Shown piece by piece: positions 1 through 64,000 of a stretch of DNA of 64,000 bases. Numbering within the stretch: position 1 is the stretch's first letter; each line of letters begins with the position of its first letter. A model generated the notes under the pieces. It was given only the letters and a program-made list of their open reading frames with translations. It had not been told where the DNA came from and searched no databases. The position numbers and the translations under genes were made by a program. Origin of the DNA: Paenibacillus sp. FSL R7-0273 (GTDB taxonomy: Bacteria; Bacillota; Bacilli; Paenibacillales; Paenibacillaceae); contig NZ_CP009283.1 of NCBI RefSeq assembly GCF_000758625.1, forward strand, positions 3,173,501 through 3,237,500, in the 5' to 3' direction.

Positions 1-1175
1 ACAGTGACCACAGGGTCTGTGTCAGCCTCATAATCTATCCCTGCGGTCTCAAAGCCGAACAGCTGAAAGAACTCCTCACGGTAACCGCGCAGATCGGACA
101 GCTCATTAACAGTTCCGGTATCCAGCTGCGGCCACAGCCGGTCCACTTCTGCCTGAACGGCAGCCTCCAGCTCATGGTCGTCAATCCGGATACGGCCAGT
201 CTCATCAACCGGAGTGCCTCCGGGTGCATATAGGCGTTCGTTGAACAGACGGTAAGCCTGCTCAATGCATCCTTCATGGGTGCCCTGTTCCTTCATGATT
301 CTGTAAAGGAGTGAGATGTAGAGCGGGACTACCGGCAAGGCGGAGCTGGACTGCGTAACCAGACCTTTGCTGACTGCCACATAGGCTCTGCCGCCGCCCG
401 GAGCAAGCTGGCTGTCCAGCAGGCGGGCCGTCTCCTCCAGATGGTCTTTAGCACGCCCTATAGTACCCTTGCGGTAAATTTCCTGTGTCAGCTCGGGCCC
501 GATGTAGGAGAACGCCAGTGTTGTGGCATTGTCAGCCAGAACTCCGGCTGCTTTCAGGCTGTCGATCCACAGCTGCCAGTCTTCACCGCCCATGACTTGA
601 ACGGTATCCTCAATTTCCTGGTTTGAGGCAGGTTCTACGGTAACCTGTGTGACTTCGCCGGTATGAAAATTGACGGTCTTATTGGTATAGGGCTCACCGA
701 TCGGCTTTAGTGCGGAATTGTAAACCTGCCCGGTTACAGGGTCTGTCCGGCGGCCGGTAGCTACGCTGTAAATTACCAGGTCCACCTGTCCCAGCTCACG
801 CCGGATCAGCTCAGCTGTACGCTCCTTAGTTTCCCGGGTGAAGGCATCGCCGCATACGCTGAAGGAGCGCAAACCGGCCTTCAGAGCCGCCTGTTCAAAG
901 GCGGCCGAATTATACCAGCCTGCAGATGCGGTGCGTGTCCCGCTAGCTGTACTTGGGCGGTAGACGCCGACAGTTGCAGCTCCGGAACCAAAGGCAGCAG
1001 CGATCCTGGACGCAAGCCCGTAGCCGGTTGAGGCTCCAATTACCAGTACACTTCGCGGACCGTTTATTGCCGGGCTTTTCCGGATATACTCAATCTGCTT
1101 CTGAACCTGCTGTGCACAGCCTACCGGATGGGCGGTTGTACATATAAAGCCCCGTGTTCTTGGTTTAATAATCAT
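1..1175 (-). CDS. fabV: Trans-2-enoyl-CoA/ACP reductase FabV (3' end cut)
   Basis: This is the FabV type of NAD(P)H-dependent enoyl reductase, which catalyses the last step of a fatty-acid elongation cycle in the cytosol. 391 codons are visible and the frame is still open at the window edge; the family is about 400 residues, so only a few C-terminal residues are missing. A Rossmann glycine motif (VLVIGASTGYG) lies near residues 43-53, and a Tyr-x8-Lys motif, the family's catalytic signature, is seen in IYRKGTIGRAK. The ATG at 1175 is preceded on the minus strand by AAGGAA at about 10 bases. It is divergent from the OppD gene. FabV is less common in Firmicutes than FabI/FabK, and the fatty-acid gene fabF lies 3 kb away. 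Confidence 0.93.
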   Translation of the reverse strand, partial: MIIKPRTRGFICTTAHPVGCAQQVQKQIEYIRKSPAINGPRSVLVIGASTGYGLASRIAAAFGSGAATVGVYRPSTASGTRTASAGWYNSAAFEQAALKAGLRSFSVCGDAFTRETKERTAELIRRELGQVDLVIYSVATGRRTDPVTGQVYNSALKPIGEPYTNKTVNFHTGEVTQVTVEPASNQEIEDTVQVMGGEDWQLWIDSLKAAGVLADNATTLAFSYIGPELTQEIYRKGTIGRAKDHLEETARLLDSQLAPGGGRAYVAVSKGLVTQSSSALPVVPLYISLLYRIMKEQGTHEGCIEQAYRLFNERLYAPGGTPVDETGRIRIDDHELEAAVQAEVDRLWPQLDTGTVNELSDLRGYREEFFQLFGFETAGIDYEADTDPVVT

Positions 1176-1491
1176 TTTGGAATCATTCCTTTCCGGGGAG
1201 CTGTGAAATAACATTCAGTATGACGTAACGGCAGTAGTATAATAGTGAGTATACGGCCTGACAGGTGAGCTTGTACAACCGGGAATACACATATTGCTTT
1301 TCCTGCATGATTTTACACGTTTGGGACAGAGTAATTTAATAACAGCGAGCATAACTGACATGCATTGTATGATTCATTTTCAGAAAAGCACTTGACTAAG
1401 AGGCATAATGATAGATAAAATATTACTTATTGCCTATTCTATTTAATGAGAATTATTTCGTACTTTTGAAAAGAGCAGAGAGGGTGACAGG
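1176..1491. other. Divergent intergenic region fabV/oppD
   Basis: This 316-base spacer holds no credible reading frame. It contains a likely sigma-A promoter for the rightward gene (TTGACT at 1392-1397, TAAAAT at 1416-1421, 18-base spacer) and a purine-rich ribosome site just before 1492. No riboswitch or operator was recognised. Confidence 0.5.
1392..1421 (+). promoter_or_regulatory. Sigma-A promoter for oppD-like gene
   Basis: A TTGACT -35 and a TAAAAT -10 are separated by 18 bases, about 70 bases upstream of the OppD start. The call rests on consensus match only. Confidence 0.5.
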
Positions 1492-2562
1492 ATGGAGCGC
1501 CTTTTAGAGGTAAAGGACCTAGCAATTTCATTCAAAACACGCGGCGGAGAAGTACAAGCTATCCGTGGTGTTAACTTTCATGTAAATAAAGGTGAAACAC
1601 TGGCGATTGTTGGCGAATCCGGTTCCGGTAAAAGTGTAACCTCCCAGGCTGTTATGAAGCTCGTACCGCAGCCGGCGGGAGAATACAAACGCGGTCAGAT
1701 CTTGTTCGACGGACAAGAACTGATTACGAAGACAGAGAAGCAGATGCAGAAAATCCGCGGCAAGGAGATCGGAATGATTTTCCAGGATCCGATGACCTCG
1801 CTGAATCCGATGATGAAGGTCGGCAAGCAGATTACTGAAGTACTGTTCAAGCACGAAAAGATGAGCAAAGATGCTGCCTATAAACGGGGGGTTGAACTGC
1901 TTAGCCTCGTGGGAATTCCTTCCCCGGAACGCCGTTTCCAGCAGTATCCGCATGAATTCTCCGGCGGTATGCGTCAGCGTGTTGTAATTGCTATGGCACT
2001 TGCAGCTAACCCGAAGCTGCTGATTGCCGATGAGCCGACGACTGCCCTGGACGTAACGATTCAGGCACAGATTCTGGATCTCATGAAAGACCTGCAGAAG
2101 AAGATTAATACCGCAATTATTTTCATTACCCATGACCTCGGTGTAGTTGCGAGAATGGCTGACCGTGTGGCCGTTATGTATGCCGGACAGATTGTAGAGA
2201 CGGGAACTGCGGAAGAAATTTTCTATGATCCTAGACACCCGTATACCTGGGGTCTGCTTGCATCCATGCCAAGCCTGGACAGCAAGGGCTCTATGCTGAC
2301 TGCCATCCCGGGAACACCTCCCGATCTGATCAAGCCGCCTAAGGGGGATGCCTTTGCCCTGCGCAGCACCTATGCAATGGCGATTGATATGGAGAAGGAG
2401 CCTCCGACGTATAAGGTTTCCGATTCTCACCTGGTAAAATCCTGGCTGATGCACCCGATGGCTCCGGCCGTTGAGCCGCCGGCGGTTGTGAAGAAGAGAC
2501 AGCGTGTATTGCCGAATGTATATCCGGAGCCTGTATTGGTTGAAGCCGGCGCAGTGCATTAA
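1492..2562 (+). CDS. Oligopeptide ABC transporter ATP-binding protein (OppD type)
   Basis: This is a cytoplasmic ATPase subunit of a peptide importer of the Opp/Dpp class. Visible motifs are Walker A GESGSGKS (41-48), the Q-loop Gln98, signature FSGGMRQR (156-163), Walker B LLIADEP (176-182) and the H-loop His214, followed by the oligopeptide-transporter C-terminal region ending near residue 310. The cysteines that many relatives carry in a GCPFxPRC segment are absent (GDAFALRS here), as I recall for Gram-positive OppD. No permease, OppF or binding protein adjoins it: it has its own promoter and is closed by a terminator, so it is a monocistronic orphan that presumably works with membrane subunits encoded elsewhere. 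A purine-rich ribosome site precedes the ATG. Confidence 0.9.
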   Translation: MERLLEVKDLAISFKTRGGEVQAIRGVNFHVNKGETLAIVGESGSGKSVTSQAVMKLVPQPAGEYKRGQILFDGQELITKTEKQMQKIRGKEIGMIFQDPMTSLNPMMKVGKQITEVLFKHEKMSKDAAYKRGVELLSLVGIPSPERRFQQYPHEFSGGMRQRVVIAMALAANPKLLIADEPTTALDVTIQAQILDLMKDLQKKINTAIIFITHDLGVVARMADRVAVMYAGQIVETGTAEEIFYDPRHPYTWGLLASMPSLDSKGSMLTAIPGTPPDLIKPPKGDAFALRSTYAMAIDMEKEPPTYKVSDSHLVKSWLMHPMAPAVEPPAVVKKRQRVLPNVYPEPVLVEAGAVH

Positions 2563-2594
2563 TTATACGCTTTTGTAGCATAATAATAGGATTA

Positions 2595-2628
2595 GCGTCA
2601 GGCCGTTATGCGGCTTGGCGCTTTTTTG
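2595..2628 (+). terminator. Rho-independent terminator after oppD-like gene
   Basis: An 11-bp G/C-rich stem with a short loop (GCGTCAGGCCG pairing with CGGCTTGGCGC, two G-U pairs) is followed by TTTTTT. Confidence 0.85.
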
Positions 2629-2749
2629 TTACCATGCTGCCGCTTTTATTTTAAATGAATATGAAATAATATTAATATGTCTAAATAAAACTATTGACTA
2701 TTTCCTCATTCAGCAGCAAAATGTAAGGGTATACATAGGAGGGTGGATC

Positions 2750-4183
2750 ATGAAAAAACGTGCTATAGCTACATTGTTATTGCTTACTGTATTATCAGGC
2801 TGCAGCGGAGGAGGAGACAGTGTGCCACAGTTTGAAAATGTTTCAGTGCATGACCCGTCTGTCATCAAGGCTGACGGTATGTATTATGTATTCGGCTCTC
2901 ACCTTGCATCAGCCAAATCAAAGGATCTGATGGCATGGGAGCAGATTTCCTCTGTTGTGGAGGACGGCAATGTGCTTATTCCTAATGTTACAGAGGAGCT
3001 TAGTGAGACCTTCAGCTGGGCGCAGTCAGACACCTTATGGGCAGCGGATGTTATCCAGCTTGCGGACGGTAAGTTCTACATGTATTACAATGCCTGCCGA
3101 GGGGATTCGCCGTTGTCGGCGATGGGTATCGCTGTCTCAGACAAGATTGAAGGGCCATATAAGAACCAGGGGATTATTCTGAAATCCGGAATGGCCGGTG
3201 TTGGCGATGACGGAGAAATTTACGATGCGACACAGAAGCCGAATGTTGTGGATCCGGATGTGTTTTTTGATAAGGACGGCAAGCTGTGGATGGTATACGG
3301 ATCATACTCCGGCGGGATTTTTATTCTGGAGCTTGATCCGGCAAGCGGCTTCCCGCTTCCGGACCAGGGCTACGGCAAGAAGCTGCTCGGGGCAAATCAT
3401 GCCCGGATTGAAGGCCCGTATATGCTGTATAGTCCGGAGACTGAATACTACTATCTGTTTCTCTCATTCGGCGGCCTGGATGCGAACGGCGGATATAATA
3501 TCCGGGTAGCCCGGTCCAAGAATCCGGATGGCCCGTTTGAGGATTCTTCCGGCCAGTCCATGCTTGATGCAATCGGAAATCCGGACAAGCTGTTTGACGA
3601 TCCTTTCTATTCGCCTTATGGAGTAAAGCTTATGGGGAATTTTGAATTTATGAACACCGGTTCTGAGCTGCAGGCTGCCGGAGAAGGCTATGTGTCCCCA
3701 GGCCATAATTCAGCTTATTACGATGACAAAAGCGGCAAGTATTATCTGATCTTCCATACGCGGTTCCCTTACCGCGGCGAGGCGCATGAAGTGCGGGTGC
3801 ACCAGATGTTCATGAATGAACAGGGCTGGCCGGTTGTCGCACCGCACCGTTACGGAGGGGAGAAGATCGGCAGCTACAGCGCAAAGGATATTGTAGGAGA
3901 GTACAAATATATTAATCACGGCCGGGATATTACTGCAGAGCTTGTCCAGTCAGAGCTGATTGAGCTGACAGCGGATGGCAGCGTAACGGGTGCAGTCTCA
4001 GGTACATGGAGACTGGACAGTGATCATACGGCTACCCTCACGGTTGATGGTGTGGAGTTCAGCGGAGTATTCCTTCAGGAATGGAATGAGGCTGTGAACG
4101 GGAATGTGATGACCTTTACCGCCTTATCCGGTGATGGAACGGCCATTTGGGGCAGTCATGTATTTGGCGGAGACAGTAAATAA
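2750..4183 (+). CDS. Secreted GH43 arabinanase lipoprotein
   Basis: This is a probable endo-1,5-alpha-L-arabinanase or arabinosidase of glycoside hydrolase family 43, acting at the cell surface on arabinan side chains of pectin. The 477-residue product starts with a lipoprotein signal whose lipobox LSGC places the lipid-bearing Cys at residue 18. The five-bladed propeller active site shows Asp35 (HDPSV, base), the Asp pair 168/170 (VDPDVF) and Glu221 (EGPY, acid). A C-terminal beta-rich extension of about 100 residues follows. The ATG at 2750 was chosen over upstream in-frame starts because AGGAGG lies at the right distance and the signal peptide begins there. It stands alone between two terminators. 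Substrate assignment is from family resemblance. Confidence 0.88.
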   Translation: MKKRAIATLLLLTVLSGCSGGGDSVPQFENVSVHDPSVIKADGMYYVFGSHLASAKSKDLMAWEQISSVVEDGNVLIPNVTEELSETFSWAQSDTLWAADVIQLADGKFYMYYNACRGDSPLSAMGIAVSDKIEGPYKNQGIILKSGMAGVGDDGEIYDATQKPNVVDPDVFFDKDGKLWMVYGSYSGGIFILELDPASGFPLPDQGYGKKLLGANHARIEGPYMLYSPETEYYYLFLSFGGLDANGGYNIRVARSKNPDGPFEDSSGQSMLDAIGNPDKLFDDPFYSPYGVKLMGNFEFMNTGSELQAAGEGYVSPGHNSAYYDDKSGKYYLIFHTRFPYRGEAHEVRVHQMFMNEQGWPVVAPHRYGGEKIGSYSAKDIVGEYKYINHGRDITAELVQSELIELTADGSVTGAVSGTWRLDSDHTATLTVDGVEFSGVFLQEWNEAVNGNVMTFTALSGDGTAIWGSHVFGGDSK

Positions 4184-4209
4184 AGCAGCGTAAAGCTGGA
4201 TTTAACGAG

Positions 4210-4250
4210 AGCCGGCCGCTCACCGCAGATTAAGCGGTGAGCGGCCGGCT
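4210..4250. terminator. Bidirectional terminator between GH43 gene and fabF
   Basis: A perfect 17-bp inverted repeat (arms 4210-4226 and 4234-4250) with a 7-base loop lies between two convergent genes. The T-runs are weak, but the stem is very stable. Confidence 0.8.
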
Positions 4251-4259
4251 GTTTGAATA

Positions 4260-5495
4260 TCACATATGCTTCCGCAGCACAATAACCGCATTGTGCCCGC
4301 CGAAGCCGAACGAGTTGGATATTCCGGTAACGAGCTCGGCTGTCCGGGCAGTATTCGGCACATAATCCAGATCACAGTCCGGGTCAGGGGTCGCCTGGTT
4401 GATCGTAGGCGGGATTAAGCCCTCCCCGATACTCTTAATCAAAGCGACAGCCTCCAGGCCCCCGGCGGCCCCGAGGGTATGGCCTGTCATCGATTTGTTG
4501 GCTGTAATGGGAATCCGGTATGCGGCCTCCCCGAACAGGCGTTTAATGGCTGCCGTCTCCGACCGGTCACCAATCAGCGTGCTGGTTGCATGTGCACTGA
4601 TCAGGTCTACATCCTCAGGCCGGACTCCAGCTTCGCGTAAGGCTGACTTCATAGCCAGGTAGGCACCTGTGCCTTCTGGATGAGTCGCGACCATATGATA
4701 GGCATCCGAGCTTGCTCCGTAGCCGGTAACCTCGGCATAGATGAAGGCATTCCGGCGCAGGGCATGTGACAGCGACTCCAGAATCAGGATGGCTCCGCCT
4801 TCTCCGATGACGAAGCCGTCCCGGCTGCCGTCAAACGGCCGGCTGGCCTTGCCCGGCTCGTCATTGCGGGCTGAAAGGGAGGTGGCGTTGCCGAAGCTGG
4901 CCAGCGAGATCTCAGTAACAGCCGCTTCGGCCCCGCCGGCTATTACACAGTCTGCCCCGCCGTAACGGATCAGCCGGAAGGCTTCACCGATTGCGGTATT
5001 TCCGATGGAGCAGGCGGTAACCGGCGAAAGGGCCGGGCCCAGAGCGCCGAACCGGATGCTGATCATCGCCGCCGCCATGTTGGAGATCAGCATCGGAATA
5101 AGGGTGGGGCTGACTCTTTCCGGCCCGCGCGTTCTGAGCAGGTCAGCCTGCTCCATGAGTGTCTGAATGCCGCCGACGCCTGAGCCTACATATACTCCCA
5201 GCCTTTCCCGGTCAATGGCCTCCAGCCGCAGGCCTGAATCAGCCCAGGCATCTTCGGCAGCTGCCAGCGCAAACTGGGTGAACCGGTCCATCCGGCGGGC
5301 TTCCTTGCGGCCAAACCGGCCTTCCGGATCAAAGTCTGTGACTTGTCCGGCAATCTTGCTTTTATAACGGGCTGTATCAAATGAAGTTATCGGAGAAATG
5401 CCTGACTCCCCTGAGCTTAAACGATCCCAAAACTGCTCTACAGTGTTGCCAAGCGGTGAAATGACTCCCATTCCGGTTATAACTACACGTTCCAT
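4260..5495 (-). CDS. fabF: 3-oxoacyl-ACP synthase II (FabF)
   Basis: This is a condensing enzyme that extends acyl-ACP with malonyl-ACP. It has 411 residues, the usual FabF length. The Cys-His-His triad is present: Cys162 in TACSIG, His302 in HATST and His339 in MTGHT. The usual HGTST is HATST here and TACAT/S is TACSIG, so it may be a second, specialised FabF rather than the housekeeping copy. No acpP or fabD lies beside it. GGGAGG sits before the ATG at 5495. It is divergent from an XRE regulator with a short shared promoter region containing a perfect palindrome, which suggests local control. Confidence 0.93.
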   Translation of the reverse strand: MERVVITGMGVISPLGNTVEQFWDRLSSGESGISPITSFDTARYKSKIAGQVTDFDPEGRFGRKEARRMDRFTQFALAAAEDAWADSGLRLEAIDRERLGVYVGSGVGGIQTLMEQADLLRTRGPERVSPTLIPMLISNMAAAMISIRFGALGPALSPVTACSIGNTAIGEAFRLIRYGGADCVIAGGAEAAVTEISLASFGNATSLSARNDEPGKASRPFDGSRDGFVIGEGGAILILESLSHALRRNAFIYAEVTGYGASSDAYHMVATHPEGTGAYLAMKSALREAGVRPEDVDLISAHATSTLIGDRSETAAIKRLFGEAAYRIPITANKSMTGHTLGAAGGLEAVALIKSIGEGLIPPTINQATPDPDCDLDYVPNTARTAELVTGISNSFGFGGHNAVIVLRKHM

Positions 5496-5581
5496 ATGAA
5501 TCCTCCCAGCAGTCCTCTGATTTCCCTAAGGGGTATAAATTGTATTTTTTCACTTTCCTTATCCTATTACAAGTTGTAGGT

Positions 5582-5593
5582 TATACTAGTATA
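5582..5593. promoter_or_regulatory. Palindrome in the fabF/XRE promoter region
   Basis: TATACTAGTATA is a perfect 12-bp palindrome placed between the two divergent starts (5495 and 5633). It is a candidate operator for the XRE regulator; binding is inference. Confidence 0.4.
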
Positions 5594-5632
5594 AATACTA
5601 CTATTATAACGCTGCGCATAGGAAGGCCGGGG

Positions 5633-6475
5633 ATGAGAATGACCAACGAAACAAGACTGCAGGCACTGTCAGGCTTTTTGAAATCACGCCGGGCCGCCAT
5701 TACCCCTGCTTCAGCCGGACTGCCGGAAGGCACCCGCAGAAGAACACCGGGGCTGAGGCGTGAAGAGGTTGCACAGCTGGCGGGCGTGAGCAGCACGTGG
5801 TACACCTGGCTTGAACAGGGAAGAGATATTAAGGTATCGCCATCCGTCCTGGATTGCATTGCTGCGGCACTTAAGCTTACCAAGGATGAGCGGAATTATC
5901 TGTTTGCTCTGGCACTCGACAACGGTCCGGGTCCGGCAGCCTATCAGCTGGAAGAGTCAACGGTAATCAGCCCCTCCCTGCACAAAATCCTGCAGGAGCT
6001 TACTACCTGCCCGACCATCATATCAGACCGTCACTGCAATATTGTCGGCTGGAATGAGGCCGCAGCCCATGTGTTTCTTGACTTCGCTGCACTACCGGCG
6101 GAAGGGCGCAACATGATTTCCCTCCTGTTCGTCCGCAAGGAATTTCAGCGGCTGGCGGTGAACTGGGAGCAGTTTGTCAGGGGGTATCTGTCTATTTTCC
6201 GGGCATATTACGGCCAGTATGTGGAGGACCGCTGGTATGATGATTTCATCGCGGACATGAAGCTGCGGCATCCCCGGTTTCAGGAGCTGTGGGAGGAGAG
6301 CAGGGTCAGCAGTGCGCCGGATGTAGTGCTTGAATTCCGCCATGCTAAAGCCGGAAAAATGCTGTTCCAGCTCACCTCTCTGCAGGTTCATGGGACTACA
6401 GACTTACGCTGCAGCATCTATACGCCGGCAGCTGATTCCAATACGGAGGCCAAGCTCCGGCAGCTGATGGGTTAA
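5633..6475 (+). CDS. XRE-family regulator with MmyB-like ligand domain
   Basis: This transcription factor has an N-terminal helix-turn-helix at about residues 10-90 (TPGLRREEVAQLAGVSSTWY and the following LEQGRD segment are typical) and a C-terminal MmyB-type ligand-binding domain at about 105-270, a family that often senses small hydrophobic molecules. I start it at the ATG at 5633, where AGGAAGG precedes; a second ATG at 5639 is possible, and the in-frame codons further upstream have no ribosome site. The product is 280 residues. Its position head-to-head with fabF suggests that it regulates fabF, itself, or both. Confidence 0.85.
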   Translation: MRMTNETRLQALSGFLKSRRAAITPASAGLPEGTRRRTPGLRREEVAQLAGVSSTWYTWLEQGRDIKVSPSVLDCIAAALKLTKDERNYLFALALDNGPGPAAYQLEESTVISPSLHKILQELTTCPTIISDRHCNIVGWNEAAAHVFLDFAALPAEGRNMISLLFVRKEFQRLAVNWEQFVRGYLSIFRAYYGQYVEDRWYDDFIADMKLRHPRFQELWEESRVSSAPDVVLEFRHAKAGKMLFQLTSLQVHGTTDLRCSIYTPAADSNTEAKLRQLMG

Positions 6476-6602
6476 TCCATTTTTCAGTGATAAAAAAAAT
6501 TAATGCATTCATAAAAAACTATAAATATGCAATATCGTAAATCCGGCATATACTCCTTATATGATGTTAACTTTAGTACGACCGGAAAAGGAGTATGTAA
6601 CA

Positions 6603-7715
6603 ATGGCAAAGGTAACCGGATTAGAAGGTGTAGTAGCTGGTGAAACAGATATCGGGCTGGTGGACGGCGAGAAGGGATATCTGGTCTACCGCGGATATTG
6701 GGCGAAGGAGCTTGCTGTAAGCAAGAGCTATGAGGAGGTTGCATACCTGCTGTGGAACAGCCGTCTGCCGGATGCAGAGGAGCTGGCCCAGCTTAAGCAG
6801 GAGATGTCGGCAGCCAGAGCGATCCCGGATTATTTGAAAAAAATGATAGATTTGCTTCCGCCGTCTATTCCGATGATGCTCGTCCTGCAGAGTGCAGTGG
6901 CAGCTCTGGGGGACAAGGACAACGCAACATGGCCGCCGACACTGAAGCAGGCAATCCGCCTGACCTCGGTTCTGCCGACGATCATTGCCTACAGATACCG
7001 CAGCTTAAATAACCTGCCTGAAGTGGAACCGTCAGCAAAGCTGGGGCATGCGGCGAACTACCTGTATATGCTGAACGGAAGCATTCCTGAGCAGGCACAT
7101 GTACAAGCGCTCAGCGCCTACCAGATCCTCTGCATGGAGCACGGGATGAATGCCTCAACCTTTGCCTCCAGAGTCGTCCTGTCAACAGAATCGGATATGT
7201 GCGCTGCCGTCTGCGGGGCAATCGGGGCGATGAAGGGGCCGCTGCACGGAGGCGCACCTTCAGAGGTTATCACCATGCTGGAGGAGATCGGCACGATGGA
7301 CCGGGCTGAGCCTTGGATCCGCAGCGTGCTTGAGAGCCGGGGCAAAATTATGGGCTTCGGCCACCGGATCTACAAGACAAAGGACCCGCGGGCAGAAGCG
7401 CTGATGATTGCGACACAGGAGATGATCGGCAAGGACGCTTCCTTCGATCTGGCTATCCATGTGGAGCATACAGCCATCCGGCTGCTGGAGGAATACAAGC
7501 CGGGCCGCCGGCTGTACACCAATGTTGAGTTCTACGCGGCGGCCATTCTCAAGGCGCTCCAGCTGGACCCGGATATTTTTACGCCGACCTTTACGGCGGG
7601 CAGAATCGTCGGCTGGACCTCGCATATTCTGGAGCAGGCTGCAAGCAACCGGATTTTCCGCCCGCAATCCGTATACACAGGGCCTATGCCGGAGACAGAA
7701 GCCGAGGTTGTATAA
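6603..7715 (+). CDS. Citrate synthase, CitA-like
   Basis: This cytosolic enzyme condenses acetyl-CoA (or propionyl-CoA) with oxaloacetate. The 370-residue product has the catalytic histidines His215 (GPLHGGA) and His254 (GFGHR). The third catalytic position, Asp in most citrate synthases, is Glu309 (NVEFYAA); as I recall, Bacillus subtilis CitA has the same Glu, so this points to the CitA branch rather than CitZ. The ATG at 6603 has AAAGGAG nine bases upstream; the in-frame ATGs before it lack a ribosome site. It is a single gene closed by a strong terminator. It could also act on propionyl-CoA (2-methylcitrate synthase), but no prpD/prpB genes adjoin. Confidence 0.9.
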   Translation: MAKVTGLEGVVAGETDIGLVDGEKGYLVYRGYWAKELAVSKSYEEVAYLLWNSRLPDAEELAQLKQEMSAARAIPDYLKKMIDLLPPSIPMMLVLQSAVAALGDKDNATWPPTLKQAIRLTSVLPTIIAYRYRSLNNLPEVEPSAKLGHAANYLYMLNGSIPEQAHVQALSAYQILCMEHGMNASTFASRVVLSTESDMCAAVCGAIGAMKGPLHGGAPSEVITMLEEIGTMDRAEPWIRSVLESRGKIMGFGHRIYKTKDPRAEALMIATQEMIGKDASFDLAIHVEHTAIRLLEEYKPGRRLYTNVEFYAAAILKALQLDPDIFTPTFTAGRIVGWTSHILEQAASNRIFRPQSVYTGPMPETEAEVV

Positions 7716-7743
7716 CGGATCAGCCTGCTATAACAACACGAAA

Positions 7744-7778
7744 CCCCTGGCCGCTTAAGCGGACAGGGGTCTTTTTTT
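7744..7778 (+). terminator. Terminator after citrate synthase
   Basis: CCCCTG/CAGGGG arms enclose a further CCGCTTAAGCGG self-complementary core and are followed by TTTTTTT. Confidence 0.9.
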
Positions 7779-7792
7779 GAAGGAGGAGGATT

Positions 7793-7846
7793 ATGAGCGA
7801 GTATGGCGGATACTCTGGTCATATTATTTTAAATACTGAAAGTTAG
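7793..7846 (+). pseudogene. 17-residue micro-ORF, truncated YjcZ-like start
   Basis: A perfect AAGGAGGAGG site is followed by ATG and 17 codons reading MSEYGGYSGHIILNTES. The Gly/Tyr-rich beginning resembles the tiny YjcZ sporulation proteins, which then run into a hydrophobic helix; here the frame stops before any helix. It lies directly behind the citrate synthase terminator and ends within the 3' end of the next, opposite gene. It may be a decayed yjcZ-type gene or an unrelated micro-peptide. Confidence 0.35.
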
Positions 7847-8130
7847 AAATCTGATGTTGCAACTTGGATAAAGCCAAAGGTTGCGCCGGCAGCAGTGCTT
7901 CGCAATGCAGCAACAAGCAGATGCGCCAGCTGGATGGTGAGACTGTCAAACGGCGGGATCGTGTAGGTTACAATAGGAGCGTTGACAGCGTACAGCACCA
8001 GATCAACCGGAAAAGCGGAGTTATTCTGGACTGTAACAGCAGCATTTGCCCCGCCGTTTAAATTTTCATAGTACGATTTGCCGACTCCCGCCGGCAGGTT
8101 GAAGAATTGTTGCGGCAATAAAATAGCCAT
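7843..8130 (-). CDS. Small beta-rich protein, possible spore-appendage-like subunit
   Basis: I do not recognise this 95-residue protein with certainty. It has no signal peptide or cysteine and is rich in Ala, Val, Thr and aromatic residues in alternating patterns that suggest beta strands. The stretch VTYTIPPFDSLTIQL resembles a strand-turn-strand of DUF3992 endospore-appendage (Ena) subunits, which also carry an FDTVTI-like element, but Ena1-type cysteines are missing. The ATG at 8130 was chosen because AAAGGAGGT lies eight bases upstream; an in-frame ATG two codons earlier is too close to that site. Its neighbour is the truncated sporulation-like micro-ORF. Confidence 0.6.
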   Translation of the reverse strand: MAILLPQQFFNLPAGVGKSYYENLNGGANAAVTVQNNSAFPVDLVLYAVNAPIVTYTIPPFDSLTIQLAHLLVAALRSTAAGATFGFIQVATSDF

Positions 8131-8201
8131 GTTCATGACCTCCTTTTGCATTTGATAGATTATCATATTCAACGAATCTATTAAATGCTGATACGGATGT
8201 C

Positions 8202-9344
8202 TTAGGAGGTTCGCACATTCTTATAGTGAAGGGCAAAGCCGAAGGCTGTACCGAGAAGGGACATTGCCGCTACACTCAGGAAAAAGATTTTGCCGCCAAA
8301 AGTCCCGTAAAGCGCACCGCCGGCATAGGAGGCCAGGATGCCCGAGACACCAAAGAACAGCAGTGCGAGTACGGTCTGTCCTGTAGCCCGCCATTCCTCG
8401 GGGACGATGCTGTACAGATATTGAATGGCAGCGGAATAAAATACCGGAAAGGTCAGCACCTGCAAAATCTGCAGATAAGCCAGCACCTGTGGGTCTGATA
8501 TCCAGGCTGAAAGGAAGAAGCGGACAAAGTAAAAGAATCCGGCAAATGTGATTATAATCAGCTCTTTACCCTGGCGCAGCCACCGGAAGCTGAGGGCGAA
8601 TACTACAATTTCACTGATGGCCGCCAGAAAAAACGACTGGCCGACGAGCGCGGAGCCTCCGCCCAGCTCCAAAATATGTACACCCAGAAAGGTATCATTC
8701 ATTCTGGCCGGTACAGAGCAGATAAAGATAAGCAGCAGAAACAGCAGGGTCTCCTTGTTTTTGAGGAACTGCTTAAGGCTGCCAAGTGTCACGGGCTTAC
8801 CTGAGACAGGGGCGTCCGGTATCCTCCAGCTGATTGCAAAGCCTGCGATACAGCTGCCGGCGAACAGCAGTCCCAGGCCGTGCGCGCCAAAGGAATTTAA
8901 GACATAGCCGGTAAGAAGCGCCATGATTCCATAGCCGAGAGCACCATAGGTACGGATGGAGCCGTAGCTTATACCGTGTGCCTCAGCAATCCGGAAATTC
9001 AGGCTTTCGGTCAGCGGATCAATGGGCATCAGGAAGAAATACAGCAGCATTGCAAACAGCACCAGCAGGATGTAACTGCCGGAAGCGTATAAAAAGTAAC
9101 CGGTCACCGCTGAGCACAAGAGAAGCAGCAGCAGTACCTTGCGGATTGTCCGGGTTCTGTCACTGATCATTCCCCAGAGCGGCTGGGCAATAATGGTTAT
9201 GAAGCCGCCTGTGCCGATAACGAGGCCGGTCTGTCCCGGAGTCAGGCCCTGCATATCCAGAAAGACGGGCAGGAAGGGAATAAACATCGCCAGCAGGGCA
9301 AAGTACAAAAAGTTAAAGCTCCTGAGCATTCCTGGAGTATTCAT
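8202..9344 (-). CDS. MFS transporter of the PPP/nucleoside symporter-like group
   Basis: This integral membrane carrier of 380 residues has about twelve predicted hydrophobic helices and belongs to the MFS_1-like branch that includes 3-phenylpropionate and nucleoside symporters. A cytoplasmic loop motif typical of the superfamily (WGMISDRTRTIRK) sits between helices 2 and 3. The substrate cannot be read from the sequence. It is a single gene; AGGA precedes the ATG at 9344. It is divergent from exonuclease III with a 150-base spacer. Confidence 0.85.
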   Translation of the reverse strand: MNTPGMLRSFNFLYFALLAMFIPFLPVFLDMQGLTPGQTGLVIGTGGFITIIAQPLWGMISDRTRTIRKVLLLLLLCSAVTGYFLYASGSYILLVLFAMLLYFFLMPIDPLTESLNFRIAEAHGISYGSIRTYGALGYGIMALLTGYVLNSFGAHGLGLLFAGSCIAGFAISWRIPDAPVSGKPVTLGSLKQFLKNKETLLFLLLIFICSVPARMNDTFLGVHILELGGGSALVGQSFFLAAISEIVVFALSFRWLRQGKELIIITFAGFFYFVRFFLSAWISDPQVLAYLQILQVLTFPVFYSAAIQYLYSIVPEEWRATGQTVLALLFFGVSGILASYAGGALYGTFGGKIFFLSVAAMSLLGTAFGFALHYKNVRTS

Positions 9345-9504
9345 AGATTAACGATCCTCACATTTCTCTGAATTGAAAAGCAATAGCCCAGTTATTGTAT
9401 CATGCCTCCGTAATCTCTGACAGCCGATAATATGGTACACTGTATTAGTTCAACTATTCATAATCTATTTCTAATTCATATATTTAAATATAAGGAGAAT
9501 GAGC

Positions 9505-10272
9505 ATGATTAAGCTGGTATCCTGGAATGTAAACGGCCTGAGAGCCTGTGTCGGCAAGGGCTTTAATGAATATTTTAAGGAAAGTGCTGCAGATATTTTT
9601 TGTGTACAGGAGACGAAGCTGCAGGAAGGCCAGATTTCTCTGGATCAGGGAGAGGAATACTATCAGTTCTGGAATTATGCGCAGAAAAAGGGATACTCGG
9701 GAACAGCGGTTTTTACCAGAATCAAGCCGCTTTCGGTAAGATACGGGCTGGAGGAGGACTCAGAACCCGAAGGCCGTGTTATAACGCTGGAATTTGACGG
9801 CTTTTATCTGGTTAATGTCTATACGCCCAACGCCAAGCGTGATCTGACACGCCTCGATTACCGGATGGAATGGGAGGAACGCTTCCGCGGCTATCTTCTG
9901 GAGCTGGACAGGCTGAAGCCGGTGCTGGTCTGCGGAGACCTTAATGTTGCCCATGCTGATATTGATCTGAAAAATGCCAAAGCCAACCGCGGAAATTCAG
10001 GCTTTACCGATGAAGAACGCGCCAAAATGACCACATTGCTGGAGGCAGGCTTCATTGATACGTTCCGGTTCTTTTATCCGGAGACAGAAGGTGCGTATAC
10101 ATGGTGGTCCTATATGCCAAAAGTGAGGGAGCGGAATGTCGGCTGGCGGATAGATTATTTCCTGGCTTCCTCACGGCTTGCTCCGCAGCTGATCGATGCC
10201 TCTATCGATTGTAATGTGCTGGGCAGCGATCATTGTCCGGTTGTCCTTAAGATAAACGAGTTAGCCAAATAA
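9505..10272 (+). CDS. exoA: Exodeoxyribonuclease III (AP endonuclease)
   Basis: This base-excision-repair enzyme cleaves DNA at abasic sites and trims 3' ends. The 255-residue product carries the exonuclease-endonuclease-phosphatase fold: WNVNGLRA near the start, the metal-binding Glu in VQETKL, YTPNAKRD, the GDLNVAH loop, the WWSYMP segment and the C-terminal SDHCPV with the catalytic Asp-His. I prefer the ATG at 9505, with AAGGAG seven bases upstream, over the in-frame ATG at 9499, which abuts the ribosome site. It is monocistronic, with its own terminator. Confidence 0.96.
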   Translation: MIKLVSWNVNGLRACVGKGFNEYFKESAADIFCVQETKLQEGQISLDQGEEYYQFWNYAQKKGYSGTAVFTRIKPLSVRYGLEEDSEPEGRVITLEFDGFYLVNVYTPNAKRDLTRLDYRMEWEERFRGYLLELDRLKPVLVCGDLNVAHADIDLKNAKANRGNSGFTDEERAKMTTLLEAGFIDTFRFFYPETEGAYTWWSYMPKVRERNVGWRIDYFLASSRLAPQLIDASIDCNVLGSDHCPVVLKINELAK

Positions 10273-10284
10273 TCTATTACGTGT

Positions 10285-10328
10285 AAAAGCGGCCATGCCT
10301 CCCGGAAAGGGTTGTCATGGCCGCTTTT
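10285..10328 (+). terminator. Terminator after exoA
   Basis: AAAAGCGGCCATG and CATGGCCGCTTTT form a long stem ending in a T-run. The symmetric A/T flanks could also serve the convergent amidase gene. Confidence 0.88.
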
Positions 10329-10402
10329 ATTGTGAGCATTCAGTTCAGGGCAGGCTGCTTACGGCTGGAGCTAGCCTCTGGTCTAGAAAAGACTAGGCCC
10401 TT

Positions 10403-11917
10403 TTATGAAAACAGGCGGGGCGGATAACGCCGCTGTGCGGCCTGCTCGAAACCTGATGCAATCCGGATCAGGACCGGCTCACTGAAGGCGGTACCGCAGA
10501 AGGTTACTCCGTGCGGGCCTTTTGTAGTATAGCCACCGGGAGTCACACCTCCCTCTGCTGCATAACCGGCAGGGACGGTGATGAGCGGATAACCGGCCCT
10601 GGCCGCAATATCTGTCCCATGGAAGCCGGGGAACATCAAAGCGTCCAGCTGGTGCCTGGATATGGCATAATCAATTCCCTGTTCCCTTGCCAAGCCGCGG
10701 GATATCTGAAGCTCCTTCAGGTACTGCTCCTCTGTAATGCCGTCACCGGACTGTTCCAGCCATTCCAGAGTTCCCTGGCCGTATTTCAGCGCTTTGTCAC
10801 TGTGCTCGAGATTATATTTAATTAGCTCACTCAAGCTATGTACGGGAACATGCCCGGCAAGTCCGGACAAATACTGGTTCAGGCCTCTTTTGAATTCATA
10901 TTGCAGCATAACCGGACTCCAATCGCTGTTAAGACAAGGCAGCTCTACAGGATCAATGATTACAGCGCCGTTAGCAGCCAATGTGGCGATTGCGCCGTTC
11001 ATAATCTCCAGTACATCCGGATGCAGCTCCTGATAGACGGCTCCGGGAATGCCGATGCGCATACCCTGCAGACCCTGCGGATCAAGAAAAGCTGTATAAT
11101 CAGCCGGCACCGGTACTTGGCCGGTGCCCTGATCCGCTGCCGGGGAAGCGGCAGGACCGGCCATAGCTCCCAGCAGCAAGGCGGCATCAGCAACAGTTCT
11201 GGCCAGCGGACCGGCTGTATCCTGACTGCTGATGCCGGGGATGATTCCGGCCATGCTGACTAATCCGGCAGTCGGCTTGATGCCGACTACACTGTTCTGG
11301 CTGGCCGGACCGATGATGGAGCCGGAGGTCTCGGTTCCAACGGCAGCAGCAACCAGATTGGCAGCTACGGAGGCCGCACTGCCTGAGCTTGAGCCGCCGA
11401 CAAACAGCTCGCCGGGGCCATAAGGATTCAGGACCAGGCCGCCGCGGGAGCTGTAGCCTGCCCACATCCCGGGAGCCATGAAATTGGCCCATTCGGTCAT
11501 GTTCGCCTTGCCGAGAATAACGGCACCGGCATCCCGCAGACGGCTGATAACCGCTGCATCCGCAGAGGCAAAGGAATTTGCCAAAGCAATGGAGCCTGCA
11601 CTGGTATGAAGCTGATCTGCGGTATCAATATTGTCCTTGACCAGCAATGGGATTCCATGCAGGCTGCTGCGGGGGCCTGTAACCAGCCGCTCCTGGTCCA
11701 GCTGTCCGGCGGTCTCCAGCGCATCAGGATTCAGCTCAAGCACAGCATTAATTACATTGTCGTGCCTTCCGATCCGCTCAAGGTATAGCTGAACCAGCTG
11801 TACCGAAGTCAACGGGCCGCGGGCCATCTCCGCCTGCATGGAGGCAATATCCGCTTCTATAATCCATTTGCTCCAGTCCAGGACCGGGTTATTAACAGGA
11901 GAATTCTTTTGTTCCAA
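10403..11917 (-). CDS. Amidase-signature-family hydrolase
   Basis: This 504-residue enzyme hydrolyses a carbon-nitrogen amide bond, with substrate unknown. The Ser-cisSer-Lys triad is visible: Lys94 in LLVKDNID, the serine cluster GGSSSGSA at 174-181, and the nucleophile Ser200 in TSGSIIGPA. The C-terminal half is that of the GatA-like peptide-amidase branch; it is not GatA itself because gatC and gatB are absent. Translation probably starts at the TTG at 11917, ten bases after AAGGAG. The gene follows the VanZ/RDD gene by 17 bases on the same strand, so the two form an operon. Confidence 0.9.
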
Positions 11918-11934
11918 AGGACATCCGCTCCTTA

Positions 11935-13068
11935 CTATTCAATAGTCTGCGACCGGAGCTCCGGCTCCGCCTGCAGCTGTCTTTCCGGCCAGGTTATCAC
12001 ATTTCGTGTTCCGCTCAGACGCTCATAGAACAGCTCTTTCTTGCGGAATATGCTGATGATGATATGGACGAGAAACAGGAAATCCGCTATCAGCACCACG
12101 CCCCGGGCAGTTGCGGCCAGCTCCTGGTCCAGCGCTGCAGCCAATGCTGAATCAAACAGGATGATGTTCATACCCGGCAGCACGCCATACAGCAGTCCGT
12201 ATCTTACGGTCAGCCGCCACAGCCGCGGTGTATCCGGCTTGCCCTGCACGGTAATGCGCACCACCCATTTGCCCGGAGTCCGGCCTCGGGTCAGGCAGGG
12301 AATCAGCAGAAAATAGGTGATCAGTGTAATCCAGAAGGGTGCCGGTACAGGCAGCAGGCTGAGCAGCCCGGCAGCAGGCATCCATATACAGGCATCCAGT
12401 AAAAAGGCGATACCGCGGCGGGTAAAGGTAACCCGTTTTGCACTTAAATCCTCCTTGGCATCTAGCTGTTCGATCTGCGGGAGCAGACCGGAGATCCAGA
12501 GGGCGACACGGTACCCGATGATCCCGCCAAGTGTGTTGGTAATCAGATCATCTACATCAAACACCCGGTAGGGGTGATCGAAGATGCCGTATATTCCGGT
12601 AATCTGCGTAATCTCGAACAGCAGGGACAGGCTGAAGGAGAGCAGGATGCAGACTACCCATCTCGTGCGGAAATAATAGCCGAGAAACATACCGAACGGT
12701 ACAGTCAGCAGCACATTAAATACAGCCTGATAAAATGCAGGCTCGCCCAGTACATTCACATAGGTGGACGGGGCATCTGCAGTAAAGCTGCGGCTGTGCA
12801 GAATCTCCTCAATGAACTGAAGGGGAGCAAGCTGCAGGCTCCCGCCCGTTGGAGCCAGATTGTGTCTGGTAGCGGGAAATGGCAGCATAATCAGAAACAA
12901 GGCATTCAATAAATAGAGCAGCAGCAGATACAGAAGGAGTCCGCGGAGCTTATGAATATACCCGTGCCGCCGGTACTGGACAATCAGAAAGGGCAGGGTA
13001 AACAGCAAGGCTGCAGCCGGAAAGGATAAGAATGCATAGGAAATCGGAAATAGATAGGATTGAAACAT
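11935..13068 (-). CDS. VanZ-RDD membrane protein
   Basis: This is a polytopic membrane protein of 377 residues. The first ~200 residues form a VanZ-like domain with the conserved FDVDDLITNTLGG signature; VanZ in enterococci raises teicoplanin resistance by an unclear route. Residues ~215-350 form an RDD domain with three helices. Together they are a known two-domain arrangement in Firmicutes whose function is not settled. It is the first gene of an operon with the amidase, which suggests a shared envelope or antibiotic-related role, but nothing in the sequence fixes that. Confidence 0.85.
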   Translation of the reverse strand: MFQSYLFPISYAFLSFPAAALLFTLPFLIVQYRRHGYIHKLRGLLLYLLLLYLLNALFLIMLPFPATRHNLAPTGGSLQLAPLQFIEEILHSRSFTADAPSTYVNVLGEPAFYQAVFNVLLTVPFGMFLGYYFRTRWVVCILLSFSLSLLFEITQITGIYGIFDHPYRVFDVDDLITNTLGGIIGYRVALWISGLLPQIEQLDAKEDLSAKRVTFTRRGIAFLLDACIWMPAAGLLSLLPVPAPFWITLITYFLLIPCLTRGRTPGKWVVRITVQGKPDTPRLWRLTVRYGLLYGVLPGMNIILFDSALAAALDQELAATARGVVLIADFLFLVHIIISIFRKKELFYERLSGTRNVITWPERQLQAEPELRSQTIE

Positions 13069-13360
13069 AGTCCACCTGCCGTTTGAAAATTTGCTTCACG
13101 CATACCTATACTTACCAGTCTCCCGGCCGGAATAATCAGCAGGGAGCTAAAACATAGCTGGTAATAAGGATGCACAAAGCCTAAGGAGCTTCCGGACAGA
13201 AGCCCTCCCGGGAGTTAGACGCTGGAATGGTTAGGATTCACTGCAGAGAACAGTAAGCCGGCTTATCTATTATAAATTTTGCCCGTAGCGCTTTCCATGG
13301 ATTTATTCATTATAGTGATTCTCTGCGGCATACATATGTTAGGAGAGGAGCGTGAGCTGA

Positions 13361-13708
13361 ATGGAAAAGAAGGTGCAGCAATACTATAAGCTCAAAACGA
13401 AGTATAAGGAGATCGAGAAGGAGCTTACAGAGCTCAGGCAGGAGATTATCGCCCACTGTGCCGCTTTGGGGGAGACCGAGGCGCTGATCGGCAGCTACAG
13501 GGTCAAACTGGTTACACAGAACCGTAAGGAATACGATGATGAAAAGCTGTATAATACGCTGGCAGATCCCCAGGTATGGCGGCTGCTGTCCAAGGCTGAT
13601 CCTGCCAAGGTGGCCAGTCTGGCGAAGCTGAAGGTGATCGCAGAGGAGAAGCTCGCAGACACCTATTCCGTAAAGGAAATTACATTGCTGCAGGTGGATA
13701 AGCAATAA
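13361..13708 (+). CDS. Hypothetical 115-residue coiled-coil protein
   Basis: I do not recognise this protein. Residues 1-32 are a charged heptad-like helix (many Lys/Glu pairs), followed by a short beta-like segment and a C-terminal helical part. It has no signal peptide, membrane helix or known motif. GGAGAGGAG precedes the ATG by ten bases. It stands alone and is followed by a terminator. The layout, helix then compact domain, resembles small phage-derived accessory proteins, but no phage genes adjoin. Confidence 0.7.
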   Translation: MEKKVQQYYKLKTKYKEIEKELTELRQEIIAHCAALGETEALIGSYRVKLVTQNRKEYDDEKLYNTLADPQVWRLLSKADPAKVASLAKLKVIAEEKLADTYSVKEITLLQVDKQ

Positions 13709-13732
13709 GGCCTGCAGCCCAGAATTTAGCGG

Positions 13733-13765
13733 AAGGCGGCTCCTGACCTGGGGCCGTCTTTTATT
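13733..13765 (+). terminator. Terminator after the 115-residue gene
   Basis: An 11-bp stem with two G-U pairs (AAGGCGGCTCC with GGGGCCGTCTT) is followed by a T-rich run. Confidence 0.7.
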
Positions 13766-13894
13766 TTACACAGCATCAAATCCGGTACCCGCAACAACAG
13801 TAATCGCCATCCTGTGCTTTTTGCGTTAAAATAACTACTGGAGCTTTTATCGAGAAATGATAACAGAACAGACAGAGATGGAGGAAAAGGGAAT

Positions 13895-15127
13895 ATGAAG
13901 GATTTTGAGATCATGCTGGAGAAATATGCCGAGCTGGTGGTTAAGGTCGGAGTTAACGTGCAGCCCGGTCAGGTACTGATGGTGCATGCACCGCTTGAAA
14001 CAGCAGAGCTTACCCGTCTGATCGTAGGCAAGGCGTACGAAGCCGGCGCTAAATATGTAATGGTGGATTGGGATGACGAGGCGGTTACGCGCATCCGTTA
14101 TGAGAAGGCGCCTGAGGATTCGTTCAGCTATTATCCGCAGTGGCATGCCGATATGCTGGAAGGCTTTGCTGAAGAGGGCGGAGCGATTTTACATATTAAA
14201 GTACCAGACCCTGAGCTGTTCAACGGTATTGAGTCTGCCAAGGTCTCAACGGCTGTCAAAGCAGCTGCTATTGCCCGCAGGAACTACCAGAATTACACCC
14301 GCAGCAGCAAAATCAGCTGGTCGCTGATCAAGGCGCCGACCCGTGCCTGGGCGGATAAGGTGTTCGCCGATCTGCCGCAGGAGCAGCGGATCAATGCTAT
14401 GTGGGAAGCGGTATTCCAGATGAACCGTGTAGGCAGCGAGGACCCGGTAGCAGCCTGGCGCGAGCATATTGCAGAGCTGAAGCTGAGCCAGGACCGGATG
14501 AACGCTAAGCGCTACAAAAGCCTGCACTACCGCGCACCCGGCACGGATCTCCATGTAGAGCTGCCTGAAGGACATCTGTGGCGCGGCGGCGGCGGCGAGA
14601 ACGGCAGCGGGGTTTATTTTGTGGCGAATATGCCGACTGAAGAGATCTATACGATGCCGCTGCGGACAGGTGTAAACGGAACGGTTGCCAGTACGCTTCC
14701 GCTGAACCTCAACGGGCGTCTGGTCGACGGCATTTCGTTCACCTTCACGGACGGAAAGGTAACGTCTTATGATGCGGCCTCCGGCCGTGAGCATCTGACC
14801 ACCCTGCTGGAAACGGATGAAGGTGCCTCCTATCTGGGCGAGGTCGCCCTGGTGCAGCATGATTCGCCGATTTCCCGCCTGAACAGAGTGTTCTATAACA
14901 CCGGTATTGACGAAAATGCCTCCTGCCATTTCGCGCTGGGCAGCGCGTATCCGGTAAATATCGAAGGCGGCGTGGGCCTCAGCAGCGAGGAGCTGATTAA
15001 GCGCGGTGCTAATGTCAGCCTGACCCATGTTGACTTTATGATCGGCTCGGCCGAGCTTGAGATCGACGGGGAGCTGGCTGACGGAACTGTCGAGCCGGTA
15101 TTCCGCAAAGGGAACTGGGTGCTGTAA
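13895..15127 (+). CDS. M29-family metal aminopeptidase (AmpS/AmpT type)
   Basis: This cytosolic exopeptidase removes N-terminal residues from peptides with a two-metal centre. The 410-residue length and the N-terminal block (EKYAELVVKVGVNVQPGQ) are typical of the family. The C-terminal half holds the metal-ligand-rich segments, including the PEGHLWRGGG block, NTGIDENASCHFALG and NVSLTHVDFMIGS. GGAGGAAAAGGG precedes the ATG. It is a single gene with its own terminator and no evident operon partner. Confidence 0.93.
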   Translation: MKDFEIMLEKYAELVVKVGVNVQPGQVLMVHAPLETAELTRLIVGKAYEAGAKYVMVDWDDEAVTRIRYEKAPEDSFSYYPQWHADMLEGFAEEGGAILHIKVPDPELFNGIESAKVSTAVKAAAIARRNYQNYTRSSKISWSLIKAPTRAWADKVFADLPQEQRINAMWEAVFQMNRVGSEDPVAAWREHIAELKLSQDRMNAKRYKSLHYRAPGTDLHVELPEGHLWRGGGGENGSGVYFVANMPTEEIYTMPLRTGVNGTVASTLPLNLNGRLVDGISFTFTDGKVTSYDAASGREHLTTLLETDEGASYLGEVALVQHDSPISRLNRVFYNTGIDENASCHFALGSAYPVNIEGGVGLSSEELIKRGANVSLTHVDFMIGSAELEIDGELADGTVEPVFRKGNWVL

Positions 15128-15160
15128 CGCAGGTTTGTAATGTGTATTTATTATAATAAG

Positions 15161-15188
15161 AAGAGCCTCCATGTCGGAGGCTCTTTTG
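15161..15188 (+). terminator. Terminator after M29 aminopeptidase
   Basis: AGAGCCTCC/GGAGGCTCT with a five-base loop is followed by TTTT. Confidence 0.9.
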
Positions 15189-15265
15189 AATTTGTCTGCA
15201 GGGAAAACTGTTTACGGGTGCTCTCCGTCTTATATTATGTAAGGCTGGAGAGAGGAGGGGGCTGG

Positions 15266-15799
15266 ATGACAATGTCTGGCATAGAGATGAAAAGATTAAC
15301 CGGCGCTGCCACCGGCGAGGAGATGAGGTTCTATGAAGCCGTAATGGAGCACAGCGCGCAGCTGTACCAGATTGCCTACAGCTATCTGGGGAACCGCAAC
15401 GATGCACTGGAAGCGGTGCAGGAAAGCACCTGCCGGGCCTGGATCAAGCGGAAGACGCTGAAGGAGCCGGGGGCTTTTAAAGCATGGATTATCCGTATTC
15501 TGATCTACGTCTGTATCGATGAGCAGCGCAGAAGGAAGCGGAGCGTGCCGACACCGGACGAGCGGATGCAGGAGCCGGTCATGGTTCAGGACAACGGGCG
15601 GCTGGAGATGCGCTGGGCGCTTGAACAGGTCAAGCCGAAGTACCGGCATGTGCTGCTCCTCAAATACTATAACGACATGACACTCGGGGAGATTGCGGTG
15701 CTGCTGGACAAGCCTGAGGGCACGGTTAAAACCTGGCAGCATAAAGGGCTGAAGCAGCTTCGGGCAATTATAAAGGATCGGGGGGAGTGGAATGATTAA
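15266..15799 (+). CDS. ECF RNA polymerase sigma factor
   Basis: This is a 177-residue extracytoplasmic-function sigma factor. Region 2 runs from about residue 20 to 90 (AYSYLGNRNDALEAVQES, then AWIIRILIYVCIDEQRR), and region 4 from about 118 to 170, with the helix-turn-helix in LGEIAVLLDKPEGTVKTW. The ATG at 15266 follows GAGGAGGGG; the longer in-frame extension upstream overlaps the previous terminator. The last 8 bases overlap the next gene, a DUF4179 membrane protein, so the two are translationally coupled and form the usual sigma/anti-sigma pair. Confidence 0.92.
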   Translation: MTMSGIEMKRLTGAATGEEMRFYEAVMEHSAQLYQIAYSYLGNRNDALEAVQESTCRAWIKRKTLKEPGAFKAWIIRILIYVCIDEQRRRKRSVPTPDERMQEPVMVQDNGRLEMRWALEQVKPKYRHVLLLKYYNDMTLGEIAVLLDKPEGTVKTWQHKGLKQLRAIIKDRGEWND

Positions 15800-16919
15800 C
15801 AGCAGGGAAGAGCAGATTATGCTGGAGGAAGCGGGCCAGATGCGGCAACAGCTTCAGGGAGAGACGGACACCCCTTATATCAGGCTGGCGGTTCAAAAAG
15901 GCATGGAAAGCGGAAAAAGCGGCAGTAAGCGGACTTCACTGATGAAAGGGACTGTGTACGGGCTGGCTGCGGCTGCGGCGGTTGCATTCGTGCTGTACCT
16001 CATTCCAGTATGGCACGCCGGTCAGCAGACTCCTGTAAATACCGGGCCGGTGGACTGGGGAGTGCTTGAGCCGTACAGGGAATTCAACAATTATGACATC
16101 AATGCGGCCACCTTTGAATCAGCGGTACGCAATGATTATGTTCAGCTGCTGGACAACGTGGCGGAAGCGGACGGATATCAGATTACCCTGAATGCGGTAA
16201 CTGCCGATGAGAACCGGATTATTCTGTTATACACGGCAGAAACCTCGAACGATCAGGAAATTTACGGCTTCAGCAGCAGCAGAATGCTGGATGTTCAGAC
16301 CGGGAGCCTGCTTAACCGTACCGGAGGGATCGGGGCACACGCCAAAATAAACGGTGAGGACGATTATCACAAATATTACGGAAAAAGCGAGTTTGAGCTG
16401 GACCGCAGCAAGCCTTTTCCGGAGCAGCTGGAGGCAGACTTCCTGATTGCTTCGGTCGATCCGGGCAAAATGGATGACCCCAAGACGGGCACCATTATGG
16501 CGGATATTCACTATTCTCCAAGAATCAAGCTTGCTATTAAGCTGGATCAGAAGTTCAAGGAGACGAAGACGGAAGTTTTATATCCCGATAAGAATTTTCA
16601 GATAGAAGGACATGAGGTTGTGCTGAGCCGCGTGGAAATCTCACCCTTGCTGATTAAGGCCAGGTATGAATTGAAGAATGAAGCGGATTATGAGTGGGAG
16701 ATTCGGCGGAAAGTCTTTGAATACTTCTCTGGAATGGTAACAGCCCGCTCCGGTGCCGGAACAGTGCAGCTGCCTATGAGTATTGGAGCAGGACTGGCGG
16801 ACGGCTATGAGCATATATTTTCCAGTAACCTGCTTGATGATCCTGATTCCCTCGTACTGGAGCTCAAAGCAGGCCAAGGAATCGGTATGTCGGTTAACCA
16901 GTTTGAGCTGCTAGAATAG
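15792..16919 (+). CDS. DUF4179 membrane protein, putative anti-sigma factor
   Basis: This 375-residue protein has a cytoplasmic N-terminus of about 55 residues, one transmembrane helix near residues 55-75 (GTVYGLAAAAAVAFVLYLIP) and a long external region that matches the DUF4179 family (FNNYDINAATFESAVRNDYV and downstream). DUF4179 proteins are typically encoded beside ECF sigma factors. The overlap with the sigma gene supports a role in holding that sigma factor at the membrane until an envelope signal arrives. No ZAS zinc motif is visible. Confidence 0.87.
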   Translation: MINSREEQIMLEEAGQMRQQLQGETDTPYIRLAVQKGMESGKSGSKRTSLMKGTVYGLAAAAAVAFVLYLIPVWHAGQQTPVNTGPVDWGVLEPYREFNNYDINAATFESAVRNDYVQLLDNVAEADGYQITLNAVTADENRIILLYTAETSNDQEIYGFSSSRMLDVQTGSLLNRTGGIGAHAKINGEDDYHKYYGKSEFELDRSKPFPEQLEADFLIASVDPGKMDDPKTGTIMADIHYSPRIKLAIKLDQKFKETKTEVLYPDKNFQIEGHEVVLSRVEISPLLIKARYELKNEADYEWEIRRKVFEYFSGMVTARSGAGTVQLPMSIGAGLADGYEHIFSSNLLDDPDSLVLELKAGQGIGMSVNQFELLE

Positions 16920-16928
16920 TCAAAAGCC

Positions 16929-16956
16929 AAGCCCCCCGCTTGTAAGCGGGGGGCTT
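16929..16956 (+). terminator. Stable hairpin after the sigma/anti-sigma operon
   Basis: A 12-13-bp G/C stem (AAGCCCCCCGCTT / AAGCGGGGGGCTT) with a tiny loop lies nine bases after the stop codon. A clear T-run is missing, so it may act by transcript stabilisation as well as termination. Confidence 0.65.
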
Positions 16957-17041
16957 ATGCTTGGAGCAGTATAGTGTGTTTAGCCCAAGGAAAGCTACGG
17001 TACCTAATTTCAACGGTAAATATTCGAGGGGCGGGTGGATG

Positions 17042-17193
17042 AGTGGAAATAACGGTAAAAGTCCCGTTGTTTTGCTGGAAAGTGGAGCGTATGGTGGAAA
17101 TAAAGGTAAAAGTCCCGTTGTTTTACTGGAAAGTGGAGCGAATGGTGGAAATAACGGTAAAAGTCCCGTTGTTTTACTGGAAAGTAGACCGCG
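17042..17193. repeat. Three tandem copies of a 51-bp repeat
   Basis: Copies begin at 17042, 17093 and 17144 with an exact 51-base period and only a few substitutions; the last copy degrades after about 40 bases. 51 bases equal 17 codons, so both strands show an open frame with a 17-residue period, but no ribosome site or signal supports translation. The unit contains GGTAAAAGTCCCGTTGTTTT. The block lies between the 3' ends of two convergent transcription units. Confidence 0.9.
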
Positions 17194-17210
17194 CAGGGTA
17201 ATCAACGGAA

Positions 17211-17765
17211 TTAATCCCTTTGACTAGCCACCTCCTTCGGCCACTCCTTCTCGAGAATAGAGTAGATCAGCTCATCGCACCATTCCTGGTTGCAGTATCT
17301 GGTTTCACGCAGGACTCCGTCCCTGGTCATGCCGGCCCGCTGCATTAGTCGCTCAGAGCGCTGGTTAGCGGCATTGGCATAGGCGACGATCCGGTGCGCG
17401 TTCAGCTGTGCAAAGGCATAGCCGATCAGCAGCCTGACCGCTTCTGTTGCATATCCCTCTCCCCAATACCGGGGAAGAAGCGCCCAGCCGATTTCCCATT
17501 CCCGGATGTCCTCCCAATTAAGCTTGATGCTGATCACTCCAAGCGGAGTCTCATCCGCAGCAAGGCAAACAGCCAGCTTGAAGGATTCACGGGGAACAGA
17601 GGCGGCATAAGCTAATGCCTTACCGAAATCCTCCGCAATCTGCGCAGCATCCGGGCGGCTGTTTTCGTATTTGGATGTCAGCTCATGGCCCTCCAGCTCA
17701 GCCCAAAATTCCCGGTCAGCCTCAGATAAATCTCTTAATAAGATTCGTTCACCGGTAATCTCCAT
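17211..17765 (-). CDS. GNAT acetyltransferase, RimJ/RimL type
   Basis: This cytosolic N-acetyltransferase has 184 residues. The RimJ/RimL-like fold is shown by the GWALLPRYWGEGYATEAVRL acetyl-CoA loop (about residues 93-112), RIVAYANAANQRSERLMQRAG further on and the final short C-terminal helix. The acceptor, a protein N-terminus or a small amine, cannot be told. AGGGGG precedes the ATG at 17765. It lies 16 bases downstream of another acetyltransferase gene on the same strand. Confidence 0.88.
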   Translation of the reverse strand: MEITGERILLRDLSEADREFWAELEGHELTSKYENSRPDAAQIAEDFGKALAYAASVPRESFKLAVCLAADETPLGVISIKLNWEDIREWEIGWALLPRYWGEGYATEAVRLLIGYAFAQLNAHRIVAYANAANQRSERLMQRAGMTRDGVLRETRYCNQEWCDELIYSILEKEWPKEVASQRD

Positions 17766-17781
17766 TGCACTGCCCCCTTAC

Positions 17782-18387
17782 CTAAATGTTGTTGTTAAAC
17801 CGGAAGACCAGCTTGCTCCCGTTAAACGTATCTTCAAGCGCTTCGTGGTAATTTTGGCCCGTATAGCCTGCTACTGTCTTGCGCCAGAATTTCTGCCCGG
17901 TAATATTTTTGGCGGCCCGGTTCGTATGCAGCTCCCATACTCCTTTAAATTGTTCGAACACCTGGACAGCAGCCTGTCCGGCAAGGCCGGTTCCGCGGAA
18001 CGGCTGAAGCACAAAAAACTCATTTACAAAATAATCAACCCCCGGTGCACAATGCGGCGGCGTTGCAATCAAGGCAAAGCCGGCAGGCACCAAATCTGCT
18101 CTAAACAGAAAAGGATACAGGCAGCCCGGCTTCTCCCACCAGATATTCTGGACATCATATTGCTGCGCCAGAGTCTGAATGTCGTGATCGTCCTCATAAA
18201 TGCCATGCTCATTAAGGACCAGGCCGTCGTTCAGCCCGTAATGTCCGGATAGATCATGCAGGTAAAGCGGATATAGGTTTTTGATAATATGCGCTTCATG
18301 GGGTTCAGCGAGCTTCACTGTCAGATTCATATTAAGCCTGCTTTCATAAAAGTATAGGGTTTCGTTAATTTGTTCCAGAATAATCAT
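17782..18387 (-). CDS. GNAT-family acetyltransferase
   Basis: This is a second acetyltransferase, up to 201 residues, with the GNAT core in ADLVPAGFALIATPP, VDYFVNEFFVLQPFRGTG (acetyl-CoA loop) and LHTNRAAKNITGQKFWRK. Two starts are possible: the ATG at 18387 and an in-frame ATG at 18330 (MNLTVKLAEPHE), which fits the family's usual N-terminus better; neither has a strong ribosome site. It is the first gene of a two-gene unit with the RimL-like gene. Its promoter region faces the Fur-controlled monooxygenase gene. Confidence 0.8.
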   Translation of the reverse strand: MIILEQINETLYFYESRLNMNLTVKLAEPHEAHIIKNLYPLYLHDLSGHYGLNDGLVLNEHGIYEDDHDIQTLAQQYDVQNIWWEKPGCLYPFLFRADLVPAGFALIATPPHCAPGVDYFVNEFFVLQPFRGTGLAGQAAVQVFEQFKGVWELHTNRAAKNITGQKFWRKTVAGYTGQNYHEALEDTFNGSKLVFRFNNNI

Positions 18388-18456
18388 CTATTCAATCCCC
18401 GCGCAAGGTAAAGTTTGTTTTAGAATAAACGCTACAGGATAAAGGCGGACTGGAAA

Positions 18457-18471
18457 TGATAACGATTATCA
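18457..18471. promoter_or_regulatory. Fur box upstream of HmoA-like gene
   Basis: TGATAACGATTATCA matches the 7-1-7 Fur consensus TGATAATNATTATCA at 14 of 15 positions. It lies 95 bases before the monooxygenase start and 70 bases before the divergent acetyltransferase. Confidence 0.8.
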
Positions 18472-18565
18472 ATTAGAATATAAGATAGCTGCATATTCAA
18501 CTAAAATAGCAGGGATAAACGGTGCAGAGCCTGCCAGCACACCCTATACACAGGAGGAATCATTG

Positions 18566-18895
18566 ATGCTTATTCAGACAAGATCCATCGTAGTGGAAAA
18601 AGGACACAGCGCCCAAATCATAGAAAGATTCAGCGCACCGGGTCCGCTTGAGGAAATGCCGGGGCTGATTGATATCAGCGTTGCACTTAACAAAAAAGGC
18701 AAGGATAATGAAGAGGTTCTGATCGTGATCCGCTGGGAGTCCGAAGATGCCTGGAAAAACTGGGAGAAGAGTGATGCCCACCTCCAGGGCCACCGCAACA
18801 GCAGAGGACAGGAGAAGCCGGCATACATCCTGAGTACGGCTGTCAATATGTATGAGGTACAAAAGGTTAAAGAGGGCAAGGTTTACGAAAAGTAG
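18566..18895 (+). CDS. HmoA/IsdG-like heme-degrading monooxygenase
   Basis: This small (109-residue) ABM-fold protein opens the heme ring to release iron in related enzymes. The segment WESEDAWKNWEKSDAHLQGH places Trp66 and His76 ten residues apart, as Trp67/His77 are in IsdG. The third IsdG residue, Asn7, appears as Thr5 here, so activity may differ; overall the sequence is closest to my memory of Bacillus HmoA. The ATG at 18566 has AGGAGG upstream; a TTG one codon earlier is possible. The upstream Fur box supports expression under iron limitation. Confidence 0.82.
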   Translation: MLIQTRSIVVEKGHSAQIIERFSAPGPLEEMPGLIDISVALNKKGKDNEEVLIVIRWESEDAWKNWEKSDAHLQGHRNSRGQEKPAYILSTAVNMYEVQKVKEGKVYEK

Positions 18896-18914
18896 AGTTA
18901 CAGTGTTCAAATGG

Positions 18915-18952
18915 AACTGCCTGCAATCTTAGCGGATTGCAGGCAGTTTTTT
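18915..18952 (+). terminator. Terminator after HmoA-like gene
   Basis: AACTGCCTGCAATC pairs perfectly with GATTGCAGGCAGTT across a short loop and is followed by TTTTTT. Confidence 0.93.
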
Positions 18953-19042
18953 GCTGCTTGGACGTATCAAAATTCCTCTGGAATATCTTTGAATTTGTGA
19001 TACATTAATGAGTGCGTCAAACACAAAGGGGGATTTTGGAAG

Positions 19043-20992
19043 ATGAAAGGTTTAAAATGGGTGCTTGCAGCGGTAGTCTCAGCAGGCATGTTTGGTCAAA
19101 CCGGCGGTGTGCTGCATGCGGCTGGACCGGCGATCATTGATTTTGACAGGGGGAGTTACCTGCTTAGTGACGGTACAGTATGGAAGCAGGATGTTGACAA
19201 CGGAGGATATAAACAGCTTGATTTCAATCTGACCGAGATTGAGGAAGGCTATGGGATTACCACGTCAGGAACTCTGGTTCAATTGCAGGGGAAGGGAGCT
19301 CCCCAAATACTGAAGAACATGACCGGGGTGGTGCACATTTCCGGGAACTATTATCTGGATAATACAGGAACCATTCGTTACCTCGGCTACGGCGATACTA
19401 CGAGTTATACAGATATTGTGAAATTTGATGATTCCGAAAAAGGTTTGGCATTGCTTACCCGGTCCGGAGTCTTGAAGGCAGAGGGGTTCAGCGACAAAAT
19501 TGATCAATTCGGCAGCAGTGCAGAGGTTACGGCAATAGATAGTTATTCTGATTCCTACAGTTCTGTCGACGATGTGGCAGTGGTCCTACAATCCGGAAAA
19601 GTGCTGCTGTACAACCGGTTTAATTTTGACAGGAATGATCTCTCAAAATATATTCCCGTAACTATCACCGAAAATGCAGCAGAAGCCAGATTCGATGACG
19701 AGGGTAATCTGGTTGTACGAATGAAGGACGGTACCGTCTGGAGAACGGGATCTTCTGAAGCTGACCGTTATAAGCTCACGCAATCATTCCCGGGTCTTAA
19801 AGGTGTAACTGGACTAATCTCTGTCTATAGTCAAGGCATGTATGTAAAAACGCAGGATGGCAGCGTAGCGAGTTATGACGTACAGGCGGACCGTCTGGAG
19901 ATGCTGACCCTTCCAGTTGTCACCGGTGTATCCTTCACGATGGAGAAGACCAGCCTTACGGTCGGGGACAAGGTCCCCGTGCAGATTTCGGAGACCTGGA
20001 CAGGCGAATCTACACGAAAAGTACCACTGAAGGATGCTGATTTGACGGTTGAAAAACCGGCCCTTTTGCAGAAGCTGAACGATGGAACCTTAAAGGCACT
20101 GGCGGTCGGAGTTACCAAAGTTACTGTGAAATCAGGATCAGTCTCGAAAACGCTGGAGGTATCCATTAGTTCAGACGATATCATTACAACCGGAGCACTG
20201 ATCAGCGGCTCAATGTATCTGCCGGTTCAGGAGGTGTTCCAGCAGCTTGGTGCTTCGGTTCAATACAATGCCGGTACCAAAAGCTTCAGCATTAAATTGA
20301 ATTCCACGCCAGTTCAGCTCCAGCTCGGCAGTGATACGGCAATGGTGAACGGCGAGAAGGTTAAAATGAGCGGTAAAGTACAGACTGTTGATGGCGTAAC
20401 GGTGTTTCCGGCAGCGCTGCTAAAGTCGGCGTTCGGAGCCGGCCTTGATTGGAATTCTTCTATTCAAAGCATGAGGGTAACCTTCGGCAAGGCTGAAATG
20501 CAGGTACAGACAAAGCAAACCGCCCTTATCTATAAGAAAAAAGCCCAGGGAAACCTGGCGAAGCTGATAGGCAAAAGCTATTGGGTCAACTTTTTTGATG
20601 TCAATTATAGGTTTCAAAAAGTAACCATCGTTGATGTACTTCCTGATTATAACGGGAACTTCGCTCTTGCCATGAAGCTTGCTTCAGGAAAAGCACTGAA
20701 AACGTATGAGATGACCGGGGCGGAAATTATAAGTACGCTGGCTGATAAAGAGGAGTTTCTGACAGCTGATCCTTACAAAACCTACAAGTGGTCAAGTAAA
20801 GTGTGGGAAGATATTAAGGCAGGATACGTAAGGACTGGTATGACAAAGCAGCAGGTCGAGTTAAGCTGGGGGACACCGGAGAGCAAGTCTGCTGCCGTAG
20901 GAGGCGGCATCCGCGTAGAGACCTGGCAGTACGTCGGCTATGATTATGTGACCTTCACCAACGGGGTAGTTTCGTTTATTTACACCAGCTGA
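19043..20992 (+). CDS. Secreted protein with copper-amine-oxidase-N-like domain
   Basis: This is a 649-residue exported protein. A signal peptide (residues 1-27, ending HAA) is followed by about 250 residues of RCC1-like or propeller-like repeats with recurring DGTVW and SGTL elements, a bacterial-Ig-like stretch (~residues 290-375) and a copper-amine-oxidase N-terminal-like domain (~385-490, PVQEVFQQLGASVQYN), which in Paenibacillus is a wall- or surface-associated module rather than an oxidase. The C-terminus (~590-649) is an SmpA/OmlA-like fold (VRTGMTKQQVELSWGTP). No enzymatic residues are evident. A similar architecture recurs in the interrupted gene at 45024. Confidence 0.8.
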   Translation: MKGLKWVLAAVVSAGMFGQTGGVLHAAGPAIIDFDRGSYLLSDGTVWKQDVDNGGYKQLDFNLTEIEEGYGITTSGTLVQLQGKGAPQILKNMTGVVHISGNYYLDNTGTIRYLGYGDTTSYTDIVKFDDSEKGLALLTRSGVLKAEGFSDKIDQFGSSAEVTAIDSYSDSYSSVDDVAVVLQSGKVLLYNRFNFDRNDLSKYIPVTITENAAEARFDDEGNLVVRMKDGTVWRTGSSEADRYKLTQSFPGLKGVTGLISVYSQGMYVKTQDGSVASYDVQADRLEMLTLPVVTGVSFTMEKTSLTVGDKVPVQISETWTGESTRKVPLKDADLTVEKPALLQKLNDGTLKALAVGVTKVTVKSGSVSKTLEVSISSDDIITTGALISGSMYLPVQEVFQQLGASVQYNAGTKSFSIKLNSTPVQLQLGSDTAMVNGEKVKMSGKVQTVDGVTVFPAALLKSAFGAGLDWNSSIQSMRVTFGKAEMQVQTKQTALIYKKKAQGNLAKLIGKSYWVNFFDVNYRFQKVTIVDVLPDYNGNFALAMKLASGKALKTYEMTGAEIISTLADKEEFLTADPYKTYKWSSKVWEDIKAGYVRTGMTKQQVELSWGTPESKSAAVGGGIRVETWQYVGYDYVTFTNGVVSFIYTS

Positions 20993-21007
20993 TTTATATA
21001 GACTAAG

Positions 21008-21064
21008 GCCGGAGGCTGTTTCAAATGCGTAAACCGCAAATGAAGCAGCTTCCGGCTTTTTTTG
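21008..21064 (+). terminator. Terminator after the secreted 649-residue protein
   Basis: GCCGGAGGCTGTTTCA pairs with TGAAGCAGCTTCCGGC (two wobbles) and is followed by TTTTTTTT. Confidence 0.85.
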
Positions 21065-21110
21065 TGTAAGGCACTTGAAATCGCTAACACATAGTTTTAT
21101 AATATGGTTA

Positions 21111-21124
21111 TCGAAACGATTCGA
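21111..21124. promoter_or_regulatory. Imperfect LacI-type operator
   Basis: TCGAAACGATTCGA is palindromic except for one symmetric pair of positions and matches the perfect site 180 bases downstream in its TCGAAACG half. It could be an auxiliary operator. Confidence 0.5.
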
Positions 21125-21290
21125 GTAAAAGATGAAAGAACAAACACTGTCTCGAAGCCTGATAGGGGCGGATTGGAGTGAAAGCGTTATTAATCTCGTT
21201 TCAATGACTGAAAAACGGGTTAATAATATCCTGAATGCGTTGTTTAGGCGAGAAATGATGTGTGGTAACTCGAATTTTTTTTCGATATTA

Positions 21291-21306
21291 ATCGAAACGT
21301 TTCGAT
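21291..21306. promoter_or_regulatory. Perfect LacI-type operator
   Basis: ATCGAAACGTTTCGAT is a perfect 16-bp palindrome with the central CG typical of LacI/GalR operators. It lies 64 bases before the solute-binding protein gene; the LacI regulator is encoded three genes downstream. Confidence 0.75.
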
Positions 21307-21369
21307 GAAAGGGCTTTATTTCATAGTAATTCCAAGCTTGGCACACACTACTACAGGGGTGAAAGAACA

Positions 21370-22611
21370 ATGACAAAGAATAAAGGGTTAACAACAGCAG
21401 CACTTTTACTGAGCTTCTCCATGGTTGCGGCGGGCTGCGGCAATTCAAACAATGCAGCTTCCGGAGATAACAAGACGCTGAAGGTCTGGTTCATGGGAAC
21501 AGCGGATACGGTAGAGCCGATCGCAGATATGTATGAAGCTGCCAATCCCGGCATTACAGTAGATGTCCAAGCCATTCCCTGGGATACTGCACATGATAAG
21601 CTGCTGACTGCCGTAGCCTCCAAGAGCGGCCCGGACGTTGTACAGATGGGGACAACCTGGATTCCTGAATTTGCCGCTGCCGGAGCGCTAAAGGACTTGT
21701 CCCCGTATATTGAGCAGTATCCGAGCATGGCGCCGGAGAACTTCTTCGACGGTGCTGTTGAAACCACTAAATATGAAGATACAACAGTAGGAATTCCATT
21801 CTATGTTGAGACCCGCGCGATGTTCTACCGGACGGATCTGCTAGGCGAGGTAGGCTACCCTGAAGGTCCGAAGACATGGGATGAGCTGAAGGATGCCAGC
21901 CGCAAGCTGGTTGAAAAAGGCGGCACCGGCCATTACGCCCTGCCGATTGAAGGTAAAGACTCGATCTATCCTGTTATCTTTGCCTGGCAGAACGGCAGTG
22001 ACATCATTGACGCAGACCGTCAGCCGCAGTTCAATCAGCCGGCTTATGTCGAAACGGTTGACTTCCTGAAAAGCTTCTACGATGAAGGGCTGTCCCCTAA
22101 AGGCACCGATCTCGACACTGTAGCCGCATTTAAAGACGGCACAATGGCTATGTTCATCAGCGGACCTTGGATGATCCAGACCGTAAAGGATAAAGCGCCG
22201 GAAATCGACGGTAAGTGGGCGGTAACTACCCTGCCGGCCAAAGTAAGCAACACCTCTTCCATCGGCGGTGCGGACCTGTCCATTTTCAATTACAGCAAAA
22301 ACCCTGACGAAGCGGCCAAGTTTATTGCTTTTATGGCAGAGCAGGAAGCACAGCTGAAGTACTATGAAACTTCAAATTCCATGCCTGCGCTGAAGGCAGC
22401 CTGGTCTAATGAGGCACTGAGCGATCCGATGATTGCCGCTTTCGGTAAGCAGCTGGAGAATTCCCGTCCTGCGCCGACTGTCAGAGAATATGAAGAAATT
22501 GCCCAGGCCGCTATGGCAGCCTTCGAACAGATCACGATCGGCGGTGCTGATACGCAGACCGAGCTGGACAAGCTGAACGATAAGGCGAATGAGCTGCTTG
22601 GCAATAAATAA
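21370..22611 (+). CDS. Sugar ABC transporter solute-binding lipoprotein
   Basis: This extracellular family-1 binding protein of 413 residues captures an oligosaccharide for the two permeases that follow. The lipobox VAAGC places the lipid-bearing Cys at residue 23. The rest is a typical two-lobe binding protein (KVWFMGTADTVEPIADMY, VDVQAIPWDTAHDKLLTAV, GTMAMFISGPWMIQ). From the GH3 and GH94 genes downstream, the ligand is inferred to be sophorooligosaccharides (beta-1,2-glucan fragments), as described for the equivalent Listeria innocua protein. No ATPase gene is present; as in many such systems a shared MsmK/MsmX-type ATPase would be needed. Confidence 0.9.
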   Translation: MTKNKGLTTAALLLSFSMVAAGCGNSNNAASGDNKTLKVWFMGTADTVEPIADMYEAANPGITVDVQAIPWDTAHDKLLTAVASKSGPDVVQMGTTWIPEFAAAGALKDLSPYIEQYPSMAPENFFDGAVETTKYEDTTVGIPFYVETRAMFYRTDLLGEVGYPEGPKTWDELKDASRKLVEKGGTGHYALPIEGKDSIYPVIFAWQNGSDIIDADRQPQFNQPAYVETVDFLKSFYDEGLSPKGTDLDTVAAFKDGTMAMFISGPWMIQTVKDKAPEIDGKWAVTTLPAKVSNTSSIGGADLSIFNYSKNPDEAAKFIAFMAEQEAQLKYYETSNSMPALKAAWSNEALSDPMIAAFGKQLENSRPAPTVREYEEIAQAAMAAFEQITIGGADTQTELDKLNDKANELLGNK

Positions 22612-22628
22612 GTAAAGACTTCACCTTC

Positions 22629-22678
22629 AGGCGGACTGCCGGGATCTCTCTTGAGGCTGAGGTTCCGGCTGTCCGCCT
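22629..22678 (+). promoter_or_regulatory. Intercistronic stem-loop between binding protein and permease
   Basis: Arms 22629-22642 and 22665-22678 pair at 13 of 14 positions without a following T-run. Such hairpins often protect the 3' end of the binding-protein message so that it is more abundant than the permease message. Confidence 0.65.
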
Positions 22679-22722
22679 GTTACTCTTCGGGATGAAGGGG
22701 ATGTGAATGAAAGGGAAAGGAT

Positions 22723-23631
22723 GTGTGGCAAGTGAGCTCATTGGTAAAGCAAATCAACAAGCATAAGGTTCCATATTTATTTATCGCTCCGGCAGTCATC
22801 CTGCTGACGCTGTTTTCGATCATTCCGATCATCATTGCACTGGTAATCAGCTTTACGGATATGGACCTGGTCGGTCTTGCGGATTATTCGAACATCAGCG
22901 GGGTCGGCATCAGTAACTATATTGATATATTTAAGGATCCTATTTTCCTGAAAGCAATGTACAATACCCTCATTTATGTAGTGGTCGGTGTTCCGATGGT
23001 TGTACTTGCCTCCATGGGAGTAGCGCTTCTGCTAAACTACGGTACAGGCTGGCTGTTCAAAAGCTTCCGGGTCATCTACTATATGCCTTCCATTACCAAC
23101 ATTGTGGCGGTAGCGGTTGTATGGGGCTATTTGTATAACGGGTCTTACGGGTTATTCAACTATGTCCTTTCCTGGTTCGGTTTACCGGCGCAGCAGTGGC
23201 TTCAGGACCCTGTCCTGGCGAAGTTCTCTCTGATTCTGCTGGCCTTCTGGAAATCGCTCGGTTTGAATATGATTATTTTCCTGGCGGCATTGCAGGGTAT
23301 TCCCCGTTCTTATTATGAAGCTGCTGAAATAGACGGGGCAACAGGCTGGAAAAAGCTGCGCTATATCACAGTGCCTCTGCTTGGATTCGCTACTTTCTTT
23401 GTGACCATTACGACCTTGATCGGCTGGATTCAATTCTTCGAGGAGCCGCTGGTAATGACCAAGGGCGGACCGCTGAATGCGACGATGTCGATGGCGCTCT
23501 TTATATACAATAACGGGTTCCAGCTCAGCAAATTCGGTTATGCGGCCTCCGGCTCATTCGTGCTGTTCATCATCATTATCATTGCGACACTGATTCAATT
23601 CGCGGTCAAAAAGAAAGAAGTGGAATATTAA
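22723..23631 (+). CDS. Sugar ABC transporter permease 1 (MalF-like)
   Basis: This integral membrane subunit of 302 residues has six hydrophobic helices and the cytoplasmic EAA loop EAAEIDGATGWKKLRYITVP that contacts the ATPase. The start is uncertain: a GTG at 22723 (AAGGGA upstream) or a GTG at 22732 (AAAGG eleven bases upstream); an ATG at 22721 is in another frame and closes after four codons. It pairs with the next permease to form the pore for the oligosaccharide bound by the upstream lipoprotein. Confidence 0.92.
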   Translation: MWQVSSLVKQINKHKVPYLFIAPAVILLTLFSIIPIIIALVISFTDMDLVGLADYSNISGVGISNYIDIFKDPIFLKAMYNTLIYVVVGVPMVVLASMGVALLLNYGTGWLFKSFRVIYYMPSITNIVAVAVVWGYLYNGSYGLFNYVLSWFGLPAQQWLQDPVLAKFSLILLAFWKSLGLNMIIFLAALQGIPRSYYEAAEIDGATGWKKLRYITVPLLGFATFFVTITTLIGWIQFFEEPLVMTKGGPLNATMSMALFIYNNGFQLSKFGYAASGSFVLFIIIIIATLIQFAVKKKEVEY

Positions 23632-23672
23632 GCACCGGCTGACACCGCAGGCTTAAGAAGGAGGAAACGGGC

Positions 23673-24497
23673 ATGGCTCTCAGAATGAAGAGACTGGAAA
23701 AAACAATTATGATTACGCTGCTCGTCGTCGGGGGGCTTCTGATGATGGTGCCGTTCATCTGGATGATCGGTTCATCCTTTAAACCGGAGAATGAGTTCAC
23801 GATGATCCCGCCGTCGCTGTTTCCGAGTAACCCTACATTTAATAACTACCGGGATCTGTTTGTAAAAATGGACTTTCTCGTCTATTTAAAAAATACGCTG
23901 ATTATCGTTTTATGCTCCTTTGCCGGGCTGTTCCTTAATGCGATGGCCGGGTATGCCTTTGCCAAATTTGATTTTCCGGGCAGAAACAAATTTTTCTATA
24001 TTATACTGGCAACGATGATGATTCCGGGACAGGTTACCATGATTCCGACCTATCTGATCATCAATCAGATGGGGCTGGTCAACACAATGGCAGGGATTGT
24101 CCTGCCGGGTCTGGTCGGAGCATTCGCGATCTTCCTGTTCCGCCAGTTCATGACGACCATTCCGATGGATCTGCTGGAAGCGGCAAGACTGGACGGTGCG
24201 GGTGAGCTGAGAATCTTTTTCCAGCTGATTGTGCCGATTGTTAAGCCTGTATTTGCCGTTCAGGGTATTCTGACCTTTATCGGGGCGTGGAACAGCTTCC
24301 TCTGGCCGCTGATTATTGCCAATGACGAACGCCTCTATACGCTTTCTGTGGGACTGTCGCTGCTCAAGGGGCAGTATGGAACAGAGTTCGGGCTGCAGAT
24401 GGCAGGCGCTGCCTTCATGGTCATTCCGATTATTATCATATTTGTCTTCTTCCAGAAACATATCATAGAAGGATATACGATATCCGGTATGAAATAG
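23673..24497 (+). CDS. Sugar ABC transporter permease 2 (MalG-like)
   Basis: This second pore subunit of 274 residues has six helices and the EAA loop LEAARLDGAGELRIFFQLIVP. AAGGAGG lies eight bases upstream of the ATG. It is cotranscribed with the binding protein, the first permease and, 42 bases downstream, the LacI regulator. Confidence 0.93.
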   Translation: MALRMKRLEKTIMITLLVVGGLLMMVPFIWMIGSSFKPENEFTMIPPSLFPSNPTFNNYRDLFVKMDFLVYLKNTLIIVLCSFAGLFLNAMAGYAFAKFDFPGRNKFFYIILATMMIPGQVTMIPTYLIINQMGLVNTMAGIVLPGLVGAFAIFLFRQFMTTIPMDLLEAARLDGAGELRIFFQLIVPIVKPVFAVQGILTFIGAWNSFLWPLIIANDERLYTLSVGLSLLKGQYGTEFGLQMAGAAFMVIPIIIIFVFFQKHIIEGYTISGMK

Positions 24498-24539
24498 TAT
24501 AATTAACCAATTGCAGTGCTCAGGAAGGATTGAACAAAG

Positions 24540-25532
24540 ATGGCAACAATCAAGGACGTGGCTAAGCTGGCAGGGGTTGCGCTTTCTACAGCCTCCTATG
24601 CCATGAGCGGTGACAGCAGGGTCAGCGCCAAAACTAGAGAAAAGGTGCTGGAAGCGGCACGGCAGCTCAATTATCAGAAAAACGGCTTTGCCATGGATTT
24701 GAAGCGGAGCCGGACCAATACGATTGCCCTTATTTTACGGGACTTGTCCGGACCCTATTATTCGGAATTAATCCGCAGTATTCAGGACGTGGCCTTATCG
24801 AATTCCTATGATCTGATTGCCTGCAGCTCGATGGGCGGGAAAGGCTCGACAGCTGTACGTTATATGATGGAAAAGCGGGTAGACGGCGCCATTGTGCTGG
24901 CCCATAACATTTCAGATGAGATCCTGCATGCTGCTGCCGGACCGCGGTTTCCGATCATCGTCATGGACCGGCTGATTGCCGGCGAAGGTCTGATCAATGT
25001 GGTTGTTGACGGGGAGCAGGGAGGCTACAGTGCCACCCGGCACCTGATTGAGAACGGCCATAGCTCGATTGCTTATATCAGCGGGCCGGCGGATTCCTAT
25101 GATAATGCGCTGCGTTACCAGGGGTATCTGCGGGCAATGAATGAAGCCGGATTGACGGAAAAAGCCAAATGGAAGCTCAGCGGCAATTTTATCCGTGAGG
25201 GCGGCTATAAAGCGACTAAAATGATGCTGATGCAGGGGGAGCTGCCGACGGCAGTCTTTTATGCAAATGATGAGATGGCTGTCGGGGGAATGAAGGCCTT
25301 TGAAGAAGCGAAGGTAACGGTGCCGGGGGATATTTCAGTCATTGGATTCGACGATATCCAGCTGGCTGAATACATTCAGCCTGCGCTGACGACGATCCGC
25401 CAGCCGATGTATGAATCCGGCTCTCTGGCAGGCCATTTACTGTTCCAGATGCTGAACGGGGATGCGGTGAATGATTTCTATAAGCTTAAGATCGAGCTGA
25501 TGGAGCGGAAATCGGTTAAAATACAGGGTTGA
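24540..25532 (+). CDS. LacI-family transcriptional regulator
   Basis: This 330-residue regulator has the N-terminal helix-turn-helix at residues 3-22 (TIKDVAKLAGVALSTASYAM), a hinge helix and a sugar-binding-protein-like sensor domain with the usual SVIGFDDIQLAEY and LTTIRQP segments near the end. It sits inside the operon that it most likely represses. The palindromes at 21291, 21111 and near 26367-26461 share AAACG or CGTTT cores and are the expected binding sites; the inducer is probably the imported oligosaccharide or a breakdown product. Confidence 0.93.
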   Translation: MATIKDVAKLAGVALSTASYAMSGDSRVSAKTREKVLEAARQLNYQKNGFAMDLKRSRTNTIALILRDLSGPYYSELIRSIQDVALSNSYDLIACSSMGGKGSTAVRYMMEKRVDGAIVLAHNISDEILHAAAGPRFPIIVMDRLIAGEGLINVVVDGEQGGYSATRHLIENGHSSIAYISGPADSYDNALRYQGYLRAMNEAGLTEKAKWKLSGNFIREGGYKATKMMLMQGELPTAVFYANDEMAVGGMKAFEEAKVTVPGDISVIGFDDIQLAEYIQPALTTIRQPMYESGSLAGHLLFQMLNGDAVNDFYKLKIELMERKSVKIQG

Positions 25533-25547
25533 TCGGAGTGTGAGACC

Positions 25548-26306
25548 TTGGTGTACATGCAGATGTCTTTCTATTCCGAAACTCTCGGAATGTCTACAGA
25601 AGCCGGAGTCATGCTTCCGCTTAGCACTCCGCCTTCTGCCATGCGGGACGGGAAATACCCGGTACTGTATCTCCTGCACGGGCTTGGCGGCGACCATTCA
25701 GAGTGGACACGGAATTCGGCGGTCGAGCGTTATGCAGAGAGCAGAGGCCTGGCGCTTGTATTGCCCCGGGCTGACCGCAGCTATTATACGGATATGAAGC
25801 AGGGCGGTGCTTACTTCACTTATCTGAGCGAGGAGCTGCCCCGGCTAATCCAGCGGGGATTTGCTGTCTCAGGGCGCCGTGAGGATACGTTCGCGGCCGG
25901 CATCTCGATGGGCGGGTACGGGGCCTTTAAGCTGGCCCTGCGCTGTCCGGAGCATTATGCGGCAGCAGCTAGCCTGTCCGGCGGCCTGGATATTGTCCGC
26001 CGTGTAACCGGCCCGAACGGCTTCCGGCCGGGTGAGGCTGAGCGGATCTTCGGCTCACCGGAAGAGCTGAGCGGCAGCGGGAATGATCTGCTCGCGCTTG
26101 CCGGCAAGGCGGCTTCAGGTGAATTCCGGCCGAGGCTGTACCAGTGCTGCGGAACAGAGGATTTCCTGTATGGCGGAAACCGCGCCTTTCTCGACCAGGC
26201 CGTGACAGCGGGGCTGGATATTGCCTATGAAGAGGGTCCGGGCGGACATGAATGGGAGTATTGGGAGCGGCAGTTAACAAGAATGCTGGACTGGCTTCCT
26301 CTATAA
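25548..26306 (+). CDS. Esterase of the esterase-D/putative acetyl esterase family
   Basis: This alpha/beta-hydrolase of 252 residues carries a Ser120 nucleophile in GISMGGYG, an oxyanion-loop HGLGGDHSEW near residue 45 and the catalytic His234 in GGHEWEYW. It has no signal peptide, so it works in the cytosol on imported material. The start is probably the TTG at 25548, eight bases after CGGAGTG; a GTG one codon later is possible. Its place between the regulator and the glycosidases suggests that it removes acyl groups from imported glucans before hydrolysis, which is inference. An unrelated housekeeping esterase remains possible. Confidence 0.85.
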   Translation: MVYMQMSFYSETLGMSTEAGVMLPLSTPPSAMRDGKYPVLYLLHGLGGDHSEWTRNSAVERYAESRGLALVLPRADRSYYTDMKQGGAYFTYLSEELPRLIQRGFAVSGRREDTFAAGISMGGYGAFKLALRCPEHYAAAASLSGGLDIVRRVTGPNGFRPGEAERIFGSPEELSGSGNDLLALAGKAASGEFRPRLYQCCGTEDFLYGGNRAFLDQAVTAGLDIAYEEGPGGHEWEYWERQLTRMLDWLPL

Positions 26307-26366
26307 TTTTCATTGTGCAGCTCCTGTGCATCACAGCGGGAGGCGCAGTCTCATCGAAATAAATAG

Positions 26367-26461
26367 AAACGTTTATGAAAAGTGTTAATAAATAATTATA
26401 ATAAACCTATAAATAAAAGGATTTATTGGATAGAAACGATTCGATTATTAATCGTTTTGAT
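26367..26461. promoter_or_regulatory. LacI-type operator cluster before the GH3 gene
   Basis: Three related elements occur in 95 bases: an AAACGTTT core at 26367-26374, TAGAAACGATTCGAT at 26431-26445 and ATCGTTTTGAT at 26451-26461. They share the half-sites of the operators upstream of the transporter operon and lie directly before the GH3 ribosome site. Confidence 0.6.
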
Positions 26462-26475
26462 GGAGGGATTCAGCA

Positions 26476-28644
26476 ATGTCAGAGCATTTATACAACAAAT
26501 ATGTGAAGCAAATGACCCTTGACGAAAAAATAGCCCAGCTGCTGCAGCTGGCCGCCCCGTTCTATGATGAGCCGGGTGACGAATCAGAGATTACCGGTCC
26601 GATGGAGGAGCTCGGCATCAGCAGTGAGGCTGTCCGTAATGCCGGTTCTGTGCTGGGCATAGCGGGTGCCGATAAAATGATGGCCGTGCAAAAGGCACAT
26701 CTGGAGAATAACAGGCTGGGCATTCCGCTGCTGTTCATGGCCGATATCGTTCACGGCTTTAAGACTATTTTTCCGATACCGCTTGCGATCGGCAGCTCCT
26801 GGAATCCGGAGCTGGCTGAGAAGAGCGCGGAGATTGCAGCAAGGGAAGCCGCAGTCTCCGGCCTGCACGTAACCTTTGCGCCGATGGTCGATCTGACCCG
26901 TGATCCGCGCTGGGGCCGGGTAATGGAATCGACCGGCGAAGATCCGTACCTGAATGGTGTGTTCGCGGAAGCCTTCGTTAAGGGCTTTCAGGGAGAAGAC
27001 CTTGCAAGTGATGACTCCCGTGTAGCTGCATGCGTTAAGCACTTTGCCGCTTACGGCGCTGCTGAAGGCGGAAGGGACTATAACACGGTAGACCTGTCCG
27101 AACGGCAGCTGCGTGAATATTATCTCCCTGCGTATAAAGCGGCCATTGATGCCGGAGCACAGATGGTCATGACCTCGTTCAACATTGTGGACGGCATTCC
27201 GGCAACCGGTAACCGTAAGCTGCTGCGTGACCTGCTGCGTACAGAATGGGGCTTTGACGGGGTCATCATCTCCGACTGGGCATCCATCAAGGAGATGGTT
27301 GCACACGGCGCTGCAGAGGATGATAAGGAAGCGGCATACAAGGCGCTCCGGGCCGGGGTGGACATTGATATGATGACAACCAGCTATCTGCATCAGCTGC
27401 CTCAGCTGGTGGAGGAAGGACTGGTCGGGGAAGCCCTGATAGATGAAGCAGTGCTGCGCATCCTGCAGCTCAAAGAGAAGCTCGGCTTGTTCGAGAACCC
27501 GATGCGCGGGGCTGATCCTGTGCTGGAGAAGGAAATCGTATTCTCCGCCGGGCACCGTCAGGCGGCACGGCAGCTGGCTGAGAAATCAAGCGTACTGCTG
27601 AAGAATGAGGGCGTCCTGCCGCTCCGGCCGGAGCAGCGGATAGCCTTAATCGGACCTTTTGCGGACAGCGGCGATATTCTGGGCTGGTGGTCGTGGACCG
27701 GCTCCAAGGAACATGCGGTGAAGCTCAGTGATGCCATGCGCTCAGTAGTTGGCAATCCTGATCTTGTAACAGTAGCTGAAGGCTCAGGCATTGAGACCAT
27801 TACCGCAGAGCAGAGGGCAGCGGCAAGGAGTGCAGCCGAGGCAGCCGATGTAATTGTGCTGGCCGTCGGCGAAGCGTCAGGCATGAGCGGCGAGGGCGGA
27901 AGCCGCACCAATATCAGGCTGCCTGAGGCGCAGCTGGAATTGCTCACGCTGCTGAAGGAGCTCGGGAAGCCGGTGGTCGCCGTCCTGTTCAACGGCCGTC
28001 CGCTTGATCTGCACGGTGTATACGACCAGGCGGACGCTGTGCTGGAGGCCTGGTTCCCGGGTAGTGAAGGCGGAGCCGCCCTGGCAGATCTGCTGTACGG
28101 CAGGGTGAATCCCTCCGGCCGGCTGACGATGTCGTTCCCTGCATCAGCAGGCCAGATTCCGGTCTATTATAACCATTTCAATACCGGCCGGCCTAAGCCG
28201 GAGGTAGAAGACGGCAACCGTTATATCTCCAAATATATCGATGCCCCTAATGAACCGCTGCTGCCGTTCGGATATGGACTTAGCTATACCACCTTTAGTT
28301 ATGAAGGGCTGACACTCTCCACTGATACGCTGGCAGCGGATCAGCCGCTTGAGGTGAAGGTGACACTTACCAATACCGGCAGTGTAACAGGAACCGAAAC
28401 AGTCCAGCTGTATGTACGCGATATCTCCGGTGAGGTTGTCCGTCCTGTCAAGGAGCTGAAGGCATTCCGGCAGATCGGGCTGGCCCCCGGCGAAAGTGCG
28501 GAAGTAGCCTTCCGTATCGGGGAGGAACAGTTGCGTTATCATCACAGTGATCTCAGCGTCGTCAGCGACAGCGGCAGGTTTAATGTATATGTAGGCCCTA
28601 ACAGCCGTGATGTGCTGTCTGCCGGATTTACTCTGCTCAAATAA
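26476..28644 (+). CDS. GH3 beta-glucosidase (BglX-like)
   Basis: This 722-residue cytosolic enzyme (no signal peptide) releases glucose from the non-reducing end of beta-glucosides. Domain order is TIM barrel (~1-320), alpha/beta sandwich (~360-570) and fibronectin-like C-terminal domain (~640-715). The nucleophile is Asp267 in VIISDWAS; the substrate-binding KHFAAYGA segment and the DPRWGRVMESTGEDPYL block are typical of the BglX branch. Together with the GH94 gene 54 bases downstream it resembles Listeria Lin1840, a beta-glucosidase that prefers sophorose. The specificity is inferred from the neighbour. Confidence 0.92.
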   Translation: MSEHLYNKYVKQMTLDEKIAQLLQLAAPFYDEPGDESEITGPMEELGISSEAVRNAGSVLGIAGADKMMAVQKAHLENNRLGIPLLFMADIVHGFKTIFPIPLAIGSSWNPELAEKSAEIAAREAAVSGLHVTFAPMVDLTRDPRWGRVMESTGEDPYLNGVFAEAFVKGFQGEDLASDDSRVAACVKHFAAYGAAEGGRDYNTVDLSERQLREYYLPAYKAAIDAGAQMVMTSFNIVDGIPATGNRKLLRDLLRTEWGFDGVIISDWASIKEMVAHGAAEDDKEAAYKALRAGVDIDMMTTSYLHQLPQLVEEGLVGEALIDEAVLRILQLKEKLGLFENPMRGADPVLEKEIVFSAGHRQAARQLAEKSSVLLKNEGVLPLRPEQRIALIGPFADSGDILGWWSWTGSKEHAVKLSDAMRSVVGNPDLVTVAEGSGIETITAEQRAAARSAAEAADVIVLAVGEASGMSGEGGSRTNIRLPEAQLELLTLLKELGKPVVAVLFNGRPLDLHGVYDQADAVLEAWFPGSEGGAALADLLYGRVNPSGRLTMSFPASAGQIPVYYNHFNTGRPKPEVEDGNRYISKYIDAPNEPLLPFGYGLSYTTFSYEGLTLSTDTLAADQPLEVKVTLTNTGSVTGTETVQLYVRDISGEVVRPVKELKAFRQIGLAPGESAEVAFRIGEEQLRYHHSDLSVVSDSGRFNVYVGPNSRDVLSAGFTLLK

Positions 28645-28698
28645 CCTAACAGACATAATAACGGTATAAAGCCGTATCAGATAAGGAAGTGAAGAGAA

Positions 28699-31600
28699 AT
28701 GACAACTGCAACCGGTACTAAGCTGAATCTGCAAAAAGGCGGTCTTACATTTACTTTTCTGGAGAGCGGGGACCTGTACCAGGCATCAGGCGGCCAGATG
28801 ATGATTAACCAGCTGCTGGCCAACAGTGTGGACGGGGCTGCAGGCAATCTGTATATCCGCCTGCATCAGCCTGACGGCATCCGGGCCTATCCGCTGCTTG
28901 GCGTGAAGTCAGGCAGCACGTTCCACCGGGACGGGGAGCGGCTGCTATGGCAGGGAGAGCTTCCTGCGGGTACCGGAGCCGCTGGCAGCGCAGAGAAGCT
29001 TGCCTATCAGGTGACCTTTACTCTGGCAGAGGCGGATACATGGTTCTGGAATGTCCGGGTTGAAGGCAGGGCGGCCATGCTGGACGTTATCTATACCCAG
29101 GACGTCGGTATTGCTGCGGCGGGTGCCGTCACCAGTAATGAAGCCTATTTGTCCCAATATATCGATCATTCCGTTTTTACAGATCAGACGGGCGGATATG
29201 TCGTCTGCTCGAGACAGAACCAGCCGCAGGGCGGGAAGTTCCCGTATCTGCAGCAGGGGCTGATCGGCGGAGCCGCCGGTTACTCCACTGACGGCTTCCA
29301 GTTCTTCGGCTTGTCCTATAAGGAAACCGACAGACCGGAAGCACTGTATCAGGAAAGTCTCGCAAATAAGGTGTATCAGTATGAATTCGCCTATACAGCA
29401 CTGCAGTCGCCAAAGACTGAGCTGAACGGCGAAGCTGTATTTACGTTCTACGGCTTGTTCCGCGAGGATCATCCTGCGGCAGTAAGCGGGCTGGAATATG
29501 CCCGTGAGCTGCAGACGGCCTGGAGCAGCGTGCAAAAGCTCCCGACCATGAAGCCGGAAGGCAGCAGACAGCATGCACAGGAGCCGGCAGCTGCCAGAAT
29601 AGGAACTCCACTACAGACTGTGGCGTTGTCCGAAGCCGAGCTGGATACCCTATTCCCGCAGCGGTTCCAGGAGGAACGGGAGAATGGTGAGCTGCTAGCC
29701 TTCTTTACCGGCACCTATGAGCATGTTGTCCTGAAAAGCAAGGAGCTGCTTGTAGAACGGCCGCACGGGCATATTCTGATGAGCGGAGATAATGCCCGGC
29801 TGGACGCAGAGGTGATGACTACTACTTCGTATATGTACGGAATCTTTAATTCCCAAGTGGTTGTGGGCAATACCAATTTCAATAAAATGCTGTCCAATGC
29901 CCGCAATGCGCTGAACGTCAATAAAATCTCAGGCCAGCGGATCTATGTAGAGCTGGAAGGGCAGTTCCGTCTTCTGACAATGCCGTCAATGTTCGAAATC
30001 GGCTTCAACTATGTCCGTTGGCATTATAAAACGGCTGAGGACACCCTCATTATTACGAACTACACAGCGGTAAAGGCTCCGGAAATCCGACTGCATGTCG
30101 CATCGGCAAGCGGAAAAGCGTACCGCTACCTCGTCAGCAGCCAGATCACCATGAATGTGGCTGAATATGAGCTTCCTTATCAGATGGAGCAGGCTGCTGA
30201 CGGCGGACTGGTCTTCCGGGCCAGTGACAAGGGATTAAGTGCAGCTGTATACCCTGAGCTGGCCTACAAAATCACTGTGGAAGGTGCGGCCTTCAGAACC
30301 GGAGATGAAGCGCTGCTGGCGGCAGGAGCAGCACCCAGCAGCGCTTCCCTGACCGTGCTTGAGCTGGATTCAAGCAGCGAATGGACGCTTACCTTCCAAG
30401 GGATGCTGGACGGAGAATTCCGTCCGGCCGCGGGAGCCGGATTTGAGGAGGAAGCAAAGAATTACCGTGAATTCCTGGCCGGAGTCATGAACGGCTTCCA
30501 GCTGAAGAAGGAGAGCGGGGAGCAGGCGGAGCTGTTCAAGGTAAATGCCCTGGCCTGGTGGTACACCCATAATATGCTGGTCCACTATTCTGTTCCTCAT
30601 GGACTGGAGCAGTACGGCGGCGCAGCCTGGGGAACGCGGGATGTGTGCCAGGGACCGGTGGAATATTTCCTGGCTACCCACAAATACGAACAGGTAAGGG
30701 AGATTCTGCTGACCGTCTTTGCCCATCAGTATGAGGATGACGGCAACTGGCCGCAGTGGTTTATGTTCGACAGGTACACCTCAATCCAGCAGGAAGAGAG
30801 CCATGGCGATATTATCGTCTGGCCGCTTAAGATACTGGGCGATTATCTGCGGGCAACCCGTGATTTTGCGGTGCTGGACGAGCAGATTCCATACACGCGC
30901 AAGCACAGCTTCGACTTCACAGAGACTGTCTGCACCTTGAGGGAGCATGCACTTAAGGAGCTGGAATATATCAAAGCCCACTTCCTGCATGACACCTTCC
31001 TGTCCTCTTATGGAGACGGGGACTGGGATGATACGCTGCAGCCGGCGAATGCCCAGCTCAAGCAGTACATGGTCAGCAGCTGGACTGTGGCCCTGACGTA
31101 TCAGACGGTTCTGGGTCTGTCTGCTGTACTGAAGGATGCAGATGCTTCCTGGTCCGGAGAGCTGAAGCAGATGGCTGAAGGCATCAAAGCCGACTTTAAC
31201 CGTTATATGCTGGGCACTGAGGTAATACCGGGCTTCCTGTACTTCGAGGATCCTGAGCAGGCCAAGCTGATGCTGCATCCGGAGGACAAGGAGACCGGCA
31301 TTCAGTACCGCCTGCTGCCGATGACCCGCAGCATGATCGGCGAGCTGCTTACCCCTGAGCAGATGGAGGCGCACTACACGCTGATTCAGGAGCAGTTCCT
31401 GTGCCCGGACGGCGTGCGGCTGATGAACCACCCGGCACAGTATGCCGGCGGTGTCAGCACCCATTTCAAACGTGCCGAGCAGGCGGCTAATTTCGGACGG
31501 GAAATCGGGCTGCAGTATGTGCATGCCCACATCCGCTTCGTCGAGGCGATGGCCAAAACCGGCAAGACTGAGCAGGTCTGGAAGGGGCTTGCGACCATTA

Positions 31601-32085
31601 ATCCGGTCGGCATCCGCGAGGCCGTACCGAATGCCGAGCTGCGCCAGAGCAATGCCTACTTCAGCAGCTCGGACGGTAAATTTGACAACCGCTATGAAGC
31701 ACAGGAGCGTTTCCATGAGCTGCGTGACGGCTCTGTTCCGGTCAAAGGCGGCTGGAAAATCTATTCCAGCGGCCCGGGAATCTACATGAACCAGCTGATC
31801 TCGAATGTACTGGGCATCCGCGAAGAGGGCGGAGACCTGATTCTGGACCCTGTACTGCCTGCTGAGCTGGACGGCACGCGTTTTGAGTTCGAGTACGGAG
31901 GCTCCCCGGTGACCTTTGTGTATCACTGCAAAGAGGGCCGGCTGCAGTCTGCTGCCGTGAACGGCCGGGAGGTACAGGCTGTCCGGCTTAATAATCCTTA
32001 CCGGCTTGGCGGTCTGCGGATCGCGCGTGAAGAGCTTCAGCGCCACGCAGGTACAGAGAGAACAATCATAGATATTTATATGTAA
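28699..32085 (+). CDS. GH94 1,2-beta-oligoglucan phosphorylase-like enzyme
   Basis: This is a cytosolic phosphorylase of 1128 residues. GH94 enzymes split a beta-glucoside with inorganic phosphate to yield alpha-glucose 1-phosphate. An N-terminal beta-sandwich region leads to the (alpha/alpha)6 barrel (~630-1040) with DGDWDD at 773-778, which contains the general-acid Asp of the family. Cellobiose and laminaribiose phosphorylases are shorter (~800-900), whereas the 1,2-beta-oligoglucan phosphorylases of Listeria and Lachnoclostridium are near 1100, as here. The linked GH3 enzyme and binding protein repeat the Listeria lin1839-lin1843 set. The beta-1,2 specificity is therefore well supported by length and context but not proven. 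Confidence 0.82.
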   Translation: MTTATGTKLNLQKGGLTFTFLESGDLYQASGGQMMINQLLANSVDGAAGNLYIRLHQPDGIRAYPLLGVKSGSTFHRDGERLLWQGELPAGTGAAGSAEKLAYQVTFTLAEADTWFWNVRVEGRAAMLDVIYTQDVGIAAAGAVTSNEAYLSQYIDHSVFTDQTGGYVVCSRQNQPQGGKFPYLQQGLIGGAAGYSTDGFQFFGLSYKETDRPEALYQESLANKVYQYEFAYTALQSPKTELNGEAVFTFYGLFREDHPAAVSGLEYARELQTAWSSVQKLPTMKPEGSRQHAQEPAAARIGTPLQTVALSEAELDTLFPQRFQEERENGELLAFFTGTYEHVVLKSKELLVERPHGHILMSGDNARLDAEVMTTTSYMYGIFNSQVVVGNTNFNKMLSNARNALNVNKISGQRIYVELEGQFRLLTMPSMFEIGFNYVRWHYKTAEDTLIITNYTAVKAPEIRLHVASASGKAYRYLVSSQITMNVAEYELPYQMEQAADGGLVFRASDKGLSAAVYPELAYKITVEGAAFRTGDEALLAAGAAPSSASLTVLELDSSSEWTLTFQGMLDGEFRPAAGAGFEEEAKNYREFLAGVMNGFQLKKESGEQAELFKVNALAWWYTHNMLVHYSVPHGLEQYGGAAWGTRDVCQGPVEYFLATHKYEQVREILLTVFAHQYEDDGNWPQWFMFDRYTSIQQEESHGDIIVWPLKILGDYLRATRDFAVLDEQIPYTRKHSFDFTETVCTLREHALKELEYIKAHFLHDTFLSSYGDGDWDDTLQPANAQLKQYMVSSWTVALTYQTVLGLSAVLKDADASWSGELKQMAEGIKADFNRYMLGTEVIPGFLYFEDPEQAKLMLHPEDKETGIQYRLLPMTRSMIGELLTPEQMEAHYTLIQEQFLCPDGVRLMNHPAQYAGGVSTHFKRAEQAANFGREIGLQYVHAHIRFVEAMAKTGKTEQVWKGLATINPVGIREAVPNAELRQSNAYFSSSDGKFDNRYEAQERFHELRDGSVPVKGGWKIYSSGPGIYMNQLISNVLGIREEGGDLILDPVLPAELDGTRFEFEYGGSPVTFVYHCKEGRLQSAAVNGREVQAVRLNNPYRLGGLRIAREELQRHAGTERTIIDIYM

Positions 32086-32094
32086 CAATAGAAT

Positions 32095-32155
32095 AAGCGG
32101 CGCAGGTCAGCATGTACTTCCTAATCGGAGTACAGGCGGGCCTGCGCCGCTTTTT
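32095..32155 (+). terminator. Terminator after the GH94 gene
   Basis: AAGCGGCGCAGG pairs with CCTGCGCCGCTT and is followed by TTTT; the loop holds a smaller hairpin. It separates the operon from the convergent TetR gene. Confidence 0.9.
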
Positions 32156-32165
32156 AGCGGTAAGC

Positions 32166-32765
32166 TCAGTTTCTTGTGAACACAATATGATCCATTCTGC
32201 TGTTAACAAGCGCTATTAATTGCCCGGCCATATATTCCGCAGAGTATTTAAAGTGGGTTTCCGCCCAGTAATCAATGACCCCGACAGTGGCAGACAGCTG
32301 ATAGCTCAGCAGAATTTCGTAATCGAGCGGGGGGCTGCCCCCCTCCATCTCGATATGCATATCCTCACGCATGGACCTCCGCAGTGTATCGTAAAGCTCG
32401 ACAGAGGTTTTTCCGCGCTGTGCGGAGCTTAAGGCAAGGTAGTCCCTTTTGTGCTGCTCAATGTGCTGGAAAAGCTGCAGCAGGGAGGGATAACCCCCCG
32501 CAGCGTCAATCTTCTCCATACCCTCATAAGGCTGCAGCAGCAGCTCCGAAATATTCCGCAGAAAATCGTCGTGGATATCCCGCAGCAAATCCTCCTTACT
32601 TACAAAATGCTTGTAAAAGGTTCCGCGGTTATAGTCCGCACGGATGGCAATATCCATAATGGTCACAGCCTCATAGCCCTTTTCCAGAATCAGATCGACA
32701 AACGCTGTCTTCAGTGCCTGCCGGGTACGTCTGACCCCTCTGCTCAAATCCTCTTCATGCTCCAA
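32166..32765 (-). CDS. TetR-family regulator
   Basis: This 199-residue repressor has an N-terminal helix-turn-helix (~residues 25-50, AVTIMDIAIRADYNRGTFYK) and a C-terminal TetR_C-like domain. The start is the TTG at 32765: a perfect GGAGGA lies seven bases upstream and the protein then begins EHEEDLSRGVRRTR as relatives do, whereas the longer frame up to 32888 has no ribosome site. It is divergent from a short-chain dehydrogenase gene, the usual arrangement for a TetR regulator and its target. Confidence 0.9.
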   Translation of the reverse strand: MEHEEDLSRGVRRTRQALKTAFVDLILEKGYEAVTIMDIAIRADYNRGTFYKHFVSKEDLLRDIHDDFLRNISELLLQPYEGMEKIDAAGGYPSLLQLFQHIEQHKRDYLALSSAQRGKTSVELYDTLRRSMREDMHIEMEGGSPPLDYEILLSYQLSATVGVIDYWAETHFKYSAEYMAGQLIALVNSRMDHIVFTRN

Positions 32766-32843
32766 AGCTATCTTCCTCCATAATGTCTGTATCGTTTTAG
32801 TATTACCACAAGCTACAAATTCGCCCGAAATGTTCAAAATGCT

Positions 32844-32883
32844 GACCAGGGAGCAACAATCGAGTTTAAACTGTTGCCTAGTC
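32844..32883. promoter_or_regulatory. Inverted repeat between tetR and SDR genes
   Basis: GACCAGG..CAACA (32844-32858) and TGTTGCCTAGTC (32872-32883) form an interrupted inverted repeat in the divergent promoter region and are the best candidate for the TetR operator. Confidence 0.45.
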
Positions 32884-33012
32884 AACATTATCTTATATTT
32901 TGATTATTGTCACAACAACTAAATGCGGTGTAAGCTTGTTTCAAGAGATAAGGCGATTTTGTTACAAAATCCTCTTACTCACCCACTACAAAACAAAGGA
33001 AGCGAATGTATA

Positions 33013-33780
33013 ATGAGCCAATCACAAGTCAAAACAGCCGTCATCACTGGTGCCGCAGGGGGTATCGGAAAAGAGCTTGCCCGCCGTCTGGCCGAACGTA
33101 AGCTGAATCTGGTTCTGGTCGATTTGAATGAGGAAGCGATTCATGCAGTTATTCAGGAGCTTGGCTTAAACGATTCTAATTCACTGGCTGTTACAGCCGA
33201 TGTTTCCAAAGAGGAAGATGTGCAGAATTATGTGAATCAGGCGGTAGCAAAATTCGGAACGATTGATTATTTTGCCAATAATGCCGGGATTGAAGGTCCT
33301 ACCGGGCTTGTGGAAGAGCTGAATGTGAAGTCGCTTGACCTGGTCTATAACGTCAATGTCCGCGGGGTATTTCTCGGGCTGCAATATGTCATTCCTGTAA
33401 TGAAAAAGCAAAAATCCGGCGCGATCCTCAACACCTCCTCGCTGGCAGGCCTTATGGGTGCTCCGGGAATGTCTCCATATATTATGTCCAAGCATGCGGT
33501 GATCGGCCTGACCCGTGTAACCGCCAATGAGCTGGCACCGTTCGGTATCCGCGTCAATGCTGTACTGCCCGGAACTATTAATACGCAAATGATGCGCAAG
33601 ATCGAGAACAATTCCGGCAGTGCCGACGGCTTCAAAGCAGCCAACGAGGCGGCAACACCAATGGGACGCTACGGGGAACCGGAGGAGGTTGCAGCCGTAA
33701 TGAACTTCCTGCTCTCCGAAGAGGCTTCCTTCGTAACGGCTTCACTCTACACTGTTGACGGCGGAATGATTGCGCAATAA
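33013..33780 (+). CDS. Short-chain dehydrogenase/reductase (SDR)
   Basis: This NAD(P)-dependent classical SDR has 255 residues. The cofactor motif TGAAGGIG lies near residues 13-20, NNAG in the middle and the catalytic YxxxK in YIMSK, with the Ser in NTSSLAG. The ATG at 33013 begins the conserved N-terminus; AAGGA is a little far upstream. A second SDR at 54912 shares this kind of neighbourhood (an STAS-like gene follows both). The substrate is unknown; glucose-dehydrogenase-like and cyclohexanol-like enzymes share this sequence type. Confidence 0.9.
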   Translation: MSQSQVKTAVITGAAGGIGKELARRLAERKLNLVLVDLNEEAIHAVIQELGLNDSNSLAVTADVSKEEDVQNYVNQAVAKFGTIDYFANNAGIEGPTGLVEELNVKSLDLVYNVNVRGVFLGLQYVIPVMKKQKSGAILNTSSLAGLMGAPGMSPYIMSKHAVIGLTRVTANELAPFGIRVNAVLPGTINTQMMRKIENNSGSADGFKAANEAATPMGRYGEPEEVAAVMNFLLSEEASFVTASLYTVDGGMIAQ

Positions 33781-33828
33781 ACAGCCGGACTGATGGAATA
33801 AGCTGTTCATAATATAAGAGCTGCTCTC

Positions 33829-33858
33829 AAAAAAGTGTCCTCCAGGGGGCACTTTTTT
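33829..33858 (+). terminator. Terminator after SDR gene
   Basis: AAAAAAGTGTCC and GGGGCACTTTTTT form an A/T-flanked stem ending in a T-run. Confidence 0.85.
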
Positions 33859-33929
33859 ATATTTGGGTTTATACGGGAACGCCGCTTTTGGATAGTTATT
33901 CCTTAAAAAAGAAGGGGATTGCGGTTTCA

Positions 33930-33936
33930 TGTCGAA
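33930..33936 (+). promoter_or_regulatory. Spo0A-box-like heptamer
   Basis: TGTCGAA matches the Spo0A box core and lies about 50 bases before the c-di-GMP riboswitch, in the expected promoter zone. A heptamer occurs by chance several times in 64 kb, so the evidence is weak; an identical one precedes the second SDR unit. Confidence 0.25.
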
Positions 33937-33984
33937 TTATAAATAAAAGCTAGACACTAAATACCAAATATGTTTGTAATTCTG

Positions 33985-34087
33985 AGGCGCCAGCTGATGA
34001 ACAAAGGCAACTCCGCCGAAAGGCGGAAGACGCAAAGCCACCGGTCTAAACCGCTGTTACAGCGGCATGATAGCGGGGACGCTCATA
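33985..34087 (+). promoter_or_regulatory. Cyclic-di-GMP-I (GEMM) riboswitch
   Basis: The sequence carries the hallmarks of the class: AAAGGCAA at 34003-34010, a TCCGCC-GAAA-GGCGGA tetraloop hairpin at 34012-34027, the highly conserved GACGCAAAGCC at 34029-34039 followed by ACCGGTCTAA, a second hairpin CCGCTG-TTA-CAGCGG at 34051-34065 and ATGATAGCGGGGAC to close the outer helix. The ligand-contacting G before GCAA is a G, as in c-di-GMP rather than cGAMP binders. A T-rich run follows at 34094-34102. It heads the STAS-like and KASIII-like genes. Confidence 0.85.
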
Positions 34088-34197
34088 TAGTTTGGTTTTT
34101 TTGCTGTCTAAATAGGCCAAGGGAGAGTTGCGGACATGTAATACATAAAACGGACTGCTCAAAAAAATCAAACCAACAGAATTGGAGTTGTACTTAT

Positions 34198-34557
34198 ATG
34201 ATCGCAGAAACTACGATGCACCCGGAATTCAACACTATTTTTATCAGCCTGCACGGCTTTGCCGAAGTAACGGAGACCATTAAAGAGGTGGATATTTTTG
34301 AAGCCCAAATGCCCCATCTGCCGCTTAAAGAGATGTCGCTGATTATTGACTGCTCGGATATGGCGCCTTTCAAGCCGGAAATCCTGCCGGTGCTGGAACG
34401 CTGCTACGTGTTGTATAACAGCTTTAAGCATGCCGTACTGGTTAACCCGGTCAAGGTGGTGGCGAAATCACAATTACAGCGTGTGGCGCCGAAAGCCGGA
34501 TTTGAAGGGAAGTTTGTTGATACAGTAGATGAAGCATGGGCTATTGTAAAAGTTTAG
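34198..34557 (+). CDS. Small STAS/SpoIIAA-like protein
   Basis: This 119-residue cytosolic protein has alternating beta and alpha segments of the SpoIIAA-like/STAS type (SLIIDCSDMAPFKPEILPVLE then HAVLVNPVKVVAKSQLQ). No phosphorylatable Ser-Gly motif of anti-anti-sigma factors is clear, so it may be a lipid- or ligand-binding relative. GGAGTTG precedes the ATG at 34198 by ten bases; the in-frame stretch before it is the riboswitch leader. It is 36 bases from the KASIII-like gene and both fall under the c-di-GMP switch. A relative of the same length and topology lies at 55814. Confidence 0.75.
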   Translation: MIAETTMHPEFNTIFISLHGFAEVTETIKEVDIFEAQMPHLPLKEMSLIIDCSDMAPFKPEILPVLERCYVLYNSFKHAVLVNPVKVVAKSQLQRVAPKAGFEGKFVDTVDEAWAIVKV

Positions 34558-34593
34558 CCAAAAGCACAAATACACTAACAAAGGTGGGCCGTT

Positions 34594-35592
34594 ATGGTTA
34601 ACGTAAGGATTGCAGGGACTGAAGTGTACCATCCGCCATTTAAAGTTAGCAATGAACAATTGGCTGAACAGGCTGGCGAGGCTGCGGATAAGCTTATTGG
34701 TATTTGGGAGTATTTTGGCCGCAAGGATCGTTATTATGCAGCTACGAATGAAGAAAACACGCTGTACATGGCAATAGAAGCCTCTAAGGCACTGCTGCGG
34801 AGCAGCGGGCTAAGACCCGAAGACCTCGACATGATCGTCGTCTCCTCGGGCACGCATGAGTACAGTGCTCCGACTGACGCAGCGCTCCTGCACCAGGCAA
34901 TCGGCGGTAAGCATTCCTGCATCGTCTATGACAGCAATGCGAATTGTGTGGGGATGGTGGTTGCTGCCGATCAGGCGGCTCGTGCAATGATGACGAATCC
35001 GCGGGTGAGGTATGCGCTGGTTGTCGGCTCGGAGCAGATCGCCCGCTTTTATAAAGAAGGGGATTTGGCTTCAAAAGGGCTTTGCGGGGATGCGGCCTGC
35101 GCCGTTCTGCTGGAACGGGTGGAGGACGGCGAGTCCGGCCTGATTGATTCAGTGTATTATACCAATACACATAAGGCGGAAGATATGCTGTTCCCGTCCG
35201 GCGGGTTAGCCCGGATGTTCGATGACAGCCTGTCGCTGGAGGAGAAGAAGATTTATCTGCATCCGGAATATAACGTCAATGTGGCATTTCCGACTGCGGT
35301 TACCGGAATGGAGAAGCTGCTGGAAGAGCAGGGGTATGCCAAAAGCGAGGTTAAGCATTATATTCTGAGCCAGCTGAATCTGACCGTCATTAGGGAGATT
35401 GCCGGAATCCTCGGAGAGGATACCGCCAAATTCCCATACATCGGGGATATTTACGGCTATACCGGCACCAGCAGCCCGTTCATCGCCCTGCATCATGCCA
35501 GGAAGAACGGCACCATTGTACCTGGCGACTTATTCTTCTTATGGTCGGTAGGTGCGGGAATTACCAGCTGTGCTACACTATGGAGGCTATAA
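34594..35592 (+). CDS. KASIII/FabH-like protein with altered active site
   Basis: This 332-residue member of the thiolase fold resembles FabH. The acyl-accepting Cys118 is present in SNANCVGM. The FabH HQAN His aligns with Ser259 (SQLNLTV) and the Asn of YGNTS aligns with Tyr289 (YGYTGTSS), so the decarboxylating His and Asn are both missing. It cannot be expected to be a normal malonyl-condensing FabH; acyl transfer or a condensation without decarboxylation is more likely. AAGGTGGG precedes the ATG. It is the last gene of the c-di-GMP-controlled unit and is followed by a terminator. Confidence 0.87.
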   Translation: MVNVRIAGTEVYHPPFKVSNEQLAEQAGEAADKLIGIWEYFGRKDRYYAATNEENTLYMAIEASKALLRSSGLRPEDLDMIVVSSGTHEYSAPTDAALLHQAIGGKHSCIVYDSNANCVGMVVAADQAARAMMTNPRVRYALVVGSEQIARFYKEGDLASKGLCGDAACAVLLERVEDGESGLIDSVYYTNTHKAEDMLFPSGGLARMFDDSLSLEEKKIYLHPEYNVNVAFPTAVTGMEKLLEEQGYAKSEVKHYILSQLNLTVIREIAGILGEDTAKFPYIGDIYGYTGTSSPFIALHHARKNGTIVPGDLFFLWSVGAGITSCATLWRL

Positions 35593-35629
35593 CTGTACTA
35601 TAATTAGTAAAGCTAAATGTGAATAGAAA

Positions 35630-35678
35630 GGGGCTGACTCAAAAGCGGTGCAAGCTGCCCGGGGTCAGCTCCTTTTTT
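35630..35678 (+). terminator. Terminator after KASIII-like gene
   Basis: GGGGCTGACTC pairs with GGGGTCAGCTCC and is followed by TTTTTT. Confidence 0.85.
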
Positions 35679-35705
35679 GCGTTAAAAGCTTAGGTTACAG
35701 TACAT

Positions 35706-36431
35706 TCATGCTGAGTCCGCGGTTCCGATCGCAATAGCGGGTGACAACGAAGCATCAAGCTGCTTCATCAGCTTCAGCAGATTGCCCTCTGACATGGCGA
35801 TACAGCCTGCAGTCGGCTGGTCTGCACCCTTCCACACATGCAGAAAGATAGCACTGCCTTTGCCGGGAACGACCGGGTCTTCGTTATACTTGAGGACAAT
35901 TGCATATTTGTACAGCGGATGAAGGAGGCGTTCATAAGAGCTCCAGCGCCTGTTCGGGTCACCTGTATAGGTTACCTGCTGGTTATACTCTGCGGATGAA
36001 GGATCATCTATCCAATAGTCATAGCTGCCTGTCCGGGTGTATGGGATGCTAAGCCCGTCGGGTCCGGCTGCAGAGCCGAAAGCCCCGCCAAGCGGATAGA
36101 CCCCGGAGGGGGTGCGCTTATCGCCTTCCTTGGTTTTACCTATGCCGCCTGAGCCGAGGGTTACCGGTATGCCGGAGAGAACCGTGACCCACTTGCCCTC
36201 ACGCTTTTCCCTCAGGGATAAGACACCTTTCTGGGAGCGGGCGGAGGCAGCCGTTACCACAACCATCTGTTTGGATTCCAGGCGGTCAGCTTTGTAAGGC
36301 CATGAAGCCATAAATCCGGCCGCTGAAGCCGGCTGCGGATTACGAAATAATAAGGCAACCGGCAGCAGCATCAGCAGCAGAAACAGGAAAGCATGAAGAT
36401 TGCGTCTGTGTGTATACAAAGTATTGTGCAT
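35706..36431 (-). CDS. L,D-transpeptidase (YkuD-like) family protein
   Basis: This 241-residue exported enzyme of the YkuD fold cross-links or remodels peptidoglycan outside the membrane. An N-terminal hydrophobic segment (residues ~15-38, ending ASA) is a signal peptide or anchor. The catalytic block reads HVWKGADQPTAGCIAM, with Cys210 as nucleophile and the His 15 residues before it; the usual SxGCxR is AGCIA here, as in the branch with ErfK-type DUF annotation. GGGAGG precedes the ATG. It lies downstream of the TelA operon but behind a terminator. Confidence 0.88.
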   Translation of the reverse strand: MHNTLYTHRRNLHAFLFLLLMLLPVALLFRNPQPASAAGFMASWPYKADRLESKQMVVVTAASARSQKGVLSLREKREGKWVTVLSGIPVTLGSGGIGKTKEGDKRTPSGVYPLGGAFGSAAGPDGLSIPYTRTGSYDYWIDDPSSAEYNQQVTYTGDPNRRWSSYERLLHPLYKYAIVLKYNEDPVVPGKGSAIFLHVWKGADQPTAGCIAMSEGNLLKLMKQLDASLSPAIAIGTADSA

Positions 36432-36504
36432 ATGTATAACCTCCCTTAGAGCTTATTACCTCAGGGAGGACGGAGGGAATCTGCATAGGCTGCACTGAAG
36501 GCGC

Positions 36505-36538
36505 AAAAAAAAGTCCGTGCGTCTAGGGCGCAGGACTC
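36505..36538 (-). terminator. Terminator of the VWA/TelA operon
   Basis: On the minus strand AGTCC-GCG pairs with CGC-GGACT and is followed by eight T residues. Confidence 0.8.
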
Positions 36539-36549
36539 TTCAAATAAGG

Positions 36550-37689
36550 TTACAGGCCGAGAGAGGAGCCTTTTTCCAGCCGCTTGATCTGCTGCTCGCC
36601 CTGGTCGGCAAGCTCACGGAACTGGCTGATGGTATCCCGCATTTTGGGGAGGGCTTCCTGCTTGTAGCTGCTGATGGAATCTAGCGCCGATAGCACATCA
36701 GAGAAAGCCTGCTTCAGCGTGTCAGCGGAGATGCTTGTTTCCAGAGACTGCTTATGAATGGCAGCGCCCTGCTCCTTCAGCATTCTTGAAGTGCCGCTGA
36801 TCAGGTTATCGGTCGTCTGGTTTAGCAGCTCGATTTTTTTCAGGACGATTTTTTGGTTATAGAGGGCGCTTGCGACCGTAACCGAGATTTTTAGCGCGGA
36901 GACCGTCACGTTTCTGGCTCTGTCCACACCGCGGATCAGCTCCTTGTTGTTGCGGATGACCACCTCAATCGCCATAATGCCCTGCTGGTTCACCACCAGC
37001 ATCTGCTGCAGATCCATTACCCGCTGGCGGAGCGGGAAGAGTACCTCCTCGGTAATAAACCGGACCTTATCTTCATCTTCCCCGCGTACCTTCGCTGCTT
37101 CAATCTGTGTCTCGATCTCCTGGTCCATGAGCAGGCCGAGCTGAATTTCCTTTTGCAGCCGTTTGGTCAGCTCACGCAGGGTCTGCTGTTCAATTTCAAG
37201 TGTTGTATTATCGTTTCTGAGAACCGTCTTCCCTTTATCCAGTGACACAATAATATCGGAGATGACTGCGTCAGCCTTCTGGTATTTGGCAAAATAATGG
37301 CGCAGCGGATTAAAAAATTTGCCTAACAGCCCGCTTTTGGCAAAATCAACGGCACTCGGATCGAGGTCCTTCAGCTGCATATGCAGCTCCGTCAGGCCTT
37401 TGGCGACCTGGCCGCCTTCATCACCGGTTTTGGAGAGATTGCCTACAGATACCTGGAGGAGGGCATTCTTGTCAGAGGATGAACGCATGGTGCCCATTCC
37501 GAAGCTGTCAATGGATTGGAGAACCGCCTTGCGCTTCTCAAGAGATTCCAGATCAAGCTCCAGAATGCTGGAGACATTGCTCCTGGCCAGCTCCTTTAAT
37601 TGGGTAACCTCTTCAGGCTCAGGCTTTACCTCCTCGGCAATGACAGACCTCAGCTTCTCAGTACTCGGAATTTCCATGGTAAAAGACAT
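36550..37689 (-). CDS. Toxic anion resistance protein TelA-like
   Basis: This cytosolic protein of 379 residues belongs to the TelA/KlaA (YceH-like) family, long alpha-helical proteins linked to tellurite and other envelope stresses. The family features QEIETQIEAAK, VMDLQQMLVVNQQGIMAIEVVIRNN and the NQKIVLKKIELLNQTT segment are all present. AAAGGAGG precedes the ATG. It is the last gene of a three-gene operon with a membrane protein and a VWA-domain protein, an arrangement that hints at a membrane-linked ATP-free scaffold; the true function of TelA is unsettled. Confidence 0.92.
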   Translation of the reverse strand: MSFTMEIPSTEKLRSVIAEEVKPEPEEVTQLKELARSNVSSILELDLESLEKRKAVLQSIDSFGMGTMRSSSDKNALLQVSVGNLSKTGDEGGQVAKGLTELHMQLKDLDPSAVDFAKSGLLGKFFNPLRHYFAKYQKADAVISDIIVSLDKGKTVLRNDNTTLEIEQQTLRELTKRLQKEIQLGLLMDQEIETQIEAAKVRGEDEDKVRFITEEVLFPLRQRVMDLQQMLVVNQQGIMAIEVVIRNNKELIRGVDRARNVTVSALKISVTVASALYNQKIVLKKIELLNQTTDNLISGTSRMLKEQGAAIHKQSLETSISADTLKQAFSDVLSALDSISSYKQEALPKMRDTISQFRELADQGEQQIKRLEKGSSLGL

Positions 37690-37717
37690 AACAGACCTCC
37701 TTTTGATGTTATCATCC

Positions 37718-39406
37718 TTACATTTGAACGTTCAGCAGATTGCTGATTTTGTAGACCACATCGTCCGTATCCGCATTGATGCTCGCTGCCTCGTTGATGC
37801 CGGAAATGCTCTCCAGCGCTTTGATATTGGCGTTATAGCCGATCGTGTAGACGGGGATTTTGTAGGTTTCGATAAGACTTCTGATATCATCAAGGGAATG
37901 GCCCTCATTGGTCTCCCCGTCGCTGAGCAGGAAGATCACAGGCTTCACTCCGGGATTGGCAGCCAGCTCATCCTGCAGCATTTTCATCGCGACCACCATT
38001 CCGTCAAACGTAGCCGTACCCCCGGCAGCCTGCAGGCTGTTGACCGCCCCGACGAACATAGACTGCTGATTCGTATCGTATTTACCGACCGGCAGGTTGA
38101 TCGTAACGTCACTGGAGTAGGAGACAAAGCCGATGCTGTTGTCCTTTCCGAGATTCTTTTGGCCCTTCAAAAGCGACTCCTTGAGCCGGTTCAGCGGCTC
38201 GCCGGCCATGCTGCCCGAGACGTCGGCCACAAACACCGCTGCGAGCGGAGTGCTGCCGTTCTTCTTTTCCTTCCACAGCTTCTGGGCGGAGGTGAGCAGG
38301 GAGCCGTCAACCGGTGCCAGCTCGGAAGTATAATCATCCAGGCCGTTGAAGCCTTTCTCAGACGCCAGCTGCTGATATTTATCCTGACCGGCAAAATCAG
38401 CAAATTTCCGGAGAATCTCACGCTTCTGCTCCGGCAGATCCCCGAGTGCATAAAGCGGACTGTCATGCCTTACGCCGAACGGAGTGAAGACGTAGCCGCT
38501 TTTGAGATCGGCAGCATTAACAAAGGTCTGATATTCCAGTACAAAGGCATCAAGCATACCGGTCTTGGCCGCATCCCGCATTTGCAGGGTGGTTGACGCG
38601 GTAAAAGGTACGTTAGCCTGGAATTTCTCAAAGCCCTGTACCGCCTTATCACCCAGCAGATCCGAGCTGTCGAACGTTCCAAGCGCAGTAACCAGGAAGT
38701 TAAGGCCGGTCGAGCTGGCAAAAGGGTCCGTGTAGCCCATCGCCAGTTCGTTTGCGGAGATAGCGTCGGTAATGGTTTTGAGGTTGATAGCGCCGTACTT
38801 TTCGATCAGCTCATCGTATTTCTTCCGGGCGGTCACCACACCTGCAACATTTCCGGTAATCCGGTCGGATATAAGCTCAGCCTGGATTCCGCCTGCTTTT
38901 ACCATTTCGCCCCACAGCTCATTGGACGGGGTATAGGCATCCGGGACATACTTGCCGGATCTTATGTAATCGGCAGCAGTACCGGAGGCGATATTACGGA
39001 TTTTAACCGATGATGGTGTGCCTTCCACCATAATATTAGCTTCATTAAAAGCGGATGCCACTTCATTAAGCCAGCCGTCATTCCCTGTGCCGGATTTCTC
39101 GGTGGAGGAGAAGATTTCAACATAATTACCGGTTGTGTTCTCCACAGAAACCGCGAATTTGGAGATGTCAGGCAGTGCTTCCCCGACGTCCGCAGGGTCC
39201 AGATCGATTTGCCCCTTTAAAGGCTCAGCCTGGTTGACCCTAATCTCCTTGTAGAGCTTGCCCAGCTTCTTATCTGCATCCTCCGCCGTAATTTCTCCGG
39301 TGGACTTGCCCAAATTAGCAGTCAGGGTAATGCCGAAATAGACTAATGCAAACACAGCAGCGGTAATGACCGCCAGTATCATAAACGTTTTACCTTTCCT
39401 GGCCAT
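37718..39406 (-). CDS. VWA-domain protein with substrate-binding-like region
   Basis: This 562-residue membrane-anchored protein has a single N-terminal helix (~residues 7-27). The external part begins with a periplasmic-binding-protein-like domain (~60-350, with VENTTGNYVEIFSSTEKSGT and the DLLGDKAVQGFEKFQANVPF segment) and ends with a von Willebrand A domain (~385-555) whose metal site reads DVSGSM, followed by TFDG and LLSDGETNEG. It is middle gene of the operon with TelA. AGGAGGAAG precedes the ATG. The pairing of VWA and binding-protein-like domains suggests ligand-dependent assembly at the surface. Confidence 0.87.
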   Translation of the reverse strand: MARKGKTFMILAVITAAVFALVYFGITLTANLGKSTGEITAEDADKKLGKLYKEIRVNQAEPLKGQIDLDPADVGEALPDISKFAVSVENTTGNYVEIFSSTEKSGTGNDGWLNEVASAFNEANIMVEGTPSSVKIRNIASGTAADYIRSGKYVPDAYTPSNELWGEMVKAGGIQAELISDRITGNVAGVVTARKKYDELIEKYGAINLKTITDAISANELAMGYTDPFASSTGLNFLVTALGTFDSSDLLGDKAVQGFEKFQANVPFTASTTLQMRDAAKTGMLDAFVLEYQTFVNAADLKSGYVFTPFGVRHDSPLYALGDLPEQKREILRKFADFAGQDKYQQLASEKGFNGLDDYTSELAPVDGSLLTSAQKLWKEKKNGSTPLAAVFVADVSGSMAGEPLNRLKESLLKGQKNLGKDNSIGFVSYSSDVTINLPVGKYDTNQQSMFVGAVNSLQAAGGTATFDGMVVAMKMLQDELAANPGVKPVIFLLSDGETNEGHSLDDIRSLIETYKIPVYTIGYNANIKALESISGINEAASINADTDDVVYKISNLLNVQM

Positions 39407-39421
39407 AGGCAGCTTCCTCCT

Positions 39422-40162
39422 TTATTGATAGAGTTTGGTCTGGGCGATCAGAGCATTCAGCTCCTGCATGCAGGGGATATCCTCAATGCTCCGGACGTTC
39501 GTGCTGTCCAGCTCAGAGATTTCGAGCAGCAGCTGGTCAAGCTTCAGCAGAATCTCTTCATTAGCGCCCAGGTAGCCTTTTACTGAAGCGAAAAATTCGT
39601 TATAATGCGCGGTTTTCTTTTGAATAAGCTTTTCGGAGAACTGGGACGGCTTGCGGGAGCCGGTAAAAAGGGAGAATTCATCAGAATCGAATAAACTCAG
39701 CTTATTAAGAAGTCCCCTGATATTGAGGAACAAAAGCTTTTCAACCTCGGTGATGACATTGCTGAATTTCCGGTAGCTTAGCTCTTCAGGATCAAATCTT
39801 TGGCCAAGCACACGGGACAGGACAGCTTTCTTCTTCTCCATCCGCTCCAGCTGGTCAAGGGCGAGGGCTGAGTCGCTTTTTAGCAGCTTCACCTTTTGGT
39901 ATTGCTCCAGCCGGGTTACATAATCTTCAGGAGAAGCTATGGGACGGATGGTCCGGGCCGAAGGAGGCGTAAGCAGTAAAGTATAAGTGGCATAAAGGAC
40001 AACGAGCAGACTGATGAACAGCAGGGTGATGCCTGCAGCTGTTTCCAAAGCGCTATCCCCGCCGATCTGGACAGCGAGCAGTCCCGGTGACAGCACAGCA
40101 ATATTAAGCATGACAACGCCGGCTATAATGCCAAGGAGCTTAAAGGGGTTTGATTTCAGCAT
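39422..40162 (-). CDS. Hypothetical membrane protein of the TelA operon
   Basis: This 246-residue protein has two hydrophobic helices in its first 65 residues (~10-32 and ~42-64) and a long cytosolic alpha-helical region rich in Leu, Lys and Glu. No known domain was recognised. GGGAGGTG precedes the ATG. It is first in the operon, followed within 15 bases by the VWA gene, so it probably anchors or organises the other two products. It is similar in plan to proteins annotated only as hypothetical beside TelA in other Firmicutes. Confidence 0.75.
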   Translation of the reverse strand: MLKSNPFKLLGIIAGVVMLNIAVLSPGLLAVQIGGDSALETAAGITLLFISLLVVLYATYTLLLTPPSARTIRPIASPEDYVTRLEQYQKVKLLKSDSALALDQLERMEKKKAVLSRVLGQRFDPEELSYRKFSNVITEVEKLLFLNIRGLLNKLSLFDSDEFSLFTGSRKPSQFSEKLIQKKTAHYNEFFASVKGYLGANEEILLKLDQLLLEISELDSTNVRSIEDIPCMQELNALIAQTKLYQ

Positions 40163-40531
40163 TTACACCTCCCTCATTTGAGTATATTTGGCTATTGCGC
40201 CATTTGATTCATTTTATCAGAGAACATTCCGGAAGGCTCCATAATATTACCAAAACCGCCAAAAAACTACGGTGAATAAAGATAGCTTAATTTTCATTAC
40301 GTTGGCAGAAGTGGAGATGTTTCGTAATATTTGGCTGTAATGCGGTAATCCTATAAAAAAAGGAGCATGGTTAGCCCCGTTGCCTGCGGACAGAATCACA
40401 TCGGGTTACCGGATTTCGCGATTATATCGGCTTGTTTTTATTAAAAAATGTTTACATTTCATGTGATGTATATATACTTATAATTTAAGACACTACAATT
40501 AACCGGAAGCTTCCGGCCAGGGAGGAACAAC
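40163..40531. other. Divergent intergenic region before ddh
   Basis: This spacer of 369 bases holds no gene. The ddh promoter TTTACA (40451-40456) and TATACT (40473-40478) with a 16-base spacer is the clearest element. The transcribed stretch around 40360-40440 contains short inverted repeats, but no known riboswitch class fits. Confidence 0.4.
40451..40478 (+). promoter_or_regulatory. Sigma-A promoter of ddh
   Basis: TTTACA and TATACT with a 16-base spacer lie about 55 bases upstream of the start codon. A second AT-rich -10-like TATAAT follows shortly after. Confidence 0.45.
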
Positions 40532-41515
40532 ATGAACAGTCGTATTAGAGTAGGGATTGCAGGTTACGGAAACTTGGGTAAGGGAGTACAGCAGGCGGTG
40601 AAGCAGAATCCGGATATGGAGCTGGTTGCTGTATTTACACGCAGAGATCCGGAAGAGCTTGCCAGGGAGACAGGCCTTAAGGTGGAGCGTCTGGCTGATG
40701 CCAAGGAATACATAGATAAGATTGATGTAATGATTCTGTGCGGCGGTTCGGCTACTGATCTGCCTGAGCAGACTCCGCAGCTGGCCAAGCTGTTTAATAC
40801 CGTAGACAGCTTTGATACCCATGCCAAGATTCCGGAGTTCTATGAAAAGGTGAATGCAGCTGCGCTGGAAGGCGGCAAGGTCAGCGTTATTTCAACCGGC
40901 TGGGACCCGGGCCTGTTCTCCATGAACCGCCTGCTGATGCAGTCTGTACTGGCTGAAGGACATGATTACACCTTCTGGGGCAAGGGAGTCAGCCAAGGCC
41001 ACTCCGATGCGATCCGCCGGGTGCCTGGAGTCAAAGCAGGAGTACAGTACACCGTTCCGGTTGAGGAAGTTATTGAGCGTATCCGTTCGGGTGAAACCCC
41101 TGAGCTGGCAACCCGGGAAAAGCACAACCGTAATTGCTTTGTTGTAGCAGAAGCCGGAGCTGATCAGGCTGCCATCCGCGAGACCATTGTTAATATGCCG
41201 GATTATTTTGCCGACTACAATACTACAGTGACCTTTATTTCGGAAGAGGAGCTTGCCAGCGAGCATTCCGGAATGCCGCATGGCGGATTCGTCATCCGCA
41301 GCGGAGTAACCGGCAACGGGAACAGACAGATCGCCGAGTTCGGACTGAAGCTGGACAGCAACCCTGAATTTACCGCCAGCGTGCTGATTGCCTATACAAG
41401 AGCAGCTGCCCGTCTCAGTGCAGAGGGCGTTGCCGGAGCCAAGACAGTATTTGATATTCCGCTCGGGCATCTGTCTCCGAAATCGCCGGAAGAGCTGCGC
41501 CGTGACCTGCTGTAG
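40532..41515 (+). CDS. ddh: meso-Diaminopimelate D-dehydrogenase
   Basis: This NADPH-dependent enzyme makes meso-diaminopimelate from tetrahydrodipicolinate in one step, bypassing the acylated branch of lysine and cell-wall precursor synthesis. The 327-residue length and the blocks IRVGIAGYGNLGKGV (NADPH-binding), FDTHAKIPEF, STGWDPGLFSMNR and GVSQGHSDAIRRVPGV are diagnostic. AGGGAGG precedes the ATG. It is a single gene with its own promoter and terminator. Confidence 0.96.
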   Translation: MNSRIRVGIAGYGNLGKGVQQAVKQNPDMELVAVFTRRDPEELARETGLKVERLADAKEYIDKIDVMILCGGSATDLPEQTPQLAKLFNTVDSFDTHAKIPEFYEKVNAAALEGGKVSVISTGWDPGLFSMNRLLMQSVLAEGHDYTFWGKGVSQGHSDAIRRVPGVKAGVQYTVPVEEVIERIRSGETPELATREKHNRNCFVVAEAGADQAAIRETIVNMPDYFADYNTTVTFISEEELASEHSGMPHGGFVIRSGVTGNGNRQIAEFGLKLDSNPEFTASVLIAYTRAAARLSAEGVAGAKTVFDIPLGHLSPKSPEELRRDLL

Positions 41516-41558
41516 GAGCTAAATACTGCAGGGGATGTATAGAATGAATAGCTGCACA

Positions 41559-41597
41559 AAAAAACGCGCCGTCAGTAACTCTGCGGCGCGTTTTTTA
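41559..41597 (+). terminator. Terminator after ddh
   Basis: AAAACGCGCCG and CGGCGCGTTTTTT form a clean stem-loop with a T-run. Confidence 0.92.
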
Positions 41598-41629
41598 TAT
41601 TAAGGCCGGGACGATGGGGTCCCGGGCAA

Positions 41630-41861
41630 TTAGTTTGATTTTGGACAGCTAAATCGCTGAAATTCCGGTATTTCTGTCATTTAGCTGGAAAAGTGACACC
41701 TAATTTAGAGTGTTAAGCCCTCATAGGCTCAAATCGCTGGAATTAAGATACCTTTTTCCAACTAACAGCCTCAACCGGGCAGCAGCACTTAAAATTAGCT
41801 GTCTAATTTCCAACTAAATGGATCGGTAGTGATGCACCGGCACATGGGGTGACCGGTACTA
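41630..41861. repeat. Diverged intergenic repeats between ddh and gdhA
   Basis: The stretch contains two copies of AAATCGCTGRAATT (about 41651 and 41732), and ATTTAGCTGGAAA (about 41678) inverted against TTTCCAACTAAAT (about 41807) with one mismatch; a third related TTTTTCCAACTAAC occurs at about 41752. A separate hairpin with GTAGT/ACTAC and ACCGG/CCGGT arms spans 41828-41861. There is no reading frame. It resembles short dispersed repeats that I associate with Paenibacillus intergenic spacers. Confidence 0.5.
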
Positions 41862-41877
41862 CGCTCAATAAAGGGCT

Positions 41878-43681
<1,804 letters not shown>

Positions 43682-44878
43682 TTAATCCGTACTGATAACC
43701 GTGCCGCCGGCTGCCTTGCGGAGCCGGTTCATGATCGCTGAGCCCAGTCCGGCTTCTGGACAAGCCTCGGTGATAATATAGTCTGCCTTGACCTCGTCAA
43801 AGTAGCGCAGCGCACCATAAAGCGTCCGGGCAGCCTCTTCGAGGGCTTCTAAGGAGCCCAGTGAAACAATATAGTCGGCCGCACCGTCCGGATAGAAGCT
43901 GCGGTGCTCCTCGAACAGCAGCAGGCCGGTCTGTTCGCCGCGCCCGCGCGCTTCCTGCAGCAGCGCGGCTGCTGTGTCCGCCACGCGCTGCGGCGGTGTG
44001 CCGCTCACGATCGCGAGCGAGCCCTGCGGCGCATAGTGCGTGTACTTCATGCCCGGCGAGCGCGGCGCCGGGCTCCTGCCGCCGGCGTCCGTTCCGCCGC
44101 CGGCAGGGCCTGCTCCGCCAGCCTCCGGCGGCGGCGGAGCCACGGCTGTGCCGGTTACTGCCGACAGCTGCTCGGCAGTAATCCCGCCCGGACGGAGCAC
44201 GGCGACCGTCCCGTCCGGCTGGACCTGGACAACCGTCGACTCTACGCCGACTCCGGTTGGCCCGTTATCGAGGACCCCGCCGATGTATCCGGCGAGGTCC
44301 TCCAGGACATGGGCGGCCGTCGTCGGACTCGGCCGCCCGGAGCGGTTCGCGCTCGGTGCTGCCACCGGGCAGCCGGCGCGCTCCAGCAGGGCCAGCGCTG
44401 CCGGGTGATCCGGCATGCGCACGGCAACGGTGTCCAGTCCCGCGGTTACACGCGGAGACAGGACACCGGGGCGCACCGGCAGCACGATGGACAGCGGGCC
44501 GGGCCAGAAGGCCTTCATCAGGCGTCCGGCGGTTTCGCTTACGCCGGCGGTAAATTCCTCAAGCTGTTCCAGCGCGGCAATATGCACGATCAGCGGATTG
44601 TCGGAGGGCCGTCCCTTAGCGGCGAATACCGCTTCTACAGCGGCGGTGTTCCTGGCATCCGCTCCGAGGCCGTAGACCGTCTCGGTCGGAAAGGCAACCG
44701 TGCCGCCGCCGGCCAGGATCGCTGCGGCTTCGTCAAGGGACCGCTGATCTGCCGGGGAGTAACGCTGCCCTGAAGGGCCTGCGGCGGCTGAATCCAGCTG
44801 CCAGCAGGCGGTCTCGCTGTATGATTGTGTCCTTTTCTGGACAGCAAAAGAGTGGTGGTCAGGCTTCATTGGTGACAT
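43682..44878 (-). CDS. L-threonylcarbamoyladenylate synthase (Sua5/YwlC)
   Basis: This enzyme makes threonylcarbamoyl-AMP for the t6A modification of tRNAs that read ANN codons. The 398-residue product has an N-terminal YrdC domain (~50-230; GGTVAFPTETVYGLGADA, then KGRPSDNPLIVHI and SANRSGRPSPT) and a C-terminal Sua5 domain (~270-398; KYTHYAPQG). The linker between them is very rich in Gly, Pro and Ala and corresponds to a markedly GC-rich stretch. The ATG at 44878 is chosen with a weak GAAAG upstream; starts further out would overlap the divergent gene. It is not in an operon with prfA here. Confidence 0.88.
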   Translation of the reverse strand: MSPMKPDHHSFAVQKRTQSYSETACWQLDSAAAGPSGQRYSPADQRSLDEAAAILAGGGTVAFPTETVYGLGADARNTAAVEAVFAAKGRPSDNPLIVHIAALEQLEEFTAGVSETAGRLMKAFWPGPLSIVLPVRPGVLSPRVTAGLDTVAVRMPDHPAALALLERAGCPVAAPSANRSGRPSPTTAAHVLEDLAGYIGGVLDNGPTGVGVESTVVQVQPDGTVAVLRPGGITAEQLSAVTGTAVAPPPPEAGGAGPAGGGTDAGGRSPAPRSPGMKYTHYAPQGSLAIVSGTPPQRVADTAAALLQEARGRGEQTGLLLFEEHRSFYPDGAADYIVSLGSLEALEEAARTLYGALRYFDEVKADYIITEACPEAGLGSAIMNRLRKAAGGTVISTD

Positions 44879-45023
44879 CACGAACTTTCTGTTGGGTTTT
44901 ATCCTGTAAATAGTAACATATCTGATTTTGATATTACAGGGATATTCGGATCCGGGACAGCAGGGTACATTACTTAGGATGGAATATTTATGAAATTCGT
45001 AAGTTGAATCGGGAGGGGATACA

Positions 45024-46487
45024 ATGGTTTTGCGCACAATACCAGTAAGGCTTATGGCAATTCTTATGGCAGTCATACTCATGGTACCGGCAGCAGGCGG
45101 AGAGGCTGGTGCCGAAGCTGCAGTGCGTCCGGTCAGTGTGTCCGGCGGCAATGCCCACGGGCTTGCGGTCTGGAGTGACGGAACGGTGACCGGCTGGGGT
45201 TACAATAAATCCGGCCAGGTGGGGGATGGGACAACGATTGATCAATATGTCCCCAGACAAATCAGCGGGCTGAGCGGAATTGTTCAAGTGGCAGCCGGCT
45301 CTAACGCTTCCTTTGCCTTAGATGCAGCAGGGGAAGTATGGGGCTGGGGACAAACCTATGGCTCCTATATAAGCTATGATCCGTCAGCACCTGTTCAAAA
45401 AAGCGGACCGCGTAAGCTGGAAGGGCTGCAGAATGTTGGTTCAATTGTTACTAACGGCTATACCGGACTGGCCGTCAAAAAAGACGGTACAGCAACGCTG
45501 TGGTATCCTTCCTTTGATCAGCCGTCGGAGATGAGCGTGCGTTATCTGCCGCTTCCGGGAGTAACGGGCATCAAATCCGCCGTTATTGCCGGTAATGATG
45601 CCCTATTCCTTACAGAAGCCGGTGCGGTAAAGCAGCTCAGCATCTACAACACGGTATACGGCAGAGTCCGCTGGGCGAGTGATCCGGTTACCGTTCATAC
45701 ACTTACCGGTTCTGGGATTAAGCAAATAGCTGCTTCGGGTGATAATGCCTTTCTGCTGGATACGTCCGGCCGTGTTTTACGCTGGAACCGTTCACTGTAG
45801 GCACCCTTAGCAGTCTCAGGGCTGGCAAATGTCTATAAAATTCAGACAGGCTACAACAAATTGTTTGCGGTGAGAAGCAACGGGACACTTTGGCAGTGGA
45901 ATTACAATGCTGAAGCGGCGGCTAAGCCGTTTCAAATCAGCAATGCGCAGAGTATCACCGAGGTGTGGGGCACAACGGGGACCTTTGGCTTGGCCCAGCG
46001 TAAGGACGGTGCTTTGTTAGGCTGGGGTGAGGGCTTCTATGGAGGCCTTGCCGCAGGCAGCGGCACGGTAACCAATGATGAATCCCTGGCGGCCCTTCCG
46101 GTACAGGCACCGCTCAAGTTTACGGTGAACGGACAGCCGGTTACCTTTTATGGAACTTCAGGTGTGATCGGAGGGAAGCTATATGTCCCTTACACCAGTG
46201 TGTTCAAGGCTCTCGGTGTGAAAGCGGTGATGAGCCAGTCCAATCCTGATCCAAAATATAATAATTACCGCTTCACGGTCTGGTCCTTCGTGTACGGTAA
46301 TACCACGGTCCAGATCAAAGCGGCAGACCCGGAACAGCTGTTCATAAACGGCAAAAAGTCGGAACAGGCGGTCACCTTGTACAGGCTATCCGACACAACG
46401 CTATTCCCTCTGGAGGACCTCACCAGGCTGCTCGGAATCAGCCTGGACTGGAATAAGGCCACCGGTGAAGCACGGCTGAACAATTAA
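45024..46487 (+). pseudogene. Secreted RCC1-repeat protein interrupted by an amber codon
   Basis: One reading frame of 488 codons runs from the ATG at 45024 (GGGAGGGG upstream, signal peptide ending AEA near residue 32) to 46487, interrupted by a single TAG at 45798-45800. Before the stop there are RCC1-like blades (GGNAHGLAVWSDGTVTGWGY, then ASFALDAAGEVWGWG). After it, further blades (NGTLWQWNY, DGALLGWGEG) and a copper-amine-oxidase N-like domain (~355-485, LYVPYTSVFKALGVK) follow in the same frame with no other lesion. This may be a recent nonsense mutation, a sequencing error or a naturally suppressed stop. Architecture is like that of the gene at 19043. Confidence 0.85.
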
Positions 46488-46563
46488 AAATTTGAACGAA
46501 AAAGGTTGACACCATCTGACTTGCCGTGTAACATATGAAAAGTCGTCATGCTAATAACACTTA

Positions 46564-46648
46564 TATATTCTCGTATAACCCCGCAGCCGTTAAGGCATGG
46601 ATAGGGCGGGGGTTTCTACAGGAAGCCTATTCTTCCTAACTACGATGA
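46564..46648 (+). promoter_or_regulatory. Purine (guanine-class) riboswitch aptamer, variant P2 loop
   Basis: Core elements match the purine class: junction 1/2 TATAA (46574-46578), P2 arms CCCCGC (46579-46584) and GCGGGG (46606-46611), junction 2/3 GTTTCTAC (46612-46619), P3 GGAAG/CTTCC and junction 3/1 AACTA with the C that selects guanine or hypoxanthine. Loop 3 CCTATT can pair with ATAGG at the end of loop 2, as the class requires. Loop 2 is unusually long and contains its own GCC-GTTAA-GGC hairpin. P1 is weak. It precedes an EamA transporter gene. Confidence 0.72.
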
Positions 46649-46693
46649 TAAAGACCCGCCTAAGCGGTCCTTATCCCGGAGTTAGGATTTTTT
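46634..46693 (+). terminator. Riboswitch expression platform (competing terminator)
   Basis: TCCTAACTACG (46634-46644), which is part of P3 and junction 3/1 of the aptamer, can pair at 10 of 11 positions with CGGAGTTAGGA (46677-46687), and TTTTTT follows. Aptamer and terminator therefore exclude one another, which predicts that ligand binding permits readthrough. Confidence 0.65.
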
Positions 46694-46743
46694 GCGTGTT
46701 CCGGCAGTTGTCAGATTTAAAAGATTCAGGAGGCATATTCAAC

Positions 46744-47697
46744 ATGAAAGACATGAAATACTTATTATCTGTTCTTATCGGAGCCATGAGCTACGGGATT
46801 TTATCAACCATAGTGGTGCTGGCTTACGGCCAGGGCTACAAGCTTGGGGAGGTTGTGGGCACACAGCTGCTGACCGGCTGTATTCTCGCCTGGCTGCTGG
46901 CCGGCTTCACGAAGGTCAGAGCGGGCCGCAGGCTGCGAAGCAGCAGTAACACACCGGCTGCAGGCAAGCCTGCGTTTCAGGCCTTAACCTGGAAGCACCG
47001 CGGCCTGCTGATGCTGGCCGGAGCTCCGACTGTCGTTACAGGGCTGCTGTATTATCAGTCACTGCGCTATATTCCGGCATCGCTGGCCATCATTCTGCTG
47101 TTCCAGTTTACCTGGATCAGCGTGCTGATTCAGTCTGTGAGCAAGCGGCAGCGTCCGGATAAAATTACAATGCTGACCCTGCTGCTGCTGTTCGGCGGCA
47201 CTCTGCTGGCTGCAGGTGTCCTGGGCCAGGGAGCCTCGGAATTTAACCTGCTAGGGATTGCACTTGGTCTGCTGTCAGCTGTCAGCTACTCCATGTTCAT
47301 TATTTTCAGCGGAAAAGCCGTTCCGGCAGCACATCCGGCCTACCGCAGCGCATGGATGGTTACCGGCGGCATGGTCCTGCTGTTCATCATGTTCCCGCCG
47401 CACTTCCTCTTTAACGGTCTGCTGTGGGGGCCGCTGCTGCTGTTCGGATTTCTGCTTGGCCTGTTTGGCGCCTTCATTCCGCCGCTTCTGTTCGCAATCG
47501 GTGTTCCGCATATCGGCGGCGGCATGGCCGGTATTCTCGGCGCTGTTGAGCTTCCGGTAGCTGTGCTGATGTCCTCCTTCGTGCTGAATGAGCATGTGAG
47601 CGGCCTGCAGTGGATCGGAGTTGTGCTCGTCCTGCTCGGTGTCGTGCTGCCTGAGCTGTATAAGCTGCGCTGGAGAAGCACAGAGGCTGTAGCTTAA
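46744..47697 (+). CDS. EamA/DMT-family transporter
   Basis: This inner-membrane carrier of 317 residues has ten hydrophobic helices in two EamA repeats (the second one includes GGMAGILGAVELPVAVLMSSFVLNE, the conserved end of EamA domains). DMT carriers export amino acids, nucleobases, nucleosides or drugs. The start is the ATG at 46744 with AGGAGG ten bases upstream; the upstream in-frame stretch is the riboswitch leader. Control by a guanine-type riboswitch, probably switching on with ligand, makes purine export a plausible role. It is a single gene with its own terminator. Confidence 0.88.
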   Translation: MKDMKYLLSVLIGAMSYGILSTIVVLAYGQGYKLGEVVGTQLLTGCILAWLLAGFTKVRAGRRLRSSSNTPAAGKPAFQALTWKHRGLLMLAGAPTVVTGLLYYQSLRYIPASLAIILLFQFTWISVLIQSVSKRQRPDKITMLTLLLLFGGTLLAAGVLGQGASEFNLLGIALGLLSAVSYSMFIIFSGKAVPAAHPAYRSAWMVTGGMVLLFIMFPPHFLFNGLLWGPLLLFGFLLGLFGAFIPPLLFAIGVPHIGGGMAGILGAVELPVAVLMSSFVLNEHVSGLQWIGVVLVLLGVVLPELYKLRWRSTEAVA

Positions 47698-47709
47698 ACC
47701 AGCCCGCTC

Positions 47710-47763
47710 AAAAAGGGTGTCCCGGAAGCCGTGAAAACGGCGGCTGGAGACACCCTTTTTTTG
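47710..47763 (+). terminator. Terminator after EamA gene
   Basis: AAAAAGGGTGTC and GACACCCTTTTTTT form a stem with a GCCG-containing inner hairpin. Confidence 0.92.
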
Positions 47764-47789
47764 TATCCGGACCATCCCGGAAACAGGAA

Positions 47790-48545
47790 TTACTGCTTGC
47801 TGCTGCACACGGCGATATAGTTCAGGTCCTTGCCTGTAGTATTAAAGAAGCTGTACATTTTTTTGAACTGTTCGCGGTTTTCCTTTTTCATCGCATTTCT
47901 GAAGATACGCACCGTACCCGCCAGGCCTTCATCCCGCAGCATGCCTTTAATGCTCATCAGGGACATCCGGCCGCTTGCATGATCCACCCTTTTGAAGCCG
48001 GCTCCATTAAACAGGCCTTCCCAATTGGAGACAGGCAGCGGCTCCACATTGACATTAATCGTTCTGCGCAGCTCAGCCAGCTCATCAGCCATATTGTCCT
48101 TGGCAAAGGTAATATCATGCGTCAGCAGCACGCCTCCGGGCTTAAGCACCCGGAAGTACTCGGCAACAGCCTTTTCCTTCGCGCTCTGGTTCAGCATGGT
48201 CAGCATCGCTTCATTAATTACAACGTCAAAGCTGTTATCCTCAAAAGGCAGCTTCATCGCGTTTCCCTGCTTCACCTGAATATAACCCTCAAGCCCGGCA
48301 GCCTTGATATTGCCTCTGGCTTTATCCAGTGCCCGGTTATCCATATCGATCCCGGTGATCTGGCATTGATACTGCTTCGCCAGCTGAATGGAGGTTGTGC
48401 ACATATTGCAGGCTACCTCCAGCACTTTGCTGCTGCTGCTCAGCCCGGCATGTCCGATCAGCCAGTTGGTTGCAGCCACGCCGCCGGGACGCAGCCTTTT
48501 TTTGCCCAGCTTGGCCAGGAAATTATGCCCTACTTCCTTTTTCAC
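47790..48545 (-). CDS. Class I SAM-dependent methyltransferase
   Basis: This 251-residue cytosolic methyltransferase has a Rossmann core: motif I VLEVACNMCTTS (~37-48; the usual Gly-rich loop is ACNMCT), ITGIDMDNRALDKAR (motif II), VKQGNAMKLPFEDNSFDVVINE and the LKPGGVLLTHDI block. The substrate is unknown. Translation starts at the GTG at 48545, nine bases after AGGAGG that lies inside the preceding cupin gene, so coupling to that gene is likely. It is the last gene of a cupin-cupin-methyltransferase operon. Confidence 0.87.
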   Translation of the reverse strand: MKKEVGHNFLAKLGKKRLRPGGVAATNWLIGHAGLSSSSKVLEVACNMCTTSIQLAKQYQCQITGIDMDNRALDKARGNIKAAGLEGYIQVKQGNAMKLPFEDNSFDVVINEAMLTMLNQSAKEKAVAEYFRVLKPGGVLLTHDITFAKDNMADELAELRRTINVNVEPLPVSNWEGLFNGAGFKRVDHASGRMSLMSIKGMLRDEGLAGTVRIFRNAMKKENREQFKKMYSFFNTTGKDLNYIAVCSSKQ

Positions 48546-48906
48546 CGAGACGCACCTCCTTTTTCTCTGGCTTTACCACCGTCAGCAGCATCTGGAACGC
48601 TTCCTCCGCATACAGGGCGTGGGGAATATTGGCCGGAAGAATAATGGTCTCGCCGGCTTTTACGTCATACTCCTTGTCGGCAATGGTGATGCGGGCCAGT
48701 CCTGATAAAATATTGACCATGGCGTCGCCCGGAGAGGAATGCCCCCCGATCGACGAGCCTTTGTCCAGTGACAGGAGAGTCATGGCAAGGCTTGGGCGCT
48801 GCACCAGCGTCAGGCTGGACACCTGCTGCTCTTCAATAGTAATAATGCTGCGAAGATCAATAACCTCTGCATGAGGCAGCTTTTTGATATACATTTCTTG
48901 TTCCAT
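48523..48906 (-). CDS. Cupin-domain protein
   Basis: This 127-residue protein is a single-domain beta-barrel cupin with the second-motif PANIPHALYAEE and a first motif in which GGHSSPGDAM supplies a His. Such cupins bind a metal or a small ligand. AGGAGG lies ten bases before the ATG at 48906. It overlaps the methyltransferase gene by 23 bases and follows another cupin gene by 18 bases. Confidence 0.85.
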   Translation of the reverse strand: MEQEMYIKKLPHAEVIDLRSIITIEEQQVSSLTLVQRPSLAMTLLSLDKGSSIGGHSSPGDAMVNILSGLARITIADKEYDVKAGETIILPANIPHALYAEEAFQMLLTVVKPEKKEVRLGEKGSRA

Positions 48907-48924
48907 GCTGTTTAAGCCTCCTGA

Positions 48925-49263
48925 TTAAAGTCTGATTTGCAGAAATTTGGCGCCTGCCGGAGCAGCGAATTCATGCCAGGTGTCTGCCTGCACCCATAAT
49001 GAGGTTCCTTCTGTCAGGCAGCTTAAGCTGCCGTCCACCAGCATATGGAGCTCACCTTCAAGCACATGTATGAGCTTAGCGAAGGGAGAGGTCTCGGAGC
49101 TGATCGTTTCATCCTGAGCCATGGCATAAAGAACCCACTCAGGTGCTGCTGAATCCCGGCCGGGCAGACCCTCAAAGCTGAGCGGCCTGCTGGCAATCCG
49201 GTGAGGTTTGATGTCAATCATATTTTTTAGCGAGAAAGGGGTTCCCGCGCTGATTCCGCTCAT
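48925..49263 (-). CDS. Cupin-domain protein
   Basis: This 112-residue cupin has ETSPFAKLIHVLEGELHMLVDG and the closing QADTWHEFAAPAGAKFLQI, typical of metal- or ligand-binding single-domain cupins. I start it at the ATG at 49263, five bases after a perfect GGAGG; an in-frame ATG at 49299 has no ribosome site. It leads the three-gene operon, with a Fur-like box and a perfect palindrome in the divergent promoter region shared with a Crp/Fnr-type regulator. Confidence 0.83.
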   Translation of the reverse strand: MSGISAGTPFSLKNMIDIKPHRIASRPLSFEGLPGRDSAAPEWVLYAMAQDETISSETSPFAKLIHVLEGELHMLVDGSLSCLTEGTSLWVQADTWHEFAAPAGAKFLQIRL

Positions 49264-49320
49264 GTCGGCCTCCTGTATCAGTTGATAGTTTTTTTGCATT
49301 TGATATAATGAAGCTAAATA

Positions 49321-49335
49321 TGAGAATCGTTCTCA
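49321..49335. promoter_or_regulatory. Fur-like box before the cupin operon
   Basis: TGAGAATCGTTCTCA is a perfect 7-1-7 inverted repeat related to the Fur consensus (the GAGAAT variant is seen in many iron-regulated promoters). It lies 58 bases upstream of the cupin start and 66 bases from the divergent regulator. Confidence 0.6.
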
Positions 49336-49369
49336 TTTATTGAATTGTAGCAGAGTTTTCACTTTAACT

Positions 49370-49387
49370 CTGTTGCCATGGCAACAG
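49370..49387. promoter_or_regulatory. Perfect 18-bp palindrome at the Crp/Fnr gene start
   Basis: CTGTTGCCATGGCAACAG is a perfect palindrome that runs into the AGGAGG ribosome site of the Crp/Fnr-type gene. It is a strong candidate for autoregulation, since a bound dimer would block initiation. Confidence 0.6.
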
Positions 49388-49400
49388 GAGGAAGATAAAT

Positions 49401-50096
49401 ATGCAGGAATATATGGATAAAATCCGCAGCACCGTGTTATTCAAAGGCTTCCTGGAGCATGAAGTGCTGGCTGCGCTGCATTGTCTGCAGGGAACGGTCA
49501 GGGATTATGCCAGAAAGGAAGTTGTTTTTGAGCAGGAGGCGCTCCTGGATTCAGCAGGAATTATCCTTTACGGCAATGTACTGCTGTGTAAGGAAAATAT
49601 TACGGGAGCGCGGCTGATTTTCTCAGAGCTGGAGAGCGGCGATATTCTGGGAGAGACAGCGCTGCGCCTTGCGCAGGAGCCCAGCGGCTATGAAGCCGTA
49701 GCAGGCTCTGACTGCAGGATTCTGTTCATCCAGATCAGCAAAATCATCCGGCCGGGCCATCAGACCTGCCAGCTACGGGCGCGGATTATTGAGAATATGA
49801 TGGCGCTGCTGCTTGAGAATAACCGGGCAGTCTACCAGAAGCTTGATCTGGTCTCGCATAAGTCCCTCCGGGAAAGGGTGCTGCATTATTTGAGCCTGCA
49901 GGCACAGAAGAACAATTCCGCAAGCTTCGAAATCCCCTTCAGCCGCAGCGACCTTGCTGATTATCTGACAGTTGACCGCAGCGCCTTGTCCAGAGAGCTG
50001 CAGCGGATGGCCCAGGACGGGCTGATCACGATTTCACGCAACCGCTTCGAGCTGCTGGGTGAGCATGTGCCCGCAAGTGAGCAGGGAAGCCGCTGA
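49401..50096 (+). CDS. Crp/Fnr-family regulator
   Basis: This 231-residue regulator has an N-terminal cyclic-nucleotide-like sensor barrel (~10-120; YGNVLLCKENITGARLIFSELESGDILGE) and a C-terminal winged helix (~150-220; SRSDLADYLTVDRSALSRELQRM). There are no N-terminal cysteine clusters for an iron-sulfur centre as in Fnr; single cysteines are scattered. It is divergent from the cupin operon and has a perfect palindrome over its own ribosome site. Target and signal are not evident; the layout suggests control of the cupin/methyltransferase genes. Confidence 0.88.
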   Translation: MQEYMDKIRSTVLFKGFLEHEVLAALHCLQGTVRDYARKEVVFEQEALLDSAGIILYGNVLLCKENITGARLIFSELESGDILGETALRLAQEPSGYEAVAGSDCRILFIQISKIIRPGHQTCQLRARIIENMMALLLENNRAVYQKLDLVSHKSLRERVLHYLSLQAQKNNSASFEIPFSRSDLADYLTVDRSALSRELQRMAQDGLITISRNRFELLGEHVPASEQGSR

Positions 50097-50161
50097 TTCA
50101 TGAATCCCATATATGTCCAATAGTCACAATAGGCCAACAACACATATCAGGAGGCTGTGAC

Positions 50162-51094
50162 ATGACACAATTACAGAAGTCTTTGGCGAAAACAGGCAGA
50201 GCCGTACTGCTGGGTGCAGCTCTGGCAATTGCGGGCGGTACCGCAGCTGTTGGTGCACAGCCGGCCTCTGCGGCTTCAGCAACAGAAGCCCAGGCCGTCT
50301 ATAACCAGTTCAGTAAATATGTAAGCAATCCGTCAAGCCTTGCCCAGGCCCGAAAATATCTGATCAATCATATTGGCAAAGCCGGCTCCTGGTACGCAAC
50401 CGTGATGACGCTGCAGCTGGAGAATGCCCAGAGGGCGGAGCTGGACCGCTTCTCGGAGAAAATCTACCCGGAGCATGTGCAGAAGGTGCTGATGGATGCT
50501 AAGGTTACCAATGATCTCACCTATACAGAGCTGCTGAAGCGGGTTAAGGACTCAGGTGTACGCAAGCTTATTGAAGAGACCTGGGATAAGGGCTACAAGC
50601 TGGAAACGAGCGAGGGAATGTATTATCCGGTAATGCATTATGAGGGCTACAAGGTATTTAAGCCCCATATCGGCAAGGATATTGCCGCCTATTTTGATAT
50701 CATGGCTACCGAGACCAACAGACCGTCAGCTTTCGACGCCGCGATTGTAATTACCTGGGATGAGCTAATCGGCAGAGCAGCAATTATGAGTGATTATGTT
50801 GACGATTATCCGAATTCGAACCGGGCAGCTGCAGTGCGTGAGCAGCTTTCCTATACTGTCCCGAGCGTACTGATCGGGGCGAACAATACACCTGCTTACG
50901 ATTATGATACCAACGAACTCGACCCTGAGCTCCGCAGAGCCTATGATGATGTTCTGCTGGAGGGGCCGGGAGACAATACAGTGCTGAATATTATTGCCAG
51001 GCTGATCCCGCTGCTGGACGCTTCCGGAAATAAGCATACAGAAGAGGTTTCAGCTTATCTGGACCAAGTGATAGACAGCTACACTGAACGCTGA
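50162..51094 (+). CDS. Secreted alpha-helical protein of unknown function
   Basis: I do not recognise this 310-residue protein. It has a clear signal peptide (residues ~1-39; AAALAIAGGTAAVGAQPASA region, cleavage after ASA) and a mature part that is mostly helical and acidic, with no cysteine and no catalytic motif that I can name. AGGAGG precedes the ATG. It is a single gene followed by a strong terminator. Homologues in Paenibacillus are expected to be annotated as hypothetical proteins. Confidence 0.75.
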   Translation: MTQLQKSLAKTGRAVLLGAALAIAGGTAAVGAQPASAASATEAQAVYNQFSKYVSNPSSLAQARKYLINHIGKAGSWYATVMTLQLENAQRAELDRFSEKIYPEHVQKVLMDAKVTNDLTYTELLKRVKDSGVRKLIEETWDKGYKLETSEGMYYPVMHYEGYKVFKPHIGKDIAAYFDIMATETNRPSAFDAAIVITWDELIGRAAIMSDYVDDYPNSNRAAAVREQLSYTVPSVLIGANNTPAYDYDTNELDPELRRAYDDVLLEGPGDNTVLNIIARLIPLLDASGNKHTEEVSAYLDQVIDSYTER

Positions 51095-51110
51095 TGCTTT
51101 AAAAAGGCCA

Positions 51111-51143
51111 AAAAGGGCAGCCCCATTAACGGGCTGCCCTTTT
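51111..51143 (+). terminator. Terminator after the secreted helical protein
   Basis: AAAAGGGCAGCCC and GGGCTGCCCTTTT form a 13-bp stem with a seven-base loop. Confidence 0.92.
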
Positions 51144-51284
51144 GGATGGAGCATGAGGGAGCAGGTTCCGCTTTTTTATTGTTTAGGAAATTAAACAATC
51201 CCCAAAATGTGGATAACTTCGATGAAAAATAGAGGAGGGATGAACGTGAAGAAACGTTGTTCTTTTCCATAGAGCTGGAGTGAA

Positions 51285-51438
51285 TAGCTGTAGTTTGTAC
51301 ACTTATTATGCTCATTTCGGCTCTAAAGAGTATAATGGGGATTTTTAATTGTACAGACTGCAGTTAAAATGAAAAATCAGCTCTTTTCGAGCCGTATAGT
51401 TGTAGAAAGTGCAGTTATAATCAAGAAGCAGCCCCGCA
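51285..51438. repeat. Intergenic repeat block with direct and inverted copies
   Basis: GTACAGACTGCAGTTAAAAT (about 51351) and GTAGAAAGTGCAGTTATAAT (about 51402) are diverged direct copies. The left part (TAGCTGTAGTTTGTAC to ACTTATTATG, about 51288-51311) is a diverged inverted relative. Two GAGCYG-type elements (CTCATTTCGGCTC and AGCTCTTTTCGAGC) alternate with them. There is no reading frame; the pattern resembles dispersed repeats in Paenibacillus spacers. Confidence 0.5.
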
Positions 51439-51740
51439 TTACGGCCCAATAGGCGGGATACGGGCTGTGGGGCTGTTTCGAATGGGGACATTATTGTTTG
51501 TTGCCCCTAGCTGCAACAGAGCAAGGCTGCATTCCTTCATATTAATCGCAATCTCCTCTTGCTGCGACAGCCAGCTGACGGTGGCGCCAAGCTGCCGGCT
51601 GATAACGCGCAGCGGCAGAGAAATTGAGCCGTTCACAATGAACAGCGGTGTGGCCAGCAGGGCTATGTTTTACCGCTTATCTTTGTCTCTCCGCTCACGG
51701 TATGAATGAAGGCGGAGAGCTGGCGGTGGTGCAGGTAGTT
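51439..51740 (-). pseudogene. Decayed copper-amine-oxidase-N-like domain gene
   Basis: The minus strand encodes ISLPLRVISRQLGATVSW followed by LSQQEEIAIN, the signature of the copper-amine-oxidase N-terminal-like module. The matching upstream part (VSGETKISGKT) is in another frame, ended by a stop, so at least one frameshift separates them. No start codon with ribosome site or signal peptide remains, and the C-terminal part runs into spacer. It is a remnant of the surface-protein family also seen at 19043 and 45024. Confidence 0.6.
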
Positions 51741-51844
51741 ACTATTTTGTCCTGCATAATTTGTTTCAGCCAGCCGTGACGAGGGTATAAGATTACTTAT
51801 TATTTCAGAAGATTTAGAATAACAGCAACAGGAGGTATCGGTCT

Positions 51845-52357
51845 GTGTCAGTACATACTTATTTACGGAAAGCAGGACAACCGCTTCTCGCGGGAGTTCT
51901 GATTTTAGCACTTACTGCCTGCGGTTCCGCCGCTAACGAACCGGAGCAGTCCGGTTTAGACAGCCTGCAGAAACGCACGTCTGTCCTGGAACAGGAGCTT
52001 GCCATGCAAAAGCAGCAGATTGCGGAATTGGAGCAGCGGATTGCTGTGCTCCAGGCAGAGGGTAGCGCAGCCCCGCAGCCTTCTCCTGCAAACAGTCCAT
52101 CCGCCGAAACTTCCGGAAATGGGCCGGCAGGTCAAGGTGATGGCGTAATTATAACTTTTGCGCAATATCAGCAGCTCAACATAGGCATGACCTATGATGA
52201 GGTGCGAGCGATAATCGGCGGAGACGGCCAGGCACTGAGTGAATCTGCAGGGATGATCGTGTACTCCTATTTGGGGTCCTCCTATAGTGGAGGCAATGCC
52301 GTGCTCACCTTTTCTGACGGCAAGCTGCTGAATAAAGCGCAGAGCGGCCTGAAATAG
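51845..52357 (+). CDS. Coiled-coil lipoprotein with SmpA/BLIP-like domain
   Basis: This 170-residue surface lipoprotein has the lipobox LTAC (Cys26), a coiled coil (~residues 38-72, SLQKRTSVLEQELAMQKQQI), a Ser/Pro/Ala-rich linker (~74-97) and a C-terminal fold of the DUF3862/BLIP-like kind (ITFAQYQQLNIGMTYDEV and onward). This is an arrangement seen in small Gram-positive lipoproteins of unknown function. Translation starts at a GTG at 51845, eight bases after AGGAGGT. It is a single gene with its own terminator. Confidence 0.82.
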   Translation: MSVHTYLRKAGQPLLAGVLILALTACGSAANEPEQSGLDSLQKRTSVLEQELAMQKQQIAELEQRIAVLQAEGSAAPQPSPANSPSAETSGNGPAGQGDGVIITFAQYQQLNIGMTYDEVRAIIGGDGQALSESAGMIVYSYLGSSYSGGNAVLTFSDGKLLNKAQSGLK

Positions 52358-52393
52358 ACAGATTTGTATCATCCAAAAGGACGTAATCATAAG

Positions 52394-52442
52394 AAAAAGG
52401 ACTGAACAGTATCCCGGAAAGGGAAGTGCTCAGTCCTTTTTT
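52394..52442 (+). terminator. Terminator after the coiled-coil lipoprotein
   Basis: AAAAAGGACTGA and TCAGTCCTTTTTT arms surround an imperfect inner stem. Confidence 0.88.
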
Positions 52443-52582
52443 ACATAAAAAAAACGCCTTATTTATGGCGAAAATGTGAAACTTATAAAATTTATACCTC
52501 TATTATATCATAAAATAACAAAAAAATCAAGTGTTGTTTGCCCGGGCTGCCGGATGATACAACTGGAGTGAGGTGATAAAAG

Positions 52583-53497
52583 ATGAAAAATAGAAGCTTA
52601 ACTGCTCTGGTCAGCGCGTTTGCCAGAGCCTATCATGCAGAGCATAACCAGCATCCCGTATTTAATGATAGTCTTGCAAGAGCTATGCTGACAGATGAGG
52701 AGTACCATAACATTGGAGTTCAAATGTCCCAAGGAATCGGGTTCTTTTTGCCGGAATTCAAAGGTTCACAGGAGGAAGCGCTGCGGGCAGTTGTTGACCT
52801 TCAGCTGTCTCCGACTCCGCTTGGCCGGGCAGCCTTTGCCGAGCAGTCACTGCATAATGCGGTAATGCTGGGAGCAGGCCAGTATCTGATCCTTGGGGCC
52901 GGCTATGACACGTTTGCTTACCGCCAGCCGGAGTGGGCAAGTCAACTGCAGATCTTCGAGATTGATCATCCTGCAACTGCTGAAGACAAGCGGCGTAGAA
53001 CAGCCGAGCTTCTTCCCCCGAAGCCTGCCAATGTACATGAGGTGCCTGCTGATTTGGCAGAAGCACGGTGGGAGAAGCTCCTCCTGGCGGCTCCGGAATT
53101 TGATCCGTCCCGCATCAGCTTCAGCAGCCTGCTGGGCATCAGCTATTATTTGCCTAAGCCAGCCTTCAGGCAGCTGCTGTCCGGCCTGTCAGATATGCTT
53201 CCGGCGGGAAGCAGCTTCGTGTTTGATTATCCCGACGGACTTACATTTACTCCGGAAGCCGGAGAACGGACTCAGAAGCAGGTTGTGATGGCCGCACAGG
53301 CAGGCGAGCCGATGCAGGCAAGCTATACTTATCCGGAGCTGGAGCAGCTGCTGGAAGATTGCGGGCTCCTTATCTACAGGCATCTGACACCGCCGGAAAT
53401 AACCAAAGAGCTGTTTCAGGCTTACAATGACAGCCAGCCGGAGCATCCCCTTAGTGCATTTGATAATGTGAACTATTGTCTGGCGGTAAAAAGCTGA
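52583..53497 (+). CDS. SAM-dependent methyltransferase, TIGR00027/LCMT-like
   Basis: This 304-residue methyltransferase of the leucine-carboxyl-methyltransferase-like family shows the motif I LILGAGYDTFAYR (~103-115), FEIDHPATAEDKRRR (motif II) and the GISYYLPKPAFRQLL segment. Relatives methylate carboxyl or hydroxyl groups of natural products; the substrate here is unknown. AGTGAGGTGA precedes the ATG. It is followed by a Fur box and an iron-type binding protein but has no visible link to them. Confidence 0.85.
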   Translation: MKNRSLTALVSAFARAYHAEHNQHPVFNDSLARAMLTDEEYHNIGVQMSQGIGFFLPEFKGSQEEALRAVVDLQLSPTPLGRAAFAEQSLHNAVMLGAGQYLILGAGYDTFAYRQPEWASQLQIFEIDHPATAEDKRRRTAELLPPKPANVHEVPADLAEARWEKLLLAAPEFDPSRISFSSLLGISYYLPKPAFRQLLSGLSDMLPAGSSFVFDYPDGLTFTPEAGERTQKQVVMAAQAGEPMQASYTYPELEQLLEDCGLLIYRHLTPPEITKELFQAYNDSQPEHPLSAFDNVNYCLAVKS

Positions 53498-53586
53498 TCG
53501 TCCAGCAGCTGTTAAGCAGTTCGTCCATGCTATTGGCCCAAAAAATCCATGTTCAAAGCCGGCAGATTTCTCTATCATAACTACTA

Positions 53587-53601
53587 TGATAATGATTCTC
53601 A
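53587..53601. promoter_or_regulatory. Fur box before the lone binding protein
   Basis: TGATAATGATTCTCA matches the 7-1-7 Fur consensus at 13 of 15 positions and lies 38 bases upstream of the start at 53640, over the probable promoter. Confidence 0.8.
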
Positions 53602-53639
53602 TTATTAACAAAATACATTTTGGAGAGTGGTAGTAGGCT

Positions 53640-54599
53640 ATGAAAAAGAGAATGATGGGTTTGGTGCTTGCCGGCGTTTTGGCACTGAGTATCGGTTCGG
53701 CAGCAAGTGTGAATGCGGCTCCAGTCAACGTTGCAAAAGCCACAGCGGCCACGCAAAAGATTACTTATAAAGGTAAGGTCTATACGGTTCCGGCCAAGAC
53801 TGACAATATTGTTATCGCCGGTGCACTGGAAGCGATGGAAGATGCGCTGGTGCTGAACTTTAAGCCAAAGGGCATGATTACAGTCGGGGGTAAATTCCCT
53901 GCCTTATTCTCTAAAATTTCAACCGGAGTAAAGGGGATCGGCGAAAAAACAGAGCCTGACTTTGAAGCCATTCTAAAGCTCAAGCCTGATGTTATTCTGG
54001 GCACCACCAAGTTCCCGGCTGAAACGACCGAGAAGCTGTCGAAGATTGCAACTACTATTCCTGTATCCCATATCGCCACAGACTGGATGGACAACCTGAA
54101 GCTGCTTGCCAAGCTGACCGGTAAAGAAAAGGAATCAACAGCAGCGATCGTGAAATACCAGAATGAATTGAAGGTAGCCAAGGCTAAGCTTGCCCCTAAA
54201 TTCAAGGACAAGTCAGTAGTCGCAGTGCGTATCCGCAGCGGCAGCCTGTTCCTGTATCCGAAGGATGTCTTCTTCAACCGTTCCATCTATGCTGATCTTG
54301 GTGCAGCCGTGCCAAAAGAAATCCAGACCGTGAAAGCCCAGCAGAACATTTCGCTGGAAGCCTTCGCCGCAATCAATCCGGATTACCTGTTTGTTCAATT
54401 CTCCGCAGATGAAAACAAGGACAACCCGAAAGCGCTGGAGGATCTGCAGAAGAATGCCATCTGGAAGAGCCTGAAGGCTGTAAAGAGCGGCAACGTGTAT
54501 GTTAACCTGGTAGATCCGCTGGCTCAGGGCGGAACAGCGTTCAGCAAATTCTCATTCCTTGAAGCACTAATGAAGACCAAGCTGTACACAGCCAAATAA
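53640..54599 (+). CDS. Iron/siderophore-type ABC substrate-binding protein without lipobox
   Basis: This class III (FhuD/BtuF-like) binding protein of 319 residues captures ferric siderophores or heme outside the cell. The core shows EKTEPDFEAILKLKPDVILG and SLEAFAAINPDYLFVQF, as in FeuA/YfiY-type proteins. The signal peptide ends VNAAP with no cysteine, so unlike most Gram-positive relatives it is not a lipoprotein and would be released or held by a partner. GGAGAG precedes the ATG. It stands alone, with no permease or ATPase gene, under a Fur box; the transporter at 56-60 kb has its own binding protein. Confidence 0.87.
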   Translation: MKKRMMGLVLAGVLALSIGSAASVNAAPVNVAKATAATQKITYKGKVYTVPAKTDNIVIAGALEAMEDALVLNFKPKGMITVGGKFPALFSKISTGVKGIGEKTEPDFEAILKLKPDVILGTTKFPAETTEKLSKIATTIPVSHIATDWMDNLKLLAKLTGKEKESTAAIVKYQNELKVAKAKLAPKFKDKSVVAVRIRSGSLFLYPKDVFFNRSIYADLGAAVPKEIQTVKAQQNISLEAFAAINPDYLFVQFSADENKDNPKALEDLQKNAIWKSLKAVKSGNVYVNLVDPLAQGGTAFSKFSFLEALMKTKLYTAK

Positions 54600-54632
54600 A
54601 GAGAATTCACATATAATTTTCATGAAAATGCA

Positions 54633-54660
54633 GGGAGCCGCTAACCGGCTCTCTTTTTTT
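54633..54660 (+). terminator. Terminator after the lone binding protein
   Basis: GGGAGCCG and CGGCTCTC arms are followed by TTTTTTT. Confidence 0.88.
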
Positions 54661-54751
54661 ACGCTTTTTAATAAAAAAATCAGATAACAGTGCATTATTT
54701 TATAAAAAACAGTATTCGATAAGCAGAATCTATGGTACAATTTAACTAATT

Positions 54752-54758
54752 TGTCGAA
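54752..54758 (+). promoter_or_regulatory. Spo0A-box-like heptamer before SDR leader
   Basis: TTTGTCGAA contains the Spo0A box core TGTCGAA, just after a TACAAT -10-like element at 54736-54741. The same heptamer precedes the c-di-GMP riboswitch unit. Chance occurrence is not excluded. Confidence 0.3.
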
Positions 54759-54764
54759 AAAGCT

Positions 54765-54911
54765 CGCATGAGGGCGAATTGTAAGAGAGCGGGGATGCTG
54801 CCGCTTCATTACCGAAGTATCCGGGATTGCCCGGCAAGCCCTTTTTATGCTTGTCATTCCGGGGATTCAAACGGCAAAGCCAGCAAATTACATCCAGAAA
54901 GCGGTGTTTAG
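54765..54911 (+). promoter_or_regulatory. Structured leader of unknown class before the second SDR
   Basis: The ~147-base leader can fold into successive hairpins: GCGG/CCGC (about 54792-54807), CCGGG-ATTG-CCCGG (about 54822-54835) and CAAGC/GCTTG (about 54836-54854), and is much more G/C-rich than the flanking spacer. AGAGCGGGGA is reminiscent of the ydaO c-di-AMP class, but the rest of that consensus is missing. It may be an unrecognised cis-regulatory RNA. Confidence 0.4.
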
Positions 54912-55679
54912 ATGAGTAGCAGATTTAATGGGAAAGTAGCAGTCGTAACCGGAGCAGGAAGCGGTATAGGACGGGCTACAGCTCTCAAGCTTGCCAGTGA
55001 AGGTGCATCAGTAGTCTGTGTGACCATTTCCGAATCGGGAAAAGCTACTGTCCGTGAAATCACTGAACAGGGTGGAGAAGCGCTCTTTATCCAGGGCGAC
55101 GTTTCTAAGGAGCCTGTTGTACAGGGCATTATCAAGGAAACCATCGAACGCTACGGTAAAATTGACTGCCTGTACAATAACGCAGCCATCACCGGTGACA
55201 ACACGCTGGTAGTTGACTACCCTGTCGAAACGTTTGAACGGGTTATCGCTACAAATCTCAACAGCCAGTTCATGATGATGAAATATGCACTCCCGCATAT
55301 GACTTCAGGTTCATCCATTCTTAACTGCGCTTCCCTTCACGGTACGATCGGTATGGCCGGCGATGCCGCCTATTCCGCAAGCAAGCACGCTATCATCGGA
55401 TTGACCAAATCCGTTGCAGCAGAGGTAGGCCCGCTGAATATCCGTGCAAATGTACTTGCACCGGGACCAGTGCCTACGGTGATGATGGGCCGCTATGAGC
55501 GCCTGCTGTCGGATGATGTAGAAGGTCTGCAGTCGGCTATCGCCTCCGGCACAGCACTTAAGCGCTACGGGACTCCTGAAGAGGTGGCGAATTTCGTCTG
55601 CTTCCTGCTGAGTGACGAGGCTGCTTTCATTACAGGTACAGTTCATCTTATTGACGGTGGCTATTCAGCTACCAAATAA
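54912..55679 (+). CDS. Short-chain dehydrogenase/reductase (SDR)
   Basis: This classical SDR of 255 residues has the cofactor motif TGAGSGIG (~13-20), NNAAITG and the catalytic block SLHGTIGMAGDAAYSASK, with the YxxxK pair. AAAGCGGTG is a weak ribosome site before the ATG. Its length and architecture match the SDR at 33013, and like that one it is followed by a gene for a small STAS-like protein, so the two loci may be paralogous modules. The substrate is unknown. Confidence 0.9.
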   Translation: MSSRFNGKVAVVTGAGSGIGRATALKLASEGASVVCVTISESGKATVREITEQGGEALFIQGDVSKEPVVQGIIKETIERYGKIDCLYNNAAITGDNTLVVDYPVETFERVIATNLNSQFMMMKYALPHMTSGSSILNCASLHGTIGMAGDAAYSASKHAIIGLTKSVAAEVGPLNIRANVLAPGPVPTVMMGRYERLLSDDVEGLQSAIASGTALKRYGTPEEVANFVCFLLSDEAAFITGTVHLIDGGYSATK

Positions 55680-55766
55680 TAGCTCTTCCTGACAGGGAAC
55701 TGTATATTATTAAATACATTAATTATATTCCTTTTTCTCTCAACAAACCGTAAGTAAAAACCGATA

Positions 55767-55790
55767 TAAATCATATGTACATATGATTTA
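55767..55790. promoter_or_regulatory. Perfect 24-bp palindrome before STAS-like gene
   Basis: The two 12-base arms (left arm TAAATCATATGT) are exact reverse complements with no loop. It lies 11 bases before the ribosome site of the gene at 55814 and 88 bases after the SDR stop. A perfect palindrome of this length is the usual look of a MarR- or TetR-type operator; no such regulator gene adjoins. Confidence 0.65.
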
Positions 55791-55813
55791 ATATTATACT
55801 TGGAGGAATCAGC

Positions 55814-56173
55814 ATGCCTTACACAATGGAAGTTAACTCAGTAAAAAATCAAGTGGTTGTAAAAGCAATGGGTCTTACTGAAGCAGACGTGCCATCTTAC
55901 ATCTCCGATTTCGAAAAAGCAATGAAACAGCTGAAGCCGGGCTTCACCGGGATTACGGATGTAACAGGCTCCCCGACGATCCTTTCGCCTGAAGTTGCTG
56001 CAATGCTTGCTCCTACAGGCGAAATGGCTGTAGCCAACGGCCTTGGCGGCTGGGTATATGTAGCTAATTCCCCAATCTGGAAAATGCAGATGAAGAGACT
56101 GTTCGGAAGCTTTGCGGTACACTTTCCGACCTACGAGGAAGCAGATGCTTACCTGCTGAGCTTGAAGAAATAA
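55814..56173 (+). CDS. Small STAS/SpoIIAA-like protein
   Basis: This 119-residue cytosolic protein has the same length and strand-helix pattern as the gene product at 34198 (FEKAMKQLKPGFTGITDVTG and MAVANGLGGWVYVANSPIWK). It carries no membrane segment or known catalytic motif. GGAGGAATC precedes the ATG. A perfect 24-bp palindrome controls the spacer between it and the SDR, so it may be transcribed separately as well as with the SDR. The role is unknown; ligand or lipid binding is possible. Confidence 0.72.
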   Translation: MPYTMEVNSVKNQVVVKAMGLTEADVPSYISDFEKAMKQLKPGFTGITDVTGSPTILSPEVAAMLAPTGEMAVANGLGGWVYVANSPIWKMQMKRLFGSFAVHFPTYEEADAYLLSLKK

Positions 56174-56181
56174 ATAAAGCA

Positions 56182-56219
56182 CACAAAAAAGAAGATCCTC
56201 CGGGATCTTCTTTTTTGTG
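56182..56219. terminator. Bidirectional terminator between STAS-like gene and siderophore ATPase
   Basis: AAAAAAGAAGATCC and GGATCTTCTTTTTT form a symmetric stem with T-runs on both strands, serving two convergent genes. Confidence 0.93.
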
Positions 56220-56252
56220 TGACTAATATTAATCATTTACTAGCCTATGTAA

Positions 56253-57005
56253 CTAATAGATTGCTATCGGCCCGTAGGGACCGGCGATGATTTCGATTTT
56301 GGTTTCGAAAATATCTGTTAAAATATCCGGCTGCATAACCTCATCCACCGGCCCGAATGCGGCAATCTGCCCGTTCTTCATAGCACATATCCGGTCCGAA
56401 TATTTGGCTGCGAAATTAATGTCATGCATAACGGTCAGAATGGTTCTTCCGAATTCATGGGCGGCGTACTTTAGATGCTCCATCATCTGCACAGAGCGGG
56501 CAACATCAAGATTGTTCAGGGGCTCGTCCAACAGCACGTATTCGGTCTCCTGGCACAGAACCATCGCTACATAGGCTCTCTGTCTTTGACCGCCGGAAAG
56601 CTCATCCAGGTATCTGTTCTCAAGATCAGTCAGGTTCAGAAAATCAATATATTTAGTAATGATTGCTTCATCCTCCTGAGTTAATCTCCCCTTGGAATGA
56701 GGAAAACGTCCAAATCCTGCAAGCTGTCTGACTGTAAGCCTTGTTACAAAATGATTTTCCTGCCGGAGAACAGTTACGATTTTGGCAAGGTCGCTTGATT
56801 TGGATTTCGTAACATCCAGATTGGCAACCTTAATAAGCCCTTCGTCCATATCCAGCAGTCTTCCGATCATCAGCAGTGTCGTAGACTTACCGGCACCGTT
56901 GGGGCCAATTAAGGAAGTAAGGCCGGCTTTTGGAATGGTAATATTCAAAGGGCCTATTTCAACCTCATCCCCGTAGGACTTTTTGACTTTGTCTATCTGT
57001 ATCAT
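56253..57005 (-). CDS. Siderophore ABC transporter ATP-binding protein (YclP/FatE-like)
   Basis: This 250-residue ATPase drives import of a ferric siderophore. Walker A is GPNGAGKST (~33-41), signature LSGGQRQRAY (~138-147), Walker B YVLLDEPLNNLD (~160-171) and the H-loop MHD near residue 192. It is the last gene of the four-gene operon; its start overlaps the end of the preceding permease gene by four bases, indicating translational coupling. The FepC/FecE class assignment is firm; the siderophore is inferred only from the binding protein. Confidence 0.94.
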   Translation of the reverse strand: MIQIDKVKKSYGDEVEIGPLNITIPKAGLTSLIGPNGAGKSTTLLMIGRLLDMDEGLIKVANLDVTKSKSSDLAKIVTVLRQENHFVTRLTVRQLAGFGRFPHSKGRLTQEDEAIITKYIDFLNLTDLENRYLDELSGGQRQRAYVAMVLCQETEYVLLDEPLNNLDVARSVQMMEHLKYAAHEFGRTILTVMHDINFAAKYSDRICAMKNGQIAAFGPVDEVMQPDILTDIFETKIEIIAGPYGPIAIY

Positions 57006-58066
57006 AAAGAACCCTTTCTTAAAATCAGAATTAAAAAGGTCAGTCCGCCAACCATTTCTATAATAATTGAGACAACCCCTTGGGCATTGAAAATATGGTT
57101 CATGACAAAGTATGCGCTCGTCAGGATCGCAAAGCCGATGGCAAGGGCCATGGGGAATACATATCTGTGATCATAGGTTTGTGCGGCCTGATAGGTCAAA
57201 GTGGCAACCAGAAAGCCATAGAAGGTCAGTGGTCCGACCAAAGCCGTTGATATGGCCATCAGAATGGAGATCAGGACGAGTGTATAAATCACACTGCTCT
57301 GATGTCTCGTGCCCAGGGAGGTAGAGACATCCTTGCCCAGCGCCAGCACATTCAGCCTCTTGGCATTAGCAAGCAGGAGGGCGGCAGCAATGATAACAAT
57401 CGGGATGGCAACCGGGAAATAGGCGGAATCCGCATTATTGACTGACGCAAACAATTTCGCCTGCAAAATATCAAACTCAGACGGGGCAAGCAGTCTTCTC
57501 ATAAAGGAGGATACACTTCTCAGTCCGGTCCCGATAATAATTCCGACTAGCAGAAGGAGCTGTAAATTGCCGTATTTTCCGGATAGTAGCCACCCATAGA
57601 GAATCAGACACATCACAACCATAGCGGCAACCTGATATAAAAAGGAATCAACCCCGCTGAAATTAACAAATATCGTCGCACCAAGGAAAAAGATGGTACT
57701 TGTATGAATGGTTGAATAAATAGCTTCAAAGCCTAAAAGGGACGGTGTGATAATCCTGTTATTCGTAATCGACTGAAAAGCAACCGTGGATAAGCTTTGG
57801 CAAACGGCAGCGATCAGCATGGAGACGAGGGCAACAACTCTTCTTGTAACAACCGGGACAAAGGAAGGAGAGCTTACCGGGACCGGATTGTTATATAGGA
57901 GCAGCCCGCACGAAGAAATAACGCCAAAAACAATTAAGGCGGTGAGCAAAATCCAGTATTGCTTTTCTTCTTTTCTGGTGCGGAAGGCTCTGGCAGATCT
58001 TAATTTGGTGGGCCGGCTGGCATCAAGTTTAACATTGAGGGGATTTCTGCTGGCTAATTCGCTCAT
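57002..58066 (-). CDS. Siderophore ABC permease (YclO-like)
   Basis: This integral membrane subunit of the FecCD family has 354 residues and about nine or ten helices after a ~35-residue cytosolic start. Segments ALGKDVSTSLGTRHQ and GPLTFYGFLVATLTYQ are the conserved coupling and pore elements. It forms a heterodimer with the next permease. Its end overlaps the ATPase gene by four bases and its start overlaps the previous permease by four, so the operon is tightly packed. Confidence 0.93.
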   Translation of the reverse strand: MSELASRNPLNVKLDASRPTKLRSARAFRTRKEEKQYWILLTALIVFGVISSCGLLLYNNPVPVSSPSFVPVVTRRVVALVSMLIAAVCQSLSTVAFQSITNNRIITPSLLGFEAIYSTIHTSTIFFLGATIFVNFSGVDSFLYQVAAMVVMCLILYGWLLSGKYGNLQLLLLVGIIIGTGLRSVSSFMRRLLAPSEFDILQAKLFASVNNADSAYFPVAIPIVIIAAALLLANAKRLNVLALGKDVSTSLGTRHQSSVIYTLVLISILMAISTALVGPLTFYGFLVATLTYQAAQTYDHRYVFPMALAIGFAILTSAYFVMNHIFNAQGVVSIIIEMVGGLTFLILILRKGSL

Positions 58067-59088
58067 CTTATTCTCCTTTTTGACCTCCTTTGTCTTAGCA
58101 ATATGACGATAAATACGATTGCCCCCACTGTACCCAGTATCATCGAGACAGGTATTTCAAAAGGCATAATCAGGACCCGGGACAGAATGTCACACACGGT
58201 AATGGTAGCCATCCCTAACACGCACACCCAGGGCAGATTGCTCCGCAGATCGTCACCTCGGAACATGGACACGATGTTGGGTACGATTAATCCCAAAAAC
58301 GGCAGGCCGCCGATTACAGCAGCAACAATACCAACGGCTAAAGATATGAGACCAGTGCCCAAGAGCACAATCCGGTTATAGTTTGCACCGAGAGTAGTAG
58401 CTACATCTTCCCCCAGCCCTGCCAGCGTCAGCCGGTCAGCAAAAATAAAAATCAGCGCAGTAATCAATACAATAATCCATAGGTACTCATACCTGCCGAT
58501 TTGAACCGGCGAGAAGGAGCCTACAAACCAGCTTTCAATATTTTGCGTCATTTGGAATACCAGGCCGACGAAGGTTGAAAATGCCGAAATAACTGCTCCA
58601 AGCATCATGCCGATGATAGGAACAACCAGAGATGAACGGAGCTTAACTTTTCTGAGAAACATAAAGAAGATCATCGTCCCCAGAAAAGAAAAAATAATCG
58701 CACCAGTCATTCTCAGCACCAGTGTCGGGGCGGGGAAAAGCAGATAAACTAACATTAGCCCTAAGCCTGACCATTCCATAGTACCTGTTGTGGTAGGTTC
58801 GACTAAACGATTCTGTGTAATAAGCTGCATGACCAGTCCTGACAAAGCCATTGCTGCGCCGGTAAGCATTAATGCAAGGGTTCTCGGGACACGGGTGATG
58901 AAGAACATCTCCATTCCGTCCGCTTGTCCCTTTATGTCATATACTCCGGTAAACAGTGAGATGATACTTAGTACGAGGGTTGCTGTAATCGCAAGGATAA
59001 AAGGCAGGGTCCATAGCTTTTTGTAATGATGACGCCGGGGCTGAGCATGCTCAACCCCGGACACATTAGGTATTAAATTATTTTGCAC
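58063..59088 (-). CDS. Siderophore ABC permease (YclN-like)
   Basis: This second FecCD permease has 341 residues. Conserved blocks are MALSGLVMQLITQNRLVEPT near residue 80, GLGEDVATTLGANYNR and GGLPFLGLIVPNIVSMFRGDDLR. The FIFADRLTLAGLG segment precedes the coupling helix. It follows the binding-protein gene by 16 bases. AAAAAGGAG precedes its ATG. Confidence 0.93.
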   Translation of the reverse strand: MQNNLIPNVSGVEHAQPRRHHYKKLWTLPFILAITATLVLSIISLFTGVYDIKGQADGMEMFFITRVPRTLALMLTGAAMALSGLVMQLITQNRLVEPTTTGTMEWSGLGLMLVYLLFPAPTLVLRMTGAIIFSFLGTMIFFMFLRKVKLRSSLVVPIIGMMLGAVISAFSTFVGLVFQMTQNIESWFVGSFSPVQIGRYEYLWIIVLITALIFIFADRLTLAGLGEDVATTLGANYNRIVLLGTGLISLAVGIVAAVIGGLPFLGLIVPNIVSMFRGDDLRSNLPWVCVLGMATITVCDILSRVLIMPFEIPVSMILGTVGAIVFIVILLRQRRSKRRIR

Positions 59089-59104
59089 TGCGGTTTACTC
59101 CTTT

Positions 59105-60130
59105 TTACTGCTTAGCTAGAGCAGCCGCAAGGTCGTCAAACAGCTCCATAAACGTCTCGATGGATTCATTAGTATAGGTGTCGTTCGGAGCGTAAACAAT
59201 CTGTCCTTTAGTGATAGCCGTTGTGTTTTTAAGAGCGGGTGCATTATCAATTACGTCCTGTGCAGGCACAGAATCCGATTCAGCGGATACGGCCGCATCA
59301 CGATCCAGTACAAAGATCCAGTCAGGATTGCTTTGGGCAATAGCTTCAACGGAGATATCATCACCCTGATGATCAGAAGAGGCATTGTTAACCTCTAAAG
59401 CGGATGTCCAGCCGAATACTTCATACAGAGGGCCCCAGACACGTCCGGAATGAGGAGCCGAGAAGCCGATTTCACCTGCAGATACGACAACGCTCATAAT
59501 TTTATCAGTTCCGTTATAGGCGGATTTAGCCGCTTCAATCGCTTTATCAAAATCAGCAGTCAGCTTGACAGCTTCCTCTTCTTTGTCAAAAATTTTACCC
59601 AGATTGGTTGTAGCATCCTTAAGACCGTTTACCAGATTTGCTCCGGGTGTTCCTGCTTCTGCGGAAACATCAAAATTGAGGTCAATGATGGCTGCGTTGG
59701 GAACCAGCTTTTTGATATCCTCATAGAAGCCGGCGAACCGTTGGCCGACAATGACGAGGTCAGGCTCGATAGAGGCCAGCAGCTCCAGATTGGGCTCACG
59801 GTGATTTCCGATATTTTGTACAGCCTCATCCGCTACATATGGTGAATCCGCTGGCATTACATCCTTTGGTACAGCCGCTAATTCAATGTCCCAGGAGCTC
59901 AGTGTCTCAAAGGTTCTGTTATCAAGCGCAACGACCTTCTTCGGATTTACAGGAACTGTAACCGTTCCGTGGGCATCCGTAATTTCCACCGTCGCAGGAG
60001 CGCTGGTATTAGCAGTATTTGAATTTGCTGCTCCGGCATTGGCTGGCTCATTGCTTGTATTGGAGCATGCTGTTAATGCCAGACTTCCTGCCAGAATAGC
60101 CGTTAATGCTGTGAATTTGAATGTTTTCAT
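59105..60130 (-). CDS. Siderophore-binding lipoprotein (YclQ/FatB-like)
   Basis: This 341-residue lipoprotein binds the ferric siderophore for the YclNOP-like transporter. The lipobox LTAC places the lipid Cys at residue 22, followed by a Thr/Asn/Ala-rich linker. The core shows VALDNRTFETLSSWDIELA and LELLASIEPDLVIVGQRFAG, close to petrobactin- and catecholate-binding YclQ/FatB proteins. I start it at the ATG at 60130, after GGGGGA; an in-frame start at 60163 lies further out. It heads the operon under a Fur box, so expression in iron limitation is expected. Confidence 0.9.
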   Translation of the reverse strand: MKTFKFTALTAILAGSLALTACSNTSNEPANAGAANSNTANTSAPATVEITDAHGTVTVPVNPKKVVALDNRTFETLSSWDIELAAVPKDVMPADSPYVADEAVQNIGNHREPNLELLASIEPDLVIVGQRFAGFYEDIKKLVPNAAIIDLNFDVSAEAGTPGANLVNGLKDATTNLGKIFDKEEEAVKLTADFDKAIEAAKSAYNGTDKIMSVVVSAGEIGFSAPHSGRVWGPLYEVFGWTSALEVNNASSDHQGDDISVEAIAQSNPDWIFVLDRDAAVSAESDSVPAQDVIDNAPALKNTTAITKGQIVYAPNDTYTNESIETFMELFDDLAAALAKQ

Positions 60131-60515
60131 ATTTATCCCCCTAGTCAGATATGCTTGAGTCACAAGCAGAATATTGTATTGAGGAGATCATTATCTTGAT
60201 ATTTCCTCAAGCGCAATATGTAGATTAATCATCAGCTCCTTTTTGGTTAATAGCGCTGCGGAAATATCGTCAAGTGATAGTGATTCTCAATCTCATTAGT
60301 TTGTATTATATCAAATGATTTAAAAAGTTCAAACTCTCACATACTTGAGCTGCTAGTGTAACCGGATTCATAGATATGGAATATTGAAGCTTCACCGTGA
60401 TTGCGTAACCATCCTGCGCATTGCCCGTATAAGGATAAAAGCCGGAGCTGAATCCGTTCTGCAGCAAAAAATACAGCTGAGTATTAACAAATAAGATCCA
60501 GGGGTTGTGCATCGT
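60131..60515. other. Divergent region between siderophore operon and terpene fusion gene
   Basis: This 385-base spacer contains one Fur box (60275-60289), AT-rich promoter-like stretches on both sides and, around 60306-60500, a stretch that reads open on the minus strand but has no ribosome site. The Fur box is 145 bases from the siderophore start and 226 bases from the other start, so Fur control is clearer for the left operon. Confidence 0.4.
60275..60289. promoter_or_regulatory. Fur box of the siderophore operon
   Basis: TGATAGTGATTCTCA matches the Fur consensus TGATAATNATTATCA at 12 of 15 positions and is the same kind of site as at 53587. Confidence 0.75.
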
Positions 60516-62900
60516 ATGAAAGAAAACTTTGAGAATACAGCTGCAAGGGAGTACCGGAAAGCGGAGCTGAAGGCAGTGAGCTACTATACTGCACTCCATA
60601 GCCGGGTAACAGACAAAACGTATCTGGCAGATTTGACCGGAGACATTCATTTGTGGAAAAAAAATCATATACGCCGGTTTACCGGATTATCCCTGTTCTC
60701 ACGGGCCGGGAGCAAGCCTGACACCCGTGACTTTTACCGGTATATCCAATGGCTTAAGGTCACGGGCAAGCTGAATGATTATCTGGACCGCAGTGTTTCC
60801 TACATTTATATGAGGGATTTGGGCAAGGATCTGAATAGTCCGCAGACCAAGCGGCGGATTGCAAGAACGGTATCGGATGTGACAGGGTATCTGCTTAAGC
60901 CCTTGGGTAAAAATGCTGAAGGCCGGCCTGAGTTCATGAATCCGGCAGAGGTATACCGCTGGGCACAGAAGGAAGGCATTGAATCTGCGGTAATCTGGGT
61001 GTTCAAGAAATTAAGGGCCGTTGCGGCGAATATTCCGGAAGGCTTGAATGCTGAGCATGCCCAGCGCAAGCTGATCAAAATTATCATTGGGGTTGTATTG
61101 CATGTAATGGAGGAAATAGGGGAAGACGCAGCACCGGAGGAGCGCTCCAGGCGGCTGGATGAAGCGGTAAGGCTCGGTTATTCCTATGGCCTCACTTACC
61201 CGTTTGTGGATGATCTGCTGGACTCCGGCATTCTGACAGGCGCTGAAAAGGAGCAGTATTCCGCATTGATCCGTACCGCGCTGCTAACCGGGGAAGTACC
61301 CGGGTTAGGTGTCTGGGAGGGGGATAATAAGGCGCTGATCCGGTATATCCATGCAGAGCTTACAGAAGCTTTTATCTATATCAGCGAGCATCAGGAGGAA
61401 GGGAGCCGGCAGAGCTTTTTTGCACAGTCGTATGTATTCTTCGAAGCCCAGGATATTGACCGGATCAAGTCACTGGAGCATGCAGAATATACGAATGAGG
61501 AGCTGTACGTTCCCGTTATCCTGAAGTCCTCTTCGTCCCGTCTGGTTGCCCGCTCTGTGCTCAGCGCTGCGCAGGATGAAGGCTTTGAAGAGCGGACCTT
61601 TTATTTCGGGATTTATAACCAGCTGGCCGATGATTTCGCTGATATGGAGCAGGATTTGAAGGACGGTGCAGTTACTCCTTACACCTATTATCTGCAGCAT
61701 CATCAGCAGCGGCCGGATCTGATCAATCCGTTTGAGGTCTACTGGGCGGTGGTATCCAATCTGATTCATACCGTCTATCATTCGGATGCCAAAGCGCGCG
61801 AGGTCATTCTCGACCGTGCAATCAACGGGCTTAAGCGGTATAAGGAACGGGCGGGAGCGGAGAAGTATAAGGAGACAATGCGGATTTTTGCAGGCGGGAT
61901 CAGGGAATTCGACCGGTTGCTGCAGAGAATGGTAAGCAAGGCGGATGACGTAGACTTTTTCGATAAGCTGCTGCGGGACGGAGTGGTTGAGCAGCTGAAG
62001 GAGGATGCAAGAGAGCAGGAGGCATTCACACACACTCTTCATGAGGTCAGAGCCCTGATTAATGATGAGCTGCCGTTTGCGAAGCCCGATCATATTCCGG
62101 CCATGCAGGAACGGCTGATCCATGCAGCCAACTACAGCCTGGAGGGGGACGGGAAGCGGGTGCGCCCGATCCTGACCTGGGTAATGGGGGTGAACGAATA
62201 CGGACTGGAGTCATCGGCCATCACCCCGCTTCTGCGGTCACTGGAGTACATGCATACGGCATCCCTGATCTTCGATGATCTGCCCTCGCAGGATAATGCG
62301 GCTACCCGCAGAGGACGGGAAACACTGCATGAGGTGCACGGCAGCGCGGTTGCTGAATTAGCCGGACTGTATCTTATCCAGCGGGCAATCGGACAGCAGG
62401 CCTCACTGAACCGGTTCAAGCCGGAGACGGTGCTCGCCCTGATCCGCTATTCAGCGCAAAAGGCTGAAGATATGTGCATGGGGCAGATGATGGATCTGGA
62501 TTCAAAAGGCAGAGTCCTTACACTGGAGGAGCTGAACAGGGTATGCTTTTATAAGACGGGGGTTGCCTTTGAGGCCTGTCTGGTTATGCCGGCGATGCTG
62601 GCTGAGGTTAAGGAGGATGAGCTTGCTGCGCTCAAAAGGTTTGCCTACCATATGGGCATTGCCTTTCAGATCAGGGATGATCTGCTGGATGTGGAAGGTG
62701 AAGCGCAGGTGCTGGGTAAGCCGGCCGGCAATGATGCTGTTAACAATCAGTCCAATTTTGTCTCGGTGCTCGGTATTGACGGTGCCGGCAGGGAGATGTG
62801 GCAGCATTACTGCCATGCAAGCGACGCGTTAAAAGAAATTCCCCGTAAGACCTCCTTCTTAAAGCATTTGCTTCAATATGTGGTTAACCGGGAGCGTTAA
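60516..62900 (+). CDS. Isoprenoid synthase-like/prenyl diphosphate synthase fusion
   Basis: This 794-residue protein has two halves. The C-terminal half (~505-794) is a complete trans-prenyl diphosphate synthase with the first Asp-rich motif DDLPSQD (587-593), a GDGKRVRP substrate-binding segment (~544-551), GQMMDL and the second Asp-rich motif DDLLD (721-725). The N-terminal half (~20-480) is all-helical and holds DDLLD (232-236) and DDFAD (372-376), the Asp pattern of class I isoprenoid synthases, so it may be a cyclase that uses the product of the other half. GTG at 60507 is an alternative start. It is divergent from a Fur-regulated siderophore operon. The product is unknown. Confidence 0.82.
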   Translation: MKENFENTAAREYRKAELKAVSYYTALHSRVTDKTYLADLTGDIHLWKKNHIRRFTGLSLFSRAGSKPDTRDFYRYIQWLKVTGKLNDYLDRSVSYIYMRDLGKDLNSPQTKRRIARTVSDVTGYLLKPLGKNAEGRPEFMNPAEVYRWAQKEGIESAVIWVFKKLRAVAANIPEGLNAEHAQRKLIKIIIGVVLHVMEEIGEDAAPEERSRRLDEAVRLGYSYGLTYPFVDDLLDSGILTGAEKEQYSALIRTALLTGEVPGLGVWEGDNKALIRYIHAELTEAFIYISEHQEEGSRQSFFAQSYVFFEAQDIDRIKSLEHAEYTNEELYVPVILKSSSSRLVARSVLSAAQDEGFEERTFYFGIYNQLADDFADMEQDLKDGAVTPYTYYLQHHQQRPDLINPFEVYWAVVSNLIHTVYHSDAKAREVILDRAINGLKRYKERAGAEKYKETMRIFAGGIREFDRLLQRMVSKADDVDFFDKLLRDGVVEQLKEDAREQEAFTHTLHEVRALINDELPFAKPDHIPAMQERLIHAANYSLEGDGKRVRPILTWVMGVNEYGLESSAITPLLRSLEYMHTASLIFDDLPSQDNAATRRGRETLHEVHGSAVAELAGLYLIQRAIGQQASLNRFKPETVLALIRYSAQKAEDMCMGQMMDLDSKGRVLTLEELNRVCFYKTGVAFEACLVMPAMLAEVKEDELAALKRFAYHMGIAFQIRDDLLDVEGEAQVLGKPAGNDAVNNQSNFVSVLGIDGAGREMWQHYCHASDALKEIPRKTSFLKHLLQYVVNRER

Positions 62901-62913
62901 ATGAATAGCAATG

Positions 62914-62938
62914 AGCCCGCACAGGATGCGGGCTTTTT
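62914..62938 (+). terminator. Terminator after the fusion gene
   Basis: AGCCCGCA and TGCGGGCT with a five-base loop are followed by TTTT. Confidence 0.93.
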
Positions 62939-62967
62939 GTATGTAAATGTGCAAGCTGATTAGCCGT

Positions 62968-63837
62968 TTAGCCGTTCGTCCGGGAAGCCATTCTTTGGAT
63001 CTCCTCTACAATCAGCTGCGGCTCGGTATACATAATCATATGACCGGATTTCGGGGCTTCTACGAGACGTCCATCCGGGTGACCGGCAGCTGATTTACGA
63101 TGGGCAGCATGCAGCAGCGGTCTCATTTTGCGTTCCATACGGGATATGTAGGTGCCCGAGAGAATAGTCAGCGGGATCGAGCCGGGCTGAACCTGCTTGC
63201 CGCGAAGCGCCTTCAGGTCCTTGATGAAATCCTTGCCCTCGGCAAGCATGGTTGTACCCGCCTGCCTGCTGAAGTCCTCCCGCTTGTGATCGGCATAGAC
63301 ATCCGCAGGCAGGACCTTGCCTTGTCTGCTGCCGAGCAGCTTATACAGGCCGGTCTTCATAATGAGCGGAACCAGAAAGTCCATTCTTCCGTAATGCCGC
63401 TCTGTTTTTTCTTCGAAATACAGGCCGCAGTTCTCGTCGGTAGGATCGACCAGCAGTATTCCAATGATCTTTGCAGGGCCCAGCTTAGCTGCAGCATTGC
63501 GTACAATAGGACCGCCCCAGCTGTGGCCGACCAGAAGGAAGGGGCCGCTGCCAAGCTCTCCGAGCAGGAAGAGCAGGTCCCCGGTTATTCTCGCAAGCGT
63601 CCGGGGAGCAGGGTCCGGCTCGCTCCGGCCGCTGCCAGCCCGGTCGTAGACAACAGCACGGGCATGTCCTGCGGCCGGGGGCTGTACCAGTCCCCAGCAT
63701 GAGCGGGACATGCCCATGCCTGATTCGAAGACGACGGTCACCGGACCGGTTCCTTGTTCCATGTAATGAAGCTTGCGGCCGTCTGGGGTCTCTATGTAAT
63801 GGCTGCTGCCGAATGTATGCGCCTTGGTACCGGACAT
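62968..63837 (-). CDS. Alpha/beta hydrolase
   Basis: This 289-residue serine hydrolase has the nucleophile Ser106 in VGHSWGG, an oxyanion-loop GMGMSRSCW, the DRAGSGRSEPDP segment typical of the superfamily and His266 in SGHMIMY. It has no signal peptide. The ATG at 63837 was chosen because GGAGAG lies six bases upstream; the start at 63843 is too close and the TTG at 63855 lies inside the Fur box. It may hydrolyse a siderophore ester or lactone after uptake, since it lies under a Fur box next to a siderophore locus; this is inference. Confidence 0.87.
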   Translation of the reverse strand: MSGTKAHTFGSSHYIETPDGRKLHYMEQGTGPVTVVFESGMGMSRSCWGLVQPPAAGHARAVVYDRAGSGRSEPDPAPRTLARITGDLLFLLGELGSGPFLLVGHSWGGPIVRNAAAKLGPAKIIGILLVDPTDENCGLYFEEKTERHYGRMDFLVPLIMKTGLYKLLGSRQGKVLPADVYADHKREDFSRQAGTTMLAEGKDFIKDLKALRGKQVQPGSIPLTILSGTYISRMERKMRPLLHAAHRKSAAGHPDGRLVEAPKSGHMIMYTEPQLIVEEIQRMASRTNG

Positions 63838-63856
63838 GTTCATCTCTCCAGTCAAT

Positions 63857-63871
63857 TAAGAATCATTATCA
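63857..63871. promoter_or_regulatory. Fur box before the alpha/beta hydrolase
   Basis: On the minus strand TGATAATGATTCTTA matches the Fur consensus at 13 of 15 positions and lies 20 bases upstream of the start codon, over the likely promoter. Confidence 0.75.
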
Positions 63872-63913
63872 ATTGATTTCATTGTAAACGACCAGAACTG
63901 AACGGACAAGGAA

Positions 63914-64000
63914 TTAAAAAATAGAAATAAGCTCCTTTGTGTAAGGATGCCTGTCCTCCGCAAACATCTCCTGCCTGGTAAAGCTGTCGACAAACTCTCC
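63914..64000 (-). CDS. ABC transporter ATPase C-terminus (OppF/DppF type), partial
   Basis: Only the last 28 codons are visible, ending in a TAA at 63914. The tail contains EDRHPYTKELISIF, the conserved HPYT(K/R)xL end of peptide/nickel-type ABC ATPases; the rest lies beyond the window. It is upstream of the hydrolase on the same strand but separated from it by a Fur-box-containing promoter. Confidence 0.75.
   Translation of the reverse strand, partial: GEFVDSFTRQEMFAEDRHPYTKELISIF

Follow-up and report, generated by a model that had tools for sequence, protein, structure and literature searches.

What does a c-di-GMP riboswitch control when it stands before genes for a KASIII-like enzyme and a small STAS-like protein, and does its ligand switch them on or off? 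The question is raised by a locus of Paenibacillus sp. FSL R7-0273 (GCF_000758625.1, NZ_CP009283.1, 3,173,501-3,237,500, forward strand), of which the whole analyzed stretch of 64,000 nt is here called the window. Most genes known to follow c-di-GMP riboswitches serve motility, adhesion or the matrix. We propose that a c-di-GMP-I riboswitch, in a leader starting from a sigma-H-type promoter, would control the transcription of a two-gene acyl-enzyme module and turn it off with c-di-GMP, that the KASIII-like protein (KAS1) would transfer acyl groups with a STAS protein as its partner, and that the pathway may be split between this module and a second, ThDP enzyme-encoding operon. We put the probability of this proposal as a whole at roughly 55%.

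The RNA belongs to a known riboswitch class. An earlier note on this DNA had recognized a GEMM-I aptamer by eye and recommended a covariance search, which places a c-di-GMP-I (GEMM-I, RF01051) aptamer at 33996-34086 on the plus strand, matched end to end with 63.5 bits against a gathering score of 35. It is one of two Rfam matches in the 64-kb window; a purine riboswitch aptamer is matched at 46551-46662 with 37.4 bits, barely above the Rfam cut-off of 37. The genome as a whole carries eight c-di-GMP-I aptamers at seven places, and besides the window and the ThDP operon described below, the aptamers of the five remaining loci precede a FapA-like gene, a transglutaminase-like gene, a SinI-like ORF near tasA-like genes, a putative adhesin and a GH26/PA14 protein. 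The transglutaminase-like gene is preceded by two tandem aptamers (L067:1654-1890). At another of these loci (L068:1794-1879, or G000:C1:384293-384378) the aptamer lies just before a 50-codon ORF with a TTG start (1907-2059), which we take to be SinI-like by its motif. The locus also has an opposite-strand ORF, HTH-like to the eye, and further down a gene of tasA/camelysin type (PF12389). For Bacillus methanolicus, sinI is reported to be preceded by a c-di-GMP riboswitch (PMC4342826).

The next two ORFs after the aptamer, both on the plus strand, encode STAS1 (34198-34557), a 119-aa STAS-fold protein, and KAS1 (34594-35592), a 332-aa KASIII-like protein with the FabH fold, in agreement with the gene pair anticipated from the letters. 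We take leader, STAS1 and KAS1 as one unit because a terminator-like inverted repeat with A and T runs separates the leader from the upstream SDR gene (33829-33858; 12-nt arms, 92% complementary) and a terminator-like hairpin with a T run follows KAS1 (35653-35677, plus strand); the latter matches the consensus weakly, and sites of its kind, three in the window against 2.1 expected in shuffles, are weak evidence when taken alone. The suspicion that the FabH-like protein lacks the normal His and Asn also proved right, as KAS1 keeps the Cys (Cys118) and has Ser259 at the His position and Tyr289 at the Asn position. The same Cys, Ser and Tyr, in place of the Cys-His-Asn triad, are found in 23 of 23 and then in 121 of 121 sequences examined; the invariance of Ser and Tyr therefore defines a KASIII-like subfamily and not a broken FabH, and KAS1 scores 123.7 bits with the NCBIfam fabH model (TIGR00747), below its curated cut-off of 292.1. 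Because these two residues are invariant in place of His and Asn while the acyl-accepting Cys is kept, KAS1 probably carries out acyl transfer and not the usual decarboxylating condensation. STAS1 would be its partner, perhaps presenting ACP or substrate. STAS1 matches no Pfam family at E 0.1, the Pfam STAS family included, and a sequence search of the PDB gave a chance match only. Among its relatives, no Pfam family is matched at E 1 by STAS2 and STAS3 of the same genome or by the copy in L092, and the copy in L083 matches only CRAL_TRIO_2 (17 bits against 23) and Arg_decarbox_C, both below their cut-offs.

The STAS and KASIII genes form a conserved module. A search with a KASIII model matched 89 of the 246 genomes of the order, and in the loci retrieved for the best 30 places among these matches a STAS-like gene lies beside the KASIII gene in all 30. 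Across all fetched loci, 82 of 84 distinct KASIII genes have a STAS gene next to them (exceptions, L169 and L170). This set is biased, as STAS hits served to fetch many of the loci, and it lists L104 as KASIII-first owing to an ORF call that was too long. The order riboswitch-STAS-KASIII, which the earlier note had suggested seeking in other genomes, was found there: there are nine aptamer-bearing leaders of the window type, the window included. Several of these neighborhoods have peculiarities of their own. A 351-aa secreted-looking protein without a Pfam match is encoded between aptamer and STAS-KASIII in G056 (L074:4151-5348). Next to STAS-KASIII in two other loci (L092:7743-11761 and L090:3780-4646) lie repeated genes for small YjcZ-like proteins and for NENENE-repeat proteins, which are possibly related to the spore surface; the one YjcZ-like protein tested scored 12.9 bits with PF09680, below the cut-off of 21. 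In G087 (L073, G087:C1:3072000-3084000) the leader passes from the promoter to the post-aptamer sequence at CTAAATAC, a repeat that in L018 flanks the aptamer region on either side, and the KASIII gene beside STAS1 is missing while STAS1 is kept; this locus looks like a natural deletion.

The aptamer is attached to the module in more than one lineage. We built a maximum-likelihood tree of the 57 KASIII proteins with enough flanking DNA, in which a 95% identical ortholog (L009) stands for the window's own KASIII and the aptamer labels follow the core pattern, most rows' loci having also been scanned with Rfam. The aptamer occurs on three clades, namely the window type (5 rows), a ThDP-operon type (16 rows) and a group from another genus (L083, L084 and L086) with the order aptamer-KASIII-STAS. 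The label requires three changes on the tree, and well-supported branches force three. Either the switch was gained three times, or it was gained less often and then lost in places; we favor separate gains because promoter, gene order and terminator are not the same in the three leader types. If about 7 switch loci are assumed per 2000 transcription units, a rough figure, the chance that three of ten clades carry a switch is ~5e-6. What had been singled out as an unusual output for a c-di-GMP-I switch is thus found behind it on three clades, and this recurrence makes the finding stronger than it was first taken to be.

Many genomes of the genus have the pair at the end of a four-gene operon, in which a c-di-GMP-I aptamer is followed by genes for a ThDP enzyme, a CMD-family protein, STAS and KASIII. 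The earlier view of the pair as a whole transcription unit holds for the window, but it missed this larger conserved module with a c-di-GMP-I switch of its own. The three TPP_enzyme domains are all present in the ThDP protein, which falls below the cut-off of every NCBIfam model among the 25 of 56 matches listed. Its orthologs (at least 78% identity) are present in 58 of 100 genomes of the genus, and 55 of these 58 have a c-di-GMP-I aptamer shortly before the gene (28 found with Rfam in fetched loci, 7 among the matches listed by an Rfam genome search and 20 by the core pattern only); the gene lacks an aptamer in G075, G097 and G098. A KASIII gene lies within ~4 kb of the ThDP gene in 46 of the 58 genomes, as counted by eye, and a KASIII of the family is found somewhere in all 58, versus 12 of the 42 genomes without the ThDP gene (Fisher p 4e-16, with the relatedness of the genomes ignored). 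A different genus of the family has these four genes with no aptamer before them (L129, L130, L131 and L098).

The window's own genome has this operon in a reduced form, with c-di-GMP-I before ThDP, CMD and STAS2 and no KASIII gene (L065); it also has a third pair, STAS3-KAS3, without an aptamer (L071). KASIII-less ThDP operons are found as well in G009, G063, G077, G087 and G095, and within the window clade all six ThDP operons lack a KASIII gene of their own (L065, L087, L088, L089, L113 and L114). Given these KASIII-less operons, and since every one of the 58 ThDP genomes holds a family KASIII against 12 of 42 others, the operon appears to be split over two c-di-GMP-I loci in this genome. 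The window module would then supply the KASIII step absent from the second operon, and one messenger would gate both halves of one pathway.

Upstream of the aptamer, the window-type leaders have a promoter-like element that resembles the sigma-H consensus RNAGGAWWW/RNNGAATWW (PMC8510167). We searched for the pattern RNAGGAWWW-N11/12-RNNGAATWW. In the window, the -35-like element GAAGGGGAT (33911-33919, plus strand) has two mismatches, and the -10-like element GTCGAATTA (33931-33939, plus strand), conserved in the leader alignment, has none. Summed over both elements, the nine window-type leaders have no mismatch in five cases, one in three and two in the window, and the element always sits 84-85 nt upstream of the aptamer. 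On the 128 kb of the two window strands, the pattern has no match at zero mismatches and eight at no more than one (spacings 10-13). The sequences flanking the aptamer upstream and downstream pair with each other as a helix that meets a U-run. Its 5' strand (TAGACA...ACCAAATATGT) occupies 33951-33973 and its 3' strand 34085-34110, both on the plus strand, the latter including seven Us at 34096-34102 that we propose as the termination site. The helix lies directly before the U-run in all nine window-type leaders, with 184 of 184 alignment cells paired; two of its pairs vary by G-U, and double-sided changes number zero. Of 500 shuffles, 11 gave an equally good helix for the window and 11-15 for the five closest leaders, against 0-2 for the four more distant ones (L024, L025, L026 and L074). 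In unliganded folds of growing transcripts the helix is present up to 34120, and other pairings have taken its place by 34140.

No compact hairpin with a U-run was found within 170 nt after the window aptamer. By comparison, a hairpin with a U-rich tail follows the aptamer in all 17 leaders of the ThDP and KAS-STAS types examined (-14 to -22 kcal/mol). In a shuffle control with a coarser scan on seven of these, 0-1 of 60 shuffles were as good in six; the figure was 13 of 60 in L096, whose odd-length hairpin the coarse scan missed. The same coarse scan found no terminator after the window aptamer. Other pairings were considered and set aside. An anti-aptamer pairing of the U-run with the aptamer core, seen in a fold of the long leader, was equaled by 150 of 500 shuffles in the window and by 66-115 of 200 in eight other leaders, and was dropped; an antiterminator pairing in 14 ThDP-type and three KAS-STAS-type leaders was equaled by 12 to 254 of 300 shuffles and is not claimed. 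A 14-nt inverted repeat (34090-34103/34160-34173) is absent from aligned orthologs and was taken as chance. The window (34120-34141) and, at the corresponding position, L018-L022 have a Shine-Dalgarno-like stretch (AAGGGAGAG in the window) and after it a start codon with a stop directly behind or one codon on (ATG TAA; ATG CTG TAA), possibly a minimal upstream ORF.

With no compact terminator, and with the closing helix replaced by 34140, such a leader could switch either way. We consider it somewhat more likely that it is a transcriptional control that is off with c-di-GMP, because the closing helix before the U-run reads as a ligand-stabilized stop; c-di-GMP would most likely stabilize the aptamer and this helix at the U-run, where transcription would end. 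The opposite sense, in which the ligand lets transcription or translation through and the module is made in settled cells with high c-di-GMP, seems to us distinctly possible, though short of even odds. It would agree with the largely surface and biofilm genes at the five other annotated c-di-GMP-I loci and would gain from the two leader features just named, the helix giving way in the unliganded fold. Against it stand the U-run directly behind the helix in nine of nine leaders and the strong terminator-like hairpins 3' of the aptamer in ThDP leaders, and we found no ligand-favored antiterminator. Sigma-H is a post-exponential factor. The module would thus be expressed, somewhat more likely, at low c-di-GMP and with sigma-H, so that its sense may differ from the first reading: production when cells settle is disfavored by a leader anatomy that leans toward ligand-promoted termination and by the sigma-H-like promoter. 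A third reading, that the aptamer senses another dinucleotide such as 3',3'-cGAMP or is a relic, we regard as very improbable. The locus in G087, which retains STAS1 without aptamer and KASIII gene, would suit a relic, but the aptamer's score and conservation are high across orthologs, the genome has 28 GGDEF matches, and the first G of GGCAAC, a position that is A in cGAMP-type GEMM RNAs, is retained.

That the two loci serve one pathway is in turn something that we infer, since a search at E 1e-120 gave no ThDP match in six of the 11 genomes with a KASIII of the window type (G017, G034, G056, G076, G091 and G092); the split is a good lead and not a fact. The aptamer is retained in four of the six, and STAS-KAS1 can thus function in the absence of a ThDP partner. 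It is therefore a serious contender, at a little under even odds, that STAS-KAS1 stands alone, linked to the ThDP operon by ancestry and switch class but by nothing else, and that the two loci make different products. The promoters differ, being sigma-H-like in the window type and TTGACA/TATATT-like by eye in ThDP leaders, and STAS3-KAS3 of the same genome could serve the ThDP operon. Yet such independence fits poorly with a family KASIII in 58 of 58 ThDP genomes and with the want of an own KASIII in all six ThDP operons of the window clade. Outside that clade, six further ThDP genomes lack a nearby KASIII (G022, G038, G058, G075, G097 and G098), and hence its loss is not tied to KAS1 alone.

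We offer a larger suggestion tentatively and rate it below even odds: c-di-GMP may directly gate a dedicated pathway for a small acyl-derived molecule, built on a new Cys-Ser-Tyr class of KASIII with a STAS protein, with a switch acquired three times and a pathway divided in this species over two loci that share the switch class. The lipid or acyl signal envisaged in the earlier note is a possible output. With a recurring switch on an uncharacterized ThDP/STAS/KASIII module, c-di-GMP would directly control a pathway for a small molecule; the enzymes with the invariant Cys-Ser-Tyr site form a KASIII subfamily, and the recurrence suggests that c-di-GMP has a metabolic output still to be explored. 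Moreover, two switch-controlled loci in one genome offer a ready test for a c-di-GMP-dependent metabolite that needs both. In the open-licence literature, taken largely as titles and the starts of abstracts, we found no account of a ThDP/STAS/KASIII module under c-di-GMP-I control. Another riboswitch candidate before a STAS gene has been described, with Paenibacillus unmentioned in the available part of that source (PMC11109978).

Each component of the system has a known counterpart from which it departs. The aptamer resembles other c-di-GMP-I (GEMM-I, RF01051) RNAs in its full-length covariance match, its GAAA tetraloop and its conserved GACGCAAAGCC core, but it differs from the class in the KASIII/STAS module downstream and in the long closing helix that runs into the U-run. 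KAS1, compared with FabH, or beta-ketoacyl-ACP synthase III (TIGR00747; 6x7r), has Ser for His, Tyr for Asn and an adjacent STAS gene. STAS1 shares 8, 12 and 9% identity with SpoIIAA, RsbS and the YchM STAS domain bound to ACP (3ny7), respectively; these have a kinase or transporter as partner, whereas STAS1 has no Pfam STAS match and an enzyme as its putative partner. The ThDP protein has BbmA as its best PDB relative by sequence (BbmA/CsmA, 8x3x and 8x3z; 235.9 bits over residues 53-586 of 592), ahead of the acetolactate synthases, and it scores 274.3 bits with the acetolactate synthase equivalog TIGR00118, below the cut-off of 538.35. The likeness is one of sequence, and unlike BbmA/CsmA and the acetolactate synthases, the ThDP gene is flanked by CMD, STAS and KASIII.
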